64,000 nucleotides of DNA, from contig NZ_FNZN01000005.1 of the NCBI RefSeq assembly GCF_900109345.1, positions 62,001 to 126,000 of the forward strand, given 5' to 3'. A program made the position numbers and the translations under genes. How positions within the stretch are numbered: position 1 is the first letter of the stretch; each line of letters opens with the position of its first letter. Under the pieces are notes generated by a model that did not search any database, was not told where the DNA came from, and was given only the letters and a program-made list of their open reading frames with translations. This DNA is from Maribacter orientalis (GTDB lineage Bacteria; Bacteroidota; Bacteroidia; Flavobacteriales; Flavobacteriaceae). Of the stretch, positions 1-64,000 are shown piece by piece.

Positions 1-196
1 TGCCTTCATTATCTGAGTCAACTTTAATAATTGAACTCATAGTTGTTTCTAGGTCAGAAGCAGAAACAGTTAGTTTGTCCTTTTTTAAATCAAACAAAAA
101 ATTATCTAAGATGGGTAACGTATTACTGTTGTTGATTACGCCTCCTAAAATTTGAAGTTGCTTTAGCAAATAGGTACTTGAAACAATAAATTTCAT
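1..196 (-). CDS. dnaN: DNA polymerase III beta sliding clamp, N-terminal end (partial)
   Basis: Reverse-strand gene running off the left edge; only the first 65 codons are present. It begins MKFIVSSTYLLKQLQ and continues with NTLPILDNFLF and VSASDLETTM, which is the conserved first subdomain of the beta clamp in Flavobacteria. The clamp is a ring-shaped dimer that tethers the replicative polymerase to DNA in the cytoplasm. The ATG at 196 is the natural family start. No dnaA or recF is visible next to it. The family call is from recognisable N-terminal sequence; the rest of the protein cannot be checked. Confidence 0.9.
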   Translation of the reverse strand, partial: MKFIVSSTYLLKQLQILGGVINNSNTLPILDNFLFDLKKDKLTVSASDLETTMSSIIKVDSDNEG

Positions 197-260
197 TCTT
201 TAATTTTTATTGGTATTATTCCTAAAGTAATTTAAAACAGTAGGGTTAAACTCCTTAGTA

Positions 261-288
261 TTGTTGGTTTTATATACCAACAAAGATA
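261..288 (-). promoter_or_regulatory. Putative dnaN promoter -7 box overlapped by an inverted repeat
   Basis: On the reverse strand TATCTTTG (288 to 281) matches the Bacteroidota -7 box TAnnTTTG, about 85 nt upstream of the dnaN ATG. A perfect 8-bp inverted repeat, TTGTTGGT/ACCAACAA at 261-268 and 276-283, overlaps the downstream end of the box. A CAAA at 313-316 could be the -33 element, but its 24-nt spacing is long. The 278-bp gap (197-474) holds nothing else I can name. Promoter use is inferred. Confidence 0.4.
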
Positions 289-474
289 TTTTAATTGGTC
301 TTTTTAAGGAAACAAACTTATTAACACTTTATATCACTTAAGGTTGAACTGTATCACTTGTTATTGCTAGAAAAAGCCTGTTAATTCAAGATATGTAAAA
401 TAGTTATTAACTTTTGAATTGGTCGAAGATTAGATTAAATAGATTCAATTGTGTTTTAATTCTTCCTTGAAATT

Positions 475-1305
475 TTATTCAAAATCTACTATTATTGTGT
501 CTCTGTATTCAAGGCCTAATAGGGTAGAGGCGCCTCCAACGGTTGTAAGGTTGCTTTTGTAAATAGCTAATTCGATATAATCAGAAGAATTGAAAATTGC
601 CAGTAAATCACCAGCGCTCTTTCTTTGGTTTTTATCAATGCTATAATCTATAAAATCATTGTAAGCTTTGTGAATTTTACTGATTTTATGATTTCGCACC
701 AAAAGTTTATAGTCTCTGCCGTTACGATAGGCGTCGAATAGATTTTTGCGAATATTGGTAATTACGTTACCATAGTTGTCAATATAGATAACACTTCCAA
801 TAATTTTTTTTCCATCCTCAACAATTCTTGGAGAGAATTCTCTAAGGTCGTTTAATTCGGTAAAAGGTTTACCCACAATTTCAAGGGTTCCACCACGGGC
901 AATATGGCAAGCAACTTGAATGAAAACATTTAGAACAGGAAATGAATTAGCGATAGAATCCGGTAAATTAATTTCAACTACTTTTTCTGGAGTCATTTCA
1001 GAAGTAATGAGACCAATGACACCGGTATTTGCACTTATAAAATAATGGCCATTGACCAAGGCAACGACATGTTTGTTGTCTGGAGTCTCTTCAGAGTCTA
1101 CCCCAACAATATGAATAGTGCCTTTTGGAAAACTTTTATATGAATTTGAAAGGATATATGCACATTCTTGAATGTTAAATGGCATGATGTCATGTGAAAT
1201 ATCAACAATTTTAGCATCGGGTAGTTCACTATAAATCGAGCCCTTCAATACGGCTACGAAGTGATCTTTTAGTCCAAAATCTGTAGTTAGGGTGATGATT
1301 GCCAT
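475..1305 (-). CDS. SAM hydroxide adenosyltransferase (DUF62 family)
   Basis: A 276-aa cytoplasmic enzyme of the SAM hydroxide adenosyltransferase / SAM-dependent halogenase superfamily. It opens with TTDFGLKDHFVAVLKG, the conserved SAM-binding Asp region, followed by VDISHDI, ISANTGVIG and a C-terminal domain with IDNYGNVITNI. Known DUF62 members split S-adenosylmethionine with hydroxide to adenosine and methionine. The protein is about 20 residues shorter than the fluorinases, in keeping with loss of the halogenase-specific loop, so hydrolysis rather than halogenation is expected; that is inference from length. It is divergent from phoH across a 130-bp gap. The physiological role of the family is uncertain. 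Confidence 0.88.
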   Translation of the reverse strand: MAIITLTTDFGLKDHFVAVLKGSIYSELPDAKIVDISHDIMPFNIQECAYILSNSYKSFPKGTIHIVGVDSEETPDNKHVVALVNGHYFISANTGVIGLITSEMTPEKVVEINLPDSIANSFPVLNVFIQVACHIARGGTLEIVGKPFTELNDLREFSPRIVEDGKKIIGSVIYIDNYGNVITNIRKNLFDAYRNGRDYKLLVRNHKISKIHKAYNDFIDYSIDKNQRKSAGDLLAIFNSSDYIELAIYKSNLTTVGGASTLLGLEYRDTIIVDFE

Positions 1306-1334
1306 ACAGCAATGTTGATATGTTTTTGGTTAGT

Positions 1335-1368
1335 CAAACTTAAAATTTGCTTAAATTTGATTAACAAA
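1335..1368 (-). promoter_or_regulatory. Putative promoter for the SAM hydroxide adenosyltransferase gene
   Basis: Reverse-strand TAAGTTTG at 1342-1335 fits the -7 box TAnnTTTG. TTTG at 1368-1365 lies 22 nt upstream as a possible -33 element. The leader to the ATG at 1305 would be about 25 nt. A second box on the forward strand, TAAATTTG at 1352-1359, could serve phoH. Both are pattern matches only. Confidence 0.4.
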
Positions 1369-1435
1369 ATTAAACAAAAAATCAGCGATTAGAAACTAAT
1401 CTTCGCTATCTATAAATCTTATTAAAACTGACTGG

Positions 1436-2389
1436 TTGAACGAAATTATTCTAGAACTTACCGAAATAAGCCCAAGAGAGTTTTTTGGGCAGCAAAATGA
1501 ACACATAGATTTATTGAAAAAGTATTTTCCGAAGCTTAAGATTGTTGCTCGAGGCAATAAAATTAAGGTTTTCGGTGATGAAGAACTTCTAGAAGAATTT
1601 GAAAAACGCTTTGATATGCTCACCCAGCATTTTGTTAAATATAATAAGTTGGATGAAAATAGTATAGAAAGAATTCTAACTAGTTCTGAGGATGATCAAA
1701 TCAGATCTTCAAAGATTAGTGGGGAGACTCTGGTTCATGGTGTAAGTGGGCGCTTAATTAAAGCTCAAACCGCCAATCAAAGAAGATTGGTCGACGCCTC
1801 GAAAAAGAATGATATGGTTTTTGCCATTGGGCCGGCAGGTACAGGTAAAACCTATACAGGTGTTGCTATTGCGGTCAAAGCTTTAAAAGAAAAGCAGGTA
1901 AGAAAAATAATCTTAACTAGACCTGCTGTTGAAGCTGGTGAGAATTTAGGGTTTTTGCCTGGCGATTTAAAGGAAAAGCTTGATCCATATATGCAGCCAT
2001 TGTATGATGCGCTTAGAGATATGATACCTGCAGAGAAATTGGTGCATTATATTGAAAATGGAACTATACAGATTGCCCCAATGGCTTTTATGCGTGGTAG
2101 AACACTAGATAATGCATTTGTGATTTTAGACGAAGCACAGAATACCACCCATGCACAAATGAAAATGTTTCTTACCCGAATGGGTAGAAATGCCAAATTT
2201 TTAATTACAGGAGATCCAGGACAAATAGATTTACCAAGAAGAACAATTTCAGGACTTAAAGAGGCCCTTTTGATTTTACAGAATGTAGAGGGTATAGAGG
2301 TAATTTATTTAGATGATAAAGATGTAATTCGTCATAAGCTTGTTAAGGAAGTTATTGCTGCTTATAAAACTATTGAACACCACAATTAA
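1436..2389 (+). CDS. phoH: PhoH family ATPase
   Basis: A 317-aa cytoplasmic P-loop ATPase of the PhoH/PhoL family, linked in other bacteria to RNA metabolism and ribosome-associated YbeY functions. The N-terminal KH-like part is followed by Walker A GPAGTGKT, TRPAVEAGENLGFLPGD, and Walker B VILDEAQNTT, then ITGDPGQIDLP. The start is TTG at 1436: an in-frame stop lies at 1397, no ATG or GTG intervenes, and the next internal ATG would remove the conserved NEIILELTEISPREFFG segment. Full length for the family. purC follows after 8 nt, so the two are probably co-transcribed. The exact substrate is not known. Confidence 0.92.
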   Translation: MNEIILELTEISPREFFGQQNEHIDLLKKYFPKLKIVARGNKIKVFGDEELLEEFEKRFDMLTQHFVKYNKLDENSIERILTSSEDDQIRSSKISGETLVHGVSGRLIKAQTANQRRLVDASKKNDMVFAIGPAGTGKTYTGVAIAVKALKEKQVRKIILTRPAVEAGENLGFLPGDLKEKLDPYMQPLYDALRDMIPAEKLVHYIENGTIQIAPMAFMRGRTLDNAFVILDEAQNTTHAQMKMFLTRMGRNAKFLITGDPGQIDLPRRTISGLKEALLILQNVEGIEVIYLDDKDVIRHKLVKEVIAAYKTIEHHN

Positions 2390-2397
2390 AATAACAC

Positions 2398-3354
2398 ATG
2401 TCAAATAATACTATTTACGAAACCAATTTCCATTTTCCATGTCAAAAGAAAGTCTACAAGGGCAAGGTAAGATCTGTATACACCCTTGAAAACGATTTGT
2501 TGGTAATGGTCGCAACTGATAGGTTGTCTGCATTTGATGTGGTAATGCCAAAAGGAATTCCTTATAAGGGGCAGATTTTAAATCAGATTGCGACCCAAAT
2601 GATGATGGCAACTAAAGATATTGTGCCTAATTGGTTAAGAGCAACTCCTGACCCTAATGTGGCAGTGGGTGTAGCTTGTGAGCCTTTTAAAATTGAAATG
2701 GTTATACGAGGATACTTATCAGGTCACGCTGCCAGAGAATACAAAGCTGGTAAAAGAAAACTCTGTGGAGTTGATATGCCTGAAGGGATGAAGGAGAATG
2801 ATAAATTCCCCACCCCGATTATAACCCCTGCTACAAAAGCTGAAATGGGTGATCATGATGAGGATATTTCGAAAGAAGATATTCTTAGCAAAGGGATAGT
2901 ATCATCAGCTGATTATGCACTACTTGAAAAGTATACGTACGCTCTTTTTGAAAGAGGTACTGAAATTGCTGCAGAACGAGGATTGATATTAGTGGATACC
3001 AAATATGAATTTGGAAAGACTAAAGAGGGTGAAATAGTTTTAATTGATGAAATTCATACACCTGATTCTTCAAGATATTTTTATTCGGAAGGATACCAGG
3101 AAAGACAGGACAATAATGAACCTCAAAAGCAACTTTCTAAAGAATTTGTGCGTCAATGGTTGATTGCCAATAACTTTCAAGGTTTAGAGGGTCAAACTGT
3201 TCCTGAAATGACCGATGAATATATTGAATCAGTATCTGACCGATATATTGAGCTATATGAGCATATAACCGGAGAACCTTTTGTGAAGGCCGATACAACT
3301 CATATTCATGACCGTATTAATAGAAATGTTCTGAATTATCTAGAAAGTCTTTAG
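2398..3354 (+). CDS. purC: Phosphoribosylaminoimidazole-succinocarboxamide synthase
   Basis: SAICAR synthase, 318 aa, which joins aspartate to CAIR using ATP in de novo purine synthesis. Recognisable segments are [40 protein letters not shown] and [15 protein letters not shown], in family order. The C-terminal third carries the substrate-binding and dimer part. It starts at ATG 2398, 8 nt after phoH, an order I have seen in other Flavobacteria. It ends 2 bp from a convergent exonuclease gene, with no hairpin terminator visible between them. Confidence 0.96.
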
Positions 3355-3356
3355 GC

Positions 3357-4013
3357 CTAATTAATTAGCATTTTAAGCGAGAAATTTTTCTTTTCCTTTA
3401 ATCGAGAAATAATTTTTAAAAACGCCAATGCAGTTATGTATGCATCACCAAGTGCTGTGTGCCTATCCTTTTTTGAGATTGAAAATTTTTCAGCTAGCTC
3501 ATCAAGGGTATAGTTTGTTTTTGGTTGTACCAAGTACGATTTTATTAGGGTTTTTCTGTAAATAACACCTGTGTCTATAACTGCATTTTTTAATTTAGGC
3601 AACCCATTTCGTCGCAAGGCGTTATTTAACATGCCTAAATCAAATCCTGCATGATGTGCCACGATTATTGAATTTTCAACATAATCTAAGAACTTTTCTA
3701 ATGCTGAAATTTCACTTATACAAACCCGTCGGCCATGCTTTAAAAGTCCGTGCACATTTACACTGTCTTTATTAAACTTTTCCTGTTCTAGGTAGATTTC
3801 AAAAACCTCTTGTACCGAAATGGTCTCCTTTTTTATTTTTACTGCACCAATTGATAAGATACGGTCTTCATCAAAACTGAATCCTGTTGTTTCTGTGTCT
3901 AAAACAACAAAGGTTAATTCATCAAAATTTTTCGAAGTCGGTTTCTTAAATTGACTTTCGTAAATCTTCCAAAATTCTGGTAAGTTAGTATTTGATTTTT
4001 TGAATAGTCCCAT
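3357..4013 (-). CDS. DnaQ-like 3'-5' exonuclease (DEDDh)
   Basis: A 218-aa exonuclease of the DNA polymerase III epsilon superfamily. ExoI is VVLDTETTGFSFDEDRIL (Asp-Glu pair), ExoII is VAHHAGFDLGMLN, and ExoIII is DRHTALGDAYITALAFLK, giving a complete DEDDh set. There is no polymerase alpha-binding C-terminus, so it need not be the replicative proofreader; DNA or RNA trimming are both possible. Its ATG overlaps the stop of the upstream CBS/DUF294 gene by one base (TAATG), so translation is probably coupled and the two proteins probably act together. A DUF294 protein plus exonuclease pair recurs in Bacteroidota, often near acetate uptake genes as I recall, but those genes are absent here. Confidence 0.85.
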   Translation of the reverse strand: MGLFKKSNTNLPEFWKIYESQFKKPTSKNFDELTFVVLDTETTGFSFDEDRILSIGAVKIKKETISVQEVFEIYLEQEKFNKDSVNVHGLLKHGRRVCISEISALEKFLDYVENSIIVAHHAGFDLGMLNNALRRNGLPKLKNAVIDTGVIYRKTLIKSYLVQPKTNYTLDELAEKFSISKKDRHTALGDAYITALAFLKIISRLKEKKNFSLKMLIN

Positions 4014-5932
4014 TATCCCAAAATATTAGTAACCTTAAACCGTAACGTAATCAATTCTTGAATTTCTTTAATTACCTTGAATGTGCGTTTTAATTTCATT
4101 TTTTCCTGCTTGGTCAATTGCTCTAATTCAATAAACCTACCAGAATCATGGTGCAACAAACCTTGTCGTGTTCTAAATTTTAAAAGGGCTTTTGTTGCAT
4201 AGGAGCAAGCTAAATACAGCTCGTTGTTATTGGGTTCTAATTCAGCCAATTTTTCATAGCGCTCCCAAGTATTGCTAATGCCTTTTACTGAATGTGATAA
4301 AATTAGAACTCTAGCAGCATCAATTAAGGGTCTCAGCGCCCTACTCTTAAGGTCGAAAAAGTCTTTATGTTGACCGTCTTGTTCCACCACAAATTGTCTA
4401 AAAAAACCTGTTGGGGAAGGACTTTGTAATGCACCATTGGCTAAGTGGACTAAAAATATAGGGTATTTTTCTACAGTTCTAAATATATGCTCCGACATAT
4501 TATCTAACAAGCTACGTTCGCCAAATGCTAAACTATAGTCAAAAAAAATAGATGACATCAGTACTTCGTTCGGACCAGGATTACCGATCCAATACGATAA
4601 TTTATTTTTCCACTCCTGTAAACTTAAGCACCATTTAGGGTTCGAAGCCATCATATCTGCAGGGCAGTACTCATAGCCTATTGTATTTAAACCCTTGGTG
4701 ATTTTTTTAGAGAGATTTAGAAAGTACGTGGTTGTCTTCGGTAAATCTTCTTCAGGCACATCCTCGAAAACTAATGCATTATCTTGATCGGTGTGTAATA
4801 ATTGTTCACTTCTACCTTGACTACCTAACGCAAGCCAGGCAAATTTAACTGGCGGCGGACTCTTCATTTTTGCTAATGAAATTTCAACAACTTGTTTAAT
4901 GCATGTGTCATTAAGTTCAGAGATTATTTTAGCAATTAAGCCTAAGGGAATATTTTGTTCTAAATATCCATTTAAAAGTACCGTAACACTTTTTCTGAGC
5001 TGCTTTATCTTTTTAATTTTTTGCGTACGCTTTATCGCTTTGACCAAGACAGCAGGGTTGTCACCTAAGGAGACCATAACATCATGCTTAGATAAAATCC
5101 CGAGTGGTTTTGTATTGGTTGTGCCGTCTTCTGTAATGACCAAGTGGCTTATATTGCTTTTCATCATGGCCATTTGGGCTTGTGTAATTGTCAGCTTTTT
5201 AGGGTAGGTAATTACTGGCGTAGTCATTATAGATTTAACCGTAGCCGTTATGGGTTGTTTGCCTGATATTACCTTGTTTCGTAAATCTTTATCGGTAATG
5301 ATTCCTACAGCTAAACCCTTACTGATTGCAAGAATGGAACCTATGTGCTTTTCAGTCATTAATTCGGCTGCCTTCTGTATTGTTGTTCTCGGGGAACAGG
5401 TAATTAGCTTTTTGGAATAACTTGCCAATTGTAAATCCGGAATTTTTATTTCCTTTTTTAAATCGTCTTCACCTTCAATGCCATAAAGTTGTCCTTTTTG
5501 ATTTTTTGAATATGGATTTCTTGTATTCGAAGCAAAACTTTCCATAAGAAAAACAGAAACTTCTTCGTTCTGTTTAGCCATAGGTCTAAAAACATCAATA
5601 GGTATTCCATAAAGAATACTTTCTTCGTGGGCTCTAGCTTCTAATTTATAGTTTTCGTTTGCAATAAGCGGTCTAAGCCCGAATACATCCCCTTCGTCAC
5701 AATAGTCAATAATAGTATTGGTGGTAGGATTATTAAGCGTTACAGCACCTTTATGAACCAAATAAAAGTATGAATGTGGATTTTCATCAACCGTAAAAAT
5801 GATTTTATTCTTTTCTTTATACACAATAAGTACCTGTTCTGCCAGTAGATAAAGTGACTTGGTATCTAGAATATTAAAAGGTGGGAAATTTTTAATAAAA
5901 TCAGCGACTCTTTCTGAAATTAGATTTTTCAT
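4013..5932 (-). CDS. Cyclic nucleotide-binding/CBS/DUF294 nucleotidyltransferase-like protein
   Basis: A 639-aa cytoplasmic signalling protein. Residues about 20-130 form a cNMP-binding fold (HSYFYLVHKGAVTL, DVFGLRPLI). Residues about 175-300 hold two CBS motifs (ITDKDLRNKVI; PLGILSKHDVMVSLG). From about 340 on is the GlnD-like DUF294 nucleotidyltransferase core with LGSQGRSEQLLHTDQDNAL, then the DUF294 C-terminal substrate-binding domain. By family analogy it senses nucleotides and may transfer a nucleotidyl group to a partner; no target is known. The intact GS...DxD core suggests activity is possible. It is the first gene of a two-gene unit with the overlapping exonuclease. Confidence 0.87.
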   Translation of the reverse strand: MKNLISERVADFIKNFPPFNILDTKSLYLLAEQVLIVYKEKNKIIFTVDENPHSYFYLVHKGAVTLNNPTTNTIIDYCDEGDVFGLRPLIANENYKLEARAHEESILYGIPIDVFRPMAKQNEEVSVFLMESFASNTRNPYSKNQKGQLYGIEGEDDLKKEIKIPDLQLASYSKKLITCSPRTTIQKAAELMTEKHIGSILAISKGLAVGIITDKDLRNKVISGKQPITATVKSIMTTPVITYPKKLTITQAQMAMMKSNISHLVITEDGTTNTKPLGILSKHDVMVSLGDNPAVLVKAIKRTQKIKKIKQLRKSVTVLLNGYLEQNIPLGLIAKIISELNDTCIKQVVEISLAKMKSPPPVKFAWLALGSQGRSEQLLHTDQDNALVFEDVPEEDLPKTTTYFLNLSKKITKGLNTIGYEYCPADMMASNPKWCLSLQEWKNKLSYWIGNPGPNEVLMSSIFFDYSLAFGERSLLDNMSEHIFRTVEKYPIFLVHLANGALQSPSPTGFFRQFVVEQDGQHKDFFDLKSRALRPLIDAARVLILSHSVKGISNTWERYEKLAELEPNNNELYLACSYATKALLKFRTRQGLLHHDSGRFIELEQLTKQEKMKLKRTFKVIKEIQELITLRFKVTNILG

Positions 5933-6022
5933 AAATTAAAGTTAGTAGAATTAATTTTGTCTAGCAGCAAAAAAAAATCCATCCATTCAAATAAGAATTT
6001 GATATAAAATGTAGAACAATTA

Positions 6023-7453
6023 TTAGCAATCACTAAGGAATACCCCTACTGCTAAACCCCCTTCTGATGTTTCTTTATATTTTGAACTCATATCTTTAGC
6101 AGTTTCCCACATGGTCTGTACTACTTTATCTAATGGTACTTTTGCGGTAGAAGGGTCTGAGCCTAAAGCAAGTTCTGCTGCGTTAATAGCTTTTATAGCT
6201 CCCATCGAGTTTCGTTCAATGCACGGTATTTGAACCAAGCCGCCAATTGGATCACAGGTAAGACCTAAATGATGTTCCATAGCTATTTCTGCTGCCATTA
6301 ACACTTGTTCAGGGCTGCCTCCTAATAATTCAGTAAGTGCACCTGCGGCCATTGCCGAAGAAACTCCGATTTCTGCTTGACAACCACCCATTGCTGCAGA
6401 TATAGTTGCTCCTTTTTTGAAAATGCTTCCAATTTCTCCTGCAACTAAAAGAAACTGTTTAATATGTTCGTAATTACCTGCGTGGTTTTCAATAATCATA
6501 TAATACATTAATACAGATGGTATTACACCAGCGCTACCATTCGTAGGTGCTGTAACCACTCGACCTAGAGAAGCATTGACCTCATTTACGCTAAGTGCGA
6601 AGCAACTAACCCATTGTAATATCTGTCTAAATTTCACTTCAGTTTGGCGTAGGGTTTGCATCCATTCTTCAGGAGTAGTGTAGGGTAGGTCGCTTTTGAG
6701 TTTTTCATGCATCTCAAAGGCTCTTCGTTTAACATTTAAGCCACCAGGCAAAATTCCTTCTGTATGACATCCAATATACATACACTCTAACATGGTATCC
6801 CAAATTCGATGTAATTGTTGGTCAATTTCTTCATCGTTGCGCAACGAACGCTCGTTTTCTAGAACAAGTTCTGAAATTTTTAAACCTTCATTTTTGCAAA
6901 ATTCAAGTAGTTCTGTCCCTTTTTGAACTGGAAATGGGAATTTGTTGAACATGTCAACCTTCAGTTTGGCATTTTTTCTCTCTTCGCTAATAACAAAGCC
7001 TCCACCAATTGAATAATATGTTTTAGATATTATCTTTCCCGAGGTTAGGGTTGCCACGAATTTTAATCCATTAGCATGAAAGGGTAGAAATTTTTTGTTG
7101 AATATTATATCTTGTTTTGGGTCGAATGGAATTTTTTGAATACCATTAAGTAGTAATACATTTTCCTTTTTAATACCTTCTATTAAAAGGTGAATATCTT
7201 CAATAGGTATAGTTTCGGGATCTTTGCCAAGTAAACCTAGCATTACAGCATAGTCAGTGGCATGGCCCTTTCCTGTTAATGACAGTGAGCCGTATAGATG
7301 AACTTCAACTTCTATAACTTTTTCAATATTGCCTCTTGAATCAAGACGGGCCAACCATCGTTCGGCTGCACGCCAAGGCCCAAGTGTATGGGAGCTAGAC
7401 GGACCAACCCCAATTTTTAACATGTCAAAAACACTTATACTTTCTATTTCCAA
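6023..7453 (-). CDS. sdaA: L-serine ammonia-lyase, iron-sulfur type
   Basis: L-serine dehydratase converting serine to pyruvate and ammonia with a [4Fe-4S] cluster, single-chain form with the beta domain first. Seen: SVFDMLKIGVGPSSSHTLGP near the N-terminus, then the alpha domain with APTNGSAGVIPS, AMGGCQAEIG, HLGLTCDPIGG and IPCIERN, which include three cluster cysteines. The open frame reaches a TTG at 7483, but I place the start at the TTG at 7453, giving 476 aa and the usual ...ESISVFDML beginning; the ATG at 7423 would cut into the conserved SVFDMLKIG block. It lies alone and is divergent from dnaK. Confidence 0.9.
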   Translation of the reverse strand: MEIESISVFDMLKIGVGPSSSHTLGPWRAAERWLARLDSRGNIEKVIEVEVHLYGSLSLTGKGHATDYAVMLGLLGKDPETIPIEDIHLLIEGIKKENVLLLNGIQKIPFDPKQDIIFNKKFLPFHANGLKFVATLTSGKIISKTYYSIGGGFVISEERKNAKLKVDMFNKFPFPVQKGTELLEFCKNEGLKISELVLENERSLRNDEEIDQQLHRIWDTMLECMYIGCHTEGILPGGLNVKRRAFEMHEKLKSDLPYTTPEEWMQTLRQTEVKFRQILQWVSCFALSVNEVNASLGRVVTAPTNGSAGVIPSVLMYYMIIENHAGNYEHIKQFLLVAGEIGSIFKKGATISAAMGGCQAEIGVSSAMAAGALTELLGGSPEQVLMAAEIAMEHHLGLTCDPIGGLVQIPCIERNSMGAIKAINAAELALGSDPSTAKVPLDKVVQTMWETAKDMSSKYKETSEGGLAVGVFLSDC

Positions 7454-7545
7454 AACGCACTTATTATATAGGCTAAGGTACAATGTTTCCTAAACCTTTT
7501 AGGTATACAAAAATGGCATAATTATTATTTGGTAAATTGTATTAA

Positions 7546-7585
7546 TGACATCATGTCAGTTTTTCTTGCTTGGCATATTGTTTGT
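7546..7585 (+). promoter_or_regulatory. dnaK upstream region: inverted repeat and sigma-54-like element
   Basis: Two features lie 50-90 nt before dnaK. TGACAT-C-ATGTCA at 7546-7558 is a perfect 6-bp inverted repeat around one base. TGGCA at 7571-7575 and TTTGT at 7581-7585 have the GG-to-G spacing of a -24/-12 promoter, but with T in place of the usual C at -12. No TAnnTTTG box of the housekeeping type is present. A start near 7596 would leave a leader of about 39 nt. Heat-shock control through this region is inference. Confidence 0.45.
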
Positions 7586-7634
7586 CCTTTAGTAAACGAT
7601 TGTAAAATATAGCACTTAATTTAAAACATATAAA

Positions 7635-9539
7635 ATGAGTAAGATTATAGGAATAGATTTGGGTACTACCAACTCCTGTGTATCCGTAATGGAAGGAAAT
7701 GAAGCAGTAGTAATACCGAATGCAGAAGGAAAAAGAACAACACCATCTGTTATCGCTTTTGTGGAAGGTGGTGAAATTAAAGTTGGTGATCCGGCTAAAA
7801 GACAGGCAGTAACCAACCCTAACAAAACCATTTATTCTATTAAAAGGTTTATGGGTAATAAATTTTCAGAATCTAGTAAAGAAGCTGGAAGAGTACCTTA
7901 TAAAGTTGTAAAAGGTGATAATGATACACCAAGAGTTGATATAGACGGACGTTTATATTCTCCACAAGAATTATCTGCTATGATTCTTCAAAAAATGAAG
8001 AAAACAGCAGAAGACTATTTGGGTCAAGAAGTAACACGTGCGGTAATTACTGTGCCTGCATACTTTAATGATGCGCAAAGACAAGCTACGAAAGAAGCTG
8101 GTGAAATTGCAGGTTTAACTGTAGAACGTATTATCAACGAACCAACAGCTGCATCTTTGGCTTACGGTATGGATAAAAAAGATGTAGACCAGAAAATAGT
8201 TGTTTTTGACTTTGGTGGTGGTACACATGATGTTTCTATATTAGAATTGGGTGATGGAGTATTTGAAGTACTAGCTACAGATGGTGATACTCACTTAGGT
8301 GGCGATGATGTAGATCAAAAAATTATTGATTGGTTAGCTGAGGAGTTCAAGTCTGAAGAAGATATGGACTTAAGAAAAGATTCTATGGCTTTGCAACGTT
8401 TACGTGAAGCAGCTGAAAAAGCTAAGATAGAGTTGTCTTCTTCTGCTCAAACAGAGATTAATTTACCTTATGTTACAGCAACAGCTTCAGGACCAAAGCA
8501 CTTGGTTAGAACTTTGACAAGATCAAAATTCGAGCAATTGATTGCTGACTTAGTAAAAAGAACAATTGAGCCATGCGAAACTGCAATGAAAGCAGCAGGA
8601 CTTTCTAAGAGCGATATCGATGAGATTATCTTAGTAGGTGGTTCTACTAGAATACCAGCAGTACAAGAAGCGGTTGAAAAATTCTTCGGTAAAAAACCTT
8701 CTAAAGGCGTAAACCCAGATGAGGTTGTTGCAATTGGTGCAGCTATTCAAGGGGGTGTTTTAACAGGTGATGTAAAAGATGTATTGTTATTAGATGTTAC
8801 TCCACTTTCTTTAGGTATAGAAACTATGGGTAGTGTAATGACTAAATTGATTGAGTCTAATACAACGATACCAACTAAAAAGTCTCAAGTATTCTCGACT
8901 GCAGCTGATAATCAACCTTCTGTTGAAATTCACGTATTGCAAGGGGAAAGACCAATGGCAAATGATAACAAGACAATAGGTAGGTTCCATTTAGACGGTA
9001 TTCCACCATCTAAAAGAGGTACACCTCAAATTGAAGTTACTTTTGATATCGATGCAAATGGTATTATCAAAGTATCTGCAACAGATAAGGCTACAAATAA
9101 AACTCAGGATATTCGTATTGAAGCTTCTTCAGGATTAACAGAAGAGGAAATCAAGAAGATGAAAGCAGAAGCAGAAGCCAATGCAGAGTCTGATAAAAAG
9201 GCCAAAGAAACTGCAGACAAGTTGAATGAAGCAGATGGAATGATTTTCCAAACTGAATCTCAATTAACTGAATTTGGAGATAAGTTATCTGATGATAAGA
9301 AGCAACCAATTCAAGATGCTTTGACAGAGTTGAAGGCTGCTTATGAAACTAAAGATATAGCATTAATTACACCTGCTTTAGCTAAGATCAACGAAGCTTG
9401 GAAAGTAGCGTCTGAAGAAATGTACAAAGCACAGGCTGATGCACAAGGTGGTGGTGCTCCTCAAGGAGAACCAACTGCTAGCGATGCAGGTTCAGAAGGT
9501 GATAACGTTGAAGACGTAGATTTCGAAGAAGTTAAGTAA
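7635..9539 (+). CDS. dnaK: Molecular chaperone DnaK (Hsp70)
   Basis: Hsp70 chaperone of 634 aa, full length. The nucleotide-binding domain begins [19 protein letters not shown] and includes [29 protein letters not shown] and [12 protein letters not shown]. The substrate domain starts near residue 385 after [16 protein letters not shown], and the C-terminal lid ends in an acidic tail, [10 protein letters not shown]. It binds exposed hydrophobic peptides in an ATP cycle with DnaJ and GrpE, neither of which is in this window. It appears monocistronic: a strong terminator lies 22 nt after the stop and the next gene has its own promoter. Codon use is smooth and typical of a highly expressed gene. 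Confidence 0.98.
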
Positions 9540-9561
9540 TATAACTTTAAGTTATTATAAG

Positions 9562-9590
9562 AAAGGGGACGGTTATTACCGTCCCCTTTT
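9562..9590 (+). terminator. Rho-independent terminator of dnaK
   Basis: An 11-bp stem AAAGGGGACGG / CCGTCCCCTTT with a 6-nt TTATTA loop, followed by T-rich sequence. It begins 22 nt after the dnaK stop. Confidence 0.9.
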
Positions 9591-9608
9591 ACTTTTGTAC
9601 TTTATTTT

Positions 9609-9638
9609 TTTGTACCAATTATTAATAAAGTAATTTTG
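9609..9638 (+). promoter_or_regulatory. Promoter of the YD-like repeat protein gene
   Basis: TTTG at 9609-9612, an 18-nt spacer, and TAATTTTG at 9631-9638 match the Bacteroidota -33/-7 consensus. The ATG at 9643 starts only 4 nt after the box, so the transcript should have essentially no leader. Confidence 0.65.
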
Positions 9639-9642
9639 TAGT

Positions 9643-10569
9643 ATGATGAATAGATATTTCCAAACTCTTATTCTTGTTTTATACACTTTCATGTGCACTG
9701 CACAAGGGCAAGAAATTCAAATTTTCACACTTGCAGATTTTGATTTAAAAGAGAATGTGAAATTTTGTTTGGTAAGTACCGATTATGGTAAAGAAGAATA
9801 TGATTTCAATAAAAAAGGTTTTTTAACCAAAGCTGTAACTAGATACAATGACAACGATTACGACGTTGTTTATTACAAATATAAGGCTGGTGAATTAACT
9901 GAGAAGCGTTCAGAATCTTACCGTAATAATGAGTTTGACCCTAGTACGTCAATTGCTCATTTCTATCAAATAGATTCTACCGATAACATTAAAATACAAG
10001 AACGTATTTTTTCATATGACAAAGAATTCTTAGACGAATATGTTTACGAATATGATGAATCTGGGGATTTATCTAGTATTAGAAGAACGAACAATGACGG
10101 TACAGACGTAACTCAAGTAGAACATAAAAAGTTTAAAGGAGAATATACGGTAACGTATTTACTGAATGACGTTCCATTGAAAACTGTACGTACTTCAACC
10201 CAGAAATCTAAAAATAGGCCCGAACAAAAAATCGTTTTAACTAAAGAGTTTATTAAAGGGGAGGCTGATTATGCATTTGAGGAAGTTTTTAGTTTAGATG
10301 GTCATCTAATGGCGCAGCAAGAATTTGAGTATAATATAACTGCTAAAAAATTTGAACCAACAGTTAGAACAACATACACTTATGATGAAAATGGTATGTT
10401 GATTACCGAAGTTGCTAAATCGGGAGCAGAAACTGCTAAAAAGGAATATATATATCAATATGATAAAGAAGATAAGGGTAATTGGATAAAACAAATCGTA
10501 ACACCTGATAATACATACACCACTAGAAAAATAACGTATTATGCTCCTGAAACAAAGATTGAAGAGTAG
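9643..10569 (+). CDS. Secreted protein with YD-like repeats, function unknown
   Basis: A 308-aa protein I do not recognise as a named family. The first about 22 residues (NRYFQTLILVLYTFMCTAQG) look like a Sec signal peptide. The rest is a run of short beta-hairpin-like units such as YDFNKKGFLTKAV, YEYDESGDLSSIRR and YTYDENGMLITEVAKSG, reminiscent of YD/RHS repeats or of lipoproteins that track YDexG motifs. No catalytic motif is visible, so a periplasmic or surface scaffold is the best guess. Two ATGs are tandem at 9643 and 9646; the promoter box is so close that initiation at or next to the transcript end is expected. Its stop abuts the convergent GNAT stop with zero spacing. Confidence 0.75.
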   Translation: MMNRYFQTLILVLYTFMCTAQGQEIQIFTLADFDLKENVKFCLVSTDYGKEEYDFNKKGFLTKAVTRYNDNDYDVVYYKYKAGELTEKRSESYRNNEFDPSTSIAHFYQIDSTDNIKIQERIFSYDKEFLDEYVYEYDESGDLSSIRRTNNDGTDVTQVEHKKFKGEYTVTYLLNDVPLKTVRTSTQKSKNRPEQKIVLTKEFIKGEADYAFEEVFSLDGHLMAQQEFEYNITAKKFEPTVRTTYTYDENGMLITEVAKSGAETAKKEYIYQYDKEDKGNWIKQIVTPDNTYTTRKITYYAPETKIEE

Positions 10570-11136
10570 CTAGACGTAGTGCAATTTTCTCTCGAGCCAT
10601 TCTTGGCGAAGTAGTCCATAACAACAGGTATTTCTCTTAAACCCATCGAGTAGGTATACATCTTTTCTTAAAATACCTTCTAAGGTGCATCCTAATTTTT
10701 CGACAGCTTTTCTTGATTTAATGTTTCGTTCGTCTACACGAAACTCAATTTTTTCAAAATCCATTTTTATAAAGGCATGTTCTAACATTAAAGACTTCAT
10801 ATGGTCATTTAATCCGCTGCCATGAAATTCTTTACCAATCCACGTAGAACCTATATGTAGAACTTTGTTTTTGAAATTTATGTTCATATACCTGGTACTA
10901 CCGGCATATGCTTTTTTCTTTTTATCATAGATTATAAATGGAATACTGGTGCCATTATTAAACTGTTTTATGGCTGTTTCTACGTAATCTTTTAATGAAG
11001 CACGAGTTGAAATATTTGAAGGGGAATATTGAATCAAGTTATTTTGTGAAGCAATTGAAATAAGTTCTTCAAAATTATCAAGTGTTAGAGGCTGTAATAG
11101 CACTTTATCATTTTCTAAAATTAATGACTCATTCAT
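10570..11136 (-). CDS. GNAT N-acetyltransferase, RimJ/RimL-like
   Basis: A 188-aa acetyltransferase of the RimL/GNAT_3 type. It begins with VLLQPLTLDNFEELISIA and holds the AcCoA-loop equivalents IGSTWIGKEFHGSGLND and MDFEKIEFRVDERNIKSRKAVEKLG, the latter diagnostic for RimJ/RimL relatives. Members acetylate N-terminal amines of ribosomal proteins, amino sugars or small amines; the substrate here is unknown. The ATG overlaps the stop of the upstream esterase by 4 nt (ATGA), so the two are translated from one message. Confidence 0.85.
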   Translation of the reverse strand: MNESLILENDKVLLQPLTLDNFEELISIASQNNLIQYSPSNISTRASLKDYVETAIKQFNNGTSIPFIIYDKKKKAYAGSTRYMNINFKNKVLHIGSTWIGKEFHGSGLNDHMKSLMLEHAFIKMDFEKIEFRVDERNIKSRKAVEKLGCTLEGILRKDVYLLDGFKRNTCCYGLLRQEWLERKLHYV

Positions 11137-11774
11137 TTTGCTAAGTTATTAATGATTTCTTTTTTGACTTCATGTCCGCCATTAAAATTTATGTAGCAAA
11201 CGTTTTTACCAAATAATTCTACCAATTTATTCTTTTCTTCAAGGTGTCTTTCTGGAGTTAAATATTCATCACTGTTGCCTAATATGGATATGATTTCGGT
11301 GTTGATTAAATATTTGAAATCTTCTTTTTTAAGTTCAATAGGAATTCCGCCAGCATACAAAACCAATTTGTCGCACTGTAATTTTGAGTGTGTCAAGTAC
11401 CGCATAGCAATTGAAACTCCTTGGGAAAATCCGAACATAATTAGTTCACAACGTTTAGGAATAACTTCATTGGCCAAAACAGCATCTAAATAATTGAAAA
11501 GATTAGTTATTTCTTGCTCCGTATTTTCCTTCGTCAACCAACTTGCACCAACATGCTTATATTCTCCATTTAAATAATATTTTGAGGGTGCTTGAGGAGC
11601 TATTATGTAATTCTCATTTTCAGGAAGTTCTTTAAAATATTTTAGAAAAAATCGGCTCAAAAAACCGATTCCGTGAAAAACTATCCAAACCCTTTTCGTG
11701 TCTTTATTCAAAACATTTAATGTTTCATAAGTATTAGACGATTTATAGGTAATATTTTTTATCTGATTATTCAT
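11133..11774 (-). CDS. Alpha/beta hydrolase, carboxylesterase/phospholipase type
   Basis: A 213-aa cytoplasmic serine hydrolase. It shows VWIVFHGIGFLSRFFLKYF (oxyanion region), IIAPQAPSKYYLNG, the nucleophile elbow MFGFSQGVSIAMRYL (Ser in GFSQG), LVLYAGGIP, ILGNSDEYLTPE (Asp) and NFNGGHEV (His), so the Ser-Asp-His triad is complete. GFSQG with the PQAPS block places it with carboxylesterase/lysophospholipase-like enzymes. It forms a two-gene unit with the overlapping GNAT and is divergent from the men operon across 65 bp. It is unlikely to be MenH, since the motif set and operon placement differ. Confidence 0.82.
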   Translation of the reverse strand: MNNQIKNITYKSSNTYETLNVLNKDTKRVWIVFHGIGFLSRFFLKYFKELPENENYIIAPQAPSKYYLNGEYKHVGASWLTKENTEQEITNLFNYLDAVLANEVIPKRCELIMFGFSQGVSIAMRYLTHSKLQCDKLVLYAGGIPIELKKEDFKYLINTEIISILGNSDEYLTPERHLEEKNKLVELFGKNVCYINFNGGHEVKKEIINNLAK

Positions 11775-11839
11775 ATGATATCCAATTCTTTTGAGCTTTT
11801 CAGTTGGTAATGTAATGCTTAATTTTACAAAAAAAAGGA

Positions 11840-12262
11840 ATGAACGACCACAAAGAAAAAATTCTGAAAATTTGTAACGAGACCTCTAAGAACACCTTAA
11901 TGGAAACCTTAGATATTGAATACATAGATGTAGGTGAAGATTTTTTGTTGGCTAAAATGCCTGTTACGTCAAAAGTTCATCAACCTGACGGTGTACTTCA
12001 TGGTGGAGCAACTGTAGCATTAGCTGAAAGTGTGGGTAGTGCAGCATCTTATATATTTTTAGATGGTAATAAATACTTTGTTAGAGGTATAGAAATTTCA
12101 GCAAACCATGTAAAAAGTATAAAGGAAGGCTTTGTTTATGCAAGGGCTATAATTTTGCATAAGGGAAGAACAACTCAGTTATGGGAAATTAAGATTACTA
12201 ACGAAGCTGATCAGCTGATTTCGCTTTGTAAATTAACTACAATCGCTTTACCTAGAAGCTAG
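11840..12262 (+). CDS. menI: Hotdog-fold thioesterase, probable DHNA-CoA hydrolase (MenI-like)
   Basis: A 140-aa PaaI/YdiI-type thioesterase. The core is KVHQPDGVLHGGATVALAES, with the HGG loop and the catalytic acidic residue in the following helix, and VRGIEISANHVKSIKEG. It lies one base upstream of menF and heads the men genes, which strongly suggests it hydrolyses 1,4-dihydroxy-2-naphthoyl-CoA, the step between MenB and MenA. That substrate is inferred from context; the fold itself is clear. Full length for the family. Confidence 0.82.
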   Translation: MNDHKEKILKICNETSKNTLMETLDIEYIDVGEDFLLAKMPVTSKVHQPDGVLHGGATVALAESVGSAASYIFLDGNKYFVRGIEISANHVKSIKEGFVYARAIILHKGRTTQLWEIKITNEADQLISLCKLTTIALPRS

Positions 12263-12263
12263 T

Positions 12264-13382
12264 ATGGTTCAAGAACTTTTTGATAGAGCTTCTGCTAATT
12301 TAAATAATGAATTGCCTTTTGTTCTATATAGAAAACCAAATGAGGCGGTATTAAATGGAGTTTTTCAAAAGGATAATCAAATATATTCGGTGGTTGATTT
12401 CTCAGAAACCGGATTTGTTTTTGCTCCATTCGATTTAGGTTCTCAACCTATATTATTGAAAACTGATGAGATTATTAAAGCCCCTATAGAGTATAAGGGT
12501 ATCTCGTTACCGATTGTCGATGAAATTTCTTTATTGAATGAATCAGAGAAGGCAGATTATATTAAGTTAATAACAAAAGCCTTAAAAGTAATTAAGGACG
12601 GAGAATTAGATAAGGTAGTTTTATCTAGAAAAATTGAAATTAATGATGAGGTTTCACCAATAAACCTGTTTAAAAACCTTTTAGATATTTATCCAAAAGC
12701 ATTTTGTTATCTATGGTACCACCCAAAAGTAGGTACTTGGATAGGGGCAACACCTGAAATATTAGTAAAAAGTAGAGGAAGACAGTTTACTACAATGTCC
12801 TTAGCGGGAACGCAAAGTTCAAAAGAATTTTTAAAACCAAAATGGACTAAGAAGGAATTAAATGAACAACAGGTAGTTACCAATTACATACTTGAAACCC
12901 TAAAAGACAAGGTGGTTTCATTAAAAGCTTCTGACGTAGCCTCTGTTGAAGCAGGTCAACTTTGGCATTTACGAACAGAAATTAAAGGAGTATTTAAACC
13001 TGGTAAATTTGGTGAAGTATTAAGAGCATTACATCCAACACCAGCAGTATGTGGAACACCTTTGGCAAATGCTAAAAGATTCATTGCTGAAAATGAAAAT
13101 TATGACCGGTCTTTTTATACTGGTTTTTTAGGAGAGTTGAACTTTTCTACTGAGTTGGCTAGAAATAAGAATAGGCGAAATCAAGAAAATAGTGCCTATA
13201 GAAGTGTAGTTAAAAATTCTGAACTTTTTGTGAATTTAAGGTGTATGCAAATAAGTAAAATCGCTATAAGCATTTATGTTGGTGGCGGTATTACTAATGA
13301 TTCAATACCTGAAAGTGAATGGAATGAAACTGTATTGAAAAGCAATACCATGTTTCGTGTTCTGAATCATAAATTGCGTTAA
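12264..13382 (+). CDS. menF: Isochorismate synthase
   Basis: A 372-aa chorismate-binding enzyme that isomerises chorismate to isochorismate, the entry step of menaquinone synthesis. The C-terminal half has the family blocks LDKVVLSRKIEI, GATPEILVKSRG, TMSLAGTQ, LHPTPAVCGTP, YDRSFYTGFLGEL, LRCMQI and IYVGGGITNDSIPESEWNET. The N-terminal part is short compared with EntC/MenF of enterobacteria, as is usual in Bacteroidota. It is separated from the thioesterase by one base, so the two are surely co-transcribed. The 43-nt gap before menD contains a separate promoter. Confidence 0.92.
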   Translation: MVQELFDRASANLNNELPFVLYRKPNEAVLNGVFQKDNQIYSVVDFSETGFVFAPFDLGSQPILLKTDEIIKAPIEYKGISLPIVDEISLLNESEKADYIKLITKALKVIKDGELDKVVLSRKIEINDEVSPINLFKNLLDIYPKAFCYLWYHPKVGTWIGATPEILVKSRGRQFTTMSLAGTQSSKEFLKPKWTKKELNEQQVVTNYILETLKDKVVSLKASDVASVEAGQLWHLRTEIKGVFKPGKFGEVLRALHPTPAVCGTPLANAKRFIAENENYDRSFYTGFLGELNFSTELARNKNRRNQENSAYRSVVKNSELFVNLRCMQISKIAISIYVGGGITNDSIPESEWNETVLKSNTMFRVLNHKLR

Positions 13383-13386
13383 GACA

Positions 13387-13419
13387 TTTGGGTAATAAGC
13401 TGCTTAGGTTGTATTTTTG
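13387..13419 (+). promoter_or_regulatory. Internal promoter upstream of menD
   Basis: TTTG at 13387-13390, a 21-nt spacer and TATTTTTG at 13412-13419. The box overlaps the TTG at 13417 that would extend MenD upstream, which argues that the ATG at 13426 is the real start. The predicted leader is only about 3 nt. Confidence 0.55.
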
Positions 13420-13425
13420 AAGTAC

Positions 13426-15177
13426 ATGAATTACTCTCTCATACCTACTGCACAAACTATCGTTCAGCATTGTCAGGAAAACGATATTAATACTATTGTA
13501 ATTTCCCCTGGTTCTAGAAATGCGCCTCTAACAATTTCCTTTGCAGAGAATCCTTTTTTTTCTTGTTTTAGTATAGTCGATGAGCGCTGTGCAGCTTTTT
13601 TTGCATTGGGTATGGCGCAGCAATTACAGAAACCGGTAGTAGTTATCTGTACATCGGGTAGTGCACTTTTAAATTATTATCCTGCAGTAGCAGAGGCTTA
13701 TTATAGTAATACTCCATTGATAGTTATTTCTGCGGATAGACCGATTTATAAAGTTGGCATAGGTGATGGGCAAACTATTAATCAGAAAAACGTATTTGAA
13801 AATCAAATAGGATATTCGGCTAATCTCAGGCAAGATGTGAGTCATGCTACCGATAAAATTCTGCATTACAAGAAAGAATGGATTAAGGGTGAAAATGTAG
13901 ATAAGATTCAAAATGAAGTTCAAGCATATAACGATGCCGAATTAAATACAGCATTTAAAATAGCCTTTACTTATCAGAGCCCTGTTCATATAAATGTACC
14001 TTTTGAAGAGCCCTTGTATGAAACAACAAAAGACTCTACTATAATAGCCCAAATAGAATCGATTTCTAAGCAAGAAACGAATCAATCTTCATTACAAAGA
14101 GAAAAGGATATTTGGAATACATCAAAACGTAAAATAGTTTTGGTTGGGGTAAACAAACCACATAGTGTTGATGACAAAGTACTTCAGAGTTTAGCCAATG
14201 ACCCTAGTGTGTTGGTTTTGACTGAAACTACTTCAAACTTAAACCATCCTAGTTTTTTCAATAGCATAGATTCAATAATTGCGCCTATTGAAATGAGTAA
14301 TGAAAAGGATTCCTTATTTGAAAATTTGCAGCCAGAAGTATTAGTTACTTTTGGCGGACTTATTGTCTCAAAAAAAATAAAAGCTTTTCTAAGAACTTTT
14401 TCACCTAAACATCATTGGCATATTGGTGGCGTAAAAGCAAATGACACCTTTTTTTGTTTAGAAAAACATATTAAAGTCCCTGTCGATACATTTTTTCAAG
14501 AAATGTACTTAGATTCTAAAACTATTAAAAGTGACTATTTTAGTTTTTGGCATCAAGTAAAAACAGAATATGTTTTAAAAAGGTCTGCTTATTTAGCTAA
14601 AATACCTTTTTCAGATTTCTCAGTCTTTAGTCAACTAATGCTATCGATACCAAATAATTATCTTTTACAACTTGCTAATAGTTCTACAATAAGATATACG
14701 CAATTGTTCGACATGAACCCAACGCTAAGAGTGTATTGCAATAGAGGAACTAGTGGAATAGATGGCAGTACTTCGACAGCTATCGGTGCTTCTGTAGTTA
14801 GTGAAACTCCTACTTTGTTCATCACAGGAGATCTTAGTTTTTTCTATGATAGTAATGCCTTGTGGAATAATTCAATTAAAAATGATTTTAGAATCATTAT
14901 AATCAATAATAAAGGCGGTGGTATATTTAGAATTCTACCTGGTAAGGAAAATACGGATGTTTTTAAAACCTATTTTGAGACGCGTCATAATTTAAGTGCT
15001 GAACACCTTTGCAAAATGTATGGTTTTGAATACAGGACTGCCAATTCATCAGAGGCTCTTGAAGAAGTATTAAGTGACTTTTATAGTACATCGGGTTGTC
15101 CCAGATTATTGGAGATTAATACCCCTACATTAATAAACGATAAAATTTTGATTGATTATTTTCGTTTTATATCTTAG
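13426..15177 (+). CDS. menD: 2-succinyl-5-enolpyruvyl-6-hydroxy-3-cyclohexene-1-carboxylate synthase
   Basis: MenD, 583 aa from the ATG at 13426, a thiamine-diphosphate enzyme that adds a succinyl-semialdehyde unit from 2-oxoglutarate to isochorismate. The N-terminal Pyr domain has VISPGSRNAPLTISF, DERCAAFFALGMAQ and TSGSALLNYYPAVAEAYYS. The C-terminal PP domain has RGTSGIDGSTSTAIGAS, FITGDLSFFYDSNALWNN and IIINNKGGGIFRILPG, covering the cofactor-binding GDxS...N motif. The frame can be opened to a TTG at 13417, but that codon sits inside a -7 promoter box. DUF2853 follows closely. Confidence 0.95.
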   Translation: MNYSLIPTAQTIVQHCQENDINTIVISPGSRNAPLTISFAENPFFSCFSIVDERCAAFFALGMAQQLQKPVVVICTSGSALLNYYPAVAEAYYSNTPLIVISADRPIYKVGIGDGQTINQKNVFENQIGYSANLRQDVSHATDKILHYKKEWIKGENVDKIQNEVQAYNDAELNTAFKIAFTYQSPVHINVPFEEPLYETTKDSTIIAQIESISKQETNQSSLQREKDIWNTSKRKIVLVGVNKPHSVDDKVLQSLANDPSVLVLTETTSNLNHPSFFNSIDSIIAPIEMSNEKDSLFENLQPEVLVTFGGLIVSKKIKAFLRTFSPKHHWHIGGVKANDTFFCLEKHIKVPVDTFFQEMYLDSKTIKSDYFSFWHQVKTEYVLKRSAYLAKIPFSDFSVFSQLMLSIPNNYLLQLANSSTIRYTQLFDMNPTLRVYCNRGTSGIDGSTSTAIGASVVSETPTLFITGDLSFFYDSNALWNNSIKNDFRIIIINNKGGGIFRILPGKENTDVFKTYFETRHNLSAEHLCKMYGFEYRTANSSEALEEVLSDFYSTSGCPRLLEINTPTLINDKILIDYFRFIS

Positions 15178-15211
15178 AGGTGTATTAACCATTAATTATA
15201 ACACATTTCAG

Positions 15212-15556
15212 ATGAGTAAAAGAGACGATTTAATTGAAAAGTATGCTGCAGACATCAAAGATAAATTTGGTGAAAGTGCAGATATGGATTTACTTAAAAA
15301 AGTAACTGTTGGTTTAGGGCCTTCTATTTACAATATCGATGCTTCAAAAGTATCAGGTACTGATCAGAAAGAATTGGATACTGTTAAGAACAATTACCTG
15401 ATCAAAAAATTAGGTCTTGCAGATGATTCTAAATTAGACGATGCTATTAAAACTGTAATGGACAAGTATGGTTCATCTAACAGAAATAAGTATAGAGCTG
15501 TAATCTATTATAAGCTTTGTCAACATTTCAAGAAAGCATCCGTTTATAATAAATAA
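15212..15556 (+). CDS. DUF2853 family protein
   Basis: A 114-aa soluble protein beginning MSKRDDLIEKYAADIKDKFG, with VTVGLGPSIYNIDASKVSG and a basic C-terminus KYRAVIYYKLCQHFKKASVY. This matches DUF2853, a small helical domain of unknown function common in Bacteroidota. The frame extends upstream into the end of menD, but the extension is not conserved-looking and the ATG at 15212 gives the family length. It sits between menD and a terminator, so it is co-transcribed with menD; this position recurs in Flavobacteria, where menB often follows. Here menB does not follow. Confidence 0.82.
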   Translation: MSKRDDLIEKYAADIKDKFGESADMDLLKKVTVGLGPSIYNIDASKVSGTDQKELDTVKNNYLIKKLGLADDSKLDDAIKTVMDKYGSSNRNKYRAVIYYKLCQHFKKASVYNK

Positions 15557-15577
15557 ACATTTTCGAGCTTATAATAT

Positions 15578-15610
15578 AGACCGCTGCCGAATTGGTAACG
15601 GTCTTTTTTT
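15578..15610 (+). terminator. Rho-independent terminator after DUF2853
   Basis: AGACCG (15578-15583) pairs with CGGTCT (15599-15604), with an inner TGCC/GGTA stem and a run of Ts to 15611. It ends the menI-menF-menD-DUF2853 unit. Confidence 0.85.
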
Positions 15611-15636
15611 TACCCTCATTTTCTAAATTTTAAATG

Positions 15637-15644
15637 TAATTTTG
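15637..15644 (+). promoter_or_regulatory. -7 promoter box directly before cvfB
   Basis: TAATTTTG matches TAnnTTTG; the cvfB ATG begins 4 nt later at 15649. The layout TAATTTTGTAGCATGAT is nearly identical to the one before the gene at 9643. No clear -33 TTTG is visible. Confidence 0.55.
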
Positions 15645-15648
15645 TAGC

Positions 15649-16485
15649 ATGATAGAATTAGGACGTATAAACAATTTAGAAATTTTAAGAGATACCAGTG
15701 TTGGGCTATTTTTGGGCGATGACGAAGGCAATGACGTGTTATTACCTAATAAATATGTGCCTGCCAATTATGAAATTGGAGAGAGTATAAAGGTGTTTTG
15801 TTATTTAGATTATGATGAGCGACCTGTGGCAACTACCTTAGAGCCAGACATCATGTTAGGAGAGTTTAGATTATTGCAGGTAGCTGAAGTAAATGAATTT
15901 GGGGCGTTTATGCAATGGGGTCTTGAAAAACACCTATTAGTTCCATTTAGGGAACAACGTGACAAAATGAAAGAAGGCCAATGGTATGTGGTACATTGCT
16001 ATTTAGATGAGCGTTCTGGTAGATTGGTCGCTTCGAATAAGATCGATAAGTTTTTAAGTAATGATAGTGTAGATCTTAAGGAATGGGAGCAAGTCCAATT
16101 AGTAGTTACGAGGCAAACCGATTTGGGATGGGAAGTTATTGTGAATGAAAGACATAAAGGCCTTGTATATTTTAATGAAGTTTTTAAGCCAATAAATATT
16201 GGTGATGTGATACCTGGTTGTATTAAAACAATAAGAAAGGACAACAAACTTGATATTTCTCTTCAACCGTTAGGAGCGAAAGTGCTGGAACCAGCTGCTA
16301 AAAAGATTTATGAAGTGCTAAAGAAAAATGGCGGATTTTTAGGACTGCATGATAAATCTGCACCTGAAGAAATTAGAGATGTTTTTCAAATGAGCAAGAA
16401 AACGTTCAAAAAAGGATTAGGGACATTATACAAAGAGAGAAAAATAAAAATTGAAACAGACGGAATCACTTTAATAGAAGAATAA
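15649..16485 (+). CDS. cvfB: S1-like RNA-binding protein CvfB
   Basis: A 278-aa CvfB/YitL family protein. It has tandem S1-like OB folds (VGLFLGDDEGNDVLLP; VNEFGAFMQWGLEKHLLVPF; QTDLGWEVIVNERHKGLVYFNE) and a C-terminal winged helix (LGLHDKSAPEEIRDVFQMS, KKGLGTLYKERKI). CvfB binds RNA and affects virulence-factor expression in Staphylococcus; in Flavobacteria its role is untested. It has its own upstream box and follows a terminator, so it is a separate unit from menD. The ATG at 15649 gives the canonical start even though the mRNA leader must be minimal. Confidence 0.88.
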   Translation: MIELGRINNLEILRDTSVGLFLGDDEGNDVLLPNKYVPANYEIGESIKVFCYLDYDERPVATTLEPDIMLGEFRLLQVAEVNEFGAFMQWGLEKHLLVPFREQRDKMKEGQWYVVHCYLDERSGRLVASNKIDKFLSNDSVDLKEWEQVQLVVTRQTDLGWEVIVNERHKGLVYFNEVFKPINIGDVIPGCIKTIRKDNKLDISLQPLGAKVLEPAAKKIYEVLKKNGGFLGLHDKSAPEEIRDVFQMSKKTFKKGLGTLYKERKIKIETDGITLIEE

Positions 16486-16655
16486 GGCGGTAATGTCAGA
16501 AAATTCTTAAAATATTGATTTGCAGAATTATATCTCAATTTAAGAGGCGTATTTTTGGAGCCCTACTCAATTAATTCTATTTTTGTGTGAAATAAAAAAA
16601 TATTAATATTTTTTAACTTACATTTAGATTTTAAGCATCATAATTATTTTTAAGT

Positions 16656-17264
16656 ATGCCTTTTATAGAAGAGAGTGATTTATTAGAATTACATAAAGAT
16701 GTAGATAAAGCCCAGATTATTAATGAGCGCCTTCTGGATCAGATAAAATATAAAAACAAGGAATTAAAAAAAAGTAAGATTCAGCGAAACATATTTGCTG
16801 GTATAACAACCCTATTTTTAATAGGTGGTTTAGCTTTTACTTCTTTTACGGCAGGTTTATCAAGTTCAGGTGGATTCAATAGAAAGGCATCAAATGATTT
16901 AGTCTTGACTTCTATTGATAGTGTAGATGCTATAAGAACCCGATTAGAAAGTTTAAAAGAACAGAATGAAGAACTAAGTCTTGTAAAAGAGTTTTACTTA
17001 GCCAAAGAGTTCTTACAGAAAGAGAAGATTTATTCCGTTCAGGTAAAGTCGTTCGTAGATAATAATGTAACCTTGGCTTCTGAAGCACTTACCAACACAC
17101 TTTTTGTTAAAACAAATCCATTTTACTCATATTCTCTAGGTAATTTTGAGACCTTGCAAGAAGCACAGTCTTTTAGAAAGCAATTGGTAGATATCGGTTT
17201 TGGAGATGCTTTCGTCGCATCTTACCAAGATGGTAAAAGAATTCAAATAGAAGATCCTTATTAG
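16656..17264 (+). CDS. Membrane-anchored SPOR-like protein
   Basis: A 202-aa protein with a cytoplasmic charged helix (residues 1-45, KNKELKKSKIQRN), one membrane segment (about 47-68, IFAGITTLFLIGGLAFTSFT), a coiled coil (DAIRTRLESLKEQNEELSLV) and a C-terminal SPOR-like fold (IYSVQVKSFVDNN ... YSLGNFETLQEAQSFRKQLV ... AFVASYQDGKR). SPOR domains bind denuded septal peptidoglycan, so a division or envelope role is plausible; the domain is a remote match by eye. The stop TAG overlaps the GTG start of menA by one base, so menA is translationally coupled to it. Confidence 0.72.
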   Translation: MPFIEESDLLELHKDVDKAQIINERLLDQIKYKNKELKKSKIQRNIFAGITTLFLIGGLAFTSFTAGLSSSGGFNRKASNDLVLTSIDSVDAIRTRLESLKEQNEELSLVKEFYLAKEFLQKEKIYSVQVKSFVDNNVTLASEALTNTLFVKTNPFYSYSLGNFETLQEAQSFRKQLVDIGFGDAFVASYQDGKRIQIEDPY

Positions 17265-18172
17265 TGACTAAAGTTAATGCATGGCTAAATGCAGCAAGGC
17301 TTAGAACTCTTCCTCTATCTATATCCGGTATACTTGTAGGTACAGCAATTGCGTCCTTTTATGGAGTAACAAATACACTAATTTTTATATTTGCGTTATG
17401 TACTACCGTAGGGCTTCAAATTACTTCTAATTTTGCCAATGATTATGGTGATGGTGTAAAAGGAACGGATAATGATTCAAGATTAGGCCCGAAAAGAGCT
17501 TTACAAAGCGGACTTCTAACCGCAAAAGAGTTAAAGCGGGGAATCTATATTAGCATTGGTATTAATAGCATTCTAATAGTAGTATTAATCATAATCTCCT
17601 TTGGATTAAAAGAAATTCTATTTCCAGTAATATTTCTAATTTTGGGAACCTTCGCTATTTGGGCAGCTATTAAATATACCGTAGGTAAATCAGCTTATGG
17701 GTATAATGGGCTGGGTGATATTTTCGTTTTTATTTTCTTCGGATTGGTTAGTGTTCTTGGTTCAATGTTTTTGTATCTGAAGGCTATATATTTTATTGCT
17801 TTTCTACCGGCTATAGCAATTGGGTTGTTAAGTGTTGGCGTTCTTAACCTGAATAATATGCGAGATATTAAATCAGATAAATCGGTAGGTAAAAATACTT
17901 TGGTCGTTAAATTAGGACTACAAAAAGCTAAGATGTATCATTACACCTTACTATCAATTTCATTTCTGTGCTTGTTTTATTACTTGTCCACAACAAATGG
18001 ATCACTAATTCGTTATGTAAGTCTTATGGGGTTCGTGCCTGTTTTTATTCATATGCGTAAAGTGGCAGTGACGATCAATGAGGCAGAACTTGATCCAGAG
18101 CTAAAAAAATTGGCCTTAAGTACCTTTTTTACCGCTCTTGTGTTTTTTATTAGTTATTATTATTTTTTGTAA
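17264..18172 (+). CDS. menA: 1,4-dihydroxy-2-naphthoate prenyltransferase
   Basis: MenA, 302 aa, an integral membrane UbiA-family enzyme that attaches the isoprenoid tail to DHNA with loss of CO2. It contains the prenyl-diphosphate motif NFANDYGDGVKGTDNDSRLG and the second Asp-rich block NNMRDIKSDKSVGKNTL, with about eight hydrophobic segments. The start is GTG at 17264, one base overlapping the upstream stop; the sequence TKVNAWLNAARLRTLPLS right after it is the conserved N-terminus. The menA stop TAA is part of a -7 box (TAATTTTG) that may drive the next gene. Confidence 0.94.
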   Translation: MTKVNAWLNAARLRTLPLSISGILVGTAIASFYGVTNTLIFIFALCTTVGLQITSNFANDYGDGVKGTDNDSRLGPKRALQSGLLTAKELKRGIYISIGINSILIVVLIIISFGLKEILFPVIFLILGTFAIWAAIKYTVGKSAYGYNGLGDIFVFIFFGLVSVLGSMFLYLKAIYFIAFLPAIAIGLLSVGVLNLNNMRDIKSDKSVGKNTLVVKLGLQKAKMYHYTLLSISFLCLFYYLSTTNGSLIRYVSLMGFVPVFIHMRKVAVTINEAELDPELKKLALSTFFTALVFFISYYYFL

Positions 18173-18177
18173 TTTTG
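18170..18177 (+). promoter_or_regulatory. Possible -7 box for the LytTR regulator
   Basis: TAATTTTG matches TAnnTTTG and shares its first three bases with the menA stop codon. It is 29 nt before the TTG start of the regulator. No convincing -33 element is present. Confidence 0.35.
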
Positions 18178-18205
18178 AGTGTAACCTTCTAAACCATTTT
18201 AGATC

Positions 18206-18967
18206 TTGGAACAACCCATTAAAATTCTTATTGTAGAGGACAACGTGATTATCGCTGATGACATGCAGTCTATGTTAGAGGAAATAGGATATGAAATTGT
18301 TGATAATGTTATTGTCTATGAACAGGCAGTTGAAGTGCTAAAAACACAACAAGTTGATTTAGTTCTTATCGATATTATTTTAGCGTCTGACAAGACCGGA
18401 ATAGATTTAGGGAAGCACATAAGGGAGAATTACGATATTCCTTTCATTTTTGTTACTTCCAACTCGGATCGTGCAACTGTTGAAAATGCAAAAACGGTAA
18501 AGCCAAACGGTTATTTGGTTAAGCCATTTGAACAACAAGATTTATACACATCTATAGAAATTGCACTTTCAAATTTCATTTATGGTAAGCAAAATGTAGC
18601 TAAAGGTATTTCTAGCGAAGATGTAAATGAAGATGTACCAATGTCAAATTCAATTTTAAAGGATTCGATATTTGTCAAAAAACAACATTTATATTATAGA
18701 ATTCAGTTTGGTGATATTCAATTTATAAAAGCGGATAACGTTTATTTAGAAGTGAACACAATCGATAAGAAGTTTTTGGTTCGTTCGCCTTTAAAAGACT
18801 ATTTAGAGAAATTACCTCAGAACAAGTTTTATAGAGCCCATAAATCTTATATTGTGAATGTAGATCATATCGATGCTATCAATTCAAAAGATATAATGAT
18901 TAATAATACCCTAATACCGATATCTAAAGATTTCAAAGAGTTCATAATTTCGGCTATGAATTCATAA
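18206..18967 (+). CDS. LytTR-family response regulator
   Basis: A 253-aa two-component regulator. The receiver domain (1-120) has IKILIVEDN, the phosphoacceptor Asp56 in LVLIDIIL, FVTSNSD and the conserved Lys in GYLVKPFEQ. The LytTR DNA-binding domain (about 155-250) has IQFIKADNVYLEVNT, FLVRSPLKDYLEKLP and FYRAHKSYIVNVDHIDAI. The start must be TTG at 18206: an in-frame stop lies at 18200 and the next ATG is inside the receiver. It is followed by a strong terminator and, 0.4 kb on, by a HisKA_2 kinase that is a likely partner. LytTR proteins bind direct repeats about 21 bp apart. Confidence 0.9.
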   Translation: MEQPIKILIVEDNVIIADDMQSMLEEIGYEIVDNVIVYEQAVEVLKTQQVDLVLIDIILASDKTGIDLGKHIRENYDIPFIFVTSNSDRATVENAKTVKPNGYLVKPFEQQDLYTSIEIALSNFIYGKQNVAKGISSEDVNEDVPMSNSILKDSIFVKKQHLYYRIQFGDIQFIKADNVYLEVNTIDKKFLVRSPLKDYLEKLPQNKFYRAHKSYIVNVDHIDAINSKDIMINNTLIPISKDFKEFIISAMNS

Positions 18968-18985
18968 TTCAATGCTTCAAAAATT

Positions 18986-19014
18986 AAAAACACCTTTTTT
19001 AAGGTGTTTTTTTT
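18986..19014 (+). terminator. Terminator after the LytTR regulator
   Basis: AAAAACACCTT / AAGGTGTTTTT with a TTTT loop, followed by more T residues. It starts 19 nt after the stop. Confidence 0.9.
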
Positions 19015-19373
19015 GATTTAAAGCTAGATGAAAGGTGAATATTCATCGATAAAGTGAGTGGTATTTTCGATGTAATACACTGTTTAGGTTTTAGAAATGC
19101 ATTCACAACAACTATTGGGGTTTACACAACAATTAATGCGAAGCCGTTTGGCTAATTTTTAAATTTGTTTAATTAGAAATTTATACTACTCTAGGTGATA
19201 GAGTGTTCTATGAATACGAAATAGAGTACGTTTTCTAATTGTTTTATAAAAAGTGCGTAGAACACGCTTTTTGAGTTTAAAGGTATTTGATAATCTTAAC
19301 TTACCTAGCTCACAACAAAAGTTTAGTAGAATCAGTTTTTAGTTCTAAGTTTGATTCTGTTTTTAAATATGAT
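19015..19373. other. 359-bp intergenic region with no gene
   Basis: No convincing reading frame or RNA gene. It contains ATAGAGT twice (19198-19204 and 19221-19227) and a hairpin-like AAAAAGTGCGT ... ACGCTTTTT at about 19248-19272, about 100 nt before the kinase ATG. It probably carries the kinase promoter and leader. I could not identify a clear TAnnTTTG box in it. Confidence 0.5.
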
Positions 19374-21344
19374 ATGAAAAAAATAGTTGTTTTGAGATTC
19401 ATATGTGTTTTCTTCATAAGTGCATTTTCATGCCTTCTTGTTGCACAGGACAGTTTGCCATCTCAAGATGAAGATTATTATAAGCAGTTTCAAGATTTAG
19501 AGAACGGAGAACTTCGTTCTTTCTTCTTTTTCAATACTCCTAACCGATACAATCAGAACTCTCCTTACGATTGGTTAGATACTGTCAACGTTTATTTAAA
19601 TAGTTCTGAGAAAACAAATGATTCTACCTCCATAAGAAATTATCAATTAATTCAGGCTCAAATTTATTATGATTTAGGCAACTACGAAAAGAGTTTGGCA
19701 ATTTCTAGGTCTGTTTATGATTATATGGACACATTGGATAAAGATGTAAAAAAGACCATTTTAGAGTTGATGGATGGTAATTACGCAATGCTACAATTGT
19801 ATGACAAGCAAATAGAGATTAGAAGGATTAAACGTGAATTAGGCTTTAATGAAAATGTTGCTTTCTATGATATTTATGCAAGTCTAGGTCAATATCGAAA
19901 GGCCATGCGTGATTATATGACTGAAGAAAAGAAAGAATTAAAGGATGACGATTATTATGGTCAGGCCATATATAACAATACTATTGGTGATTATTTAAGA
20001 CTTGATAAATCGACACCAACTGCACTTAGTTATTTTAAAAAGGCTGAAGGCCTAATAAAGGTGTTTTTAAGTGATGTTACTAATCAGAGAACGGATAAGG
20101 AAATAGCTGATGGTAGAATTTTAAACGGAATTATAATAGGTAATATTGGTAAATGCCATGTTCAATTAAATGAATATGAAAAGGCCATTCCTTTTCTTGA
20201 GGAGAGTAGAGAACTTATTAAGAAGTACAATAAAAGTAAGTTTTCATCAGATTTAATAGAAAACACGTTAGCGCTAGCGGAGTGTTATCTAAAATTGGAT
20301 AATTACAAAAAGGCGACCGATTATTTGAGTGATGATTTAAACCCGATAAAGACTGATAATATTCTAAAACGTAATAGGATTTATGCAGATTACTATTATA
20401 AAACTGGAGATTTCAAAAACTCTACCACGTATTTAAAGAAGAATATAAGAATAAGAGATTCTATAGATGCTCAAGCATCGAATATTAAAAATCAACAATT
20501 GACTTCTGTTGTTACTCAAGATTTGGAGAATTCCAGAAAAATGATGGAGAAACAGAAGGCTCAATTAGAAGAGTCTAGAAAAGATATTAAAGCTAGAGAT
20601 GATAAGATTAGTTTGGTGTTTATATCGTTGATATTTACATTAATGGGATTCGCTGGTTTGGTCTATGCTTATTTAAAGAGTATAAAGAACCAGAGGCTTA
20701 TTGCAGAGCAGAAGTTTATCATTGAAAACTCGTTGGTCGAAAAAGATTCTTTGCTAAAAGAGATACATCATAGGGTTAAGAATAATCTTCAGATGGTTTC
20801 TAGCCTATTAAGTCTTCAAACTAAAAATACACGTAGTAAAGCCGCAATAGAGGCGTTAGAGGAAGGTAAGAGTAGGGTGAAAGCAATGGCTTTAATTCAT
20901 CAAAAATTGTATCAGAATGATGATTTGTCGGTTATTGAAATGCAAAGTTATATAGAGAGCTTAATTAATAGTATACAGTCTGTTTACAAAAAAGGTGGGC
21001 ATAATATTACGATTACAATTGATGCCGAAGGCGTTGAATTAGATATTGATAGGGCAATACCTTTCGGATTAATATTAAATGAATTGGTTTCTAATTCCTT
21101 TAAATATGCATTTCCACAAGATGATGGTAATGGTAAAATTTATATTCATTTGCGTAAAATAGCTGGTCAAGAAGGATTTTTTGAATATACTGACAATGGC
21201 ATTGGTTTACCTGAAGATTCAGAAGAACGGGCAAATTCTTCTATGGGAATTCGCCTAATGAATAGATTGGCAAATCAATTGCAAACTTCTTTGAATACAG
21301 ATAGAACTGCTGATGGGGTACGTTTTTGGTTTAATTTTAAATAG
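19374..21344 (+). CDS. Sensor histidine kinase, HisKA_2 type with TPR sensor region
   Basis: A 656-aa membrane kinase. Residues 1-23 (KKIVVLRFICVFFISAFSCL) form a signal peptide. A periplasmic region of helical TPR-like repeats (GQYRKAMRDYM, NEYEKAIPFLEES, DNYKKATDYLSDD) follows. A membrane segment lies at about 414-433 (VFISLIFTLMGFAGLVYAY). The HisKA_2 dimerisation box EIHHRVKNNLQMVSSLLSLQ is at about 463-482, then a HATPase domain with NELVSNSFKYAFP, DNGIGLPE and SMGIRLMNRL. The open frame extends upstream to 19287, but the ATG at 19374 puts the signal peptide at the N-terminus. The LytTR regulator upstream is the likely cognate regulator, in a separate transcript. Confidence 0.9.
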   Translation: MKKIVVLRFICVFFISAFSCLLVAQDSLPSQDEDYYKQFQDLENGELRSFFFFNTPNRYNQNSPYDWLDTVNVYLNSSEKTNDSTSIRNYQLIQAQIYYDLGNYEKSLAISRSVYDYMDTLDKDVKKTILELMDGNYAMLQLYDKQIEIRRIKRELGFNENVAFYDIYASLGQYRKAMRDYMTEEKKELKDDDYYGQAIYNNTIGDYLRLDKSTPTALSYFKKAEGLIKVFLSDVTNQRTDKEIADGRILNGIIIGNIGKCHVQLNEYEKAIPFLEESRELIKKYNKSKFSSDLIENTLALAECYLKLDNYKKATDYLSDDLNPIKTDNILKRNRIYADYYYKTGDFKNSTTYLKKNIRIRDSIDAQASNIKNQQLTSVVTQDLENSRKMMEKQKAQLEESRKDIKARDDKISLVFISLIFTLMGFAGLVYAYLKSIKNQRLIAEQKFIIENSLVEKDSLLKEIHHRVKNNLQMVSSLLSLQTKNTRSKAAIEALEEGKSRVKAMALIHQKLYQNDDLSVIEMQSYIESLINSIQSVYKKGGHNITITIDAEGVELDIDRAIPFGLILNELVSNSFKYAFPQDDGNGKIYIHLRKIAGQEGFFEYTDNGIGLPEDSEERANSSMGIRLMNRLANQLQTSLNTDRTADGVRFWFNFK

Positions 21345-21345
21345 T

Positions 21346-22149
21346 CTACCTAACTTTACTTTTAAGAACAATTTTATGTAATAATTTTGGAAAAAATCGT
21401 TTTATATAAATTCCATATTTTTCTTTTCCGCCAATATAGGTTTCGAATTTTTTCTTTTTAATAGCAGTAATAATTTTCTCAGCACATTGGTTTACTGGCA
21501 TACCATTTTCGGTAGCATTATCTTCTTTCATTAAAGCACTGCCATCTCCTGTTAATGCATTTTTAGCTACGTTGGTTTGAATGAACCCGGGGCAAATTAA
21601 TGAGACATCAATATTATCTTTTTCATGCTCCATTCGTAGGGCATCGAAGAAGCCATGTAGCGCATGTTTTGCTCCACAATATCCAGAACGATAGGGCGAT
21701 GAAAATTTCCCCATTAAACTAGTGATAGTGACAAAATGGCCGCTTTTTTGAGTTATAAAAAAAGGTAGCAGATGTTTGGTTAATTTTATAGTACCCAGAT
21801 AATTAACATCAATCATTTGTTGGTAAACTTCAAACTTGGTGTCGATTATCAATGAACGTTGACTTAGCCCACTATTATTGATTAAAATATCGATTTTGCC
21901 ATATAAGGATATGGCATTTTTGGTAATACTTTCCAATGAGTCAAAATCAGTTAAATCTAATGGAAGAACCAGCGCATTTTCTGAAAATTTACAATTGTTT
22001 TTTACTTTTGTTAGGATGTCTTCTCGACGAGCTGAAAGTATTACTTTATCACCTTGTGCATTCAATTGGTAAGCTAATGCTTCACCAATACCTGATGATG
22101 CTCCCGTAATCCAAATCACTCTATTTCCCATACTTTCTAATCCGTTCAT
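21346..22149 (-). CDS. Short-chain dehydrogenase/reductase
   Basis: A 267-aa classical SDR. The NAD(P) site is ITGASSGIGEALAY, the structural motif is NNSG (usual NNAG), the catalytic Ser is in FVTITSLMG, and the active site is SGYCGAKHAL with YxxxK. The C-terminal part ends with a basic segment, KRFFPKLLHKIVLKSKVR, resembling lipid-acting SDRs such as DltE/DHRS7-type enzymes. The substrate is unknown. It lies on the opposite strand inside the men region, convergent with the kinase and divergent from menC across a 36-bp gap. The ATG at 22131 (MGNRVIW) is an alternative start. Confidence 0.87.
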   Translation of the reverse strand: MNGLESMGNRVIWITGASSGIGEALAYQLNAQGDKVILSARREDILTKVKNNCKFSENALVLPLDLTDFDSLESITKNAISLYGKIDILINNSGLSQRSLIIDTKFEVYQQMIDVNYLGTIKLTKHLLPFFITQKSGHFVTITSLMGKFSSPYRSGYCGAKHALHGFFDALRMEHEKDNIDVSLICPGFIQTNVAKNALTGDGSALMKEDNATENGMPVNQCAEKIITAIKKKKFETYIGGKEKYGIYIKRFFPKLLHKIVLKSKVR

Positions 22150-22185
22150 ATTAAAGTGAAAATATAGCTAAATTTGAAGGATTAT

Positions 22186-23238
22186 ATGAAAGCAACTTTT
22201 AAAAAGTATCTACTCAATTTTAAAAATCCCAGTGGTACGTCTAGAGGAATTCTACGAACCAAAGAGACTTGGTTTTTGATTTTAGAGGATGAAGGAAAGT
22301 GGGGGATTGGCGAATGCGGACTTTTTAGAGGATTAAGTTATGATGATGTTCCTGAATATGAGGAGAAGTGTTCTTGGGTTGTAGAGCATATAGATTTAGG
22401 GGAATTGGAATTATTGAAGCATCTGACTAAATATCCTAGTATTCAATTCGGATTGGAGCAGGCATTTTTATCGATTCGTGCTCATCATCCTTTCGAGCTT
22501 TTTGAGTCTTCATTTTTAAATGAACACCAACCGATTTCAATTAATGGTTTGGTGTGGATGGGAGATAAGGATTTTATGCACCGTCAAATAGAGAATAAGC
22601 TTAAGGATGGCTTCACTTGTATTAAAATGAAAATTGGTGCTATTGATTTCGATACCGAAATTGATCTGTTAAAATCGATTCGTAAACGGTATTCAAAGAA
22701 TGAAATTGAATTGCGGGTCGATGCTAATGGTGCTTTCTTACCCCAGGAAGCTTTGGAAAAATTAGAACGACTTTCAAAATTAGATTTGCATTCCATTGAA
22801 CAACCCATAAAAGTTGGGCAACCGACAGAAATGTATAAGTTATGTCGAAATACACCTTTGCCAATTGCTCTTGATGAAGAATTAATTGGTGTAGTAGATG
22901 TAACGAAAAAGAAAGAATTATTACAAACTATACAACCGCAATATATTATCTTGAAACCAAGCTTAGTAGGTGGCTTTGAAGGAAGTATGCAGTGGATTAG
23001 TTTAGCAGAAACGAATGGAATAGGATGGTGGATTACCAGCGCACTTGAAAGTAACATAGGGTTGAATGCCATTGCACAATGGACCGCCACCTTAGGCAGT
23101 AAAATGCCTCAAGGTTTGGGCACTGGTTCCTTGTTTGTAAATAATATTGAAAGTCCATTAGAAGTGGCTAAGGGCGGCTTGTATTATGGCAAGTCAAAAA
23201 ATTGGAAAAATAATTTAATTGAAAGTTTATGTATATAG
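22186..23238 (+). CDS. menC: o-Succinylbenzoate synthase
   Basis: MenC, 350 aa, an enolase-superfamily enzyme that dehydrates SHCHC to o-succinylbenzoate. Catalytic features are CIKMKIG (Lys), LRVDANGAF (Asp ligand), HSIEQPI (Glu ligand), ALDEELIG (Asp ligand) and IILKPSLVGG (Lys). It also has the N-terminal capping domain LNFKNPSGTSRGILRTKETW. The frame opens at a TTG at 22174, but the ATG at 22186 gives the usual MKATF start. The gene overlaps the CPBP protease gene by 10 nt, so menC, the protease and menE form one tightly coupled unit. Confidence 0.93.
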   Translation: MKATFKKYLLNFKNPSGTSRGILRTKETWFLILEDEGKWGIGECGLFRGLSYDDVPEYEEKCSWVVEHIDLGELELLKHLTKYPSIQFGLEQAFLSIRAHHPFELFESSFLNEHQPISINGLVWMGDKDFMHRQIENKLKDGFTCIKMKIGAIDFDTEIDLLKSIRKRYSKNEIELRVDANGAFLPQEALEKLERLSKLDLHSIEQPIKVGQPTEMYKLCRNTPLPIALDEELIGVVDVTKKKELLQTIQPQYIILKPSLVGGFEGSMQWISLAETNGIGWWITSALESNIGLNAIAQWTATLGSKMPQGLGTGSLFVNNIESPLEVAKGGLYYGKSKNWKNNLIESLCI

Positions 23239-24161
23239 AACAAGGGTATAAAGGAGATTTAGGTTTATGGAAATATTTGATTATCCCCGGATGTTTTATT
23301 GGTTTAATGATTGTTAATTATATAGCAATACTTTATTCACCGGTAAGTGTAGAAGATACGATGGCGCAAATGGTTAAGGCCTTAGGGTCTAATGTGGTAC
23401 TGATAATAGTACTTGCCCCACTTGCTGCAGGACTTTTTATGGTACTTGGTTGGACCAAATTAGTTCATTCTCAATCTATAACTTCTTTGACCACCTCTCG
23501 AAAAAGAATAGATTGGAAAAGAGTGTTTTTTGCGTTCGGTATTTGGGGACTTGTTACTGTAGTCTTAACTTTTGTCAGTATTTACTTTTCACCAGAAGAT
23601 TTTAAGTTTAATTTTAAGTTAATACCATTTCTATCATTAGCTGTGATTGGGCTTTTGTTGATTCCTTTGCAAACAAGTTTCGAAGAGTATTTATTTAGAG
23701 GATATATGATGCAAGGCCTAGGCATTTTTGCAAAGAATAGGTGGTTTCCTTTATTGGTAACTTCTGTATTATTTGGATTGATGCATTTGGGTAACCCCGA
23801 AGTTGAAAAACTAGGTTATGGTATAATGGTATATTATATAGGTACTGGTTTTTTCTTAGGTATTATAACTTTAATGGATGAAGGTCTTGAGTTAGCTCTG
23901 GGATTTCATGCTGCTAATAATTTATTTGGAGCTTTGTTAGTTACTGCAGATTGGCAAGCATTTAGTGTAGAATCTTTATATAGGGATGTTTCGCAACCCG
24001 TTCTTGGATGGGATGTCTTGGTGCCTATTTTTGTTGTGTTTCCAATTCTATTAATTATATTCTCAAAAAAATATGGTTGGACCAATTGGAAAGACAAGCT
24101 AGCGGGCAAAGTGTTAAGTAAAGAAGAGTTCTTAGCTACCCAAAAAGAAAAAATTGTATAA
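23229..24161 (+). CDS. CPBP-family intramembrane metalloprotease
   Basis: A 310-aa polytopic membrane protein with about seven hydrophobic segments. The CPBP (Abi/Rce1-like) motifs are SFEEYLFRGYMMQGL (EExxxR), LFGLMHLGNPE (FxxxH) and LGFHAANNLFG (HxxxN/D). Rce1 relatives cleave prenylated proteins; bacterial members have roles in bacteriocin immunity or membrane-protein quality control. Its place between menC and menE, overlapping both, is a conserved flavobacterial arrangement as I recall, but a direct role in quinone synthesis is not established. The start is ATG at 23229, inside the end of menC. Confidence 0.87.
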   Translation: MYIEQGYKGDLGLWKYLIIPGCFIGLMIVNYIAILYSPVSVEDTMAQMVKALGSNVVLIIVLAPLAAGLFMVLGWTKLVHSQSITSLTTSRKRIDWKRVFFAFGIWGLVTVVLTFVSIYFSPEDFKFNFKLIPFLSLAVIGLLLIPLQTSFEEYLFRGYMMQGLGIFAKNRWFPLLVTSVLFGLMHLGNPEVEKLGYGIMVYYIGTGFFLGIITLMDEGLELALGFHAANNLFGALLVTADWQAFSVESLYRDVSQPVLGWDVLVPIFVVFPILLIIFSKKYGWTNWKDKLAGKVLSKEEFLATQKEKIV

Positions 24162-25224
24162 AGTCAAAATACATCCGAGCTTTTGTATTAATGGCAAAGG
24201 ACTTTTAGTAGATGACCTTTTAGAATTCGGCTACAGCTATATTAAGGAAGGTGAGGAGTTTGAAAAATACATAGGGGAATTTGTTTTAGATTGGATAGAT
24301 AATTCGTCAAAAGTTACTGTACATACTTCTGGGTCGACCGGTACTCCTAAAACGATTACACTTAAAAAAGAACAAATGATAAATAGCGCACTAGCAACAG
24401 GGCGCTATTTTAATATTTTCTCTGGAGATTCTGCATTACTTTGTTTACCTGCAACATATATTGCAGGTAAGATGATGCTGGTAAGGGCTATGGTGTTAGG
24501 GCTTGACCTTTATATTGTTCCACCAACTTCAACTCCATTAAATGGTATAGATAAAACATTTGAATTTGGTGCTATGGTGCCTCTTCAGGCTTTGAACTCC
24601 TTATCATCTTTACATCAAGTTAAAATCTTAATTATAGGTGGAGCTTCCATTTCGAGCGATTTAATAGATAAATTGAAAGCTATTGACAATAATAGTTTTG
24701 AAACTTATGGTATGACCGAGACGATAACCCATATAGCGGTTAAACCATTGAATAAGCTAAATAAGTCAAATGTTCCTTTTAAAACCTTACCAGATGTTGA
24801 AATATCAAAAGATGATAGGGATTGTTTAGTGATTAATTCCCCAAAAATAGCTGAGGAAATAGTAATAACCAATGATGTAGTTGAGCTAGTTTCTGACAAT
24901 GAATTTAGATGGTTGGGTCGATACGATAACATGATAAATTCCGGTGGTATTAAATTAAACCCAGAACAAATAGAATCTAAACTTTCAGATATACTACATC
25001 AAAGTTTTTTTATTAGTTCCTTACCAGACCCAAAACTAGGCGAGCAAGTTGTGTTGATTTTAGAAGGTGAGGTTGATAAGGGAAATATAATGAAACACCT
25101 TATCGCCAGTAAGGTTTTGAACAAGTATGAGCTGCCCCGACTTATAAAAGCTATTCCGAAATTCTTACGGACAGATAGCGGTAAGATAAAAAGAAAAGAA
25201 ACAATAGCCTTATTAAAATCATAG
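24154..25224 (+). CDS. menE: o-Succinylbenzoate-CoA ligase
   Basis: MenE, 356 aa, an AMP-forming acyl-CoA synthetase that activates o-succinylbenzoate. Motifs are the P-loop VTVHTSGSTGTPKTITLKKE, SFETYGMTETITHIA, the Asp/Arg block WLGRYDNMINSGGIKLNPEQ and the C-terminal catalytic Lys region LRTDSGKIKRKE. It is about 100 residues shorter than the Bacillus or E. coli enzyme, as is usual for Bacteroidota. The start is TTG at 24154 inside the end of the protease gene; an in-frame stop at 24133 and the absence of an ATG before residue 75 leave no better choice. Confidence 0.9.
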   Translation: MYKVKIHPSFCINGKGLLVDDLLEFGYSYIKEGEEFEKYIGEFVLDWIDNSSKVTVHTSGSTGTPKTITLKKEQMINSALATGRYFNIFSGDSALLCLPATYIAGKMMLVRAMVLGLDLYIVPPTSTPLNGIDKTFEFGAMVPLQALNSLSSLHQVKILIIGGASISSDLIDKLKAIDNNSFETYGMTETITHIAVKPLNKLNKSNVPFKTLPDVEISKDDRDCLVINSPKIAEEIVITNDVVELVSDNEFRWLGRYDNMINSGGIKLNPEQIESKLSDILHQSFFISSLPDPKLGEQVVLILEGEVDKGNIMKHLIASKVLNKYELPRLIKAIPKFLRTDSGKIKRKETIALLKS

Positions 25225-25254
25225 CTTCCCTAACCAAAACGTAAGCTTCCCTAA
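25223..25254 (+). repeat. 11-bp direct repeat with 21-bp period
   Basis: AGCTTCCCTAA occurs at 25223-25233 and again at 25244-25254, perfectly, 21 bp apart centre to centre. It lies 64-95 bp upstream of the VWA gene and starts within the menE stop codon. Two helical turns is the spacing used by LytTR regulators, so an operator is possible. Confidence 0.6.
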
Positions 25255-25317
25255 TTCCTCATTTTTTTCATACTACTTCTTTTTTAGGTTTATCACTCAA
25301 ACTTAAAACCGACAGTT

Positions 25318-27396
25318 ATGAAAAATGCAACATTTCTATTTCTTCTTTTCAGTAGTTTCTTTTTATCCGCCCAACAAATGATGATAAACGGTACGGTTAC
25401 AGATTCCGATGGTTTTCCATTACCAGGCGCTACTGTTTTAATAAAAGGTACTTCGAATGGCACGCAAACCGATTTTGATGGTAACTATTCTATCATGGCT
25501 TATAAAGGAGCCAAATTGGTATTTAATTACATTGGTTATAAAACCAAGGAAATTGAAATTCAAGATTTGGCAATTATCCATGTATCTCTAGAGGAAGATT
25601 ATGAAGCTTTAGAGGAAATTGTTGTAATGGGTTATGGTATTGGCTCAAGTACATATGCAGTTGGATCAGTATCTAGGCTCAATAAAAGAGAATCTCAAAA
25701 AAACAATTTACAACTCAGTATTAGTAGACAGTTACAAGGCAAGGTGAGAGGTGTAGTTATAGATAAAAAAAATAACGAAACTAAAGTTGAACGGCCTCTA
25801 TATATTGTTGATGGCATTCCTATTCAAAAGGAATATAACACCATTGTCGAGAGCTTGAATAACGATGATATTGCAGAAAAAAAAATATTAAAAGGAGGCA
25901 AAGCTAAAAATATATACGGCAATGTAGCTCAACACGGTTGTGTTGTCATTACGACGGTAAACGGTAATTATGTTGTTGAGAAAGATGAAAACTATGCTAG
26001 AATTACAGAAAATCAATTTAAAAAAGCCGAAATTAATCCTTTATCTACTTTTTCTATCGATGTAGATAAAGCGGCCTATAGCAATATTAGAAGGTTCATA
26101 AATAATGGGCAGGAAGTTCCAGTAGATGCGGTCAAAATAGAAGAAATGATAAACTATTTTGATTATGACTACCCTAAACCAACAAATGATCATCCCTTTT
26201 CTATAAATACGGATGTGGCTCAAACACCTTGGAATACTGACACCAAATTGGTCCGAATAGGTTTACAGGGTAAAGAATATTTAAATAAAGAACTACCAGC
26301 GTCTAATCTTACTTTTTTAATCGATGTTTCTGGGTCAATGTCAGACAGTAATAAATTGCCCTTATTGAAATCTGCCTTCAAACTTTTGGTAAATCAATTA
26401 CGAGAGAAGGACAGGGTGTCGATTGTTGTATATGCGGGGGCTGCAGGTATTGTGTTAGAGCCGACCTCAGGTAACAATAAGTTGAAGATTATGAATGCGT
26501 TGAACAAACTAGAGGCGGGTGGTTCTACCGCAGGAGGGCAAGGTATTGAATTGGCCTATAAATTGGCCGAGAAACATTTTAAAAAGAATGGGAATAACAG
26601 AGTAATACTAGCAACCGATGGTGATTTTAATGTGGGATTATCAAATGATAAGGATATGGAAGATCTTATAACTGAAAAAAGGGAGTCTGGTGTTTTTCTT
26701 TCCGTCTTAGGCTTTGGAATGGGTAATTATAAGGATTCAAAATTGGAAACTTTGGCAGATAAAGGCAATGGCAACCATGGTTACATCGATACCATGCAAG
26801 AAGCACAGAAATTATTTGGGAAGGAATTCGGTGGTACTTTATTTACAATAGCCAAAGACGTTAAAATACAGATTGAATTTAATCCCAATAAAGTAAAGTC
26901 TTATAGGTTAATTGGATATGAAAATAGATTATTGGCAGATGAGGATTTTATAGATGATACCAAAGATGCAGGTGAATTGGGTAGCGCACATAAGGTAACT
27001 GCATTATATGAAATTATAGAAGTTGGTATAGATTCAGAATACGTAAAAGAGGTGGCAGATTTGAAATACACGAATAGTGAAGCAAAGGTTGTTTTTTCAG
27101 ACGAATTATTTACAGTGAAATTTAGATATAAAAAACCTGATGGTTTTAAAAGTATCGAATTGGTTCATGTTCAAAAAAATATTAATAAAGAAATGTCCGT
27201 AGATTTTCAGTTTGTTTCTGCAGTTGCGTTATTTGGCCAACAATTAAGAAAATCAGCTTTTACAAATAAAACTTCCTTTAATGATGTTGTTGTATTGGCA
27301 GAAAAGGGAAGAGGAGAAGATGTTAATGGTTATAGAGCAGAATTTATACGATTGGTAAAAAGTGTGAATGAGAAATTAGTAACGGTTAGGCGCTAA
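25318..27396 (+). CDS. Exported VWA/YfbK protein with CarboxypepD_reg and TonB-plug-like N-terminus
   Basis: A 692-aa exported protein. Signal peptide at 1-19 (KNATFLFLLFSSFFLSA). A CarboxypepD_reg-like domain follows at about 22-95 (INGTVTDSDGFPLPGATVLI). A TonB-plug-like segment lies at about 97-222 (EEIVVMGYG; LYIVDGIPI; HGCVVITTV) with no barrel after it. A YfbK N-terminal segment spans about 225-290 (LSTFSIDVDKAAYSNIRRFI). The VWA domain at about 330-500 has an intact MIDAS in FLIDVSGSMSDS and LATDGDFNVG. The rest is the YfbK C-terminal domain. VWA proteins usually bind ligands or assemble complexes. Function in this organism is unknown. A 21-bp-period repeat lies upstream. Confidence 0.8.
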   Translation: MKNATFLFLLFSSFFLSAQQMMINGTVTDSDGFPLPGATVLIKGTSNGTQTDFDGNYSIMAYKGAKLVFNYIGYKTKEIEIQDLAIIHVSLEEDYEALEEIVVMGYGIGSSTYAVGSVSRLNKRESQKNNLQLSISRQLQGKVRGVVIDKKNNETKVERPLYIVDGIPIQKEYNTIVESLNNDDIAEKKILKGGKAKNIYGNVAQHGCVVITTVNGNYVVEKDENYARITENQFKKAEINPLSTFSIDVDKAAYSNIRRFINNGQEVPVDAVKIEEMINYFDYDYPKPTNDHPFSINTDVAQTPWNTDTKLVRIGLQGKEYLNKELPASNLTFLIDVSGSMSDSNKLPLLKSAFKLLVNQLREKDRVSIVVYAGAAGIVLEPTSGNNKLKIMNALNKLEAGGSTAGGQGIELAYKLAEKHFKKNGNNRVILATDGDFNVGLSNDKDMEDLITEKRESGVFLSVLGFGMGNYKDSKLETLADKGNGNHGYIDTMQEAQKLFGKEFGGTLFTIAKDVKIQIEFNPNKVKSYRLIGYENRLLADEDFIDDTKDAGELGSAHKVTALYEIIEVGIDSEYVKEVADLKYTNSEAKVVFSDELFTVKFRYKKPDGFKSIELVHVQKNINKEMSVDFQFVSAVALFGQQLRKSAFTNKTSFNDVVVLAEKGRGEDVNGYRAEFIRLVKSVNEKLVTVRR

Positions 27397-27492
27397 ATAT
27401 ATAAAGACATCAAATTCTAGTTTTTTTAAAGGAATAGACTATTTCAAATGTTGGTTATTTTGTATTTTCAAACAATATATAATTTAACACTT

Positions 27493-28839
27493 ATGAATAA
27501 ACTATTCCTTTTAGTATGCCTGATATTTATTGGCAAAACATATGCACAGCAAATTCTTTCAGAAAAAGAACGTGCAATTGTAATCGATGAAATCTTAGAT
27601 GATCGATTTAATAATCTATTACCTCAATTGATGGATGCAGCTGGGTTAGATATGTGGGTGGTTATTTCAAGAGAGTATAATGAAGATCCAGTTATTAAGA
27701 CAATGTTACCTGCTACTTGGCTAAATGCTAGAAGACGTACAATTCTGTTGTTTTATAGAAATAAAGAGAAAAACACCATAGAGAAACTTGCAGTTGCCCG
27801 TTATAATGTGGGTAAAAATATAGTATCAGCTTGGGATAAAGAACAAGAGCCGGATCAGTGGAAGCGTTTAATGCAATTGATAACAGAAAGAAATCCGAAT
27901 AAAATAGGACTTAACTTTTCTAAAGATCACAACATTGCTGATGGCTTGGTAAAAACCGATTATGAGGAGTTCATAGAGAATCTTCCAAAAAAATACACAT
28001 CTAAAGTAGTTTCTGCGCAGCAACTTGCTGTTCGATGGATTGAGACTAGATCAGAACGTGAAATGGTTATCTATGACCAACTAGTAGATATTACCCATGA
28101 TATTATCGCAGAAGCTTTTTCTGAAAAAGTAATAACTCCGGGAGTTACAAGAACATCAGATGTTGTTTGGTGGATGCGCCAAAAGGTAACCGATTTAGGG
28201 TTAGATACTTGGTTTCACCCTACTGTTGATGTACAAAGAAGTGAAAAAGATAATGCGAGCAAATTTTATTCCTTTGCTGATAAACCAGATGATATGGTAA
28301 TCCTTCCAGGTGACTTAGTGCATTGCGATTTCGGAATTACTTATTTACGTCTAAATACAGACTGCCAAGAATTAGCATATGTTTTAAAACCTGAGGAAAC
28401 TTCAGCACCTGATTTTTTAATCGACGGGCTTAAGGACGGTAATAGGGTGCAAGATTTTTTAACGACAAATATGATAAAAGGCAAGAGCGGAAATGATATT
28501 TTGGCGAAGTCATTAAGTGAAGCTAAGGCAGCTGGTTTAAAACCTTCAATCTACACGCATCCTTTAGGTATGTATGGGCATTCTGCAGGTACCACAATTG
28601 GTATGTGGGATTCTCAAGGCGGTGTTATGCGCGATGATGGGGAAAACTATTTGTTAAACCCCAATACGGTATATGCTATAGAATTGAATACAACTGTCAA
28701 TATTCCTGAATGGAACAGAGATATTCGTATTATGCTTGAAGAAGCTGGTTTTTATGGTGAAGATGGCTTTAGATATGTAAATGGTCGCCAAACAGAATTG
28801 TTGTTAATACCTAGGGTTAAAGGGCATCAGGGTAATTAG
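27493..28839 (+). CDS. Secreted M24 metallopeptidase (Xaa-Pro aminopeptidase-like)
   Basis: A 448-aa peptidase with a signal peptide (MNKLFLLVCLIFIGKTYAQ), a creatinase-like N-terminal domain (LDMWVVISREYNEDP) and an M24 pita-bread domain. Metal-ligand regions seen are LVHCDFGITYLRLNTD (Asp), THPLGMYGHSAGTTIG (His) and VYAIELNTTV (Glu). The first Asp ligand appears to be in the ...DLVHCDFG region only, so metal ligation is not fully verified by eye. It should cleave N-terminal residues before proline in periplasmic peptides. The frame extends upstream to 27448, but the ATG at 27493 starts the signal peptide. It sits between two plug-domain genes on the same strand. Confidence 0.85.
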   Translation: MNKLFLLVCLIFIGKTYAQQILSEKERAIVIDEILDDRFNNLLPQLMDAAGLDMWVVISREYNEDPVIKTMLPATWLNARRRTILLFYRNKEKNTIEKLAVARYNVGKNIVSAWDKEQEPDQWKRLMQLITERNPNKIGLNFSKDHNIADGLVKTDYEEFIENLPKKYTSKVVSAQQLAVRWIETRSEREMVIYDQLVDITHDIIAEAFSEKVITPGVTRTSDVVWWMRQKVTDLGLDTWFHPTVDVQRSEKDNASKFYSFADKPDDMVILPGDLVHCDFGITYLRLNTDCQELAYVLKPEETSAPDFLIDGLKDGNRVQDFLTTNMIKGKSGNDILAKSLSEAKAAGLKPSIYTHPLGMYGHSAGTTIGMWDSQGGVMRDDGENYLLNPNTVYAIELNTTVNIPEWNRDIRIMLEEAGFYGEDGFRYVNGRQTELLLIPRVKGHQGN

Positions 28840-28988
28840 GTTTTTAATTAATACTTCTAAAGCTGTAAAGTGTTTCAGTACGAAAATAGTTATAGATCTT
28901 ATGTTAAGATACGGTTGTTGTTACTATTTTACGATAGGGCTTATTGGTGGTTTTTAACGAAATCACACTTATAATTAACCAGAACAAT

Positions 28989-31607
28989 ATGAATGTAAAT
29001 TGTTTTTTAAATAAAAACCTGCTCATAAGTATATGTGTGGGTTTTTTGCTTTTGTCAAATTGTGTCTTTTCTCAAATCAATTTTAAAGGTGTTGTTACTG
29101 ATGCCGATACCGGTTTGTCTTTGCCTTTTGTTAATATTGGTTTTATCAACAAGGGACTCGGTACGGTTTCAGATGAATATGGTTCTTTTGCGTTTTTATT
29201 CGATTCAGCGAAATTATCTTCCTTGGATACATTAAGGGTTTCTTTTGTAGGGTATAAGGAATATAAGTTGCCATTTTCTAGTGTTATAGATCTGGACATG
29301 AAATCTAACAAAATAAAGTTAGAGCCAGAAGTTGTTAGTCTTAATGAAGTTGTTTTGACCAGTAGCAAAAGAAAGAGGAGAAACAAGACCGAGAAAATGG
29401 TTGGGTATTCTTTTGTAGGTCAATATAAGAATGGTTCTTGGGAAGGCGAAGGTGCCTTAGGTGGTGAGTTAGTGACAAAAATTAACGTAAACAAAAAAAA
29501 TAGACAACTTAATGCCTTCTATTTTTATGTTCTAAAAAACACTTCAGATAGCCTCCTGCTGCGGGTTAACATTTATGACGGAACTACCGATTTTCCTGAA
29601 AAAAAGTTAACGAGCAAGAGTATAAAATATACCCTAAAAACCAAGATAGGTAAGGTCGGTATTGATTTGGCTCCCTTTGATATTGTTGTTGCGGATGATT
29701 TTAGCATTGGTATAGAATTATTAAAAGTATATGGCAATAAATTAAATTTAGTGGTTGCCGGAGACGATACTCCCGGGGTATCTTACCGTAGGTATGTAAG
29801 TCAAGGGGAGTGGAAAAGATACTCTCAAGATGCCTTGACCTATTTTGTGAGCACCACTTTGTTAGAGGAAGGGAATGATGAAGATGATGTATTGTTAGAA
29901 GAAAAATTAACAACAAATTATACCAATGAGCAATTGTTGCAAAGTATAGGTAGAAATATTGGGGTAGTTAGCGGTTTTGTGTTTAAAGAAGGTGAAAGAG
30001 TACAAGGTGTTCAAGTTCAAAATTTATTTTCAAAAGAGGTAACTACTACCAGTGAAGACGGTAGATATAGCATAAAAGCCAAAAGTGGTGACGAATTGAA
30101 ATTCTCATTTGCCTCTTTACAAAGTGAACTTAGAACAGTTTTGGAAACTACATTCGCTATTAATGTAGCTTTAAAAGAACAAGTAACAGAGCTAGAGGAG
30201 GTTACGGTAACTAGTTTTGGAAAGAAAAAAAGAACCCAAGAAGAATTATATAGAGATTTTGATGACGATATTGAAATTATTAAAACATCTTTTGGTATTT
30301 ATAGTAAGCAGACCTCAGGGTATTCTATGAGTATAATAGATGAGTCGGAATTTGGTAGTGGAGCGTCTTCTCTAGGAAATTTATTACGTGGTAAAATACC
30401 TGGGTTAAATATGTTGTCCACGGATAAACTTGATGGTTCAACGGCAATATATTTGAGACAAAACGCCACCAGTAACCCGATACCTGCAGCATTTGAGGTT
30501 GATGGACTTATCGTATCAGGTTTTCCGGAATTTCTAGACGTTTCACAAATAAAGCGTATAGCCGTTCTCTCGGGTTTGGCATCTGTGGCAAAATATGGTT
30601 CAATTGGTGCTGGCGGTGTAATCATCATTAATACAAAAGCAGCTAACTCTTCATCAAAAATTTCAGGTTCTTCCAGAAAAGGTATGGCATATACTCAAGA
30701 AATGGATGAGGTGGTGATAACAGAGGAGGAGGCTCGACGTAATTGGCCAGATTTTTTGCTAGAACTTTATGATAGCCAAAGTTTAATAAAAGCTCAAGAT
30801 ATTTATAATTCTTATGAATCAAAATATGGTACAAACCCTAATTTTAATATTGATGCCAGTACTTATTTTCTTGAATTCTGGGGCAACGAAGTTTTTACAG
30901 AAGAGTTGATATCTAAAAATCTAAATCGTTTCAGTAACAATGTTGAATATTTTAAGGCATTGGCATTTGTACTGGATAAAAATAAAAAATATGACCAATC
31001 TGTATATTTATATAAGCAAATACTACTATTGAAATCGAATTTTGTAGAATCTTATAGAGATTTGGCCAATGCCTATGTAAAGAATGGGCAGAGCGACCGA
31101 GGGGAAAATCTATATGCTAGATATTTCAATTTAATGAAAGAAGGTTTCTTTTCAAAACAACCTGAAGCACTTCAAAATGTAATAAACTCAGAAGTGAAAA
31201 CTTTACTAGACATTTCAGAAAATGAATTGGATAACTCTTTGTCGAATTTCATTTCTGAAGATAATGTAAAGACAAGGATTTTATTGGAATGGAGCGATGA
31301 TGCGGCAGAATTAAATTTTCAGTTCATCTCACCGGACAAAACTGTAAATAGTTGGTCAAACACTCAAGATGGCGAGTTAAAGGAGAGTCTAATTTCTAAA
31401 GGAGTTACCAGTAAAGATTTTTTCATTTATGACAACCAAGGTTCTTGGCAAATAAATGCAGATTATAAAGGGAATAAGTCCGGTTTGGCCACCTATTTAA
31501 AAGTGACTATTAGCACAGATTACGGTTCTGAAAAGCAAAAGGACAGCATAGAACTATTTCGAATGGATATCAAGAATGTGAATAGAAAACTTATTCAAGT
31601 GCCTTAA
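28989..31607 (+). CDS. Exported CarboxypepD_reg / TonB-plug / TPR / DUF2135-like protein without barrel
   Basis: An 872-aa exported protein. A signal peptide is followed by a CarboxypepD_reg-like domain at about 25-115 (FKGVVTDADTGLSLPFVNIG), a beta-rich segment at about 130-310, and a second CarboxypepD_reg-like domain at about 322-400 (VSGFVFKEGERVQGVQVQNL). A TonB-plug domain spans about 424-549 (LGNLLRGKIPGLNM; AAFEVDGLIVSGFPEF; GSIGAGGVIIINTKA). TPR-like helices lie at about 600-740. A C-terminal beta domain at about 757-872 (GSWQINADYKGNKS, TYLKVTISTDYG) resembles DUF2135/YfaP. There is no room for a 22-strand barrel, so it is not a transporter. It is a longer paralogue of the next gene. 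The ATG at 28989 starts the signal peptide. Function unknown. Confidence 0.75.
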   Translation: MNVNCFLNKNLLISICVGFLLLSNCVFSQINFKGVVTDADTGLSLPFVNIGFINKGLGTVSDEYGSFAFLFDSAKLSSLDTLRVSFVGYKEYKLPFSSVIDLDMKSNKIKLEPEVVSLNEVVLTSSKRKRRNKTEKMVGYSFVGQYKNGSWEGEGALGGELVTKINVNKKNRQLNAFYFYVLKNTSDSLLLRVNIYDGTTDFPEKKLTSKSIKYTLKTKIGKVGIDLAPFDIVVADDFSIGIELLKVYGNKLNLVVAGDDTPGVSYRRYVSQGEWKRYSQDALTYFVSTTLLEEGNDEDDVLLEEKLTTNYTNEQLLQSIGRNIGVVSGFVFKEGERVQGVQVQNLFSKEVTTTSEDGRYSIKAKSGDELKFSFASLQSELRTVLETTFAINVALKEQVTELEEVTVTSFGKKKRTQEELYRDFDDDIEIIKTSFGIYSKQTSGYSMSIIDESEFGSGASSLGNLLRGKIPGLNMLSTDKLDGSTAIYLRQNATSNPIPAAFEVDGLIVSGFPEFLDVSQIKRIAVLSGLASVAKYGSIGAGGVIIINTKAANSSSKISGSSRKGMAYTQEMDEVVITEEEARRNWPDFLLELYDSQSLIKAQDIYNSYESKYGTNPNFNIDASTYFLEFWGNEVFTEELISKNLNRFSNNVEYFKALAFVLDKNKKYDQSVYLYKQILLLKSNFVESYRDLANAYVKNGQSDRGENLYARYFNLMKEGFFSKQPEALQNVINSEVKTLLDISENELDNSLSNFISEDNVKTRILLEWSDDAAELNFQFISPDKTVNSWSNTQDGELKESLISKGVTSKDFFIYDNQGSWQINADYKGNKSGLATYLKVTISTDYGSEKQKDSIELFRMDIKNVNRKLIQVP

Positions 31608-31783
31608 GGGATTTTCGCTTTCCAAAATTGAAGTAGCGGTATTTAAAAATTTGGCTGTCACTTTTAAGTATTTATTTAGGGGCAAATAATGACTTCAAAA
31701 GATTTAGTTCGGCGACCAATATTTTTTGCTTGTAATTAATATTTATTTTTTTATATTGTATTGGTTATTAAATTGTTATGAAT

Positions 31784-33538
31784 ATGAAAAATTTAGTTTT
31801 TACTTTATTCTGCTCTTTTTTAATAAATGTAGGTCTGGCACAAAACATAAAAGAAGTTTTTGGTACGATTTCAGATGATTTTGGTTTCTTGGAAAATGTA
31901 ATCGTCTCGGTCAACGACCAAGATACGAGAACTGTTTCTGATGTTAAGGGCAATTATCGTATAGCTGTTGAAGAAGGTGATGTACTTCGTTTTGAACATT
32001 TGGGGAAGTTGCCATTGGAGATCAAGGTGGAAGATGTAACCCGAATCTTAAACATGACGATGTTTGATGATGCAGAAATGCTAGATGAAGTTACCGTAAA
32101 TAATAAACGTTTGAAAACACAGGATGAAAGAGCCATGGAATATGCAACCAATCCAAATATTATAAAAAATGCTTATGGTTATTTGGATAAGGAAACTGCA
32201 GGATACTCAATGCGTATATTAGAAGAAAAAGATTTTGGTCCACATTATACAGATATTGGTACATTAATGAATGGAAAATTTGCAGGTGTCATGGCACATT
32301 GTAATATTTATACTGGGGAAGTTGAAGTAAGTGTTAGAGTAAATAATACCAGTTATGGAAATAATACTGCTATATACGATGTGGATGGTGTTATTATGTA
32401 TAGTTTACCTTGTAGCTTGATCGATCCGTCAAACATTAAAAAAATCGCAGTAATAAGAGGTCAGGGAGGTTCAGGTTTGTATGGTAGTAATGTCATGGGA
32501 GGTGTAGTAGTCATAAATACCAAAACAGGTACATTCGCTTCGGTTCAAAAGGAAAATCTTCAAAGAGCCAAAGAGCGAAACCAAAAGAGTATATATACTG
32601 GTGATGCCATACCCATAGATGCACAGCAAGGTCTTCCAACGTATTTAGAGCGTTACCATCAGAGCCTTTCCGAAACGGAGGCGTTAAATATCTACGCCAA
32701 TGAGCGAGACAAATATGCAGCGTCTTTTTATTTTGTTTTGGATTCCTATGCTTATTTCAAGGAAAAATGGAACAATGATGAATTTGCCGATTCCATCATT
32801 AAGAAAAATTATGGATTGTTCGAAAATAACCCCATAGCATTAAAATCACTTGCCTATATGTACCAGGCCCATATGGAATATGAAAAAGCCAAGGACATCT
32901 ATAAAGAAGTATTCATACTGAGAACGGAGTACGCCCAATCGTATTACGATTTGGCTGAAAGCCATATCGAGAATAAGGAGTATGCCCGGGCGGCAACTAT
33001 TTTTACCAGGTACGATTATTTAAAAGAGCAGGGATTACTAAACGATGAGAAGGGCGATTTCACCCAGTTTATGAATGTGGAGCTGAATAATCTTTTGGGA
33101 TTGAAGGAGAACGATTTTTTATCCTTAAAGGAACAAAGCAAGCTGGTTTCCCATGAAAGTTTCAAGGGCACGCGAATTGTCTTTGAATGGGCCGAGAGCG
33201 AAGCAGAGTTTGAGTTGCAAATGGTAAATCCCGAAAACAGATTCTTTATCTGGAACCATAGTTTAAAGGACAATTGCGAGCAAATAAAGGACGAAAAATC
33301 AATAGGTTATGCCACCAAGGAGTATTTGATAGGCAATACTTACAGAGGGGATTGGCAGGTGAATATCAAATATTTTGGTAACAAAAGTTTGACGCCTACT
33401 TATTTGAAGGTAGCGATTTACCATGATTACGGTACCTTTTCGCAACGAAAGGAAACCAAGGTCTTTAAACTGGCTCTTAAAAACGTGAACCAACAATTGT
33501 TTACGGTCTCCAACATTAGTGGACTGGTTTCTAATTAA
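31784..33538 (+). CDS. Exported TonB-plug / TPR / DUF2135-like protein without barrel (shorter paralogue)
   Basis: A 584-aa exported protein with a signal peptide (KNLVFTLFCSFLINVGLAQ) and one CarboxypepD_reg-like domain (about 22-100; NYRIAVEEGDVLRFEHLGKL). A plug domain lies at about 125-250 (IGTLMNGKFAGVMAHCNIY; TAIYDVDGVIMYSLP; GSNVMGGVVVINTKTG), TPR-like helices at about 290-435, and a DUF2135-like end (RGDWQVNIKYFGNKSLTPTY, LKVAIYHDYG). The domain order matches the end of the preceding protein. From about 32,520 onward the DNA is visibly richer in G+C (about 40% against 28% in the first half, hand counts of 60-base lines). The ATG at 31778 is an alternative. Its stop overlaps the convergent carboxylase stop. 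Confidence 0.75.
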   Translation: MKNLVFTLFCSFLINVGLAQNIKEVFGTISDDFGFLENVIVSVNDQDTRTVSDVKGNYRIAVEEGDVLRFEHLGKLPLEIKVEDVTRILNMTMFDDAEMLDEVTVNNKRLKTQDERAMEYATNPNIIKNAYGYLDKETAGYSMRILEEKDFGPHYTDIGTLMNGKFAGVMAHCNIYTGEVEVSVRVNNTSYGNNTAIYDVDGVIMYSLPCSLIDPSNIKKIAVIRGQGGSGLYGSNVMGGVVVINTKTGTFASVQKENLQRAKERNQKSIYTGDAIPIDAQQGLPTYLERYHQSLSETEALNIYANERDKYAASFYFVLDSYAYFKEKWNNDEFADSIIKKNYGLFENNPIALKSLAYMYQAHMEYEKAKDIYKEVFILRTEYAQSYYDLAESHIENKEYARAATIFTRYDYLKEQGLLNDEKGDFTQFMNVELNNLLGLKENDFLSLKEQSKLVSHESFKGTRIVFEWAESEAEFELQMVNPENRFFIWNHSLKDNCEQIKDEKSIGYATKEYLIGNTYRGDWQVNIKYFGNKSLTPTYLKVAIYHDYGTFSQRKETKVFKLALKNVNQQLFTVSNISGLVSN

Positions 33539-35163
33539 ACCTGTAAAATCCCCATATTGAATTGTTTCTCAATAGGAGCATGATTCGCGGCCTCTATACC
33601 CAATGAAATCCATTTACGGGTATCTTTTGGGTCTATAATAGCATCGGTCCATAAGCGTGAAGCGGCATAATAAGGAGATACTTGGTTATCATATCGTTGC
33701 TTTATCTTATCGAACATTTCCTTTTCCTTTTTATCGGTAATGGTTTCACCTTTCTTTTTAAGAGAAGATTTTTCAATTTGCAAAAGCACTTTTGCGGCAG
33801 AATTACCACTCATTACTGCAAGTTCTGCACTTGGCCAAGCAACGATTAATCTTGGGTCGTAAGCCTTTCCACACATAGCATAATTTCCTGCACCATAACT
33901 ATTACCGATTATGATAGTGAATTTTGGTACAACTGAGTTGCTAACTGCATTTACCATTTTGGCACCATCTTTTATAATACCACCATGTTCACTTTTACTG
34001 CCAACCATAAAGCCAGTAACATCCTGTAAAAATACTAACGGAATTTTCTTTTGGTTGCAATTCGCTATAAAGCGTGTTGCCTTATCGGCAGAATCTGAAT
34101 ATATGACACCACCGAACTGCATTTCACCTTTCGCAGTCTTTACTACTTTTCTTTGATTAGCTACAATTCCAACCGCCCAACCGTCTATACGTGCATATCC
34201 GGTTAAGATTGTTTGGCCGTACCCGGCCTTATATTCCTCAAATTCAGAATCATCTACCAATCGTTTAATGATTTCCATCATATCATATTGTTCCGACCTT
34301 GAACTTGGTAGAATTCCATAAATATCTTCGGGGTTTTCTTTCGGTTTAATACTTTTTTTGCGATTAAATCCCGCTTTAGGGAAATCGCCGATCTTGTCCA
34401 TAATGTTCTTAATGGTGTCCAAAGCTGCAGCATCGTCTTTTGCTTTGTAATCGGTAACACCACTAATTTCACAGTGCGTAGTTGCCCCGCCTAAGGTTTC
34501 GTTATCAATACTTTCACCAATAGCAGCTTTTACTAAATAACTGCCTGCTAAAAATATACTTCCGGTTTTATCCACGATTAATGCTTCATCGCTCATAATG
34601 GGTAGATACGCTCCACCGGCAACACAGCTACCCATAACTGCAGATATTTGGGTAATACCCATGCTGCTCATTATGGCATTGTTTCTAAATATGCGTCCGA
34701 AATGTTCTTTGTCCGGAAAAATTTCATCCTGTAAAGGCAAATAAACTCCTGCACTATCCACTAAATAGATAATCGGTAATTTATTTTCAATGGCAATTTC
34801 TTGGGCTCTTAAATTTTTCTTTGCAGTAATAGGAAACCATGCTCCGGCTTTAACGGTGGCGTCATTAGCAACAACAATGCATTGCTTGCCTTGTACATAG
34901 CCTATTTTAATGATAACACCTCCAGAGGGGCACCCACCATGTTCTTCATACATACCGTCACCTACAAATGCGCCTATTTCTATTCGTTCTGTATTTGTAT
35001 CCAAAAGGTAATCAATACGTTCTCTTGCGGTCATTTTACCTTGGTCATGCTGCTTAGCAATTTTTGCTTTACCACCACCTAAAGAAATCTCGGTAAGTTT
35101 GCGCCTAAGGTCTGATAATAATAACTTATTCCTATCTTCGTTTTGATTGAATTTCAAATCCAT
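33535..35163 (-). CDS. Acyl-CoA carboxylase, carboxyltransferase (beta) subunit
   Basis: Carboxyltransferase of the methylcrotonyl/propionyl-CoA carboxylase type, 542 aa from the ATG at 35163. Conserved blocks are KMTARERIDYLLD, EEHGGCPSGGVIIKIG, VANDATVKAGAWFP, YLVDSAGVYLPLQDEIFPD, GSCVAGGAYLPIMSDEA, VFLQDVTGFMVGSKSE and IIGNSYGAGNYAMCGKAYDP. These are the two crotonase-like halves. Blocks such as DSAGVYLPLQDEIFPD favour methylcrotonyl-CoA carboxylase (leucine breakdown). No biotin carboxylase subunit is adjacent. Longer starts at 35217 or 35277 are open, but 35217 would leave only 18 bp to the divergent oxidoreductase gene and exceed the usual length. Confidence 0.88.
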   Translation of the reverse strand: MDLKFNQNEDRNKLLLSDLRRKLTEISLGGGKAKIAKQHDQGKMTARERIDYLLDTNTERIEIGAFVGDGMYEEHGGCPSGGVIIKIGYVQGKQCIVVANDATVKAGAWFPITAKKNLRAQEIAIENKLPIIYLVDSAGVYLPLQDEIFPDKEHFGRIFRNNAIMSSMGITQISAVMGSCVAGGAYLPIMSDEALIVDKTGSIFLAGSYLVKAAIGESIDNETLGGATTHCEISGVTDYKAKDDAAALDTIKNIMDKIGDFPKAGFNRKKSIKPKENPEDIYGILPSSRSEQYDMMEIIKRLVDDSEFEEYKAGYGQTILTGYARIDGWAVGIVANQRKVVKTAKGEMQFGGVIYSDSADKATRFIANCNQKKIPLVFLQDVTGFMVGSKSEHGGIIKDGAKMVNAVSNSVVPKFTIIIGNSYGAGNYAMCGKAYDPRLIVAWPSAELAVMSGNSAAKVLLQIEKSSLKKKGETITDKKEKEMFDKIKQRYDNQVSPYYAASRLWTDAIIDPKDTRKWISLGIEAANHAPIEKQFNMGILQV

Positions 35164-35235
35164 TCCTTCTATTTTCTTATCTACGGATAAAGATAAGAAG
35201 TTAATTTTGGTGTTCATGCAACAAAAACAAAAAGT

Positions 35236-36207
35236 ATGATTAAGTGGGGTATAGTAGGGGCAGGTAACATTGCACATAGTTTTTCAAAAGATTTAGCCTT
35301 AGTAATTGGCGGTGAATTAACCGCAGTGGCGTCTAGAGATTTAGACAAGGCACGGTCTTTCGCTAATGAATATGGTGCGCCAAATGCATTCGGTAGTTAT
35401 GAAGAATTGTTTACAAGTAATACTGTAGATGTGATTTATATAGCGACACCGCATACCACTCATGCAGAGTTAAGTATTGCTGCAATGAAGGCAGGTAAAA
35501 ATGTGCTTTGTGAAAAACCAGTGGGAGTCAATAAGGGTGAGGTAGAAGCGATGATTAAAGTGGCTAAAGAAAACAATGTTTTTTTTATGGAAGCCTTATG
35601 GACGCGTTTTAACCCTACAATTAAAAAGGTGAAAGAACTTGTAGATAATGGTACTATCGGCGATATCGGTTATTTACATGCAGATTTTGCTTTTTATGCT
35701 TTAGATCGTGACGAAAATGGAAGACTTTTGAATCCTGCTCTTGCAGGAGGTTCATTGTTAGATATTGGTATTTATCCAATATTTTTATCCTATTTAATGT
35801 TAGGTAGACCTAAAGATATAAAGGCAACTGCAAATTTTTATAAGACGGGAGTTGAGGTACAGATAAGTATGATTTTTAATTATGAAAAGGCACAGGCAAT
35901 TTTGTATAGTGGGTTAAATTCTAATTCAGAAATGAAAGCTGAAATAGCAGGTAGTAAAGGTTCAATTTTTGTTCATCCTAGATGGCATGAAACTTCAGGC
36001 TATACTTTGGAAATAAATGGAGATTCTAGTGTCGTTGAGGTTGGTAAAGTTGGTAAGGGTTATACCTATGAAATTGAAGAAGTGCATAAATGCTTAAATG
36101 CAGGGAAAACAGAAAGCGATTTATGGAGTCATCAAAATAGCAGGGATTTAATTGAGATAATGGACACCGTACGAAGTAAGACAGGAATTGTTTTTCCCTT
36201 TGAATAA
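35236..36207 (+). CDS. Gfo/Idh/MocA family oxidoreductase
   Basis: A 323-aa NAD(P)-dependent oxidoreductase. The Rossmann motif is WGIVGAGNIAHSFSKDL, followed by YIATPHTTHAELSIAAMKAG and the signature VLCEKPVGVNKGEVEAMI with the EKP catalytic Lys. The C-terminal domain has FFMEALWTRFNP and GGSLLDIGIYPIFLSYLMLG, a dimeric dihydrodiol-dehydrogenase-like pattern. Substrates in this family are sugars, inositols or trans-dihydrodiols; I cannot choose. It is divergent from the carboxylase gene and stands alone. Confidence 0.9.
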   Translation: MIKWGIVGAGNIAHSFSKDLALVIGGELTAVASRDLDKARSFANEYGAPNAFGSYEELFTSNTVDVIYIATPHTTHAELSIAAMKAGKNVLCEKPVGVNKGEVEAMIKVAKENNVFFMEALWTRFNPTIKKVKELVDNGTIGDIGYLHADFAFYALDRDENGRLLNPALAGGSLLDIGIYPIFLSYLMLGRPKDIKATANFYKTGVEVQISMIFNYEKAQAILYSGLNSNSEMKAEIAGSKGSIFVHPRWHETSGYTLEINGDSSVVEVGKVGKGYTYEIEEVHKCLNAGKTESDLWSHQNSRDLIEIMDTVRSKTGIVFPFE

Positions 36208-36284
36208 TAGCAGGCTTAAAATTGGACAAATGTTTTAAAATTTACGATATTTGAAGTTCGCTAAAATTTTTAATTCAATAGGAA

Positions 36285-36461
36285 ATGAATAAGAACACAG
36301 TGCTCGCATGGGCCACTTTTATTATGATATTTGTAGGCCTTTCTTTAATTGCGCTTGGCGCTTTCAGATATTACGAGGTAGCAGGTTACGGATTTGCTGC
36401 TGTTGGTATCGGATTTTTAGCTATTGCCTGGGTATTTAACGCATTAAAAGGTAGGGTTTAA
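36285..36461 (+). CDS. Small two-helix membrane protein (CAL67264-like)
   Basis: A 58-aa protein beginning MNKNTVLAWATFIMIFVGLS. It has two hydrophobic helices (about 7-25 and 35-54) joined by the short loop FRYYEVAGYG, and ends FNALKGRV. This agrees with a small family I recall as the CAL67264 family of membrane proteins, conserved in Flavobacteria; the name is from memory. It is too short for many gene callers. It lies 78 nt upstream of ettA on the same strand. Confidence 0.75.
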   Translation: MNKNTVLAWATFIMIFVGLSLIALGAFRYYEVAGYGFAAVGIGFLAIAWVFNALKGRV

Positions 36462-36538
36462 CTTTACATTAAAAATGTCTTAAAATAGTTATTTCTACAA
36501 AAAAGGCTTTAATATTTTTTTACTTAATACATTATTAT

Positions 36539-38230
36539 ATGTCAGATGATAAGAAGGTGATCTTCTCCATGTCAGGAGTTACGAAAACCTATAAGAATGC
36601 TAATACACCTGTTTTAAAGAATATATACTTAAGTTTTTTTTACGGTGCCAAAATCGGAATCTTAGGATTGAACGGTTCCGGTAAATCAACTTTATTGAAA
36701 ATTATTGCGGGGGTCGATAAAAATTTTCAAGGTGATGTAGTTTTTTCTCCAGGCTACAAAGTTGGCTATTTAGAGCAAGAGCCAGAATTAGATGAGAATA
36801 AAACGGTTTTAGAAATTGTAAAAGAAGGGGTAGCTGAAACTGTTGCTATTCTAGATGAGTACAATAAGATAAATGATATGTTCGGCCTGCCTGAAGTTTA
36901 TGAGGATGCCGATAAAATGCAGAAGTTGATGGATCAACAAGCTGTATTGCAAGATAAAATTGATGCAGCAAATGCTTGGGAGTTAGATACCAAGTTAGAA
37001 ATTGCCATGGATGCGCTTCGTACGCCAGAACCAGACAAGAAAATAGCAGTATTATCTGGTGGTGAAAGAAGAAGGGTTGCGTTATGTAGATTGTTATTAC
37101 AAGAACCAGAAATTCTTTTATTAGATGAGCCAACAAACCACTTAGATGCAGAATCTGTACATTGGTTAGAACATCATTTAGCGCAATATAAAGGAACTGT
37201 TATTGCCGTTACACACGATAGATATTTCTTGGATAACGTAGCTGGATGGATTTTAGAATTAGATAGAGGAGAAGGTATACCTTGGAAAGGAAACTATTCT
37301 TCTTGGTTAGATCAGAAATCTAAACGTTTAGCCCAAGAAAACAAAACGGCTTCTAAAAGACAAAAAACATTAGAACGTGAGTTAGAATGGGTGCGTCAGG
37401 GTGCCAAAGGCAGACAAGCCAAGCAAAAAGCTAGACTTAATAATTATGATAAGTTAATGAGTCAAGACCAAAAGCAGCTTGATGAAAAACTTGAGATTTA
37501 TATTCCAAACGGACCACGTTTAGGTACTAACGTAATAGAAGCAAGAGGTGTTAGTAAGGCATATGGTGACAAGTTGCTTTATGAAGATTTGAATTTTAAA
37601 CTTCCACAAGCTGGGATAGTTGGTATAATAGGACCGAACGGTGCTGGTAAGACAACTATTTTCAAAATGATTATGGGAGAGGAAAAACCTGATAAAGGGG
37701 AATTTGAAATAGGTGAAACAGCTAAAATAGCTTATGTAGATCAAAGTCATTCAAATATTGATGTAGATAAAACGATATGGCAGAATTTTAGTGATGAGCA
37801 AGAACTCATTATGATGGGAGGTAGGCAAGTGAATTCTAGAGCTTATTTAAGTAGATTTAATTTCTCGGGGAGTGAGCAAAATAAAAAAGTAAGTATGTTG
37901 TCTGGTGGTGAACGTAACCGTTTACATTTGGCAATGACCTTAAAAGAAGAGGGTAACGTACTTTTATTGGATGAGCCTACTAACGATTTAGATGTAAATA
38001 CATTAAGAGCATTAGAAGAAGGTTTAGAGAACTTTGCAGGTTGTGCGGTGGTGATTTCTCACGATAGATGGTTCTTAGATCGTGTTTGTACCCACATTCT
38101 TGCTTTTGAAGGGAATTCAGAAGTTTACTTCTTTGAAGGTTCGTTCTCAGAATATGAGGAAAATAAAAAGAAACGGCTTGGTGGAGATTTAATGCCAAAA
38201 CGAATTAAGTATAAAAAACTTATTAGATAA
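36539..38230 (+). CDS. ettA: Energy-dependent translational throttle protein EttA
   Basis: EttA, 563 aa, a soluble ABC-F ATPase that binds the ribosomal E site and gates the first peptide bond according to the ATP/ADP ratio. The first ABC domain has GLNGSGKSTLLK, LSGGERRRVALCRLL and LLLDEPTNHLDAESVHWLE. The linker (PtIM) follows, rich in basic residues (EWVRQGAKGRQAKQKARL). The second ABC domain has GPNGAGKTTIFK, LSGGERNRLHLAM and LLLDEPTNDLDVNTLRALEE. Length and motifs are complete. It ends at a strong bidirectional terminator. Confidence 0.96.
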   Translation: MSDDKKVIFSMSGVTKTYKNANTPVLKNIYLSFFYGAKIGILGLNGSGKSTLLKIIAGVDKNFQGDVVFSPGYKVGYLEQEPELDENKTVLEIVKEGVAETVAILDEYNKINDMFGLPEVYEDADKMQKLMDQQAVLQDKIDAANAWELDTKLEIAMDALRTPEPDKKIAVLSGGERRRVALCRLLLQEPEILLLDEPTNHLDAESVHWLEHHLAQYKGTVIAVTHDRYFLDNVAGWILELDRGEGIPWKGNYSSWLDQKSKRLAQENKTASKRQKTLERELEWVRQGAKGRQAKQKARLNNYDKLMSQDQKQLDEKLEIYIPNGPRLGTNVIEARGVSKAYGDKLLYEDLNFKLPQAGIVGIIGPNGAGKTTIFKMIMGEEKPDKGEFEIGETAKIAYVDQSHSNIDVDKTIWQNFSDEQELIMMGGRQVNSRAYLSRFNFSGSEQNKKVSMLSGGERNRLHLAMTLKEEGNVLLLDEPTNDLDVNTLRALEEGLENFAGCAVVISHDRWFLDRVCTHILAFEGNSEVYFFEGSFSEYEENKKKRLGGDLMPKRIKYKKLIR

Positions 38231-38233
38231 ATA

Positions 38234-38258
38234 AAAAGCCCGCAATTGCGGGCTTTTT
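38234..38258. terminator. Bidirectional terminator between ettA and the MBL gene
   Basis: AAAAAGCCCGC, AATT loop, GCGGGCTTTTT: a GC-rich stem flanked by A and T runs, placed between convergent genes. Confidence 0.92.
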
Positions 38259-38277
38259 ATTTTAGGCTAATTTCTAT

Positions 38278-39105
38278 TTAGTAATCTTCATTTGGGTACC
38301 AATCTAATTGAACTACTTCAATATCTTGATTACCAGCATCGACCAATTTTTTAAACATTTCAACATCACTTACATCTGGTCGACCTCTATAGTGATATGG
38401 AAATACTTGTTTAGGTTTAAAATCTAAAACTGCAGACGCAGCACTTTCAACAGTCATTGTGTAGGGTAGGTTCATACAAACAAATGCCTTATCAATATTT
38501 TTTAAAGAACGCATTTCAGGTATATCTTCTGTGTCACCAGAAAAATAGATGCGTTGCTTATCAATAGTTAATATATAGCCATTGCCACGACCTTTTACAT
38601 GAAAATCTTTGGCTTCTTCCCTTAAATTGTACATAGGTATAGCTTCAATTAATATTCCATTAAGTTCTTTACTTGATCCATTGGATAGAATTTTTAGTTT
38701 GTCGGCAAACTCATTTGGCATTTCATCAGCTACGGCTTGCGGCACTACGAACGTAGCTTTAGAAATATCAATGGCTTCTAGTGTTTCTTTATTGAAATGG
38801 TCTCCATGAATATCAGTAATCAAAATTAAATCTGGTTTTTTCTGATTTTTAAACGCGGTAGACCCACCTGTTGGGTCAATGTAAATGGTAATATCATTCC
38901 ATTCAATTACTGCTGTGGCGTGTTCAATGGGTGTGATTTTTATTTCATCACCCTTCATTTTTAAAATTTTACTAGCGTCGGCTGTTTCTTCAACATTATC
39001 AGAAGTTGAATCTATTTCTTTTTCTGATTTCTTTGCATCCTTACACGCAAACGAAAGGGAAAATGTCAATAACAATACGAATAATTTTTTCTTTTTCATC
39101 ATCAT
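38278..39105 (-). CDS. MBL-fold metallohydrolase lipoprotein, UlaG-like
   Basis: A 275-aa protein with a lipoprotein signal peptide (KLFVLLLTFSLSFAC, lipobox Cys about residue 21) and a charged linker. The metallo-beta-lactamase fold follows: HATAVIEWNDITIYIDPTGG, LILITDIHGDHFNKETL, IYFSGDTEDIPEM and QVFPYHYRGRPD. The first metal motif reads TDIHGDH rather than the usual THxHxDH, so one His is Asp. UlaG-type relatives act on lactones or phosphate esters; the substrate is unknown. Three ATGs are tandem at 39105, 39102 and 39099. It is 4 nt downstream of a GNAT gene, so they are co-transcribed. Confidence 0.85.
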   Translation of the reverse strand: MMMKKKKLFVLLLTFSLSFACKDAKKSEKEIDSTSDNVEETADASKILKMKGDEIKITPIEHATAVIEWNDITIYIDPTGGSTAFKNQKKPDLILITDIHGDHFNKETLEAIDISKATFVVPQAVADEMPNEFADKLKILSNGSSKELNGILIEAIPMYNLREEAKDFHVKGRGNGYILTIDKQRIYFSGDTEDIPEMRSLKNIDKAFVCMNLPYTMTVESAASAVLDFKPKQVFPYHYRGRPDVSDVEMFKKLVDAGNQDIEVVQLDWYPNEDY

Positions 39106-39109
39106 TTTT

Positions 39110-39568
39110 TTAAAGTATTAATTCCATTTTAATATCCGATCTAAGATAGAAATTATTATTCTCTAATGGTACCTCTTTAAATCCTAATTTCTTATATATA
39201 TGCAGCGCCGTATCAAGTTTAGTGCTTGAATACAATATAATTTTCTTCCAATTTTCATTTCTTGCGAAATCAATGGCAAAGACTAATAGTTCTTGTCCGA
39301 TTTTAAGACCTTGGTGCGATTGGCTTACGGCCATTTTCCCTAGCTCAAAATTAAATTCGGATATTTTCAGGAGAGCAAAGCAGCCAATAGGCTCATTGTC
39401 CCATAACCCAATAAAAATATATCCGCCTTTTTCGATAATTGAAGATTCACAATTGTCTAATAGTTCTCTGTCTTTTTCTTCTACGATAAAATATTCTGTA
39501 ATCCAAGCTAGGTTAAGCTCCTTAAAGTTTTGTGCATATGTAGACTGGAATGGAACTATAGTTAGCAT
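39110..39568 (-). CDS. GNAT N-acetyltransferase
   Basis: A 152-aa acetyltransferase. Beta4 and the AcCoA loop read FELGKMAVSQSHQGLKIGQE, with the Q/RxxGxG/A-type loop, followed by ARNENWKKIILYSSTKLDTA and IYKKLGFKEVP. The frame extends to a TTG at 39574; the ATG at 39568 (MLTIVPFQ) is preferred. It precedes the MBL lipoprotein gene by 4 nt. The substrate is unknown. Confidence 0.85.
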   Translation of the reverse strand: MLTIVPFQSTYAQNFKELNLAWITEYFIVEEKDRELLDNCESSIIEKGGYIFIGLWDNEPIGCFALLKISEFNFELGKMAVSQSHQGLKIGQELLVFAIDFARNENWKKIILYSSTKLDTALHIYKKLGFKEVPLENNNFYLRSDIKMELIL

Positions 39569-39660
39569 AGTCAATTTTTAAACAATTACTGGTTCTAAGT
39601 TATACTATTCTGAATAGTGAAAAAGCCAGATTTAAATTAATTTAACATCAAAAAATCTAA

Positions 39661-39677
39661 ACGTTAAAACTTAACGT
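39661..39677. repeat. Perfect 7-bp inverted repeat upstream of the coiled-coil protein gene
   Basis: ACGTTAA-AAC-TTAACGT, centred about 50 bp before the ATG at 39719. A second, smaller repeat CTATTC-T-GAATAG lies at 39605-39617. Either could bind a dimeric regulator; this is inferred from symmetry alone. Confidence 0.45.
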
Positions 39678-39718
39678 ATATACACTGAACAAACAGACAC
39701 CTTATTAAAATTTACATT

Positions 39719-40606
39719 ATGACTGAAACAAAAAATAACAATGGTTTAAAGGTTTTGACCGCACTTTTAGGGGTTGTGCTTTTAGGAACTATCATTTACA
39801 CCGTTAGTCTTTATCAAGATAAAAAGAAGACTGAAGTTGTACTTACTAAAGAAAAAGAATTAGTAGTTGAAGATTTAAATAGCTTAAAATCAGAGTATGA
39901 TAAAGCTATTTTAGAGAGTAATGCTACTAACGAAGAATTAGTAAGCGCAAGAGACAATATTGCAAAATACATTGATTCTGTAAAAACAATGAAAGCTGAT
40001 ATTGGAACTTTGTCAAGATATAGAAGACAAGTTGGTGTTCTAAAGGCTGAAAGAGAGCAATTATTAAGACAAGTTGATTCCTTAACTCGTTCTAACACTA
40101 TGATAGCAATGCAACGTGATAGTACGTATGTTGAATTAGAGAAGCAAACTGTTTTTAATGATTCATTGGTAGTACAGAATACGAACTTAGCTCAAGTAGT
40201 TGAGAAGGGTTCGGCATTGAACTTATCTAAATTTAATGTTGATGCTGTTAAAGAACGTAACAGTGGTAAATTGGTTTCTACACAAAGAGCTAAAGCTACA
40301 GACAAATTTAAAATTTGTTTTACAGTTGCAGATAACGTAATAGCACAAGCTGGTGATAGACAATTTTATTTAGAAGTTTTAGATCCACAAGGAAATATTC
40401 TTGGAGGAAGTAATTCTAAAACTAATGAGAATGGTGCTTCTATTACTTATAGTAAAGAGACAAGTTTCTATTTTGAAAACAAATCTTTAGATGTGTGCGA
40501 TTATATCAATAAGCCATCTGGTGATTTTAAAGATGGTAACTATATGGTAAACGTATATGATGACCAATTAAAGTTATTGGGTACTTCTAAATTCGAATTG
40601 AAATAG
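39719..40606 (+). CDS. Membrane-anchored coiled-coil protein with C-terminal beta domain
   Basis: A 295-aa protein of unknown function. A short cytoplasmic start is followed by one membrane helix at about 11-29 (VLTALLGVVLLGTIIYTVSL). A long coiled coil spans about 40-165 with heptads such as VVEDLNSLKSEYDKAILES and LKAEREQLLRQVDSL. A compact C-terminal domain (about 185-295) has FKICFTVADNVIAQAGDR and FYLEVLDPQGNILGGS. The layout suggests a periplasmic spacer or scaffold attached to the inner membrane. I do not recognise a named family. It is monocistronic, bounded by an inverted repeat and a strong terminator. Confidence 0.8.
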   Translation: MTETKNNNGLKVLTALLGVVLLGTIIYTVSLYQDKKKTEVVLTKEKELVVEDLNSLKSEYDKAILESNATNEELVSARDNIAKYIDSVKTMKADIGTLSRYRRQVGVLKAEREQLLRQVDSLTRSNTMIAMQRDSTYVELEKQTVFNDSLVVQNTNLAQVVEKGSALNLSKFNVDAVKERNSGKLVSTQRAKATDKFKICFTVADNVIAQAGDRQFYLEVLDPQGNILGGSNSKTNENGASITYSKETSFYFENKSLDVCDYINKPSGDFKDGNYMVNVYDDQLKLLGTSKFELK

Positions 40607-40626
40607 AAGATCTACTTTATAATTTT

Positions 40627-40657
40627 AAAATGGCGACCAATTTGGTCGCCATTTTTT
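40627..40657. terminator. Bidirectional terminator
   Basis: TGGCGACC / GGTCGCCA stem with an AATTT loop, flanked by AAAA and TTTTTT, between the convergent coiled-coil protein and fumC genes. Confidence 0.92.
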
Positions 40658-40674
40658 ATTTTATTGATCTTAGT

Positions 40675-42075
40675 TTAGTCTTTTAAACTACCAACCATAT
40701 TTTCTGGTTTTACCCAGTCATCATAATCTTCAGCTGTAACATATCCTAAATTAACAGCTTCTTCTTTTAAGGTGGTACCATTCTTATGTGCAGTGTTTGC
40801 AATCTCTGCAGCTTTATAATAACCGATTTTAGTGTTTAATGCGGTTACTAGCATCAAAGAATTATTCAGAAGTTGTTTAATTACTTCGTGATTAGGCTCA
40901 ATACCTGCAGCACAATTTTCTTCAAAACTTACACAAGCATCCCCAATTAATTGAGCGGATTGTAAAATGTTAGCCGCCATCATTGGCTTAAAAACATTTA
41001 GTTCATAATGACCTTGAGTACCACCAACACTAATAGCAACGTCATTACCCATTACTTGTGCACAAACCATTGTTAGGGCTTCACATTGTGTTGGGTTGAC
41101 TTTACCGGGCATTATAGAGCTTCCTGGCTCGTTGGCAGGAATGATAATTTCTCCAATTCCTGAACGTGGACCAGAGGCCATCATTCTAATATCATTAGCT
41201 ATTTTATTCAATGAGACAGCTAGTTGTTTTAAAGCACCATGGCTTTCTACAATAGCGTCATGAGCAGCTAGAGCTTCGAATTTATTTTCGGCGGTGATGA
41301 AAGGTAATCCAGTAAAATCTGCAATATATTTTGCAACAAGTACATCATAACCTTCTGGAGTGTTTAGTCCTGTACCAACAGCAGTTCCGCCAAGTGCAAG
41401 TTCACTAAGATGCTCTAGAGTGTTTCTAAGTGCTTTTAAACCGTGGTCTAATTGAGATACATAACCAGAGAATTCTTGACCTAAGGTTAAAGGAGTGGCA
41501 TCCATAAGGTGTGTACGTCCTATTTTAACCACATTTTTAAATTCTTTGGTTTTCTTGTTTAAAGTATCTCTTAATTGAGTGACACCTGGTATAGTAACTT
41601 CTACAATCTTTTTATAAGCAGCGATATGCATACCAGTTGGGAATGTGTCGTTTGATGATTGTGATTTGTTGACATCATCATTAGGCTGAATAGTTTTTTC
41701 ACCTTCACCTATTACTTTACCTGCAATTTCATGAGCTCTATTAGCGACAACTTCATTAACGTTCATGTTACTTTGTGTACCAGAACCTGTCTGCCAAATA
41801 ACCAAAGGAAATTGGTCATCATGCTTACCTTCTAAAATTTCATCGCAAACCTGTGAAATTAAATCTCTTTTTTCTACTGCCAATACACCAAGTTCACAAT
41901 TAGCATATGCCGCCGATTTTTTTAAATAGGCGAATCCGTATACGATATCTAAAGGCATTGATGCTGACGGACCAATTTTAAAATTATTTCTTGAGCGCTC
42001 GGTTTGTGCACCCCAATATTTATCTTGTGGTACCTCTACATTGCCCATAGTATCTTTCTCGATTCTAAACTTCAT
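40675..42075 (-). CDS. fumC: Class II fumarate hydratase
   Basis: FumC, 466 aa, the iron-independent fumarase of the TCA cycle. It starts [20 protein letters not shown], includes [36 protein letters not shown] and the superfamily signature [16 protein letters not shown] with the catalytic Ser. Length and all three conserved regions are complete. It appears monocistronic. The gene at 42247 is divergent from it across 171 bp. Confidence 0.96.
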
Positions 42076-42193
42076 GATTTTATATTTTAATGAATCTTAA
42101 GTTAACTTATTTTAATAGGTTCAAAAATAAGGCTTACATTTATTTTTATTATGACAAGATTGTTGAGAATATTGAAATTAATTTTGCATAACG

Positions 42194-42226
42194 TTTGCAA
42201 AAAATAATTCGTTTATGGTATCTTTG
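42194..42226 (+). promoter_or_regulatory. Promoter of the 57-aa membrane protein gene
   Basis: TTTG at 42194-42197 and TATCTTTG at 42219-42226, 21 nt apart, fit the Bacteroidota -33/-7 consensus. The leader to the ATG at 42247 would be about 17 nt. Confidence 0.65.
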
Positions 42227-42246
42227 CAATATATAAGTATAAGCAT

Positions 42247-42420
42247 ATGTTTGATTTTGACCAATATTTAGGATTTTTAGCATTCTTGACCATTTTGACA
42301 ATAGGTTTTTGGCTAATGATGTTTTTGTTATTATTTGTTGTTCCATACTGGTTAGGAGGAAACATAATTGAATTGTTAAAAGAAAGACGCGACAAAAAGA
42401 AAGCCGCAAGAGAAGCATAA
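42247..42420 (+). CDS. Small single-pass membrane protein, 57 aa
   Basis: The protein begins MFDFDQYLGFLAFLTILTIG and has one long hydrophobic stretch (about 8-37). It then turns into a strongly basic helix, ELLKERRDKKKAAREA. It has a good promoter upstream and a strong terminator right after the stop, so it is a real single-gene unit although short. I do not recognise the family. The basic tail suggests cytoplasmic contact with acidic lipid, protein or RNA; that is a guess. Confidence 0.75.
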   Translation: MFDFDQYLGFLAFLTILTIGFWLMMFLLLFVVPYWLGGNIIELLKERRDKKKAAREA

Positions 42421-42423
42421 ATA

Positions 42424-42453
42424 AAAAAAAGAAGCCAATTGGCTTCTTTTTTT
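42424..42453. terminator. Bidirectional terminator
   Basis: AAAGAAGCC, AATT loop, GGCTTCTTT with long A and T runs, between the small membrane protein gene and the convergent TonB receptor gene. Confidence 0.92.
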
Positions 42454-42473
42454 ATGTCTATTATATTTTAGGT

Positions 42474-44984
42474 TTAGAACTCTTCATCGTCTCCGCCGTA
42501 GTTATTTCCTCTTCTCTCATTTTTCTTTTTCTCATTGATTCTGTAAATGAAGGCCAAAGTAAATTGTCTTTGTCTCCATTGAAATTCACTATCTGATGTG
42601 AAATAAGAATCATCATTTAAACCGTCCATTGTATCTGTAAAAGATCTTCTTTTTCTTGAATTTAATAGGTCACTTACATTAAACGAAATCGTTCCGTTAT
42701 CCTTAAAGACATCTTTGCTAAAAGCTAAGTCTAAGGAAAATATACCTTTACTCTCAGTTTGAGAGTTTTGAGATGGTCCTCTATAGAATCCGTTTGTTTG
42801 CCAATCAATTTTGCCTGGTAACGTCACTTTAGAACTGAATCTAGAGAACCAACTTGTGTTGGTAGCTCCGTAGTCTATACCGTTAAATAAACCTTCCGTT
42901 TGAAATTGAAAGAAGTTAAAACTACCATTCAATCGTAACCATTTTTCTGGGCTGTAAAGTAATCCGATTTCAGCTCCGATGCGCTGATTTGTTGAAAGAT
43001 TGATTGGGAGTGTTCTAATGATATTGATTCCGTCAATTGTTGTTAGACCTGTATCTTCTTGGATACGCTCAAAAGAACTAGTCTCTTTTTGAAGGTACAC
43101 AGATGACGTTAAGGTAAGTTCGTCCCAACGTTTTAAATAGCCTATGTCATAGGCATTAGCAAATGCAGGGTCTAAATCTGGATTACCTTGAAAAATATTG
43201 GTACGGCTAGATCTTGACGGGAATGGGTTTATGAAGTAGCCACGAGGTCTATTTATTCTTCTATTATATCCTAAACTGAAATTTTCTTTATCACTTAATT
43301 CATAAATCAAATTTAACGTTGGAAATAATCCCAAATAATTTTTGTCAAAATTTAAATCTATTTCAGTACCCAAAATTTCTTGCAGTTCGGTCAAATCAAC
43401 TGAAGCATCTACATTTCCTTTTAATTGGGTGTTTTCTAGTCTAAGACCTAATAGATATGAGAATTTGCCATATTTATTGCCATACTGTGTATACAGAGCA
43501 TTAACATTTTGATTATAGGTGAAAACATTGGTCAAACCCAAATTGGCTTCAAACTCGCCTGTTTGCAAATTCAATTGTTCTAGTCTAAAATCATTAGAAT
43601 TTTCTTCGAAATTACCACGGTAACCTGCTTCGAATTGGGCTTCGCCAAGTGGTAAAACATAATCTGCTTGAATTAAAAATTCTTTTTGTAATTGTGTTTC
43701 ATATATATTTTCCTTTGCAATTAAATCTGAATTAGGAAAAGTAGAGTTCTCGGCAATTGTTGTGGGTTGTATTTCTTTATCAAAAGAATATTGAAAATCG
43801 GTAGTTAACTTTTGTCCGTCTTCATTAATGTTGTTTATGTAATTAAGTGATAATTGGTAACTTTTATCATCTTGTTTTTCGACTTCCCTTCTTAGGGTTC
43901 TACTGTTAATAATTGTTTCAATAAATCTAGTTGTATTATTCTCTGTAATATCTTGCTCATCGCTAAAACGGCCGAATACACTACCGGTAATCGAAGATTT
44001 ATCCGTTATAAAATATTCCATTCCTAGGTTGACATTATAGCCAATATCCCTTCTTTCAATATCTCTGTCTTCAATAATGCGATTAAAGTTATCAGGGTTG
44101 GTGTCAAAATAATTATTATCGAAATAGCCATTACCTGGGGTACCCCGGTAGAAATATCCAATAGTGTTAAAAATATTGAATTTATTTGTACGTAAATTTA
44201 AATTAGAGGTAATAGAGCTAGCGGTAGGATAACCAACAGTGGTATTAATGGTACCATTAAAACCTAACGTCTTTTCTTTCTTTAATACAATATTTAATAT
44301 TCCAGCGGTTCCTTCGGCATCGTATCTTGCAGACGGACTTGTAATGACCTCAACTTTTTCGATAGCATCAGCAGGTAATTGCCTCAAGGCATCCGTAGAT
44401 CCAAACCCTGCAAGTGCCGATGGTCTGCCATTTATTAAAATTCTAACATTGTCATTCCCTCTTAAGGCGATGGCACCATCTACATCAACGGTCACGGATG
44501 GAATATTGTTCAGGGCATCACTGATATTCGCACCGCTGGTGGTAAGGTCTTTACCAATATTATATATTTTTTTATCTAAGCGAACTTCTACTGTAGTCTT
44601 TTCGCCGACTACCTCAACAGCGTCTAATTGGGCAACATCTAAAGATAATTTTATGACGCCTAAGTTGGTGTTTTCAGAAAGTAATTGATTTGGTTTTTTG
44701 TAAGTTTTAAAAGAAATATATTCAATACTCACGTTGTATTTACCTGGGTTGGTTTCAACACTGTAGTTACCATCCATATCGGTAATGCCACCGGTTATCT
44801 TTTCAGGATTCTCTACACTTTGTAAAACTAGAGTGGCATATTCTAATGGTTCATTGGTTTCTTGATCTAAAACCTGCCCTGTTATAACAATCGTGCTCTT
44901 TTCCCGGTCTCCCCCCGGTCTTTGACTATATGTGTAATTAAAAGATAGTATTAGGAGTAGGAGTAATGGGAAAAGTTTTTTCAT
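42474..44984 (-). CDS. TonB-dependent receptor-like outer-membrane beta-barrel protein
   Basis: An 836-aa outer-membrane protein. After a signal peptide (KKLFPLLLLLILSFNYTYS) comes a CarboxypepD_reg-like domain at about 32-115 (ITGQVLDQETNEPLEYATLV). The plug domain spans about 120-235 (NIPSVTVDVDGAIALRGNDN; SPSARYDAEGTAGILNIVLK), then a barrel of the outer_membrane_beta-barrel family type with alternating aromatic strands to the C-terminus. Unlike SusC proteins there is no SusD partner. The substrate is unknown. It follows the 172-aa Gly/Tyr-rich gene by only 4 nt, so the two form one operon. Confidence 0.9.
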   Translation of the reverse strand: MKKLFPLLLLLILSFNYTYSQRPGGDREKSTIVITGQVLDQETNEPLEYATLVLQSVENPEKITGGITDMDGNYSVETNPGKYNVSIEYISFKTYKKPNQLLSENTNLGVIKLSLDVAQLDAVEVVGEKTTVEVRLDKKIYNIGKDLTTSGANISDALNNIPSVTVDVDGAIALRGNDNVRILINGRPSALAGFGSTDALRQLPADAIEKVEVITSPSARYDAEGTAGILNIVLKKEKTLGFNGTINTTVGYPTASSITSNLNLRTNKFNIFNTIGYFYRGTPGNGYFDNNYFDTNPDNFNRIIEDRDIERRDIGYNVNLGMEYFITDKSSITGSVFGRFSDEQDITENNTTRFIETIINSRTLRREVEKQDDKSYQLSLNYINNINEDGQKLTTDFQYSFDKEIQPTTIAENSTFPNSDLIAKENIYETQLQKEFLIQADYVLPLGEAQFEAGYRGNFEENSNDFRLEQLNLQTGEFEANLGLTNVFTYNQNVNALYTQYGNKYGKFSYLLGLRLENTQLKGNVDASVDLTELQEILGTEIDLNFDKNYLGLFPTLNLIYELSDKENFSLGYNRRINRPRGYFINPFPSRSSRTNIFQGNPDLDPAFANAYDIGYLKRWDELTLTSSVYLQKETSSFERIQEDTGLTTIDGINIIRTLPINLSTNQRIGAEIGLLYSPEKWLRLNGSFNFFQFQTEGLFNGIDYGATNTSWFSRFSSKVTLPGKIDWQTNGFYRGPSQNSQTESKGIFSLDLAFSKDVFKDNGTISFNVSDLLNSRKRRSFTDTMDGLNDDSYFTSDSEFQWRQRQFTLAFIYRINEKKKNERRGNNYGGDDEEF

Positions 44985-44988
44985 TTAA

Positions 44989-45507
44989 TTAGTTTTTAGT
45001 TTTCTTTCGTTTTTCTTTTTTCTTTTTTTTCGACTTCTTAAGTGTCTTTGCAACACCTTCTTTTTGCATGGCTACAAATGCTTCATATTTTTCTAATGGT
45101 AAACCAGCTTTTAATTCTTCATCTTGCCTCTTTGTAATATTTTCATAAACCTCAAGCATTTTTTCGGGAGGCAATTTTAATATTTGAGCTTCAATACGTT
45201 CTTGCACGTACTTTTTTAGAACAGAACTTAAAACCGCTTGCTCAAAATCATTTAAACCAAGAGCTTCTGAAATTCTAGGCATTTCACCATCAACTAATTG
45301 CTCTGCTGTTTTCGGTTCTGGCTCTTTCTGAGTTTCCTGCGCTTGGGGTATAGAGCTTCTTTGACTACCATAACCGTAGTTTCCTCTTCCTCCATAGCCA
45401 TATCCACCTCCGCCGTAACCGTACTGTGCGTAAATTTCAGAACTCCCTAATAGAACAGACAGTATGATGAAAAATCTAATACTACCGCATTTCATTACTT
45501 TTTTCAT
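44989..45507 (-). CDS. Exported Gly/Tyr-rich protein with helical core and Lys-rich tail
   Basis: A 172-aa protein. The signal peptide (FFIILSVLLGSSEIYAQ) is followed by a YGYGGGGYGYGGRGNYGYG tract at about 28-48. A helical core spans about 65-150 (LGLNDFEQAVLSSVLKKYVQ; MLEVYENITKRQDEELKAG), faintly like LTXXQ/CpxP-type periplasmic proteins. The C-terminus is a run of Lys (LKKSKKKKKEKRKKTKN). No enzyme motif is seen. It is the first gene of an operon with the TonB receptor 4 nt downstream, so a role in barrel assembly or sensing is plausible but unproven. Confidence 0.75.
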   Translation of the reverse strand: MKKVMKCGSIRFFIILSVLLGSSEIYAQYGYGGGGYGYGGRGNYGYGSQRSSIPQAQETQKEPEPKTAEQLVDGEMPRISEALGLNDFEQAVLSSVLKKYVQERIEAQILKLPPEKMLEVYENITKRQDEELKAGLPLEKYEAFVAMQKEGVAKTLKKSKKKKKEKRKKTKN

Positions 45508-45590
45508 ATGCTTTGATTGTAAAATTAAACTTTGGTTTAACTGTAATTGGTTAATTCTTTGTTAATATGTTTAATTTATTTTAATATAGA

Positions 45591-45944
45591 TTAAACGTTT
45601 TTATTGATTATTGACTCTATATTCGTTGCCGGTCTGCCTATTACGGCACTTTTTCCGTTAATAATAATTGGTCTTTCAATCAGTTTTGGATATGCTATCA
45701 TTGCTTCTATTATTTCCTCATCTGATAAAGGCATGTTTTTGAATTTTTCTTTCCAAATAGCTTCAGATTTTCTAACCAGATTTATTGGTTTTATATCTAA
45801 ACAATTTATGATATTTTTAAGTTCATCTTTGGTTGGTATATCTTCCAAGTAATTTACAACTTCAAATTTCTTGCCAGAATTTTCTAAAAAAGCAAGACCC
45901 TCCCTAGATTTTCTACATCTTGAATTATGGTATATTTTAATCAT
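45591..45944 (-). CDS. ArsC/Spx-family protein, arsenate reductase-like
   Basis: A 117-aa thioredoxin-fold protein beginning MIKIYHNSRCRKSREGLAFL, with the single catalytic Cys in the CRKS motif, then NYLEDIPTKDELKNIINCL and LIERPIIINGKSAVIGRPA, the typical ArsC PIV segment. This is the glutaredoxin-linked ArsC/YffB class. No arsenic resistance genes are nearby, so arsenate may not be its substrate; many Bacteroidota copies are of unknown role. It stands alone between the TonB receptor operon and prfB. Confidence 0.85.
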   Translation of the reverse strand: MIKIYHNSRCRKSREGLAFLENSGKKFEVVNYLEDIPTKDELKNIINCLDIKPINLVRKSEAIWKEKFKNMPLSDEEIIEAMIAYPKLIERPIIINGKSAVIGRPATNIESIINKNV

Positions 45945-45974
45945 AATAGTACATGGTGTAATTTAAATATATAA

Positions 45975-46009
45975 CTTTTCCTACTTCTTAATTCGAGAAG
46001 TAGGAAAAG
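45975..46009 (-). terminator. Hairpin downstream of prfB
   Basis: A perfect 14-bp inverted repeat, CTTTTCCTACTTCT (45975-45988) with AGAAGTAGGAAAAG (45996-46009), begins 6 bp beyond the prfB stop. It is followed on the reverse strand by A/T-rich sequence without a pure U run, so termination efficiency is uncertain. Confidence 0.65.
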
Positions 46010-46015
46010 CTAATG

Positions 46016-47117
46016 CTATTCTTCTTCTTTTTGGCCCATCATCATTAGAAATGCTTTTAGAAACTGGTCTATATCTCCGTCCATAACATTATCAACGTTT
46101 CCTGTTTCTTCACCAGTTCTTACATCTTTTACAAGCTTATATGGATGCATTACATAGTTCCTAATTTGAGAACCCCATTCAATTTTCATCTTAGAAGATT
46201 CAATTTCTTGTCTTGCCTCCATTTTCTTGCGAAGTTCAATCTCATATAATTGAGATTTAAGCATTTTCATTGCCGTAGCTCTATTATCATGCTGACTTCT
46301 ACTATCTGAACATGAAATTTGTATACCTGTGGGGTGGTGCGTCAATTGAACCTTGGTTTCGACCTTATTTACATTTTGGCCACCTGCACCGCTAGACCTT
46401 GCTGTAGTAATAGTAATATCAGCAGGATTTATATCAACTTCAATACTATCATCTACTAATGGATATACATATACAGATACAAAAGATGTATGTCTTTTTG
46501 CATTACTGTCAAATGGGGAAATTCGCACCAATCTGTGTACGCCATTTTCTCCTTTTAACCATCCAAAAGCAAATTCGCCATCAATTTCTAACGTAACTGT
46601 TTTAATACCTGCTACATCACCTTCTTGGTAATTTAGTTCCTTAATTTTATAACCATTTTTTTCTGCCCACATCATATACATGCGCATAAGCATTGCAGCC
46701 CAATCACAACTTTCTGTACCGCCAGCACCTGCGGTAATTTGTAATACTGCTGGCAGTTCATCACCTTCCTCAGAAAGCATATTCTTAAATTCCATCTTTT
46801 CAATGGTATTCAAAGCTTTCTCGTATTGTTGTTCGACTTCTTCTTCTGTAACTTCTCCCTCTTGTTGAAATTCTATTAATACTTCCAATTCGGAAACAAG
46901 CATTTCTGCCGCATTATAATCATCTACCCATTGCTTTTTCGATTGGATGAATTTCATATGCGCCTGTGCTTCCTGCGGATTGTTCCAAAAATCAGGTGAC
47001 AAGGTTTTTTCTTGTTCGTTCTCTATTTCTATTAATTTGGCATCAATGTCAAAGATACCTCCTCAACGCACCAAGGCGATCTAAAAGACCTTTGTAGTGG
47101 TCTGTACTTATGTTCAT
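46016..47117 (-). CDS. prfB: Peptide chain release factor 2, with programmed +1 frameshift
   Basis: RF2, 366 aa after frameshifting, which reads UGA and UAA stops. The zero frame starts at the ATG at 47117 and encodes 22 residues ([22 protein letters not shown]) before a TGA at 47051-47049. A +1 shift at CTT-T continues as [20 protein letters not shown] into the long downstream frame. Later motifs are [15 protein letters not shown] (the SPF tripeptide that reads stops) and [14 protein letters not shown] (the GGQ loop). Frame change at the classic site proves a functional gene rather than a broken one. The product limits its own synthesis by terminating at the internal UGA. The downstream hairpin may end the unit. 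Confidence 0.96.
47048..47063 (-). promoter_or_regulatory. prfB programmed frameshift element
   Basis: The reverse strand reads AGGAGG-TAT-CTT-TGA-C. The Shine-Dalgarno-like AGGAGG, the 3-nt spacer, the slippery CTT codon, the UGA and the following C match the classical RF2 site in sequence and spacing. Translation pauses at UGA when RF2 is scarce and shifts to the +1 frame. Confidence 0.95.
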
Positions 47118-47173
47118 ATATTTAAATTTTGGTAAAAATAATACTCTTTTGAGTAAACTGGAAAGTTATTTTA

Positions 47174-48025
47174 CTACTGTTGACTTTGCACTTTTACGCT
47201 GTATTTAGTTTTGTTTTGCCCTTGGGAATAAATGATACCTTTTAGAGGAGAACAATCTTTATAGTCTTTACCATGGCATACCTTTATATGGTTAGTGTTC
47301 GCCATGATATTATTGGTTGGGTCAAATCCTTTCCAGCCTACTAGAGGAATGTAGACTTCTGCCCATGCATGCATTTGCGAATCCCCAATGAGTCCATGTT
47401 CTTGATTTAAATACCCTGAAACATAGCGTGCAGGTATACCATTCTTTCTTGACATTGCGCAAAAAAGATGTGTAAAATCTTGACATACCCCTTGGCGCGT
47501 AGCAATAACATCTTTTAATTCTGTGTCTACTTGAGTGACACCTGCTTTAAACTGAATATGATTAAAAGTCCAATGATTTAAATTCTGTAAATTTTTAAAT
47601 ATGGAGTTTGAAGGGTCAAATATAAAAATAGAAGATGTTCCATCAGGTAATGTTGTTAGCGGTGTTCTTTTTAAAAAGGACTCAAAGTCTATTTTGAAAT
47701 CAAATTCTTTTATTTTTTCATTCGCTAAGGTATCGTCTAAATCTAAGGGAAAATCAAAAGGATCAATATCATCCTTTCTAAAACTGAATTGTGCCTCAAA
47801 ATTTATTTGCTTGAATTTGATTTTGGGATGAACTCGAATAGTTTTAAATCCAAAGCCATTTATAGAGTATTCATTATCAGCAAATAATGAATTGGAAAAC
47901 TCAACATTGACATCATGTTGAGTATTATTTTCCATTGGTATGATCAAGAATTGCCAATAGGCATTATTTACCCAATTATCATAGGTATTTTCAGTCTTAT
48001 AGGTGATTTTGTATTCATTTGACAT
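47174..48025 (-). CDS. Transglutaminase-like protease family protein
   Basis: A 283-aa protein with an N-terminal beta domain (EYKITYKTENTYDNWVNN) and a transglutaminase core. The catalytic Cys181 is in TRQGVCQDFTHLFCAMSR, His in DSQMHAWAEVYIPLVGW and Asp in KGFDPTNNIM, so the triad is complete. Bacterial members are often proteases. It is the last gene of a three-gene unit with alpha-E and circularly permuted ATP-grasp, which elsewhere co-occurs with the Anbu peptidase. The TTG at 48034 would add 3 residues; the ATG at 48025 is preferred. Confidence 0.87.
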   Translation of the reverse strand: MSNEYKITYKTENTYDNWVNNAYWQFLIIPMENNTQHDVNVEFSNSLFADNEYSINGFGFKTIRVHPKIKFKQINFEAQFSFRKDDIDPFDFPLDLDDTLANEKIKEFDFKIDFESFLKRTPLTTLPDGTSSIFIFDPSNSIFKNLQNLNHWTFNHIQFKAGVTQVDTELKDVIATRQGVCQDFTHLFCAMSRKNGIPARYVSGYLNQEHGLIGDSQMHAWAEVYIPLVGWKGFDPTNNIMANTNHIKVCHGKDYKDCSPLKGIIYSQGQNKTKYSVKVQSQQ

Positions 48026-48054
48026 AGTAGCCAAAGATACCTTAATTAAAGGTT

Positions 48055-49002
48055 TTAATAGTTAAAAAATTCTTCGTCAACTTTGTCGCTTATTTTTACC
48101 AGACTGTCCAGAATATTTTCAATAAAAGCTTTAATGTCCTCTTCTATTTCTTCTATATATTTAAATTCGTATTCGGCGCGTACCCTTCCAATTAAAAAGC
48201 CTGTAGATTCCTTATTATATCTCTTTTCAGGATTTAGTATGCGTACATGTTCATTTACCTGATTTAAAGAATTCATAACTGATCTTGGGCAATTTGGATT
48301 CAGAATTAAAAACTCTAAGGTAGAAATACTTGTAGGGGTTTTTTTGTAAAACCTACGCATCATATCATAAGATTCTGCGCATTTCAATAAGGTTGTCCAT
48401 TCAAAACTTTTACTGAATTTATCTCCATAACTACCTTGTGATAATAATGCATCGTTATACTTGGAGTTGATCATCCGGGTTATCTGTGTTGCTCTTTCGA
48501 TATTTATCCCCATCATTATAATAGCATATACTGAATCATGGAGCAAGGTCCCTCTTATTTTTCCTCGTAAAATTGCGGTCATTTCTGCAATATTACTTGT
48601 GAAATCATGAAGTCCGTTTTTAACAAAGACATCCTTAGGGTAATTAAGAACAAAATGATAAAACTTGTTTATAGCTTCGTATAATTCGGTCGATATTAAA
48701 TCTCGTGCACTATTAGCGTTTTCCCTAGCAAGCTTTACGGTACTAATTATAGAAAACGGGTTGTTTGTATCTAATCCAATACTAAATAGAACTTCTTCTT
48801 CTATCAATATTTTCTCATCATCTTTTTCGGGATCCCCAAGCATAAATAACATCGATCTCAAAACGAACTGTCTATCTTGTGATTTTACGTTTGGCGCATC
48901 TAAAGATGAAAAATAATTCACGTTCAAATAACGTGCAATGTGTTCAGAACGTTCAATATAACGTCCCATCCAGAATAAATTATTGGCTACTCTTGCTAGC
49001 AT
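48055..49002 (-). CDS. Alpha-E domain protein (DUF403)
   Basis: A 315-aa all-helical protein starting MLARVANNLFWMGRYIERSE, the recognisable beginning of DUF403, with LILNPNCPRSVMNSL and AESYDMMRRFYKKTP further on. The domain is of unknown biochemistry and always occurs with the circularly permuted ATP-grasp and transglutaminase-like proteins. It is predicted in published genome-context analyses to belong to a peptide-ligase or protein-tagging module. It lies 8 nt after the ATP-grasp gene and 29 nt before the transglutaminase gene. Confidence 0.88.
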   Translation of the reverse strand: MLARVANNLFWMGRYIERSEHIARYLNVNYFSSLDAPNVKSQDRQFVLRSMLFMLGDPEKDDEKILIEEEVLFSIGLDTNNPFSIISTVKLARENANSARDLISTELYEAINKFYHFVLNYPKDVFVKNGLHDFTSNIAEMTAILRGKIRGTLLHDSVYAIIMMGINIERATQITRMINSKYNDALLSQGSYGDKFSKSFEWTTLLKCAESYDMMRRFYKKTPTSISTLEFLILNPNCPRSVMNSLNQVNEHVRILNPEKRYNKESTGFLIGRVRAEYEFKYIEEIEEDIKAFIENILDSLVKISDKVDEEFFNY

Positions 49003-49010
49003 ATGATTTT

Positions 49011-50483
49011 TTATTGTTTTTTTAGTACCCAGGTATCTTTAGAACCACCCCCTTGTGAGGAATTTACAATTAAATTTCCTCTTTTCAACGCCACTCGAGT
49101 GAGCCCGCCTTTTAATACAAATTCTTTGTCTTTTCCTAGAATAGTGAACGTTCTTAAGTCTACATGTCGCTGTTCAAAAGATTCTGTTTCATCTATATAT
49201 GTAGGATGAACACTAAGAGACATTATTGGTTGCGCTACATATTTTCTAGGACTTTCCTTGATTTCTAGTTTAACCTTTTCTATTTCTGCTTTGGTCAAGG
49301 TATTTCCAATTGAAATTCCGTAGCCGCCAGCCTCATCGACCGGTTTAATTACAAGCTCGTGAATGTGTTCTAAAACATACTTTAATTCATCTGGTCTGCT
49401 ACAGTGATAGGTATGTACATTGTTTAATATAGGTTCTTCGTTTAGATAGTATTTTATAATCTGAGGCATGTAGGTATATACTGCCTTGTCATCTGCTACG
49501 CCAGTACCAGGTGCATTTGCCAATGTTACATTACCTTTTTTGTATGCAGCGAATAAACCTGGTACACCAAGTGCAGAATCTGGTCTAAACTCTAACGGGT
49601 CTATAAATTGATCGTCAATTCTTCTATAAATAACATCAACCTTTTCAGGACCTTTTATAGTCTTCATATACACAAAGTCGTTTTCTACGAAAAGATCACG
49701 GCCCTCTACCAATTCTACACCCATTGTTTTTGCTAGGTATGAATGCTCGTAAAAGGCAGAGTTAAACATACCAGGAGTAATAACTACAACGTTGGGAACA
49801 TCTACACCTTTAGGTTTTACAGATTCTAGAAGTTCTAATAGATTTTCAGCATAATTAGTTACTGTATGGGTTTGGTAATGATTGAAAACGCCGAATAATG
49901 CTTTTTTGAGGGCAGTACGGTTACAGATTACATAGCTCACCCCAGACGGACATCTAATATTATCTTCTAAAACATAATACTTACCATCTTTATGTTTAAT
50001 TACATCAGTGCCTGATATATGATTATATATTCCACCAGGAGGATTAACTCCGTTCATTTGATCCAAATAATTGGCAGAAGAGGTTATTAAATCTATGGGT
50101 ACCACTTTATCTTTCAATATTTTTTTATCGTGATAAATATCCCATAGAAATAAGTTTAAAGCTTTACTTCTTTGAATAGAACCTCGTTCTATAATATCCC
50201 ATTCATCGGGATCTATAATTCGCGGAAACAAATCAAAAGGAAAAATTTTCTCTTGAACATCGTTGTCGCCATAAACTTGAAAAGTAATTCCCTGATTGAA
50301 AAAAGAGGATTTTGCTTTCGAATTTAGGTTTACATAATCACTTATAGAATGTTCACCATAAATATCAAATAATTTTTGATATACCTCTTTAATTTTTCCT
50401 TCACCATCATATATTTCATCGTATAATTCTGGGTTTTTTTGATAAGAAGAAAAGATTTGATTTTCAATGTTGGCCATAGACAT
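49011..50483 (-). CDS. Circularly permuted ATP-grasp protein (DUF404/407)
   Basis: A 490-aa enzyme of the COG2308 type. Seen are VYRRIDDQFIDPLEF, LANAPGTGVADDKAVYTYMP, LVIKPVDEAGGYGISIG (ATP-binding Gly loop), QPIMSLSVHPTYID and the C-terminal VNSSQGGGSKDTWVL, in the circularly permuted order. By homology it forms an amide or peptide bond using ATP, but the substrates are unknown. It is the first gene of the ATP-grasp/alpha-E/transglutaminase operon and is divergent from a zinc metalloprotease. Two starts are possible: ATG at 50483 or 50477. Confidence 0.9.
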   Translation of the reverse strand: MSMANIENQIFSSYQKNPELYDEIYDGEGKIKEVYQKLFDIYGEHSISDYVNLNSKAKSSFFNQGITFQVYGDNDVQEKIFPFDLFPRIIDPDEWDIIERGSIQRSKALNLFLWDIYHDKKILKDKVVPIDLITSSANYLDQMNGVNPPGGIYNHISGTDVIKHKDGKYYVLEDNIRCPSGVSYVICNRTALKKALFGVFNHYQTHTVTNYAENLLELLESVKPKGVDVPNVVVITPGMFNSAFYEHSYLAKTMGVELVEGRDLFVENDFVYMKTIKGPEKVDVIYRRIDDQFIDPLEFRPDSALGVPGLFAAYKKGNVTLANAPGTGVADDKAVYTYMPQIIKYYLNEEPILNNVHTYHCSRPDELKYVLEHIHELVIKPVDEAGGYGISIGNTLTKAEIEKVKLEIKESPRKYVAQPIMSLSVHPTYIDETESFEQRHVDLRTFTILGKDKEFVLKGGLTRVALKRGNLIVNSSQGGGSKDTWVLKKQ

Positions 50484-50671
50484 AGTTTTCTTAAAAGGTA
50501 CATGATAAATTGTATATTATTACTATCATATTAATATTAATCTTTAATTTTTTCCCCTATTCCGTAATAATTCGATAGCTTTTTTAACAAAAATGATATT
50601 TATTATCTTGATTGTAAGTTGGTTTTATCATTACTTAGTTTTTATATACTTTTAGGAGAAATTAAAATAGA

Positions 50672-53077
50672 ATGAAAAAATATTATGTGCTTCTAATAGG
50701 ATTTGCTTTTTTATCCTTAACTAAGGTATCTGCTCAATTCAGTGAGAAGAAAAAAGACTTTGTAAAATACGAAGGACTTTATGACTTTTATTATGACGAA
50801 AGCCAAGATAAAATTTATCTAGAAGTTAATGATTTACATAAAGAATTTTTATATGTATACTCTTTAAGTAGTGGTATCGGAAGCAATGATATAGGTTTGG
50901 ATCGCGGTCAATTGGGTAACGAACAAGTGGTTTTCTTTAAAAAAGCAGGCAATAAATTATTGCTTGTGCAACCGAATTTAAAATACAGGGCTATTACCAA
51001 TAATGTTTTGGAACGTAAATCTGTAGAACAGGCATTTGCTAAATCGGTGTTATTTGGTTTTCCTATTGAAGAGGAGAAGAGTGGAGTTTATATTATCGAT
51101 ATTACTGATTTCTTAATGCAAGATGCCCATGGGGTTTCTGAGCAGTTAAAACGAGCCCAGCAAGGCTCATATAGTATAGATAAATCAAAAAGTGCATTTG
51201 CTTTAGATAGAACAAAAGCTTTTCCAAAAAATGTAGAGTTCGATGTTACGTTGACATTTAAAGGAGAACCTACAGGTAATTATATTAAAAGCGTTACGCC
51301 GAATGCGGGTTTAGTGACAGTGGCCGAACATCATTCATTTATAGAATTGCCAGATGATAATTTCGAAAAGAGAGAGTTTGATCCAAGAAGTGGTTCTTAC
51401 CCATTTTCTTATTATGATTACGCTACACCAGTTGAGTCTCCGATTCTTAAACAATTTATTACAAGACATCGATTATCAAAGAAGAATCCTGATCAAGAAA
51501 TTAGTGAAGCGGTAGAACCAATAATTTACTATTTGGATAATGGAACACCAGAACCTGTAAGATCTGCTCTTTTAGAAGGAGGTCGTTGGTGGAACCAAGC
51601 ATTCGAGGCAATAGGGTATAAAGATGCTTTTCAATTGATTATGTTGCCAGATGATGCTGATCCTTTAGATGTACGTTACAATGTAATTCAATGGGTTCAT
51701 CGATCTACAAGAGGGTGGAGCTATGGTAGTAGTATCACCGACCCTAGAACGGGTGAAATAATAAAAGGACATGTTAGTCTTGGTAGCTTACGTATTCGAC
51801 AAGATTTTTTAATCGCGCAGGCCCTAATGAATAAACCATTCGCAGAACGTGATGATAATTATCAGCCAATGTTAGATATGGCGATTGCACGAATTCGTCA
51901 ACTGTCTGCCCACGAAATAGGACATACGCTTGGGTTTGCTCATAACTATGCAGCAAGTACTACAGATAAATCATCGGTTATGGATTATCCTCATCCGCAG
52001 TTTTCATTAGTTAATGGAGAAATAGATTTTTCTAAAGCTTATGAAACAGGAATAGGTGATTGGGATAAGGTTACAGTTGCTTATTCATATCAAAATTTTT
52101 CTAAGGGTAATGAGAAGAGAGGTTTGAATGCTATTTTGGACAAGGCTAAAGCCGACGGACTTCGCTACATTACCGATCAAGATGCTCGACCTCAGGGTAG
52201 CGCTCATGTGTTGGCGCATTTGTGGGATAACGGAACCAATGTTAGTAAAGAATTAGATGCGATGTTGAAAGTTCGTAAAAAGGCTATTGAGAATTTTTCA
52301 GTGGATAATATTCAAGAGGGTACTCCGTATTCAGTTTTAGAAGATGTATTTGTGCCCCTTTATTTCTTTCATAGATATCAAACAGAAGGTGTATCAAAAA
52401 TTATTGGTGGATTAGAATATAATTATGCAGTAAAAGGCGACGGACAACAAACTGTTACCATTGCAGATAAGGCTTTGCAGCAAGAAGCTTTAAAAGGCGT
52501 TTTAAAGACTTTAGACGCTTCTGAAATTGCGATACCAAAAGATAAATTGAGTTTGTTTCCTCCTCGTGCTTTTGGAACACCAAGAACACGAGAATCGATA
52601 AATGGAAAAACAGGTGTTTCTTTTGATGCCTTTTCGGCAGTAGAAACTGCATCTGATATGACTTTATCATTTTTATTACACCCAGAGCGAGCTTCTAGGC
52701 TAATTCAGCAAAAAGCAATTGATGGAAATAATTTGGGATTAGAAGAGGTTATCAATGAGTTGATTTCAGCTACAATTAATAAAAAGAATAAAGATGCCTA
52801 TTTAAGTGAAGCCCAAACAACGATTAATTTTAGAGTACTGTTTCATATCATGAACTTGGCAGGTCATACAGAAGTACATCCTCAGGTTAATGCAATTGCA
52901 TCACAGAAATTAAAAGAATTGAATTTTCAATTAGCTAAAGATTCAGGAAGCAATGCAATTCATGCTGAAATGATTAAGAGAATAAAAGAATTTAATGATC
53001 ATCCAGAATTGTTCAAAGTGATACCTTCACCTAAAATTCCTGATGGTTCTCCTATAGGAATGGGTTGTTTTCACTAA
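50672..53077 (+). CDS. Exported zinc-dependent metalloprotease (DUF5117/DUF4953 family)
   Basis: An 801-aa protein with a signal peptide (KKYYVLLIGFAFLSLTKVSA), an N-terminal DUF5118/5117-like region, and the metzincin motif HEIGHTLGFAHN at about residue 414. The Met-turn equivalent is SSVMDYPHP just after. The long C-terminal part is the DUF4953-type helical and beta region ending in GSPIGMGCFH. Three His zinc ligands are intact, so it should be an active endopeptidase in the periplasm or outside. It is divergent from the ATP-grasp operon; a GGAGAA sequence precedes the ATG, unusual in this phylum. Confidence 0.9.
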   Translation: MKKYYVLLIGFAFLSLTKVSAQFSEKKKDFVKYEGLYDFYYDESQDKIYLEVNDLHKEFLYVYSLSSGIGSNDIGLDRGQLGNEQVVFFKKAGNKLLLVQPNLKYRAITNNVLERKSVEQAFAKSVLFGFPIEEEKSGVYIIDITDFLMQDAHGVSEQLKRAQQGSYSIDKSKSAFALDRTKAFPKNVEFDVTLTFKGEPTGNYIKSVTPNAGLVTVAEHHSFIELPDDNFEKREFDPRSGSYPFSYYDYATPVESPILKQFITRHRLSKKNPDQEISEAVEPIIYYLDNGTPEPVRSALLEGGRWWNQAFEAIGYKDAFQLIMLPDDADPLDVRYNVIQWVHRSTRGWSYGSSITDPRTGEIIKGHVSLGSLRIRQDFLIAQALMNKPFAERDDNYQPMLDMAIARIRQLSAHEIGHTLGFAHNYAASTTDKSSVMDYPHPQFSLVNGEIDFSKAYETGIGDWDKVTVAYSYQNFSKGNEKRGLNAILDKAKADGLRYITDQDARPQGSAHVLAHLWDNGTNVSKELDAMLKVRKKAIENFSVDNIQEGTPYSVLEDVFVPLYFFHRYQTEGVSKIIGGLEYNYAVKGDGQQTVTIADKALQQEALKGVLKTLDASEIAIPKDKLSLFPPRAFGTPRTRESINGKTGVSFDAFSAVETASDMTLSFLLHPERASRLIQQKAIDGNNLGLEEVINELISATINKKNKDAYLSEAQTTINFRVLFHIMNLAGHTEVHPQVNAIASQKLKELNFQLAKDSGSNAIHAEMIKRIKEFNDHPELFKVIPSPKIPDGSPIGMGCFH

Positions 53078-53098
53078 TACAAAAAACACAAGGTTACA

Positions 53099-54121
53099 AT
53101 GCAAATAAATCTTATAAGTGATACCGTAACAAAACCGACACCTGGTATGTTAGATGCTATGATGGCAGCAGTTGTAGGTGATGATGTGTTTAAAGAAGAC
53201 CCGACGGTAAATGCTTTAGAAGAAAAAGTAGCACATCTTTTTGGTATGGAATCTGCTTTATTTTTTCCAAGTGGTACTATGACAAACCAGACTGCTATAA
53301 AATTACATACACAGCCTGGTGAACAGCTTATTTGTGATAAATATGCCCATATCTACAATTATGAAGGAGGTGGAGTAAGTTTTAATAGTGGAGTATCTTG
53401 TAGACTGGTCGATGGTACTAGAGGTACAATGACAGCTGCTCAAGTAGAATCGGTTATCAACCCACCAGATTTTTATCATAGTCCGCTGACTAGCTTAGTT
53501 TGTGTTGAAAATACTGCAAATAAAGGCGGTGGTACATGTTGGGATTTTCAAGAACTTCAAAAAATAAGGAAAGTTTGTAACGAACACCATTTAGGATTTC
53601 ACTTAGATGGTGCTCGTTTGTGGAATGCTATGGTTGAAAAGAATGAGACTGCTCTTCAGTACGGTCAACTATTCGACACTATTAGCGTATGTTTGAGTAA
53701 AGGGCTTGGCTGCCCAGTTGGTTCATTGTTATTGGGAACAAAAGATCAAATGGATAAGGCAATTCGAATTCGTAAAATTTTTGGTGGTGGAATGCGACAA
53801 TCAGGATTTTTAGCGGCTGCGGCTATTTATGCCTTAGATAATAATATTGAACGATTAGCGGAAGATCATAAAAAAGCCCAAGAGATTGGGAAAGCTTTGT
53901 TAGCAAAGCCATTTATAAAAAAGGTGGAGCCGATAGAGACTAATATTGTCATATTTGAAATAGATGAGTCCTTTATGACTAGCGATAAATTTGTTAAAAA
54001 ACTTAAGGAAAAGGATATCTTGATAATTGGCATGGGACAAGGCAAACTGCGTATGGTCACTCATTTAGACTACACGGACGCAATGCACGATGAATTATTA
54101 AATCAACTGGCTGCGTTCTAA
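53099..54121 (+). CDS. ltaE: Low-specificity L-threonine aldolase
   Basis: A 340-aa PLP enzyme that splits threonine or allo-threonine to glycine and acetaldehyde. Seen: LISDTVTKPTPGMLDAM, GDDVFKEDPTVNALE, LFFPSGTMTNQTAIKLH, YAHIYNYEGGGVSFNSG, LGFHLDGARLWNAM (PLP Asp) and the Schiff-base Lys in SVCLSKGLGCPVGSLLLG. Complete relative to the beta-eliminating-lyase family. It follows the metalloprotease by 21 nt on the same strand, and its stop lies 2 bp from the convergent YegP gene. Confidence 0.93.
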   Translation: MQINLISDTVTKPTPGMLDAMMAAVVGDDVFKEDPTVNALEEKVAHLFGMESALFFPSGTMTNQTAIKLHTQPGEQLICDKYAHIYNYEGGGVSFNSGVSCRLVDGTRGTMTAAQVESVINPPDFYHSPLTSLVCVENTANKGGGTCWDFQELQKIRKVCNEHHLGFHLDGARLWNAMVEKNETALQYGQLFDTISVCLSKGLGCPVGSLLLGTKDQMDKAIRIRKIFGGGMRQSGFLAAAAIYALDNNIERLAEDHKKAQEIGKALLAKPFIKKVEPIETNIVIFEIDESFMTSDKFVKKLKEKDILIIGMGQGKLRMVTHLDYTDAMHDELLNQLAAF

Positions 54122-54123
54122 GC

Positions 54124-54438
54124 TTATTGAAGATTTAGCTCAAGACTATTAGAAATATTTAAAATACCGTTCTCCATTCCTGCCTCTGAAGTATAAAGTC
54201 CGCTAGATCCTAACGTCTGCCCATTTTGGTTTTTTAACTCTACAAGAAATTTACCTTCGGTATTTGTCTTCCTTTCAAAAAAAATCGTTCTAGTGTCTTT
54301 TAAATCCTTAAAATCTTTTAAGGTCTTATCTAATTCTTCTTTACTCGAAAATGAAACACTTTTAAGCAAGGTTTTGCCATTGGTGGATTTTAATTTAAAC
54401 TCAAATTTGCCGTCTTTTTTTTTATTAATCTTTATCAT
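54124..54438 (-). CDS. YegP family protein (DUF1508)
   Basis: A 104-aa protein made of two tandem YegP units: one starts FEFKLKSTNGKTLLKSVSFS and the second FLVELKNQNGQTLGSSGLYT. Each has the K(A)xNGxxL/ILSSxxY-like pattern typical of DUF1508. Members are small, often duplicated stress proteins of unknown mechanism. Complete as a double-unit form. Convergent with ltaE. Confidence 0.85.
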   Translation of the reverse strand: MIKINKKKDGKFEFKLKSTNGKTLLKSVSFSSKEELDKTLKDFKDLKDTRTIFFERKTNTEGKFLVELKNQNGQTLGSSGLYTSEAGMENGILNISNSLELNLQ

Positions 54439-54587
54439 ATCCTTAAAGATATATAATAAAGTCTCTGAATTTAAGTGACTCTCTGAATAATAGTGTATCT
54501 TAATAATTGAGGTGTTTGTGTAGTTGGTTTAAAATTGGATTTTAATTTTTGGATTAATAAAGAACTAGCATTGTTTTTAGACAAAGT

Positions 54588-54620
54588 AAAAAAGGCTTAT
54601 ACAATTGTACAAGCCTTTTT
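54588..54620. terminator. Hairpin terminator
   Basis: AAAAAAGGCTT ... AAGCCTTTTTT, with an inner ACAATTGT palindrome. On the reverse strand it lies 20 bp beyond the thioredoxin pseudogene, whose transcript it probably ended; on the forward strand it has no obvious gene. Confidence 0.8.
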
Positions 54621-54640
54621 TGTGCTTGAAAGACAATTTC

Positions 54641-55092
54641 TTAAATATTTTTTTTCAGAAGTCGGAGGTGTGAATTTACCATACCATTCATACTATAACC
54701 AGATACTTCATCAATTTCCTATCCTTTAGAATCTAAAACTTTTAATAGAGGGAATACCTTTCTTTTATTTAATTTGGTGAGTAATTTTTTATTTTGAATT
54801 AACTGCTTATCTGATAACAAATCTTTATTTCTAGTTACATCGACATAAAGTAGAACATAATTGTCTGATAATTCTTGAAATTCATTGGTATTAAAAAAAT
54901 CAGTTTTCAGCATTTTACATAGGGGACAACAGTCGCTACGGGTGAAATAAACTAGTACATTTTTCTTTTGTTTCTTCGCTTTTGAAATAGCAGAATCGTA
55001 ATCCTTTAACCATTTGTATCATTTACACTAGCATAATCTGCCTGGGAGGTTGTAAAAAGGTTTAGTATAAATAAATGGATAATATAATTTAT
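54641..55092 (-). pseudogene. Thioredoxin-fold secreted protein, degraded
   Basis: Reading the reverse strand recovers a thioredoxin-like protein with three lesions. The signal-peptide part (NYIIHLFILNLFTTSQA) is preceded by ATA at 55092 where an ATG is expected. The frame breaks at about 55012-55016 after YASVNDT and resumes as WLKDYDSAISKAKKQKKNVL (one base missing). The redox site SDCCPLCKML is intact. A TAG at 54721-54719 follows VLDSKG, yet the same frame continues EIDEVSGYSMNGMV ... RLLKKNI to a normal stop at 54641, as thioredoxin-fold C-termini do. It lies 42 bp downstream of ebfC. Sequencing error could explain one lesion, not three. Confidence 0.75.
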
Positions 55093-55134
55093 AGTCCTAT
55101 AATTTAATGGTTAACTACAGAAAACCTGCCAATG

Positions 55135-55461
55135 TTACTTGAATAACGAATCCATACCGGGAATATTGGGCATTCCTTCTTTTGCAACAGCTGCCAATTC
55201 TGCTTCATTAACGCTTGTAGCGTTTTGTATGGCTTTGTTTAAAGTCATGATGAGGTAGTCTTCCAATTGTTCTTTGTCTTCCAAAAGACGGTCATCTATT
55301 GCTATTTTTTTAATCTGTCTATTGGCAGTTATAGTTACTGCTAATAAGTTGTCATTTGATTTTTCTTCAAGTGTAACCGTATCCAATCTTTTTTTAGTGG
55401 CTTCTACCTTTTGTTGGGTTTCTTTGAGTTTTCCCATCATTCCCATCATATCTCCGAACAT
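55135..55461 (-). CDS. ebfC: YbaB/EbfC family nucleoid-associated protein
   Basis: A 108-aa DNA-binding protein beginning [20 protein letters not shown], with [19 protein letters not shown] and [20 protein letters not shown]. This is the helix-beta-helix layout of YbaB/EbfC, which forms a tweezer-like dimer on DNA. No dnaX or recR is adjacent, which is common in Bacteroidota. Complete. Confidence 0.92.
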
Positions 55462-55587
55462 AATTTAATATTTAGATTTAAGATGTAAAAATAATAAAAT
55501 TGTAGCCCATTTTTGTTTTTAAGTATTCTAAAAGGGGATGTGGTAATTAGTCTTATTTTTACATGCTTATTAAATAATGAACTTAAT

Positions 55588-57645
55588 ATGAGTCATATGA
55601 ATCCCCCAATAGCGAAAAAAGTAGAAAAGGAATTAATCATTCATGATGATGTTAGGTTGGATAATTATTATTGGCTTAATGACAAGGAAGATAAAGAAGT
55701 TATTTCATACCTAGAGGCTGAAAATTCCTATTACGAAACGCTAACGGCACATACTAAAGAGTTTCAAGAAAATTTATTTCTAGAAATGAAGGGTAGAATT
55801 AAAGAAGATGATTCTTCCGTGCCTTATAAATTGAATGATTATTGGTATAGTACGCGATATGTAATAGGAGGTGAGTACCCTTTATATTCAAGATTTAAGC
55901 AGCATTTAAACGCTGAAGAAGAAATAATGTTCAACGGCAATGAAATGGCCAAAGGTCACGATTATTTTAGTCTTGGTGGCATTGCTATCAGTCCTGATAA
56001 CAAATTGGCTGCATTTGGTGTCGATACTGTTTCAAGAAGGCAATATACTTTACAGGTTAAAAATCTAGAAACTGGAGTTATTTTAGAAGATAAAATTGTG
56101 AATACTACAGGCGGTGGCGTATGGGCTAATGATAATAAGACCTTGTTTTATACTAGAAAAGATCCAGTAACACTTCGTTCTGATAAAATTTACAAGCATA
56201 AGTTAGGTACACCAACTACTGAAGATGTTCTGATTTTTCATGAAGATGATGATACATTTAGCACCTTTATTTATCGTACCAAATCGAAAAAGTATTTGGT
56301 TATAGGTTCATTTAGTACATTGACTTCTGAATTTCAAATTTTACCTACCGATAATCCTGATGGTGAGTTTGTAGTTTTTTCTCCGCGAAAAAGAGGTTTA
56401 GAGTATACTATCTTTCATTATGAGAATTACTTCTACATTTTAACGAATAAGGATAAGGCCGAGAATTTTAAGTTAATGCGAACTTCGGAAGAAGAGACGG
56501 AATCTGAACATTGGCAAGAGTTTATTCCTCATCGTGAAGAAGTATTATTAGAAGATATCGATATTTTTAAGGAATATTATGTGCTTTCTGAGCGTGAAAA
56601 CGGACTCAATAAGATTCGAATAATTAGATGGGACGGTACTGAGGAATACTTTTTACCATTTCAAAGTGAAACATATACTGCCTACGTAGGTAGTAATCCT
56701 GATTTTGATACTGAGATTTTAAGGTATTCTTATAACTCAATGTCTACTCCAAGTTCGGTTATTGATTTTAATATGCGAACTAAATTGAAAGATGTCAAGA
56801 AAGAGCAGGAAGTGCTTGGTGGTCAGTTTGACAAGGAAAACTATAAAGAACTTCGTTTGTGGGCTACAGCGCGTGATGGCGAAAAGATACCTATGTCATT
56901 AGTTTATAGAAAAGATACGGTATTAGACGAAAATACACCTTTGTTACAATATGCATATGGATCATATGGCGCTACTATAGATCCTTATTTCTCTACAGTT
57001 CGTTTAAGTTTACTAGATCGTGGTTTTGTTTACACCATTGCACATATAAGAGGTGGGGAGTATTTAGGGCGAAGATGGTATGACACTGGAAAACTAATGC
57101 AAAAGAAAAACACATTTACCGATTTTATCGATTGTTCTAAATTTTTAATCGAACAAAAAATGACCAGTGCTAAGCATTTATATGCTATGGGTGGATCGGC
57201 GGGTGGCTTGTTAATGGGTGCTATTATCAATATGCAACCTGATATTTATAAGGGCATCATTGCAGCTGTACCCTTCGTTGATGTAGTAACCACAATGTTA
57301 GATGATTCTATTCCATTAACAACGGGTGAGTATGATGAATGGGGAAATCCGAATGAAAAGGAATATTACGATTATATGAAGTCTTATTCGCCATATGATA
57401 ATGTTGTTTCACAAGAATATCCAAATATGTTGGTGACTACTGGTTTGCATGATTCTCAAGTGCAATATTTTGAACCTGCTAAATGGGTAGCTAAATTAAG
57501 AGATTTAAAAACTGATAGTCATCAATTATTTCTTAACACCAATATGGAAGCTGGCCATGGAGGTGCTTCTGGAAGGTTCGAATCTTTACGTGAAGTAGCT
57601 AAAGAATATGCCTTTTTTTTAGATTTAGAAGGAAAAATCGCATAG
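55588..57645 (+). CDS. ptrB: S9 family peptidase, oligopeptidase B-like
   Basis: A 685-aa prolyl-oligopeptidase-family enzyme. The N-terminal seven-bladed propeller begins VRLDNYYWLNDKEDKEVI and contains GGIAISPDNKLAAFGVDT. The C-terminal alpha/beta hydrolase domain has YGSYGATIDPYFSTVRLSLL, AHIRGGEYLGRRWYD, the nucleophile elbow AMGGSAGGLLMGA (Ser) and the His region MEAGHGGASGRF, with Asp in VTTGLHDSQVQYFEP. This matches oligopeptidase B, cleaving after basic residues in short peptides; there is no signal peptide from the ATG at 55588, so it is cytoplasmic. The open frame extends upstream to 55513, but that part is not protein-like. The gene symbol is by analogy. Confidence 0.87.
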   Translation: MSHMNPPIAKKVEKELIIHDDVRLDNYYWLNDKEDKEVISYLEAENSYYETLTAHTKEFQENLFLEMKGRIKEDDSSVPYKLNDYWYSTRYVIGGEYPLYSRFKQHLNAEEEIMFNGNEMAKGHDYFSLGGIAISPDNKLAAFGVDTVSRRQYTLQVKNLETGVILEDKIVNTTGGGVWANDNKTLFYTRKDPVTLRSDKIYKHKLGTPTTEDVLIFHEDDDTFSTFIYRTKSKKYLVIGSFSTLTSEFQILPTDNPDGEFVVFSPRKRGLEYTIFHYENYFYILTNKDKAENFKLMRTSEEETESEHWQEFIPHREEVLLEDIDIFKEYYVLSERENGLNKIRIIRWDGTEEYFLPFQSETYTAYVGSNPDFDTEILRYSYNSMSTPSSVIDFNMRTKLKDVKKEQEVLGGQFDKENYKELRLWATARDGEKIPMSLVYRKDTVLDENTPLLQYAYGSYGATIDPYFSTVRLSLLDRGFVYTIAHIRGGEYLGRRWYDTGKLMQKKNTFTDFIDCSKFLIEQKMTSAKHLYAMGGSAGGLLMGAIINMQPDIYKGIIAAVPFVDVVTTMLDDSIPLTTGEYDEWGNPNEKEYYDYMKSYSPYDNVVSQEYPNMLVTTGLHDSQVQYFEPAKWVAKLRDLKTDSHQLFLNTNMEAGHGGASGRFESLREVAKEYAFFLDLEGKIA

Positions 57646-57659
57646 TTGAAAAAAAATAG

Positions 57660-57667
57660 TAGCTTTG
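57660..57667 (+). promoter_or_regulatory. -7 promoter box before the capA-like gene
   Basis: TAGCTTTG fits TAnnTTTG, 57 nt upstream of the ATG at 57724. A TTG at 57646 is too close for a standard -33 element. Pattern match only. Confidence 0.4.
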
Positions 57668-57723
57668 CATCAGAAATTTTAACAAATTTCGTTTATAGAA
57701 ACAACTAAACTTTGAACCCCCTT

Positions 57724-58764
57724 ATGAAAAATGAGATCAGGGCTTACAACAATATATTAGAATTAGTAGGTAATACACCACTAGTTAAGTTGAATAAAAT
57801 TGCTGAAGGTCTAACCGGTAATTTTTACGCAAAGGTCGAGGCTTTTAATCCAGGTCATTCTTCTAAAGATAGAATTGCGATTCATATTATTGAGCAAGCA
57901 GAAAAAGCAGGTTTACTTACAGAAGGTAGTACTATAATTGAGACAACTTCTGGTAATACTGGTTTTAGTATAGCTATGGCTAGTATCATTAAAGGTTACG
58001 ATTGCATTTTGGCAGTAAGTTCAAAATCATCACCAGATAAAATTGATATGCTTCGCTCAATGGGCGCTAAGGTATATGTTTGTCCTGCGCACGTTAGTGC
58101 AGATGATCCTAGATCTTACTACGAAGTGGCAAAAAGATTACATAAAGAGACAAAAAACTCCATCTACATCAATCAATATTTTAATAAATTGAATATGGAG
58201 GCACATTATAAATCAACCGGTCCTGAAATTTGGGAGCAAACAGGTGGGCAAATCACCCATTTAATTGCGTGTAGTGGAACAGGGGGTACGATTTCTGGTA
58301 CAGCACGTTACTTGAAAGAGCAAAATCCTAATATCAAAGTTATTGGTGTTGATGCTTTTGGTTCAGTATTAAAGAAATATCATGAAACCGGTAAATTAGA
58401 CACTAATGAAATTTATCCTTACCGTATTGAAGGTTTAGGTAAAAATTTGATTCCAGGAGCGACCGATTTTTCTATTATAGATGAGTTTATAAAGGTCACC
58501 GATGCTGAAAGTGCACATACAGCGAGAGAAATTTCTAGAACAGAGGGTATTTTTGTCGGTTACACAAGTGGTGCGGTAATGCAGGCAATTAAACAATTAA
58601 ATGAATTGAATACCTTCGATATTAATAGTAATGTTGTTGCTATTTTTCCTGATCATGGTTCGCGATATATGAGTAAGATATATAGTGATCAATGGATGGA
58701 AGATCAAGGTTTCTTAAACACAAATGCTGTAGAGGAAATTCAAGAGATTCAATATATAAAATAA
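57724..58764 (+). CDS. capA: PLP-dependent cysteine synthase-family enzyme, probable cysteate synthase
   Basis: A 346-aa fold-type II PLP enzyme. The Schiff-base Lys48 is in [15 protein letters not shown], the substrate loop is [15 protein letters not shown], and the phosphate loop is [17 protein letters not shown]-terminal tail of about 30 residues, longer than CysK, follows [19 protein letters not shown]. CysK/CBS members add a thiol or sulfite to activated serine. The gene is followed by an acyltransferase of the cysteate/serine type, which is the pairing reported for capnine synthesis in Capnocytophaga, so O-phosphoserine plus sulfite to cysteate is the likely reaction. The symbol reflects that inference; CysK activity cannot be excluded. 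The TTG at 57712 is a weaker start. Confidence 0.75.
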
Positions 58765-58783
58765 TTTGAAGCATATATTTTCG

Positions 58784-58810
58784 AAAAAGTGGGTTTATGG
58801 CCCACTTTTT
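58784..58810 (+). terminator. Terminator between the capA- and capB-like genes
   Basis: AAAAAGTGGG (58784-58793) and CCCACTTTTT (58801-58810), 7-nt loop, followed by TTTT-like sequence. It makes the two genes separate units or attenuates read-through. Confidence 0.85.
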
Positions 58811-58849
58811 TGCGTTGTAAATATTTTATGAAACTTTGTCAAATTTATT

Positions 58850-58857
58850 TACTTTTG
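58850..58857 (+). promoter_or_regulatory. -7 promoter box of the capB-like gene
   Basis: TACTTTTG fits TAnnTTTG; the ATG at 58878 is 20 nt further on. No well-spaced -33 TTTG is visible. Confidence 0.5.
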
Positions 58858-58877
58858 CAACAGAATAAAATCGAACT

Positions 58878-60137
58878 ATGAGAGACTTATTTGATAGAAT
58901 ATTAGAAAATAAAGGACCTTTAGGAAAATGGGCTTCACAAGCTGAAGGATATTTCGTTTTCCCTAAATTAGAAGGGCCTATTTCTAATAGAATGAAATTT
59001 CAAGGAAGAGAAGTAATCACTTGGAGCATAAATGATTACTTGGGTTTAGCTAATCTTCCGGAAGTTAAAAAGGTAGATGGTGATACAGCTGCAGAATATG
59101 GATCTGCTTACCCAATGGGTGCGAGAATGATGAGTGGTCATACTGAGTTTCATGAACAACTAGAACAAGAATTAGCTTCTTTTGTTAATAAGGAAGCTGC
59201 TTATCTTTTAAACTTTGGTTACCAAGGCATTATGTCTTGTATTGATGCATTGGTTGGTAAAGATGATATTATTGTTTATGATGTTGATGCTCATGCTTGT
59301 ATTATTGATGGTGTGCGTTTACATATGGGAAAACGTTTTACATTTAAGCATAATGATATTAAGAGTTTAGAGTTAAACTTGGAGCGCGCCACTAAAATGG
59401 CAGAGCAAACAGGAGGAGGTATTTTAGTTATTTCTGAAGGTGTTTTTGGAATGCGTGGTGAGCAAGGAAAATTAAAAGAAATCGTTGCACTTAAGAAAAA
59501 GTTCAATTTCCGTTTCTTGGTTGATGATGCGCATGGTTTTGGAACTTTAGGTGAGACAGGTGCAGGAGCAGGTGAGGAGCAAGGTATTCAAGATGATATA
59601 GATGTTTATTTTGCAACCTTTGCAAAATCAATGGCCGGTATTGGAGCCTTCCTAGCTGCAGATCAAGGAATTATTGACTATTTAAAATATAATTTACGTT
59701 CACAAATGTTTGCTAAATCATTACCAATGGTTTATGTGAAAGGAGCATTAAAACGATTAGATATGTTACGAACTCAACCAGAACTTAAAGCTAAGTTATG
59801 GGAGAACGTAAACGCGCTTCAAAATGGTTTAAAAGATAATGGTTTTGATATAGGTACTACAACAAGTTGTGTGACTCCAGTATATTTAAATGGTAGTATA
59901 CCTGAAGCAATGGCTTTGGTAAAAGACTTGCGTGAAAATCACAGTATTTTCTGTTCGATAGTGGTGTATCCGGTAATTCCAAAAGGACTTATCTTGCTTC
60001 GTTTAATTCCAACAGCTACACATACTTTACAAGACGTTGAAGAAACTTTAACAGCTTTTTCATCTATTCGTGAGCGTTTGCAAAATGGAACGTACAAAAG
60101 ACTTTCTGCTGCAGTTGCAGCGGCAATGGGAGAATAA
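58878..60137 (+). CDS. capB: Alpha-oxoamine synthase, probable cysteate (or serine) acyltransferase
   Basis: A 419-aa PLP enzyme of the KBL/SPT/AONS family. Seen: ITWSINDYLGLANLPEVKK, GSAYPMGARMMSGHTEFHEQ, AAYLLNFGYQGIM, ILVISEGVFGMRGEQGKL, FLVDDAHGFGTLGETGAG and the Schiff-base Lys250 in FATFAKSMAGIGAF. The sequence closely follows the conserved single flavobacterial copy that, in F. johnsoniae, is reported to condense cysteate with an acyl thioester in capnine synthesis. Serine palmitoyltransferase for sphingolipids is the alternative. A neighbouring cysteate-synthase-like gene favours the sulfonolipid role. It has its own promoter and ends at a perfect terminator. Confidence 0.8.
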   Translation: MRDLFDRILENKGPLGKWASQAEGYFVFPKLEGPISNRMKFQGREVITWSINDYLGLANLPEVKKVDGDTAAEYGSAYPMGARMMSGHTEFHEQLEQELASFVNKEAAYLLNFGYQGIMSCIDALVGKDDIIVYDVDAHACIIDGVRLHMGKRFTFKHNDIKSLELNLERATKMAEQTGGGILVISEGVFGMRGEQGKLKEIVALKKKFNFRFLVDDAHGFGTLGETGAGAGEEQGIQDDIDVYFATFAKSMAGIGAFLAADQGIIDYLKYNLRSQMFAKSLPMVYVKGALKRLDMLRTQPELKAKLWENVNALQNGLKDNGFDIGTTTSCVTPVYLNGSIPEAMALVKDLRENHSIFCSIVVYPVIPKGLILLRLIPTATHTLQDVEETLTAFSSIRERLQNGTYKRLSAAVAAAMGE

Positions 60138-60156
60138 TGTCAAGTCATTATAATTT

Positions 60157-60192
60157 AAAAAGCCCAGATTCAAATTTGAATCTGGGCTTTTT
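60157..60192. terminator. Bidirectional terminator, 18-bp perfect inverted repeat
   Basis: AAAAAGCCCAGATTCAAA followed directly by its reverse complement. It separates the capB-like gene from the convergent acyltransferase-like gene. Confidence 0.93.
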
Positions 60193-60200
60193 ATTTGTGC

Positions 60201-61322
60201 TTAGTTTAGTGATTTCTTATATGTTCTTCTGCGTTTATAAATCACTGGGTCGAAATGTTTCCACATTTGTTTGATGGCAAGATTCTCTTCTAATTCGGGA
60301 GTTCTATAGCACATATCGATACCTTTTTCAGTAAATGTCTTATAGTACTCATTAAAAATTACAGCAGTTACTCCTTTGTTTTGGTATTCAGGGTGAATGC
60401 CTACTAGATAAAAGATAACATCTTTACTATTCTTTTTAGCTTTTAAAAGGTGGTATAAGCCAAAGGGAAATAATTTACCGTTCGCTTTCTGTAGTGCTTC
60501 AGAAAATGAAGGCATTACAATGGCAAAAGCAATTAATTTATCTTCCTTGTCTTTTATGAACTTTATATATTCAGGATTTATGAAACTGATATATTTTTTC
60601 TTGAAATAAGCTTTTTGTATTTCGGTAATAGGAACGAATGAAGAAAGACTTGCATAGGTTTCATTGAATAAGTCGAACATTTCATCCGCCAGAGGCATTA
60701 CCTCTTTAGTTTTTGTAAAGTTGACCTCTTTTAGTCCGTAGCGTCTTTTTATTAAGTCATTCAGTTTTGAAAAAAGTTTCGGATCAGCATTTTTTGCTGG
60801 AAACTTATTTTCCATATACTCCTTCTCCTTCACAAAACCGAAATTTTCATAATGGTCTTTGTAATAAGGGTGGTTGTACCAAGTAATCATCGTACCTATA
60901 TGGTCGAAACCTTCAACCAAAACACCTACTTTGTCTAAATTTGAAAAACCTACAGGGCCTTCCATGTATTCTAGGTTGTGTTGATTTCCAATTTCAGCCA
61001 CCTTGTCTAAAAGTGCTTTTGACACTGTAGGGTCATCAATAAAATCGAACCATCCAAAACGCATTTTTTTTACATTCTGTTGATTAACTTCTAATTGATT
61101 AATTACTGCGGCAACACGACCTACTAATTTATCACCATCATAGGCAAGAAAAAACCAAGCTTCAGCATCTTTAAAAACAGGGTTTTTATTCTTGTCAAAA
61201 CTTTCCAATTCATCATTAATAATGGGTGGTACCCAATATTTATTGTTTTTGTATAGCGAAAAAGGAAAGGTTACAAAGCGTTTTAAGTCTTGCTTTGATT
61301 TAGCTTCATGTAGTGTAATCAT
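60201..61322 (-). CDS. GNAT-fold acyltransferase-like protein, 373 aa
   Basis: A soluble double-GNAT-sized protein starting ITLHEAKSKQDLKRFVTFPF. It contains FFLAYDGDKLVGRVAAVINQ, MEGPVGFSNLDKVGVLVEGF, MITWYNHPYYKDHYENFGF and, in the C-terminal half, YLVGIHPEYQNKGVTAVIF, whose QNKGVTA loop is the acyl-CoA-binding motif. Bacteroidota homologues are annotated only as N-acetyltransferases. Next to the capB-like gene, N-acylation of a sphingoid-like base is an attractive role, since bacterial ceramide synthases have a similar fold; this is inference. A small inverted repeat, ACTTCT-TT-AGAAGT, lies just upstream of the ATG at 61322. Confidence 0.78.
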   Translation of the reverse strand: MITLHEAKSKQDLKRFVTFPFSLYKNNKYWVPPIINDELESFDKNKNPVFKDAEAWFFLAYDGDKLVGRVAAVINQLEVNQQNVKKMRFGWFDFIDDPTVSKALLDKVAEIGNQHNLEYMEGPVGFSNLDKVGVLVEGFDHIGTMITWYNHPYYKDHYENFGFVKEKEYMENKFPAKNADPKLFSKLNDLIKRRYGLKEVNFTKTKEVMPLADEMFDLFNETYASLSSFVPITEIQKAYFKKKYISFINPEYIKFIKDKEDKLIAFAIVMPSFSEALQKANGKLFPFGLYHLLKAKKNSKDVIFYLVGIHPEYQNKGVTAVIFNEYYKTFTEKGIDMCYRTPELEENLAIKQMWKHFDPVIYKRRRTYKKSLN

Positions 61323-61408
61323 TGAACTTCTTTAGAAGTGTCAATATTAGGAATATTAATTAGAACTGAAAAGGGGTATAGAATGAAAATTATATATAAA
61401 TTAATGAC

Positions 61409-62497
61409 TTAAAAGTCTATTTCGTTACTCTCTTTCTTTTTCTTCTTCTCTTCTTTCTTTAATTTTTTAAGCTGTTTTTTAGAAGGTCCAAGATCAATGT
61501 CTTCAGCTCCATTGCCTTTGTTTTTATTCTTTTTCCTTTTGTCTTTTTTCATGGCGTCCTTATCAATGGCACCGCCATTTTGATCAGCCTCTTGATCTTC
61601 AATTGCAATTAAGTTGTCTTGATGAAAATCCATTCTATATGAACCTCCTAGTCCTATGAAAATTCGGGAAGGTGTATTTTTTAGACTTGCCCCCATATTA
61701 AAATCTAACTGTAGGTTTTCCTTCAGTAAATGGGCAATACCTCCCCTAATCAATAAATCGGCATACCTATCGCTTTGTATACCTTGGTGCTCTACGAATA
61801 CACTCCATTTAGGGTTTCTAAAAGCATGAGACAGGGAAATTAAATAACTTAACTCAGGGTCGTCAGAACTAATACGGTCATAAGCGGTATTTGTAATAAG
61901 AACGAATCTCGGTGTTATACGACTTTGAGTAGCTATCATACCTCGGTATGATAGGGTTGGTTCGCCAACATAGAAAGGATTGTCACCAATTACGAAATTA
62001 GCACCACCATATAATGAAACGGCCGGAATTAGATTTTTGAACTGAAATTTATTATTTGCTCGCCAGCTATATAAATTTGGTTTATTCGCTTCTGGATTTT
62101 TGAACGGATCGTAGATTAAATATTTTAGGCCCAATCGGTTTCTTGAAAAATCTCTACGCTTTGCTAACAGATTAAAATTTGTGTAAGTGATATCTTGATC
62201 TTGAAAAGTACCTTCGAAATTGATTTCTAATCGTTCAAACAATAAGCCGTAACGTAATGATATGTCACTCGCCCAAATATCAGATTGGGTATTCAATAAA
62301 GTGTGGTCGCGCTGTTCATAGAATACACCTAATTCTGCTTGGACTACATTTTTTCCAACCGCGTATGCACTTACCGAAAGACCTGGTCTGTTAGAATTTA
62401 TAACATCTGTGTATTGTGAAATACCAGCCAAGGGTAGAAATAGTAGAATGATTAAAACGTAATGATATGATTTAGAGTAGACAAATAGACTATTCAT
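61409..62497 (-). CDS. Outer-membrane beta-barrel, phenol MetA-like transporter family, Lys-rich C-terminus
   Basis: A 362-aa exported protein. The signal peptide (YHYVLIILLFLPLAGISQ) is followed by DVINSNRPGLSVSAYAVGKN and VVQAELGVFYEQR, then repeated short amphipathic strands (YGLLFERLEINFEGTFQDQD; PRFVLITNTAYDRIS; NLQLDFNMGASLKNTPSRIF). This matches the putative MetA-pathway outer-membrane family (PF13557). A C-terminal extension of about 80 residues is extraordinarily basic (KKQLKKLKKEEKKKKKE). The substrate is unknown. The ATG at 62497 is preferred over the GTG at 62503. Confidence 0.8.
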   Translation of the reverse strand: MNSLFVYSKSYHYVLIILLFLPLAGISQYTDVINSNRPGLSVSAYAVGKNVVQAELGVFYEQRDHTLLNTQSDIWASDISLRYGLLFERLEINFEGTFQDQDITYTNFNLLAKRRDFSRNRLGLKYLIYDPFKNPEANKPNLYSWRANNKFQFKNLIPAVSLYGGANFVIGDNPFYVGEPTLSYRGMIATQSRITPRFVLITNTAYDRISSDDPELSYLISLSHAFRNPKWSVFVEHQGIQSDRYADLLIRGGIAHLLKENLQLDFNMGASLKNTPSRIFIGLGGSYRMDFHQDNLIAIEDQEADQNGGAIDKDAMKKDKRKKNKNKGNGAEDIDLGPSKKQLKKLKKEEKKKKKESNEIDF

Positions 62498-62555
62498 GAA
62501 CACGATTTTATAATTATTTTAATATTATGATTCTATTTATACAACGTGATAATTG

Positions 62556-62563
62556 TATTTTTG
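62556..62563 (+). promoter_or_regulatory. -7 promoter box of the DUF4834 gene
   Basis: TATTTTTG fits TAnnTTTG and lies 21 nt before the ATG at 62585. It also falls in the longer frame that would start at 62546, supporting the later start. Confidence 0.45.
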
Positions 62564-62584
62564 ATATACTTAGACAGTAATAAA

Positions 62585-62839
62585 ATGGCTTTTTTAAAAA
62601 CTATATTGATAATTCTTTTGGTGTATTACTTACTAAAATTTTTAGTAAAGTTATTTGCACCAAAAATTTTAAGCTACGCAGCAAAGAAAACAGAATCGCA
62701 TTTTAAGCAAGCTTTTGATAATCAACGTGCTTCAGATGAAGAAAATATTGGAGACGTTATTATAAATAAAAAAACCTCAAAGAAAAAAAACGATTCAGAA
62801 AAAGTAGGTGAATACATTGATTTTGAAGAGCTAGACTAG
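62585..62839 (+). CDS. DUF4834 family membrane-anchored protein
   Basis: An 84-aa protein with one N-terminal membrane helix (MAFLKTILIILLVYYLLKFL) and a charged cytoplasmic tail ending GEYIDFEELD. This is the layout of DUF4834, a small flavobacterial family of unknown function. The frame extends to 62546, but a -7 box lies inside that extension and the ATG at 62585 gives the family length. It precedes the YfhO-like gene by 32 nt, so the two may be co-transcribed. Confidence 0.8.
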   Translation: MAFLKTILIILLVYYLLKFLVKLFAPKILSYAAKKTESHFKQAFDNQRASDEENIGDVIINKKTSKKKNDSEKVGEYIDFEELD

Positions 62840-62840
62840 T

Positions 62841-62848
62841 TATCTTTG
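62841..62848 (+). promoter_or_regulatory. -7 promoter box of the YfhO-like gene
   Basis: TATCTTTG fits TAnnTTTG, directly after the DUF4834 stop and about 24 nt before the ATG at 62872. TTTG at 62822-62825 is a possible -33 element, although the 15-nt spacer is short. Confidence 0.45.
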
Positions 62849-62871
62849 TTAAAAAACTACTTATTTAGCAC

Positions 62872-64000
62872 ATGAAGCAAGGCTTAAAATTCTTTTTCAT
62901 CCATTTTTTTGTAATTGTATTTTTTATCATTGGTGCTTTGGCATACTTCAGCCCTGTACTTCAAGGTAAAGTAATGTATCAGCATGACATTGCCCAATAC
63001 ACTGGGATGGCAAAGGAACAGAACGATTTTAGAAAATCGAAAGACCAAGAACCATATTGGACAAATAGCGCATTCGGTGGTATGCCCACGTATCAATTAG
63101 GCGCAAATTACCCTCATAATTATATTAAACAACTAGATCGATTAATTCGATTTTTACCAAGACCTGCCGATTATCTATTTTTATATTTTATAGGATTTTA
63201 TATTCTTCTTTGTTGTTTGAAAGTCGATTATCGTTTAGCTATTGTAGGAGCTTTAGCTTTTGGTTTTTCAACATACCTTATAATTATATTAGGTGCTGGG
63301 CACAACGCAAAAGCTCATGCCATTGCCTATTTACCAGTTCTTTTGGCTGGGATTGTTCTTGTTTTTAGGAAAAAATATCTTTGGGGTTTTGTATTAACGG
63401 CTTTGGCAATGGCTTTAGAAATCACTGCTAATCATTATCAAATGACCTATTACTTTATGCTACTTGTGCTGGTTTTGGGTATGGTGTATTTAGTTTATGC
63501 GATTAAGGAAAAACAAATTAAGCATTTTTTCATTTCTGTGGGTATCTTATTGCTAGCAGTTACTCTTGGTATCGCAGCAAATGCTACTGGTTTAATGGCA
63601 ACTAAAGAGTATGCAGATTGGAGTACACGTGGTAAAAGTGAATTGACCATAAACCCAGATGGTTCTGCAAAAGAAGATACGGGTGGTTTAAGTAAAGGAT
63701 ACATAACTAATTGGAGTTACGGTATTACAGAATCATTGAATTTGTTTGTCCCTCGTCTTTTTGGTGGAGCAAGTCAAGAAAATTTAGGTGAAGATTCGAA
63801 ATCTTTTAATTATTTAATTGACAAAGGCTTACCAAGATCAAGCGCTTTAAATTTTGTAAGCGGTTTGCCATTATATTGGGGTGATCAACCGGGTACATCA
63901 GGTCCGGCTTATTTAGGTGCCGTAATATTTTTTCTTTTTGTTTTAGGATTGTTCTTGGTAAAAGGAAAACATAAATGGTGGCTATTAATAGGTTCGTTAG
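62872..64000 (+). CDS. YfhO-family multi-pass membrane protein (partial)
   Basis: An open frame of 376 codons from the ATG at 62872 with no stop before the window edge. It starts MKQGLKFFFIHFFVIVFFII, has a periplasmic loop with LQGKVMYQHDIAQYTGMAKE and YWTNSAFGGMPTYQLGAN, then many hydrophobic helices. It continues through NAKAHAIAYLPVLLAG, SYGITESLNLFVPRLFGG and YWGDQPGTSGPAYLGAVIFF. The pattern of MAKExNDF and GMPTYQ with a GT-C-like membrane core is that of Bacteroidota YfhO proteins, which are linked to glycosylation of envelope polymers. The C-terminal part is missing. Confidence 0.87.
   Translation, partial: MKQGLKFFFIHFFVIVFFIIGALAYFSPVLQGKVMYQHDIAQYTGMAKEQNDFRKSKDQEPYWTNSAFGGMPTYQLGANYPHNYIKQLDRLIRFLPRPADYLFLYFIGFYILLCCLKVDYRLAIVGALAFGFSTYLIIILGAGHNAKAHAIAYLPVLLAGIVLVFRKKYLWGFVLTALAMALEITANHYQMTYYFMLLVLVLGMVYLVYAIKEKQIKHFFISVGILLLAVTLGIAANATGLMATKEYADWSTRGKSELTINPDGSAKEDTGGLSKGYITNWSYGITESLNLFVPRLFGGASQENLGEDSKSFNYLIDKGLPRSSALNFVSGLPLYWGDQPGTSGPAYLGAVIFFLFVLGLFLVKGKHKWWLLIGSL

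Follow-up and report, generated by a model that had tools for sequence, protein, structure and literature searches.

Three genes in a 64,000-nucleotide window of the Maribacter orientalis contig NZ_FNZN01000005.1 encode intact exported proteins, here called p1, p3 and p4, in which NTE, Ton box and plug follow one another in the same order as in SusC/RagA (TIGR04056). Unlike SusC/RagA, which has a barrel, these proteins continue after the plug, which is a half-plug in p1, with a YfbK-type VWA region (p1) or a TPR-DUF2135 region (p3 and p4). The explanation we favour, with a confidence just short of even, is that a transporter front end has been reused as a docking or handle module in sigma-linked, VWA-based envelope signalling, and that the genes of the window are orphans of it.

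Anatomy of the three proteins and of their chromosomal slot

All coordinates are positions in the window, and the signal peptides of p1, p3 and p4 were read by eye. The p1 gene (25318..27396, + strand) encodes a signal peptide, an NTE (CarboxypepD_reg, aa 23-103), the Ton box LEEIVVMGYG (aa 98-107), a C-terminal half-plug (aa ~158-216), a YfbK-type VWA (aa 222-500) and YfbK_C (aa 506-684). In p3 (28989..31607, + strand), the signal peptide is followed by NTE1 (aa 33-122), a middle region without assigned family (aa ~130-320), NTE2 (aa ~325-412), the Ton box LEEVTVTSFG (aa 402-411), a plug (aa 440-544), TPR (aa ~650-715) and a DUF2135-like end (aa ~750-870) under the Pfam cut-off, while p4 (31784..33538, + strand) comprises a signal peptide, an NTE (aa 21-97), the sequence LDEVTV (aa 100-105), which resembles a Ton box and lies where the pLDDT is <50, a plug (aa 121-248), TPR (aa 283-458) and a DUF2135-like beta end (aa 462-576). 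An M24-type peptidase gene (27496..28839, + strand) separates the slot's two halves and was treated as a conserved neighbour, not as part of the system. The upstream border of the slot is an AMP-binding gene (24154..25224, + strand), by its name presumably menE, and the downstream border is a putative acyl-CoA carboxylase-like gene (33535..35277, - strand).

A preceding sequence-only reading had described three exported proteins with a plug and without a barrel. Pfam, TIGR04056, the Ton boxes and structure models confirm this, and no barrel family is among the family matches of p1, p3 and p4. The NTE-Ton box-plug succession is found in p4 by sequence and fold, in p3 by sequence, and in p1 with a half-plug. 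The structure check proposed at that stage showed the plug fold for p4, confirmed by a fold search on the model, which further contains helices of the TPR and ends in a short beta part. The p1 plug is indeed joined to VWA/YfbK, as had been claimed, but the structure model contains its C-terminal half alone; the p1 fold search was uninformative on this half-plug, VWA-containing proteins making up most of the best 50 matches. The proposed TPR plus DUF2135-like make-up holds for p4, which scored above the Pfam cut-off of 22 bits for PF09906 (23.0 bits, and 26.6 bits in another scan), whereas p3 reached 14.6 bits; its kinship to the DUF2135 family follows from its being paralogous to p4.

p1 contains every part of a YfbK protein (PF12450, VWA and PF12034) and differs from this family by the plug between NTE and VWA. 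At the YfbK loci read outside the host's family, a plug above cut-off was found only in L189, and a short plug-like piece was recognized by eye in L077. The residues D336, S338, S340, T404 and D434, presumably the metal site of the VWA domain, are invariant among 53 aligned p1-type sequences. By a simple measure, no strong further transmembrane segment was found in p1, the best 19-residue hydropathy window past residue 30 being 1.32 (1.41 in p3 and 1.15 in p4). A known anti-phage defence system was rejected, as PADLOC matched 0 families for the three proteins.

Conservation of the Ton box and of the plug

The suggested Ton-box search found boxes after the NTE in p1 and p3 and the box-like LDEVTV in p4. 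In the 53 p1-type sequences, the box directly after the NTE is a conservation peak (L98, E100, V101-V103, Y106), and L100 and V103 of the p4 box, which has no glycine (LDEVTVNN), are exceptionless in 72 p4-type sequences. The box is disordered in both structure models (p1 and p4). In the SusC protein Bt1763, the Ton box likewise follows the NTE directly, is flexible and is required for transport (PMC7782687). Three proteins (L051, L056 and L183) retain the Ton box although no NTE was found in them. A loose EVxV pattern after the NTE occurred in 24 of 29 plug-bearing vs 17 of 33 plug-less proteins (p 0.015; L167 and L119 are one protein and were entered once). The pattern is missing in 5 of 14 TPR-type plug proteins and present in 15 of 30 plug-less YfbK proteins, and given these latter carriers it may serve a different purpose.

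The core residues of the plug do not vary in an alignment of p4 with 71 relatives (72 sequences in all), and p4 is under purifying selection, with a dN/dS of 0.080 in the plug and 0.087 in the NTE. As to origin, the NTE-plug cassette of the VIT protein L060 shares 64% identity over 215 aa with L067, a true SusC with a barrel (PF00593, 3.1e-23), vs 44% with its best VIT relative, and was therefore recently captured from SusC. A plug tree was calculated from 68 rows and 115 columns after 14 of 82 plug pieces (<78 aa) had been excluded; it contains 19 open forks and its bootstrap remained unsettled. The p3/p4-type (TPR-type) plugs form nearly one clade in this tree (26 of 27, support 99/90), so that a single capture suffices for this type. 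The AU test rejected a single clade of the 33 TPR-type and VIT-type plugs (p 3e-9), a result that reflects the scatter of the VIT plugs. Nine of 18 YfbK plugs, including that of p1, fall together with one regulator-type plug into one starred clade (95/86). The half-plug also occurs on an M56-type protein (L268) and on a lipoprotein-like protein (L049 8142-8549) of the host genome and is perhaps a more general module.

p3 and p4 correspond to the end part of VIT-VWA-NTE-plug-TPR-DUF2135 proteins: they match the NTE-plug-TPR-DUF2135 portion but have neither VIT nor VWA. A VWA piece is kept in L051, L054, L056, L057 and L061 according to a home-made model (L051 with Pfam VWA_2 at 8e-4).

One slot for two families

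In the host's family, the YfbK and the p4-type genes occupy the same chromosomal slot. Among 60 genera, YfbK was present in 10, the p4 type in 15 and both in 3, with 2.5 expected. The earlier proposal that the three genes form one system, taken as a strict three-gene system, was rejected on this overlap; the two families have the slot and the module in common, and their co-occurrence is not above chance. A scan of genome contigs returned 3 loci (Maribacter sp. PR1, Maribacter arenosus and one MAG), in all of which the p4-type gene precedes the same acyl-CoA carboxylase-like gene.

Sigma factors and regulators beside relatives

Outside the slot, an ECF sigma gene was located within about 4.5 kb of YfbK at 16 of 25 loci (17 when overlapping frames are counted) vs 1 of 40 controls (p 4e-8). 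The controls are menE loci (588 kb) from a single homologous position within one family; they are no random sample and differ from the YfbK loci in mean length. Equal E-value limits for both sets left the outcome unchanged. The sigma, TonB_C, regulator and plug models were home-made, each from 5 to 8 sequences, and 5 counted sigma loci and 6 counted TonB_C loci also served as model input; BLAST clustering, which needs no model, gave 16 of 30 loci with a sigma gene. An adjoining regulator with TonB_C or plug was present at 13 of 25 YfbK loci outside the slot vs none of the 40 controls, the loci being related (L180-L184 are one genus). Short 'yfbk' frames in L057, which has no Pfam VWA match, and in L137 were left uncounted. 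VIT-VWA-DUF2135 genes adjoin an ECF sigma gene in 6 of 17 loci, four of the six (L197-L200) belonging to one family.

At these loci, YfbK is often accompanied by a membrane regulator that has an NTE and a TonB C-terminal domain, or a plug. TonB_C scored above the Pfam cut-off in L172, L173, L185 and L186, and the TonB_C-like end of L071 was matched by the home-made model only. In the regulator L180, which lacks an NTE, the plug does not appear in the Pfam listing, yet matches TIGR04056 (2.9e-14). That of L188 is under the Pfam cut-off, and those of L181, L182 and L184 rest on home-made models and BLAST. No Ton box was found in these five plug-bearing regulators, and the plug is therefore no TonB substrate there in the usual way. 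Transmembrane segments in the regulators are predicted from hydropathy, the windows of 13 proteins reaching 1.48-2.22.

In five genomes of one genus (L183, L241, L242, L243 and L244), a single frame encodes regulator, plug and YfbK, with a sigma gene directly upstream of each. Plug and YfbK are above the Pfam cut-off in four of the fusions, while the plug of L243 was not found by Pfam; the regulator part was assigned with home-made models and BLAST. As all come from one genus, a single fusion event may account for the five. Neither sigma nor regulator gene was seen beside p1, p3 and p4 (frames at 19287-40606, read by eye) or at the five YfbK loci read inside the slot.

Discussion

Under the favoured explanation, the N-terminal SusC/RagA cassette (NTE, Ton box and plug) would be a docking site and a force or signal handle on soluble envelope proteins. 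Their working part would be the VWA domain in p1 and, in p3 and p4, a TPR-DUF2135 scaffold with kinship to VIT-VWA proteins. In relatives, the membrane regulator, a putative anti-sigma factor, would hold the ECF sigma factor and would contact the cassette of the VWA protein through its periplasmic end, which bears either a plug or a TonB-type C-terminal domain. Signalling would run inwards: a ligand at the VWA or TPR part would change this contact, and the sigma factor would be freed. Without an adjoining sigma/regulator pair, the copies in the window probably dock to one of the cell's TonB-type proteins, which would bind the Ton box of p1, p3 and p4, or to a distant regulator; these orphans may still work in a sigma-linked manner.

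This arrangement resembles FecIRA-type signalling in that the relatives likewise combine an ECF sigma factor, a membrane regulator and TonB-type parts. However, FecIRA-type systems use a receptor barrel where the relatives have a VWA protein with no STN listed, STN is absent from the Pfam matches of p1, p3 and p4, and the adjoining sigma and regulator genes are missing beside these three. The vWA force transducers share a YfbK-like fold and a proposed trans-envelope role with the p1 family but are inner-membrane anchored beside TolQ-type motors (PMC12204202), in contrast to p1 with its signal peptide and no strong further transmembrane segment. The literature searched contained no description of a plug combined with YfbK/VWA or TPR-DUF2135, and returned no paper on DUF2135.

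A possible alternative, somewhat less probable, is that the plug is a small sticky alpha/beta fold acting as a passive periplasmic contact or dimerisation module with no TonB role. Plug pieces without a Ton box on the five regulators and on the M56-type and lipoprotein-like proteins agree with this, and the invariant residues of the p1 half-plug would suit a binding surface. Yet the Ton box travels along and stays a conservation peak, even without an NTE, and TonB_C on regulators in the same position is left unexplained. It is improbable that the NTE is the working part, docking in a BamP-like manner on BamA or on a different assembly factor, and aiding outer membrane protein assembly with plug and box as passengers: the p4 plug is as constrained as the NTE, L180 has kept a plug without an NTE, and the sigma linkage would stay unaccounted for. 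Still less probable is that soluble plugs compete with receptors for TonB, as suggested earlier, or that they close a separate barrel in trans. A Ton box and plug without a barrel would fit, and TonB could be limiting, with four TonB_C matches in three frames of the own genome, but VWA/TPR partners, sigma linkage and regulator fusions are not needed for it; in our analysis, the sigma genes and TonB_C or plug regulators beside YfbK and the regulator-plug-YfbK fusions of the relatives favour a signalling or docking role over such competition, and the earlier ideas of a signal to TonB and of a plug reused for binding are both candidates. The SusC-type cassette notwithstanding, broken receptor ends left by frameshifts were rejected as a negligible prospect, as the sequence-only reading had supposed, on intact frames, signal peptides, differing C-terminal domains, many relatives of similar length and make-up, the invariant plug core and purifying selection.

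The relatives point to repeated reuse of the front end as a link in envelope-to-gene signalling. It is doubtful whether this extends to a widespread barrel-less TonB branch in Bacteroidota, in which an ECF sigma factor under a TonB_C or plug regulator and a soluble YfbK or VIT-VWA partner with Ton box and plug would form a channel-free mechanical or docking switch that arose by several SusC captures, p1, p3 and p4 being slot-bound derivatives. The set bears on the roles of YfbK, of DUF2135 proteins and of the SusC NTE. If transporter front ends are channel-free handles, TonB-type docking would extend past transport, and the genes for YfbK, VIT-VWA proteins, sigma factors and regulators would share one role that can be tested. 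Experiments could start directly from the fusions in which regulator, plug and YfbK form one frame.

Results

The three exported, barrel-less proteins encoded on the forward strand, p1 (25318-27396), p3 (28989-31607) and p4 (31784-33538), carry a cassette of an NTE (CarboxypepD_reg), a Ton box and a plug in the order of SusC/RagA transporters, followed by a YfbK-type VWA domain in p1, where the plug is a half-plug, and by TPR and DUF2135-like parts in p3 and p4. A box-type string follows the NTE in each (p1 LEEIVVMGYG, p3 LEEVTVTSFG, p4 LDEVTV). The SusC protein Bt1763 has a flexible Ton box, VDEVVV, after its NTE, and deleting this box renders the transporter non-functional (PMC7782687). At E 0.001, 301 relatives passed among the 7995 candidates scored for p4, as did all 7999 of those for p1; 120 of each were listed. 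The box was conserved against a variable linker in 53 aligned p1-type sequences, and L100 and V103 were present without exception in 72 aligned p4-type sequences, where the Ton-box glycine is gone; structure models predict disorder over this stretch (98-108 in p4, 98-156 in p1). At loci L051 and L056, a Ton box still precedes the plug although an NTE was not found. Loosely defined, an EVxV pattern followed the NTE in 24/29 plug-bearing versus 17/33 plug-less proteins (p 0.015). Since 15 of 30 plug-less YfbK proteins also have it, the Ton box may serve a role other than the TonB-type one, and because plug pieces exist without a Ton box, a merely passive plug module is a serious alternative. A second Ton-box-like string downstream of the plug of p3 (MDEVVITE, aa 572-579, window 30702-30725) may be due to chance.

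Decay of the p3 and p4 plugs, or an origin of the frames as broken receptor ends, as the sequence-only reading had considered, is contradicted by eight p4 residues invariant across the 72 sequences (R185, D201, G202, Y233, G234, G240, N245, T246) and by low dN/dS values against Maribacter sp. PR1, namely 0.08 for the p4 plug (85% identity; 0.12 for the entire p4) and 0.08 for the p3 plug, with dS near saturation (2.7). No dN/dS was obtained for p1 because a relative was not found in the compared PR1 locus.

The sequence-only reading had described the three genes as a cluster. Of 60 Flavobacteriaceae genera, 15 had p4-type matches (E <= 1e-20), 10 had YfbK_C and 3 had both, versus 2.5 expected, so that a single three-gene system is not supported; what stands is a common place, a slot bordered by menE-like and acyl-CoA carboxylase-like genes and often containing an M24 peptidase gene. 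The menE-like gene was detected in 56/60 genomes, and 55 loci were examined (54 and the window; one at a contig end was left out). Both borders were seen in 36 (35 and the window), and such a protein occupied the slot in 16/55 loci, or 14/36 with both borders. The slot houses the p4-type gene in 11 of 15 p4-type genomes and the YfbK gene in 5 of 10 YfbK genomes. In one genome of the phylum sample (G147, L167), two consecutive genes of the slot encode proteins of the architectures VIT-VWA-NTE-plug-TPR-DUF2135 and NTE-plug-YfbK. Shared descent can explain the common place, the simplest story being a conserved pair with later losses. The slot of G019 holds a third type, NTE-Ton box-VWA (L138:5630-7078), with a short plug-like remnant before a VWA of another type, and that of L055 an MG2-domain protein of 904 aa (L055:9606-12317) between the M24 peptidase and p4-type genes.

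Thirty YfbK loci, from 9 of the 10 family genomes (the tenth being the window) and 21 of 46 genomes of a second set (including L167), were examined for neighbours. An ECF sigma gene lay within about 4.5 kb in 16/30 (17 with overlapping frames counted), and BLAST clustering likewise gave 16/30; it was present at 16/25 loci outside the slot versus 1/40 menE control loci (p 4e-8) and at 0/5 inside it. Pfam confirmed Sigma70_r2/r4 for L172 and L180. A separate regulator-like membrane protein with TonB_C or plug adjoined YfbK at 13/25 loci and 0/40 controls. In Pfam, TonB_C was over the cut-off in L172, L173, L185 and L186 and below it in L174 and L176; NCBIfam anti-sigma matches were far below cut-off (L172, L174, L176). 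At L180, L181, L182, L184 and L188, a plug takes the place of TonB_C. VIT-VWA genes of the phylum had a sigma neighbour at 6/17 loci, four of the six from one family. Partner proteins of VIT-VWA at L196, L199, L201 and L203 have ends resembling a type IX secretion tail. One membrane protein adjoining a sigma factor and YfbK (L071:9986-11539) contains an NTE, Ton box, plug and TonB_C-like end serially.

YfbK was present in 29/81 genomes of the genus of G143. Twenty loci of this genus, taken partly for long frames, included a sigma gene in 19, a separate regulator in 15 (14 with a plug) and a plug on a YfbK frame in 18; regulator, plug and YfbK shared a single frame in four (1098, 893, 861 and 988 aa), which is not a frequency. 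For three of the four fusions, Pfam detected both the plug and YfbK_C; for the fourth, L243, it detected YfbK_C alone. In a fifth fusion, L183 (773 aa; Pfam Plug 8.5e-14, YfbK_C 8.5e-72), residues 1-277 align with the regulator of L180 (E 2e-23), and residues 122-773 with the YfbK protein of that locus (65%). All five fusions are from one genus. Fusion L241 has two plug pieces, as do two YfbK proteins (L073:190-2523, P0222), in which a SusC-like piece and a half-plug stand in tandem.

Outside the family, the YfbK proteins examined had an NTE and linker, with a plug over cut-off in L189 only. In a weakly resolved plug tree (68 rows, 115 columns), TPR-type plugs (p3, p4) formed nearly one clade, YfbK plugs fell at several places and VIT plugs were scattered. 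The L060 plug joined SusC plugs (99/97). Across the entire cassette, L060 shares 64% identity with L067, a barrel-bearing SusC (PF00593 3.1e-23), versus 44% with its best VIT relative, which points to capture of this cassette from a SusC gene. The YfbK plug of L189 paired with the plug of the small exported protein of the adjacent gene (100/100). Plug-only small exported proteins are encoded at L189:9809-10336 (176 aa, beside sigma and YfbK genes) and L054:4606-5139 (178 aa, in the slot).

PF09906 (DUF2135) was found in 21 of 198 phylum genomes; in 20 of them the frame is 993 to 1234 aa long, and the only short frame is the window's. The long forms examined read VIT-VWA-...-TPR-DUF2135, and a VWA piece ahead of the plug is retained at the slot loci L051, L054, L056, L057 and L061, from which we infer an order of events leading from VIT-VWA proteins to p3 and p4. 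A separate 384 aa gene adjoining a p4-type gene (L054:11365-12516) matches the NTE-middle-NTE front of p3, and p3 resembles a fusion of these two neighbouring genes.

No sigma or regulator gene was seen by eye among the frames neighbouring p1. The regulator alignment found pairs of sigma and membrane-protein genes elsewhere in the M. orientalis genome (L267, L270), with differing C-terminal parts (types assigned by eye). Three frames there carry TonB_C; two of them are plain TonB-like, and the third, of M56 type, has the domain twice. A partner for the orphan cassettes is available in principle. A further module carrier, judged M56-type by eye, ends in a half-plug (L268:1507-2988, contig 11). 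A 135 aa lipoprotein-like protein consists of little beyond a half-plug (L049:8142-8549, contig 10; Pfam Plug 1.3e-5).

Discussion

The anatomy of p1, p3 and p4 is firmly established, as is its non-random nature. Contact of the cassette with TonB-type domains would be in keeping with the Ton box. The best-supported reading is that the cassette is a docking or handle module in VWA-based, sigma-linked envelope signalling, of which the genes of M. orientalis are derivatives.
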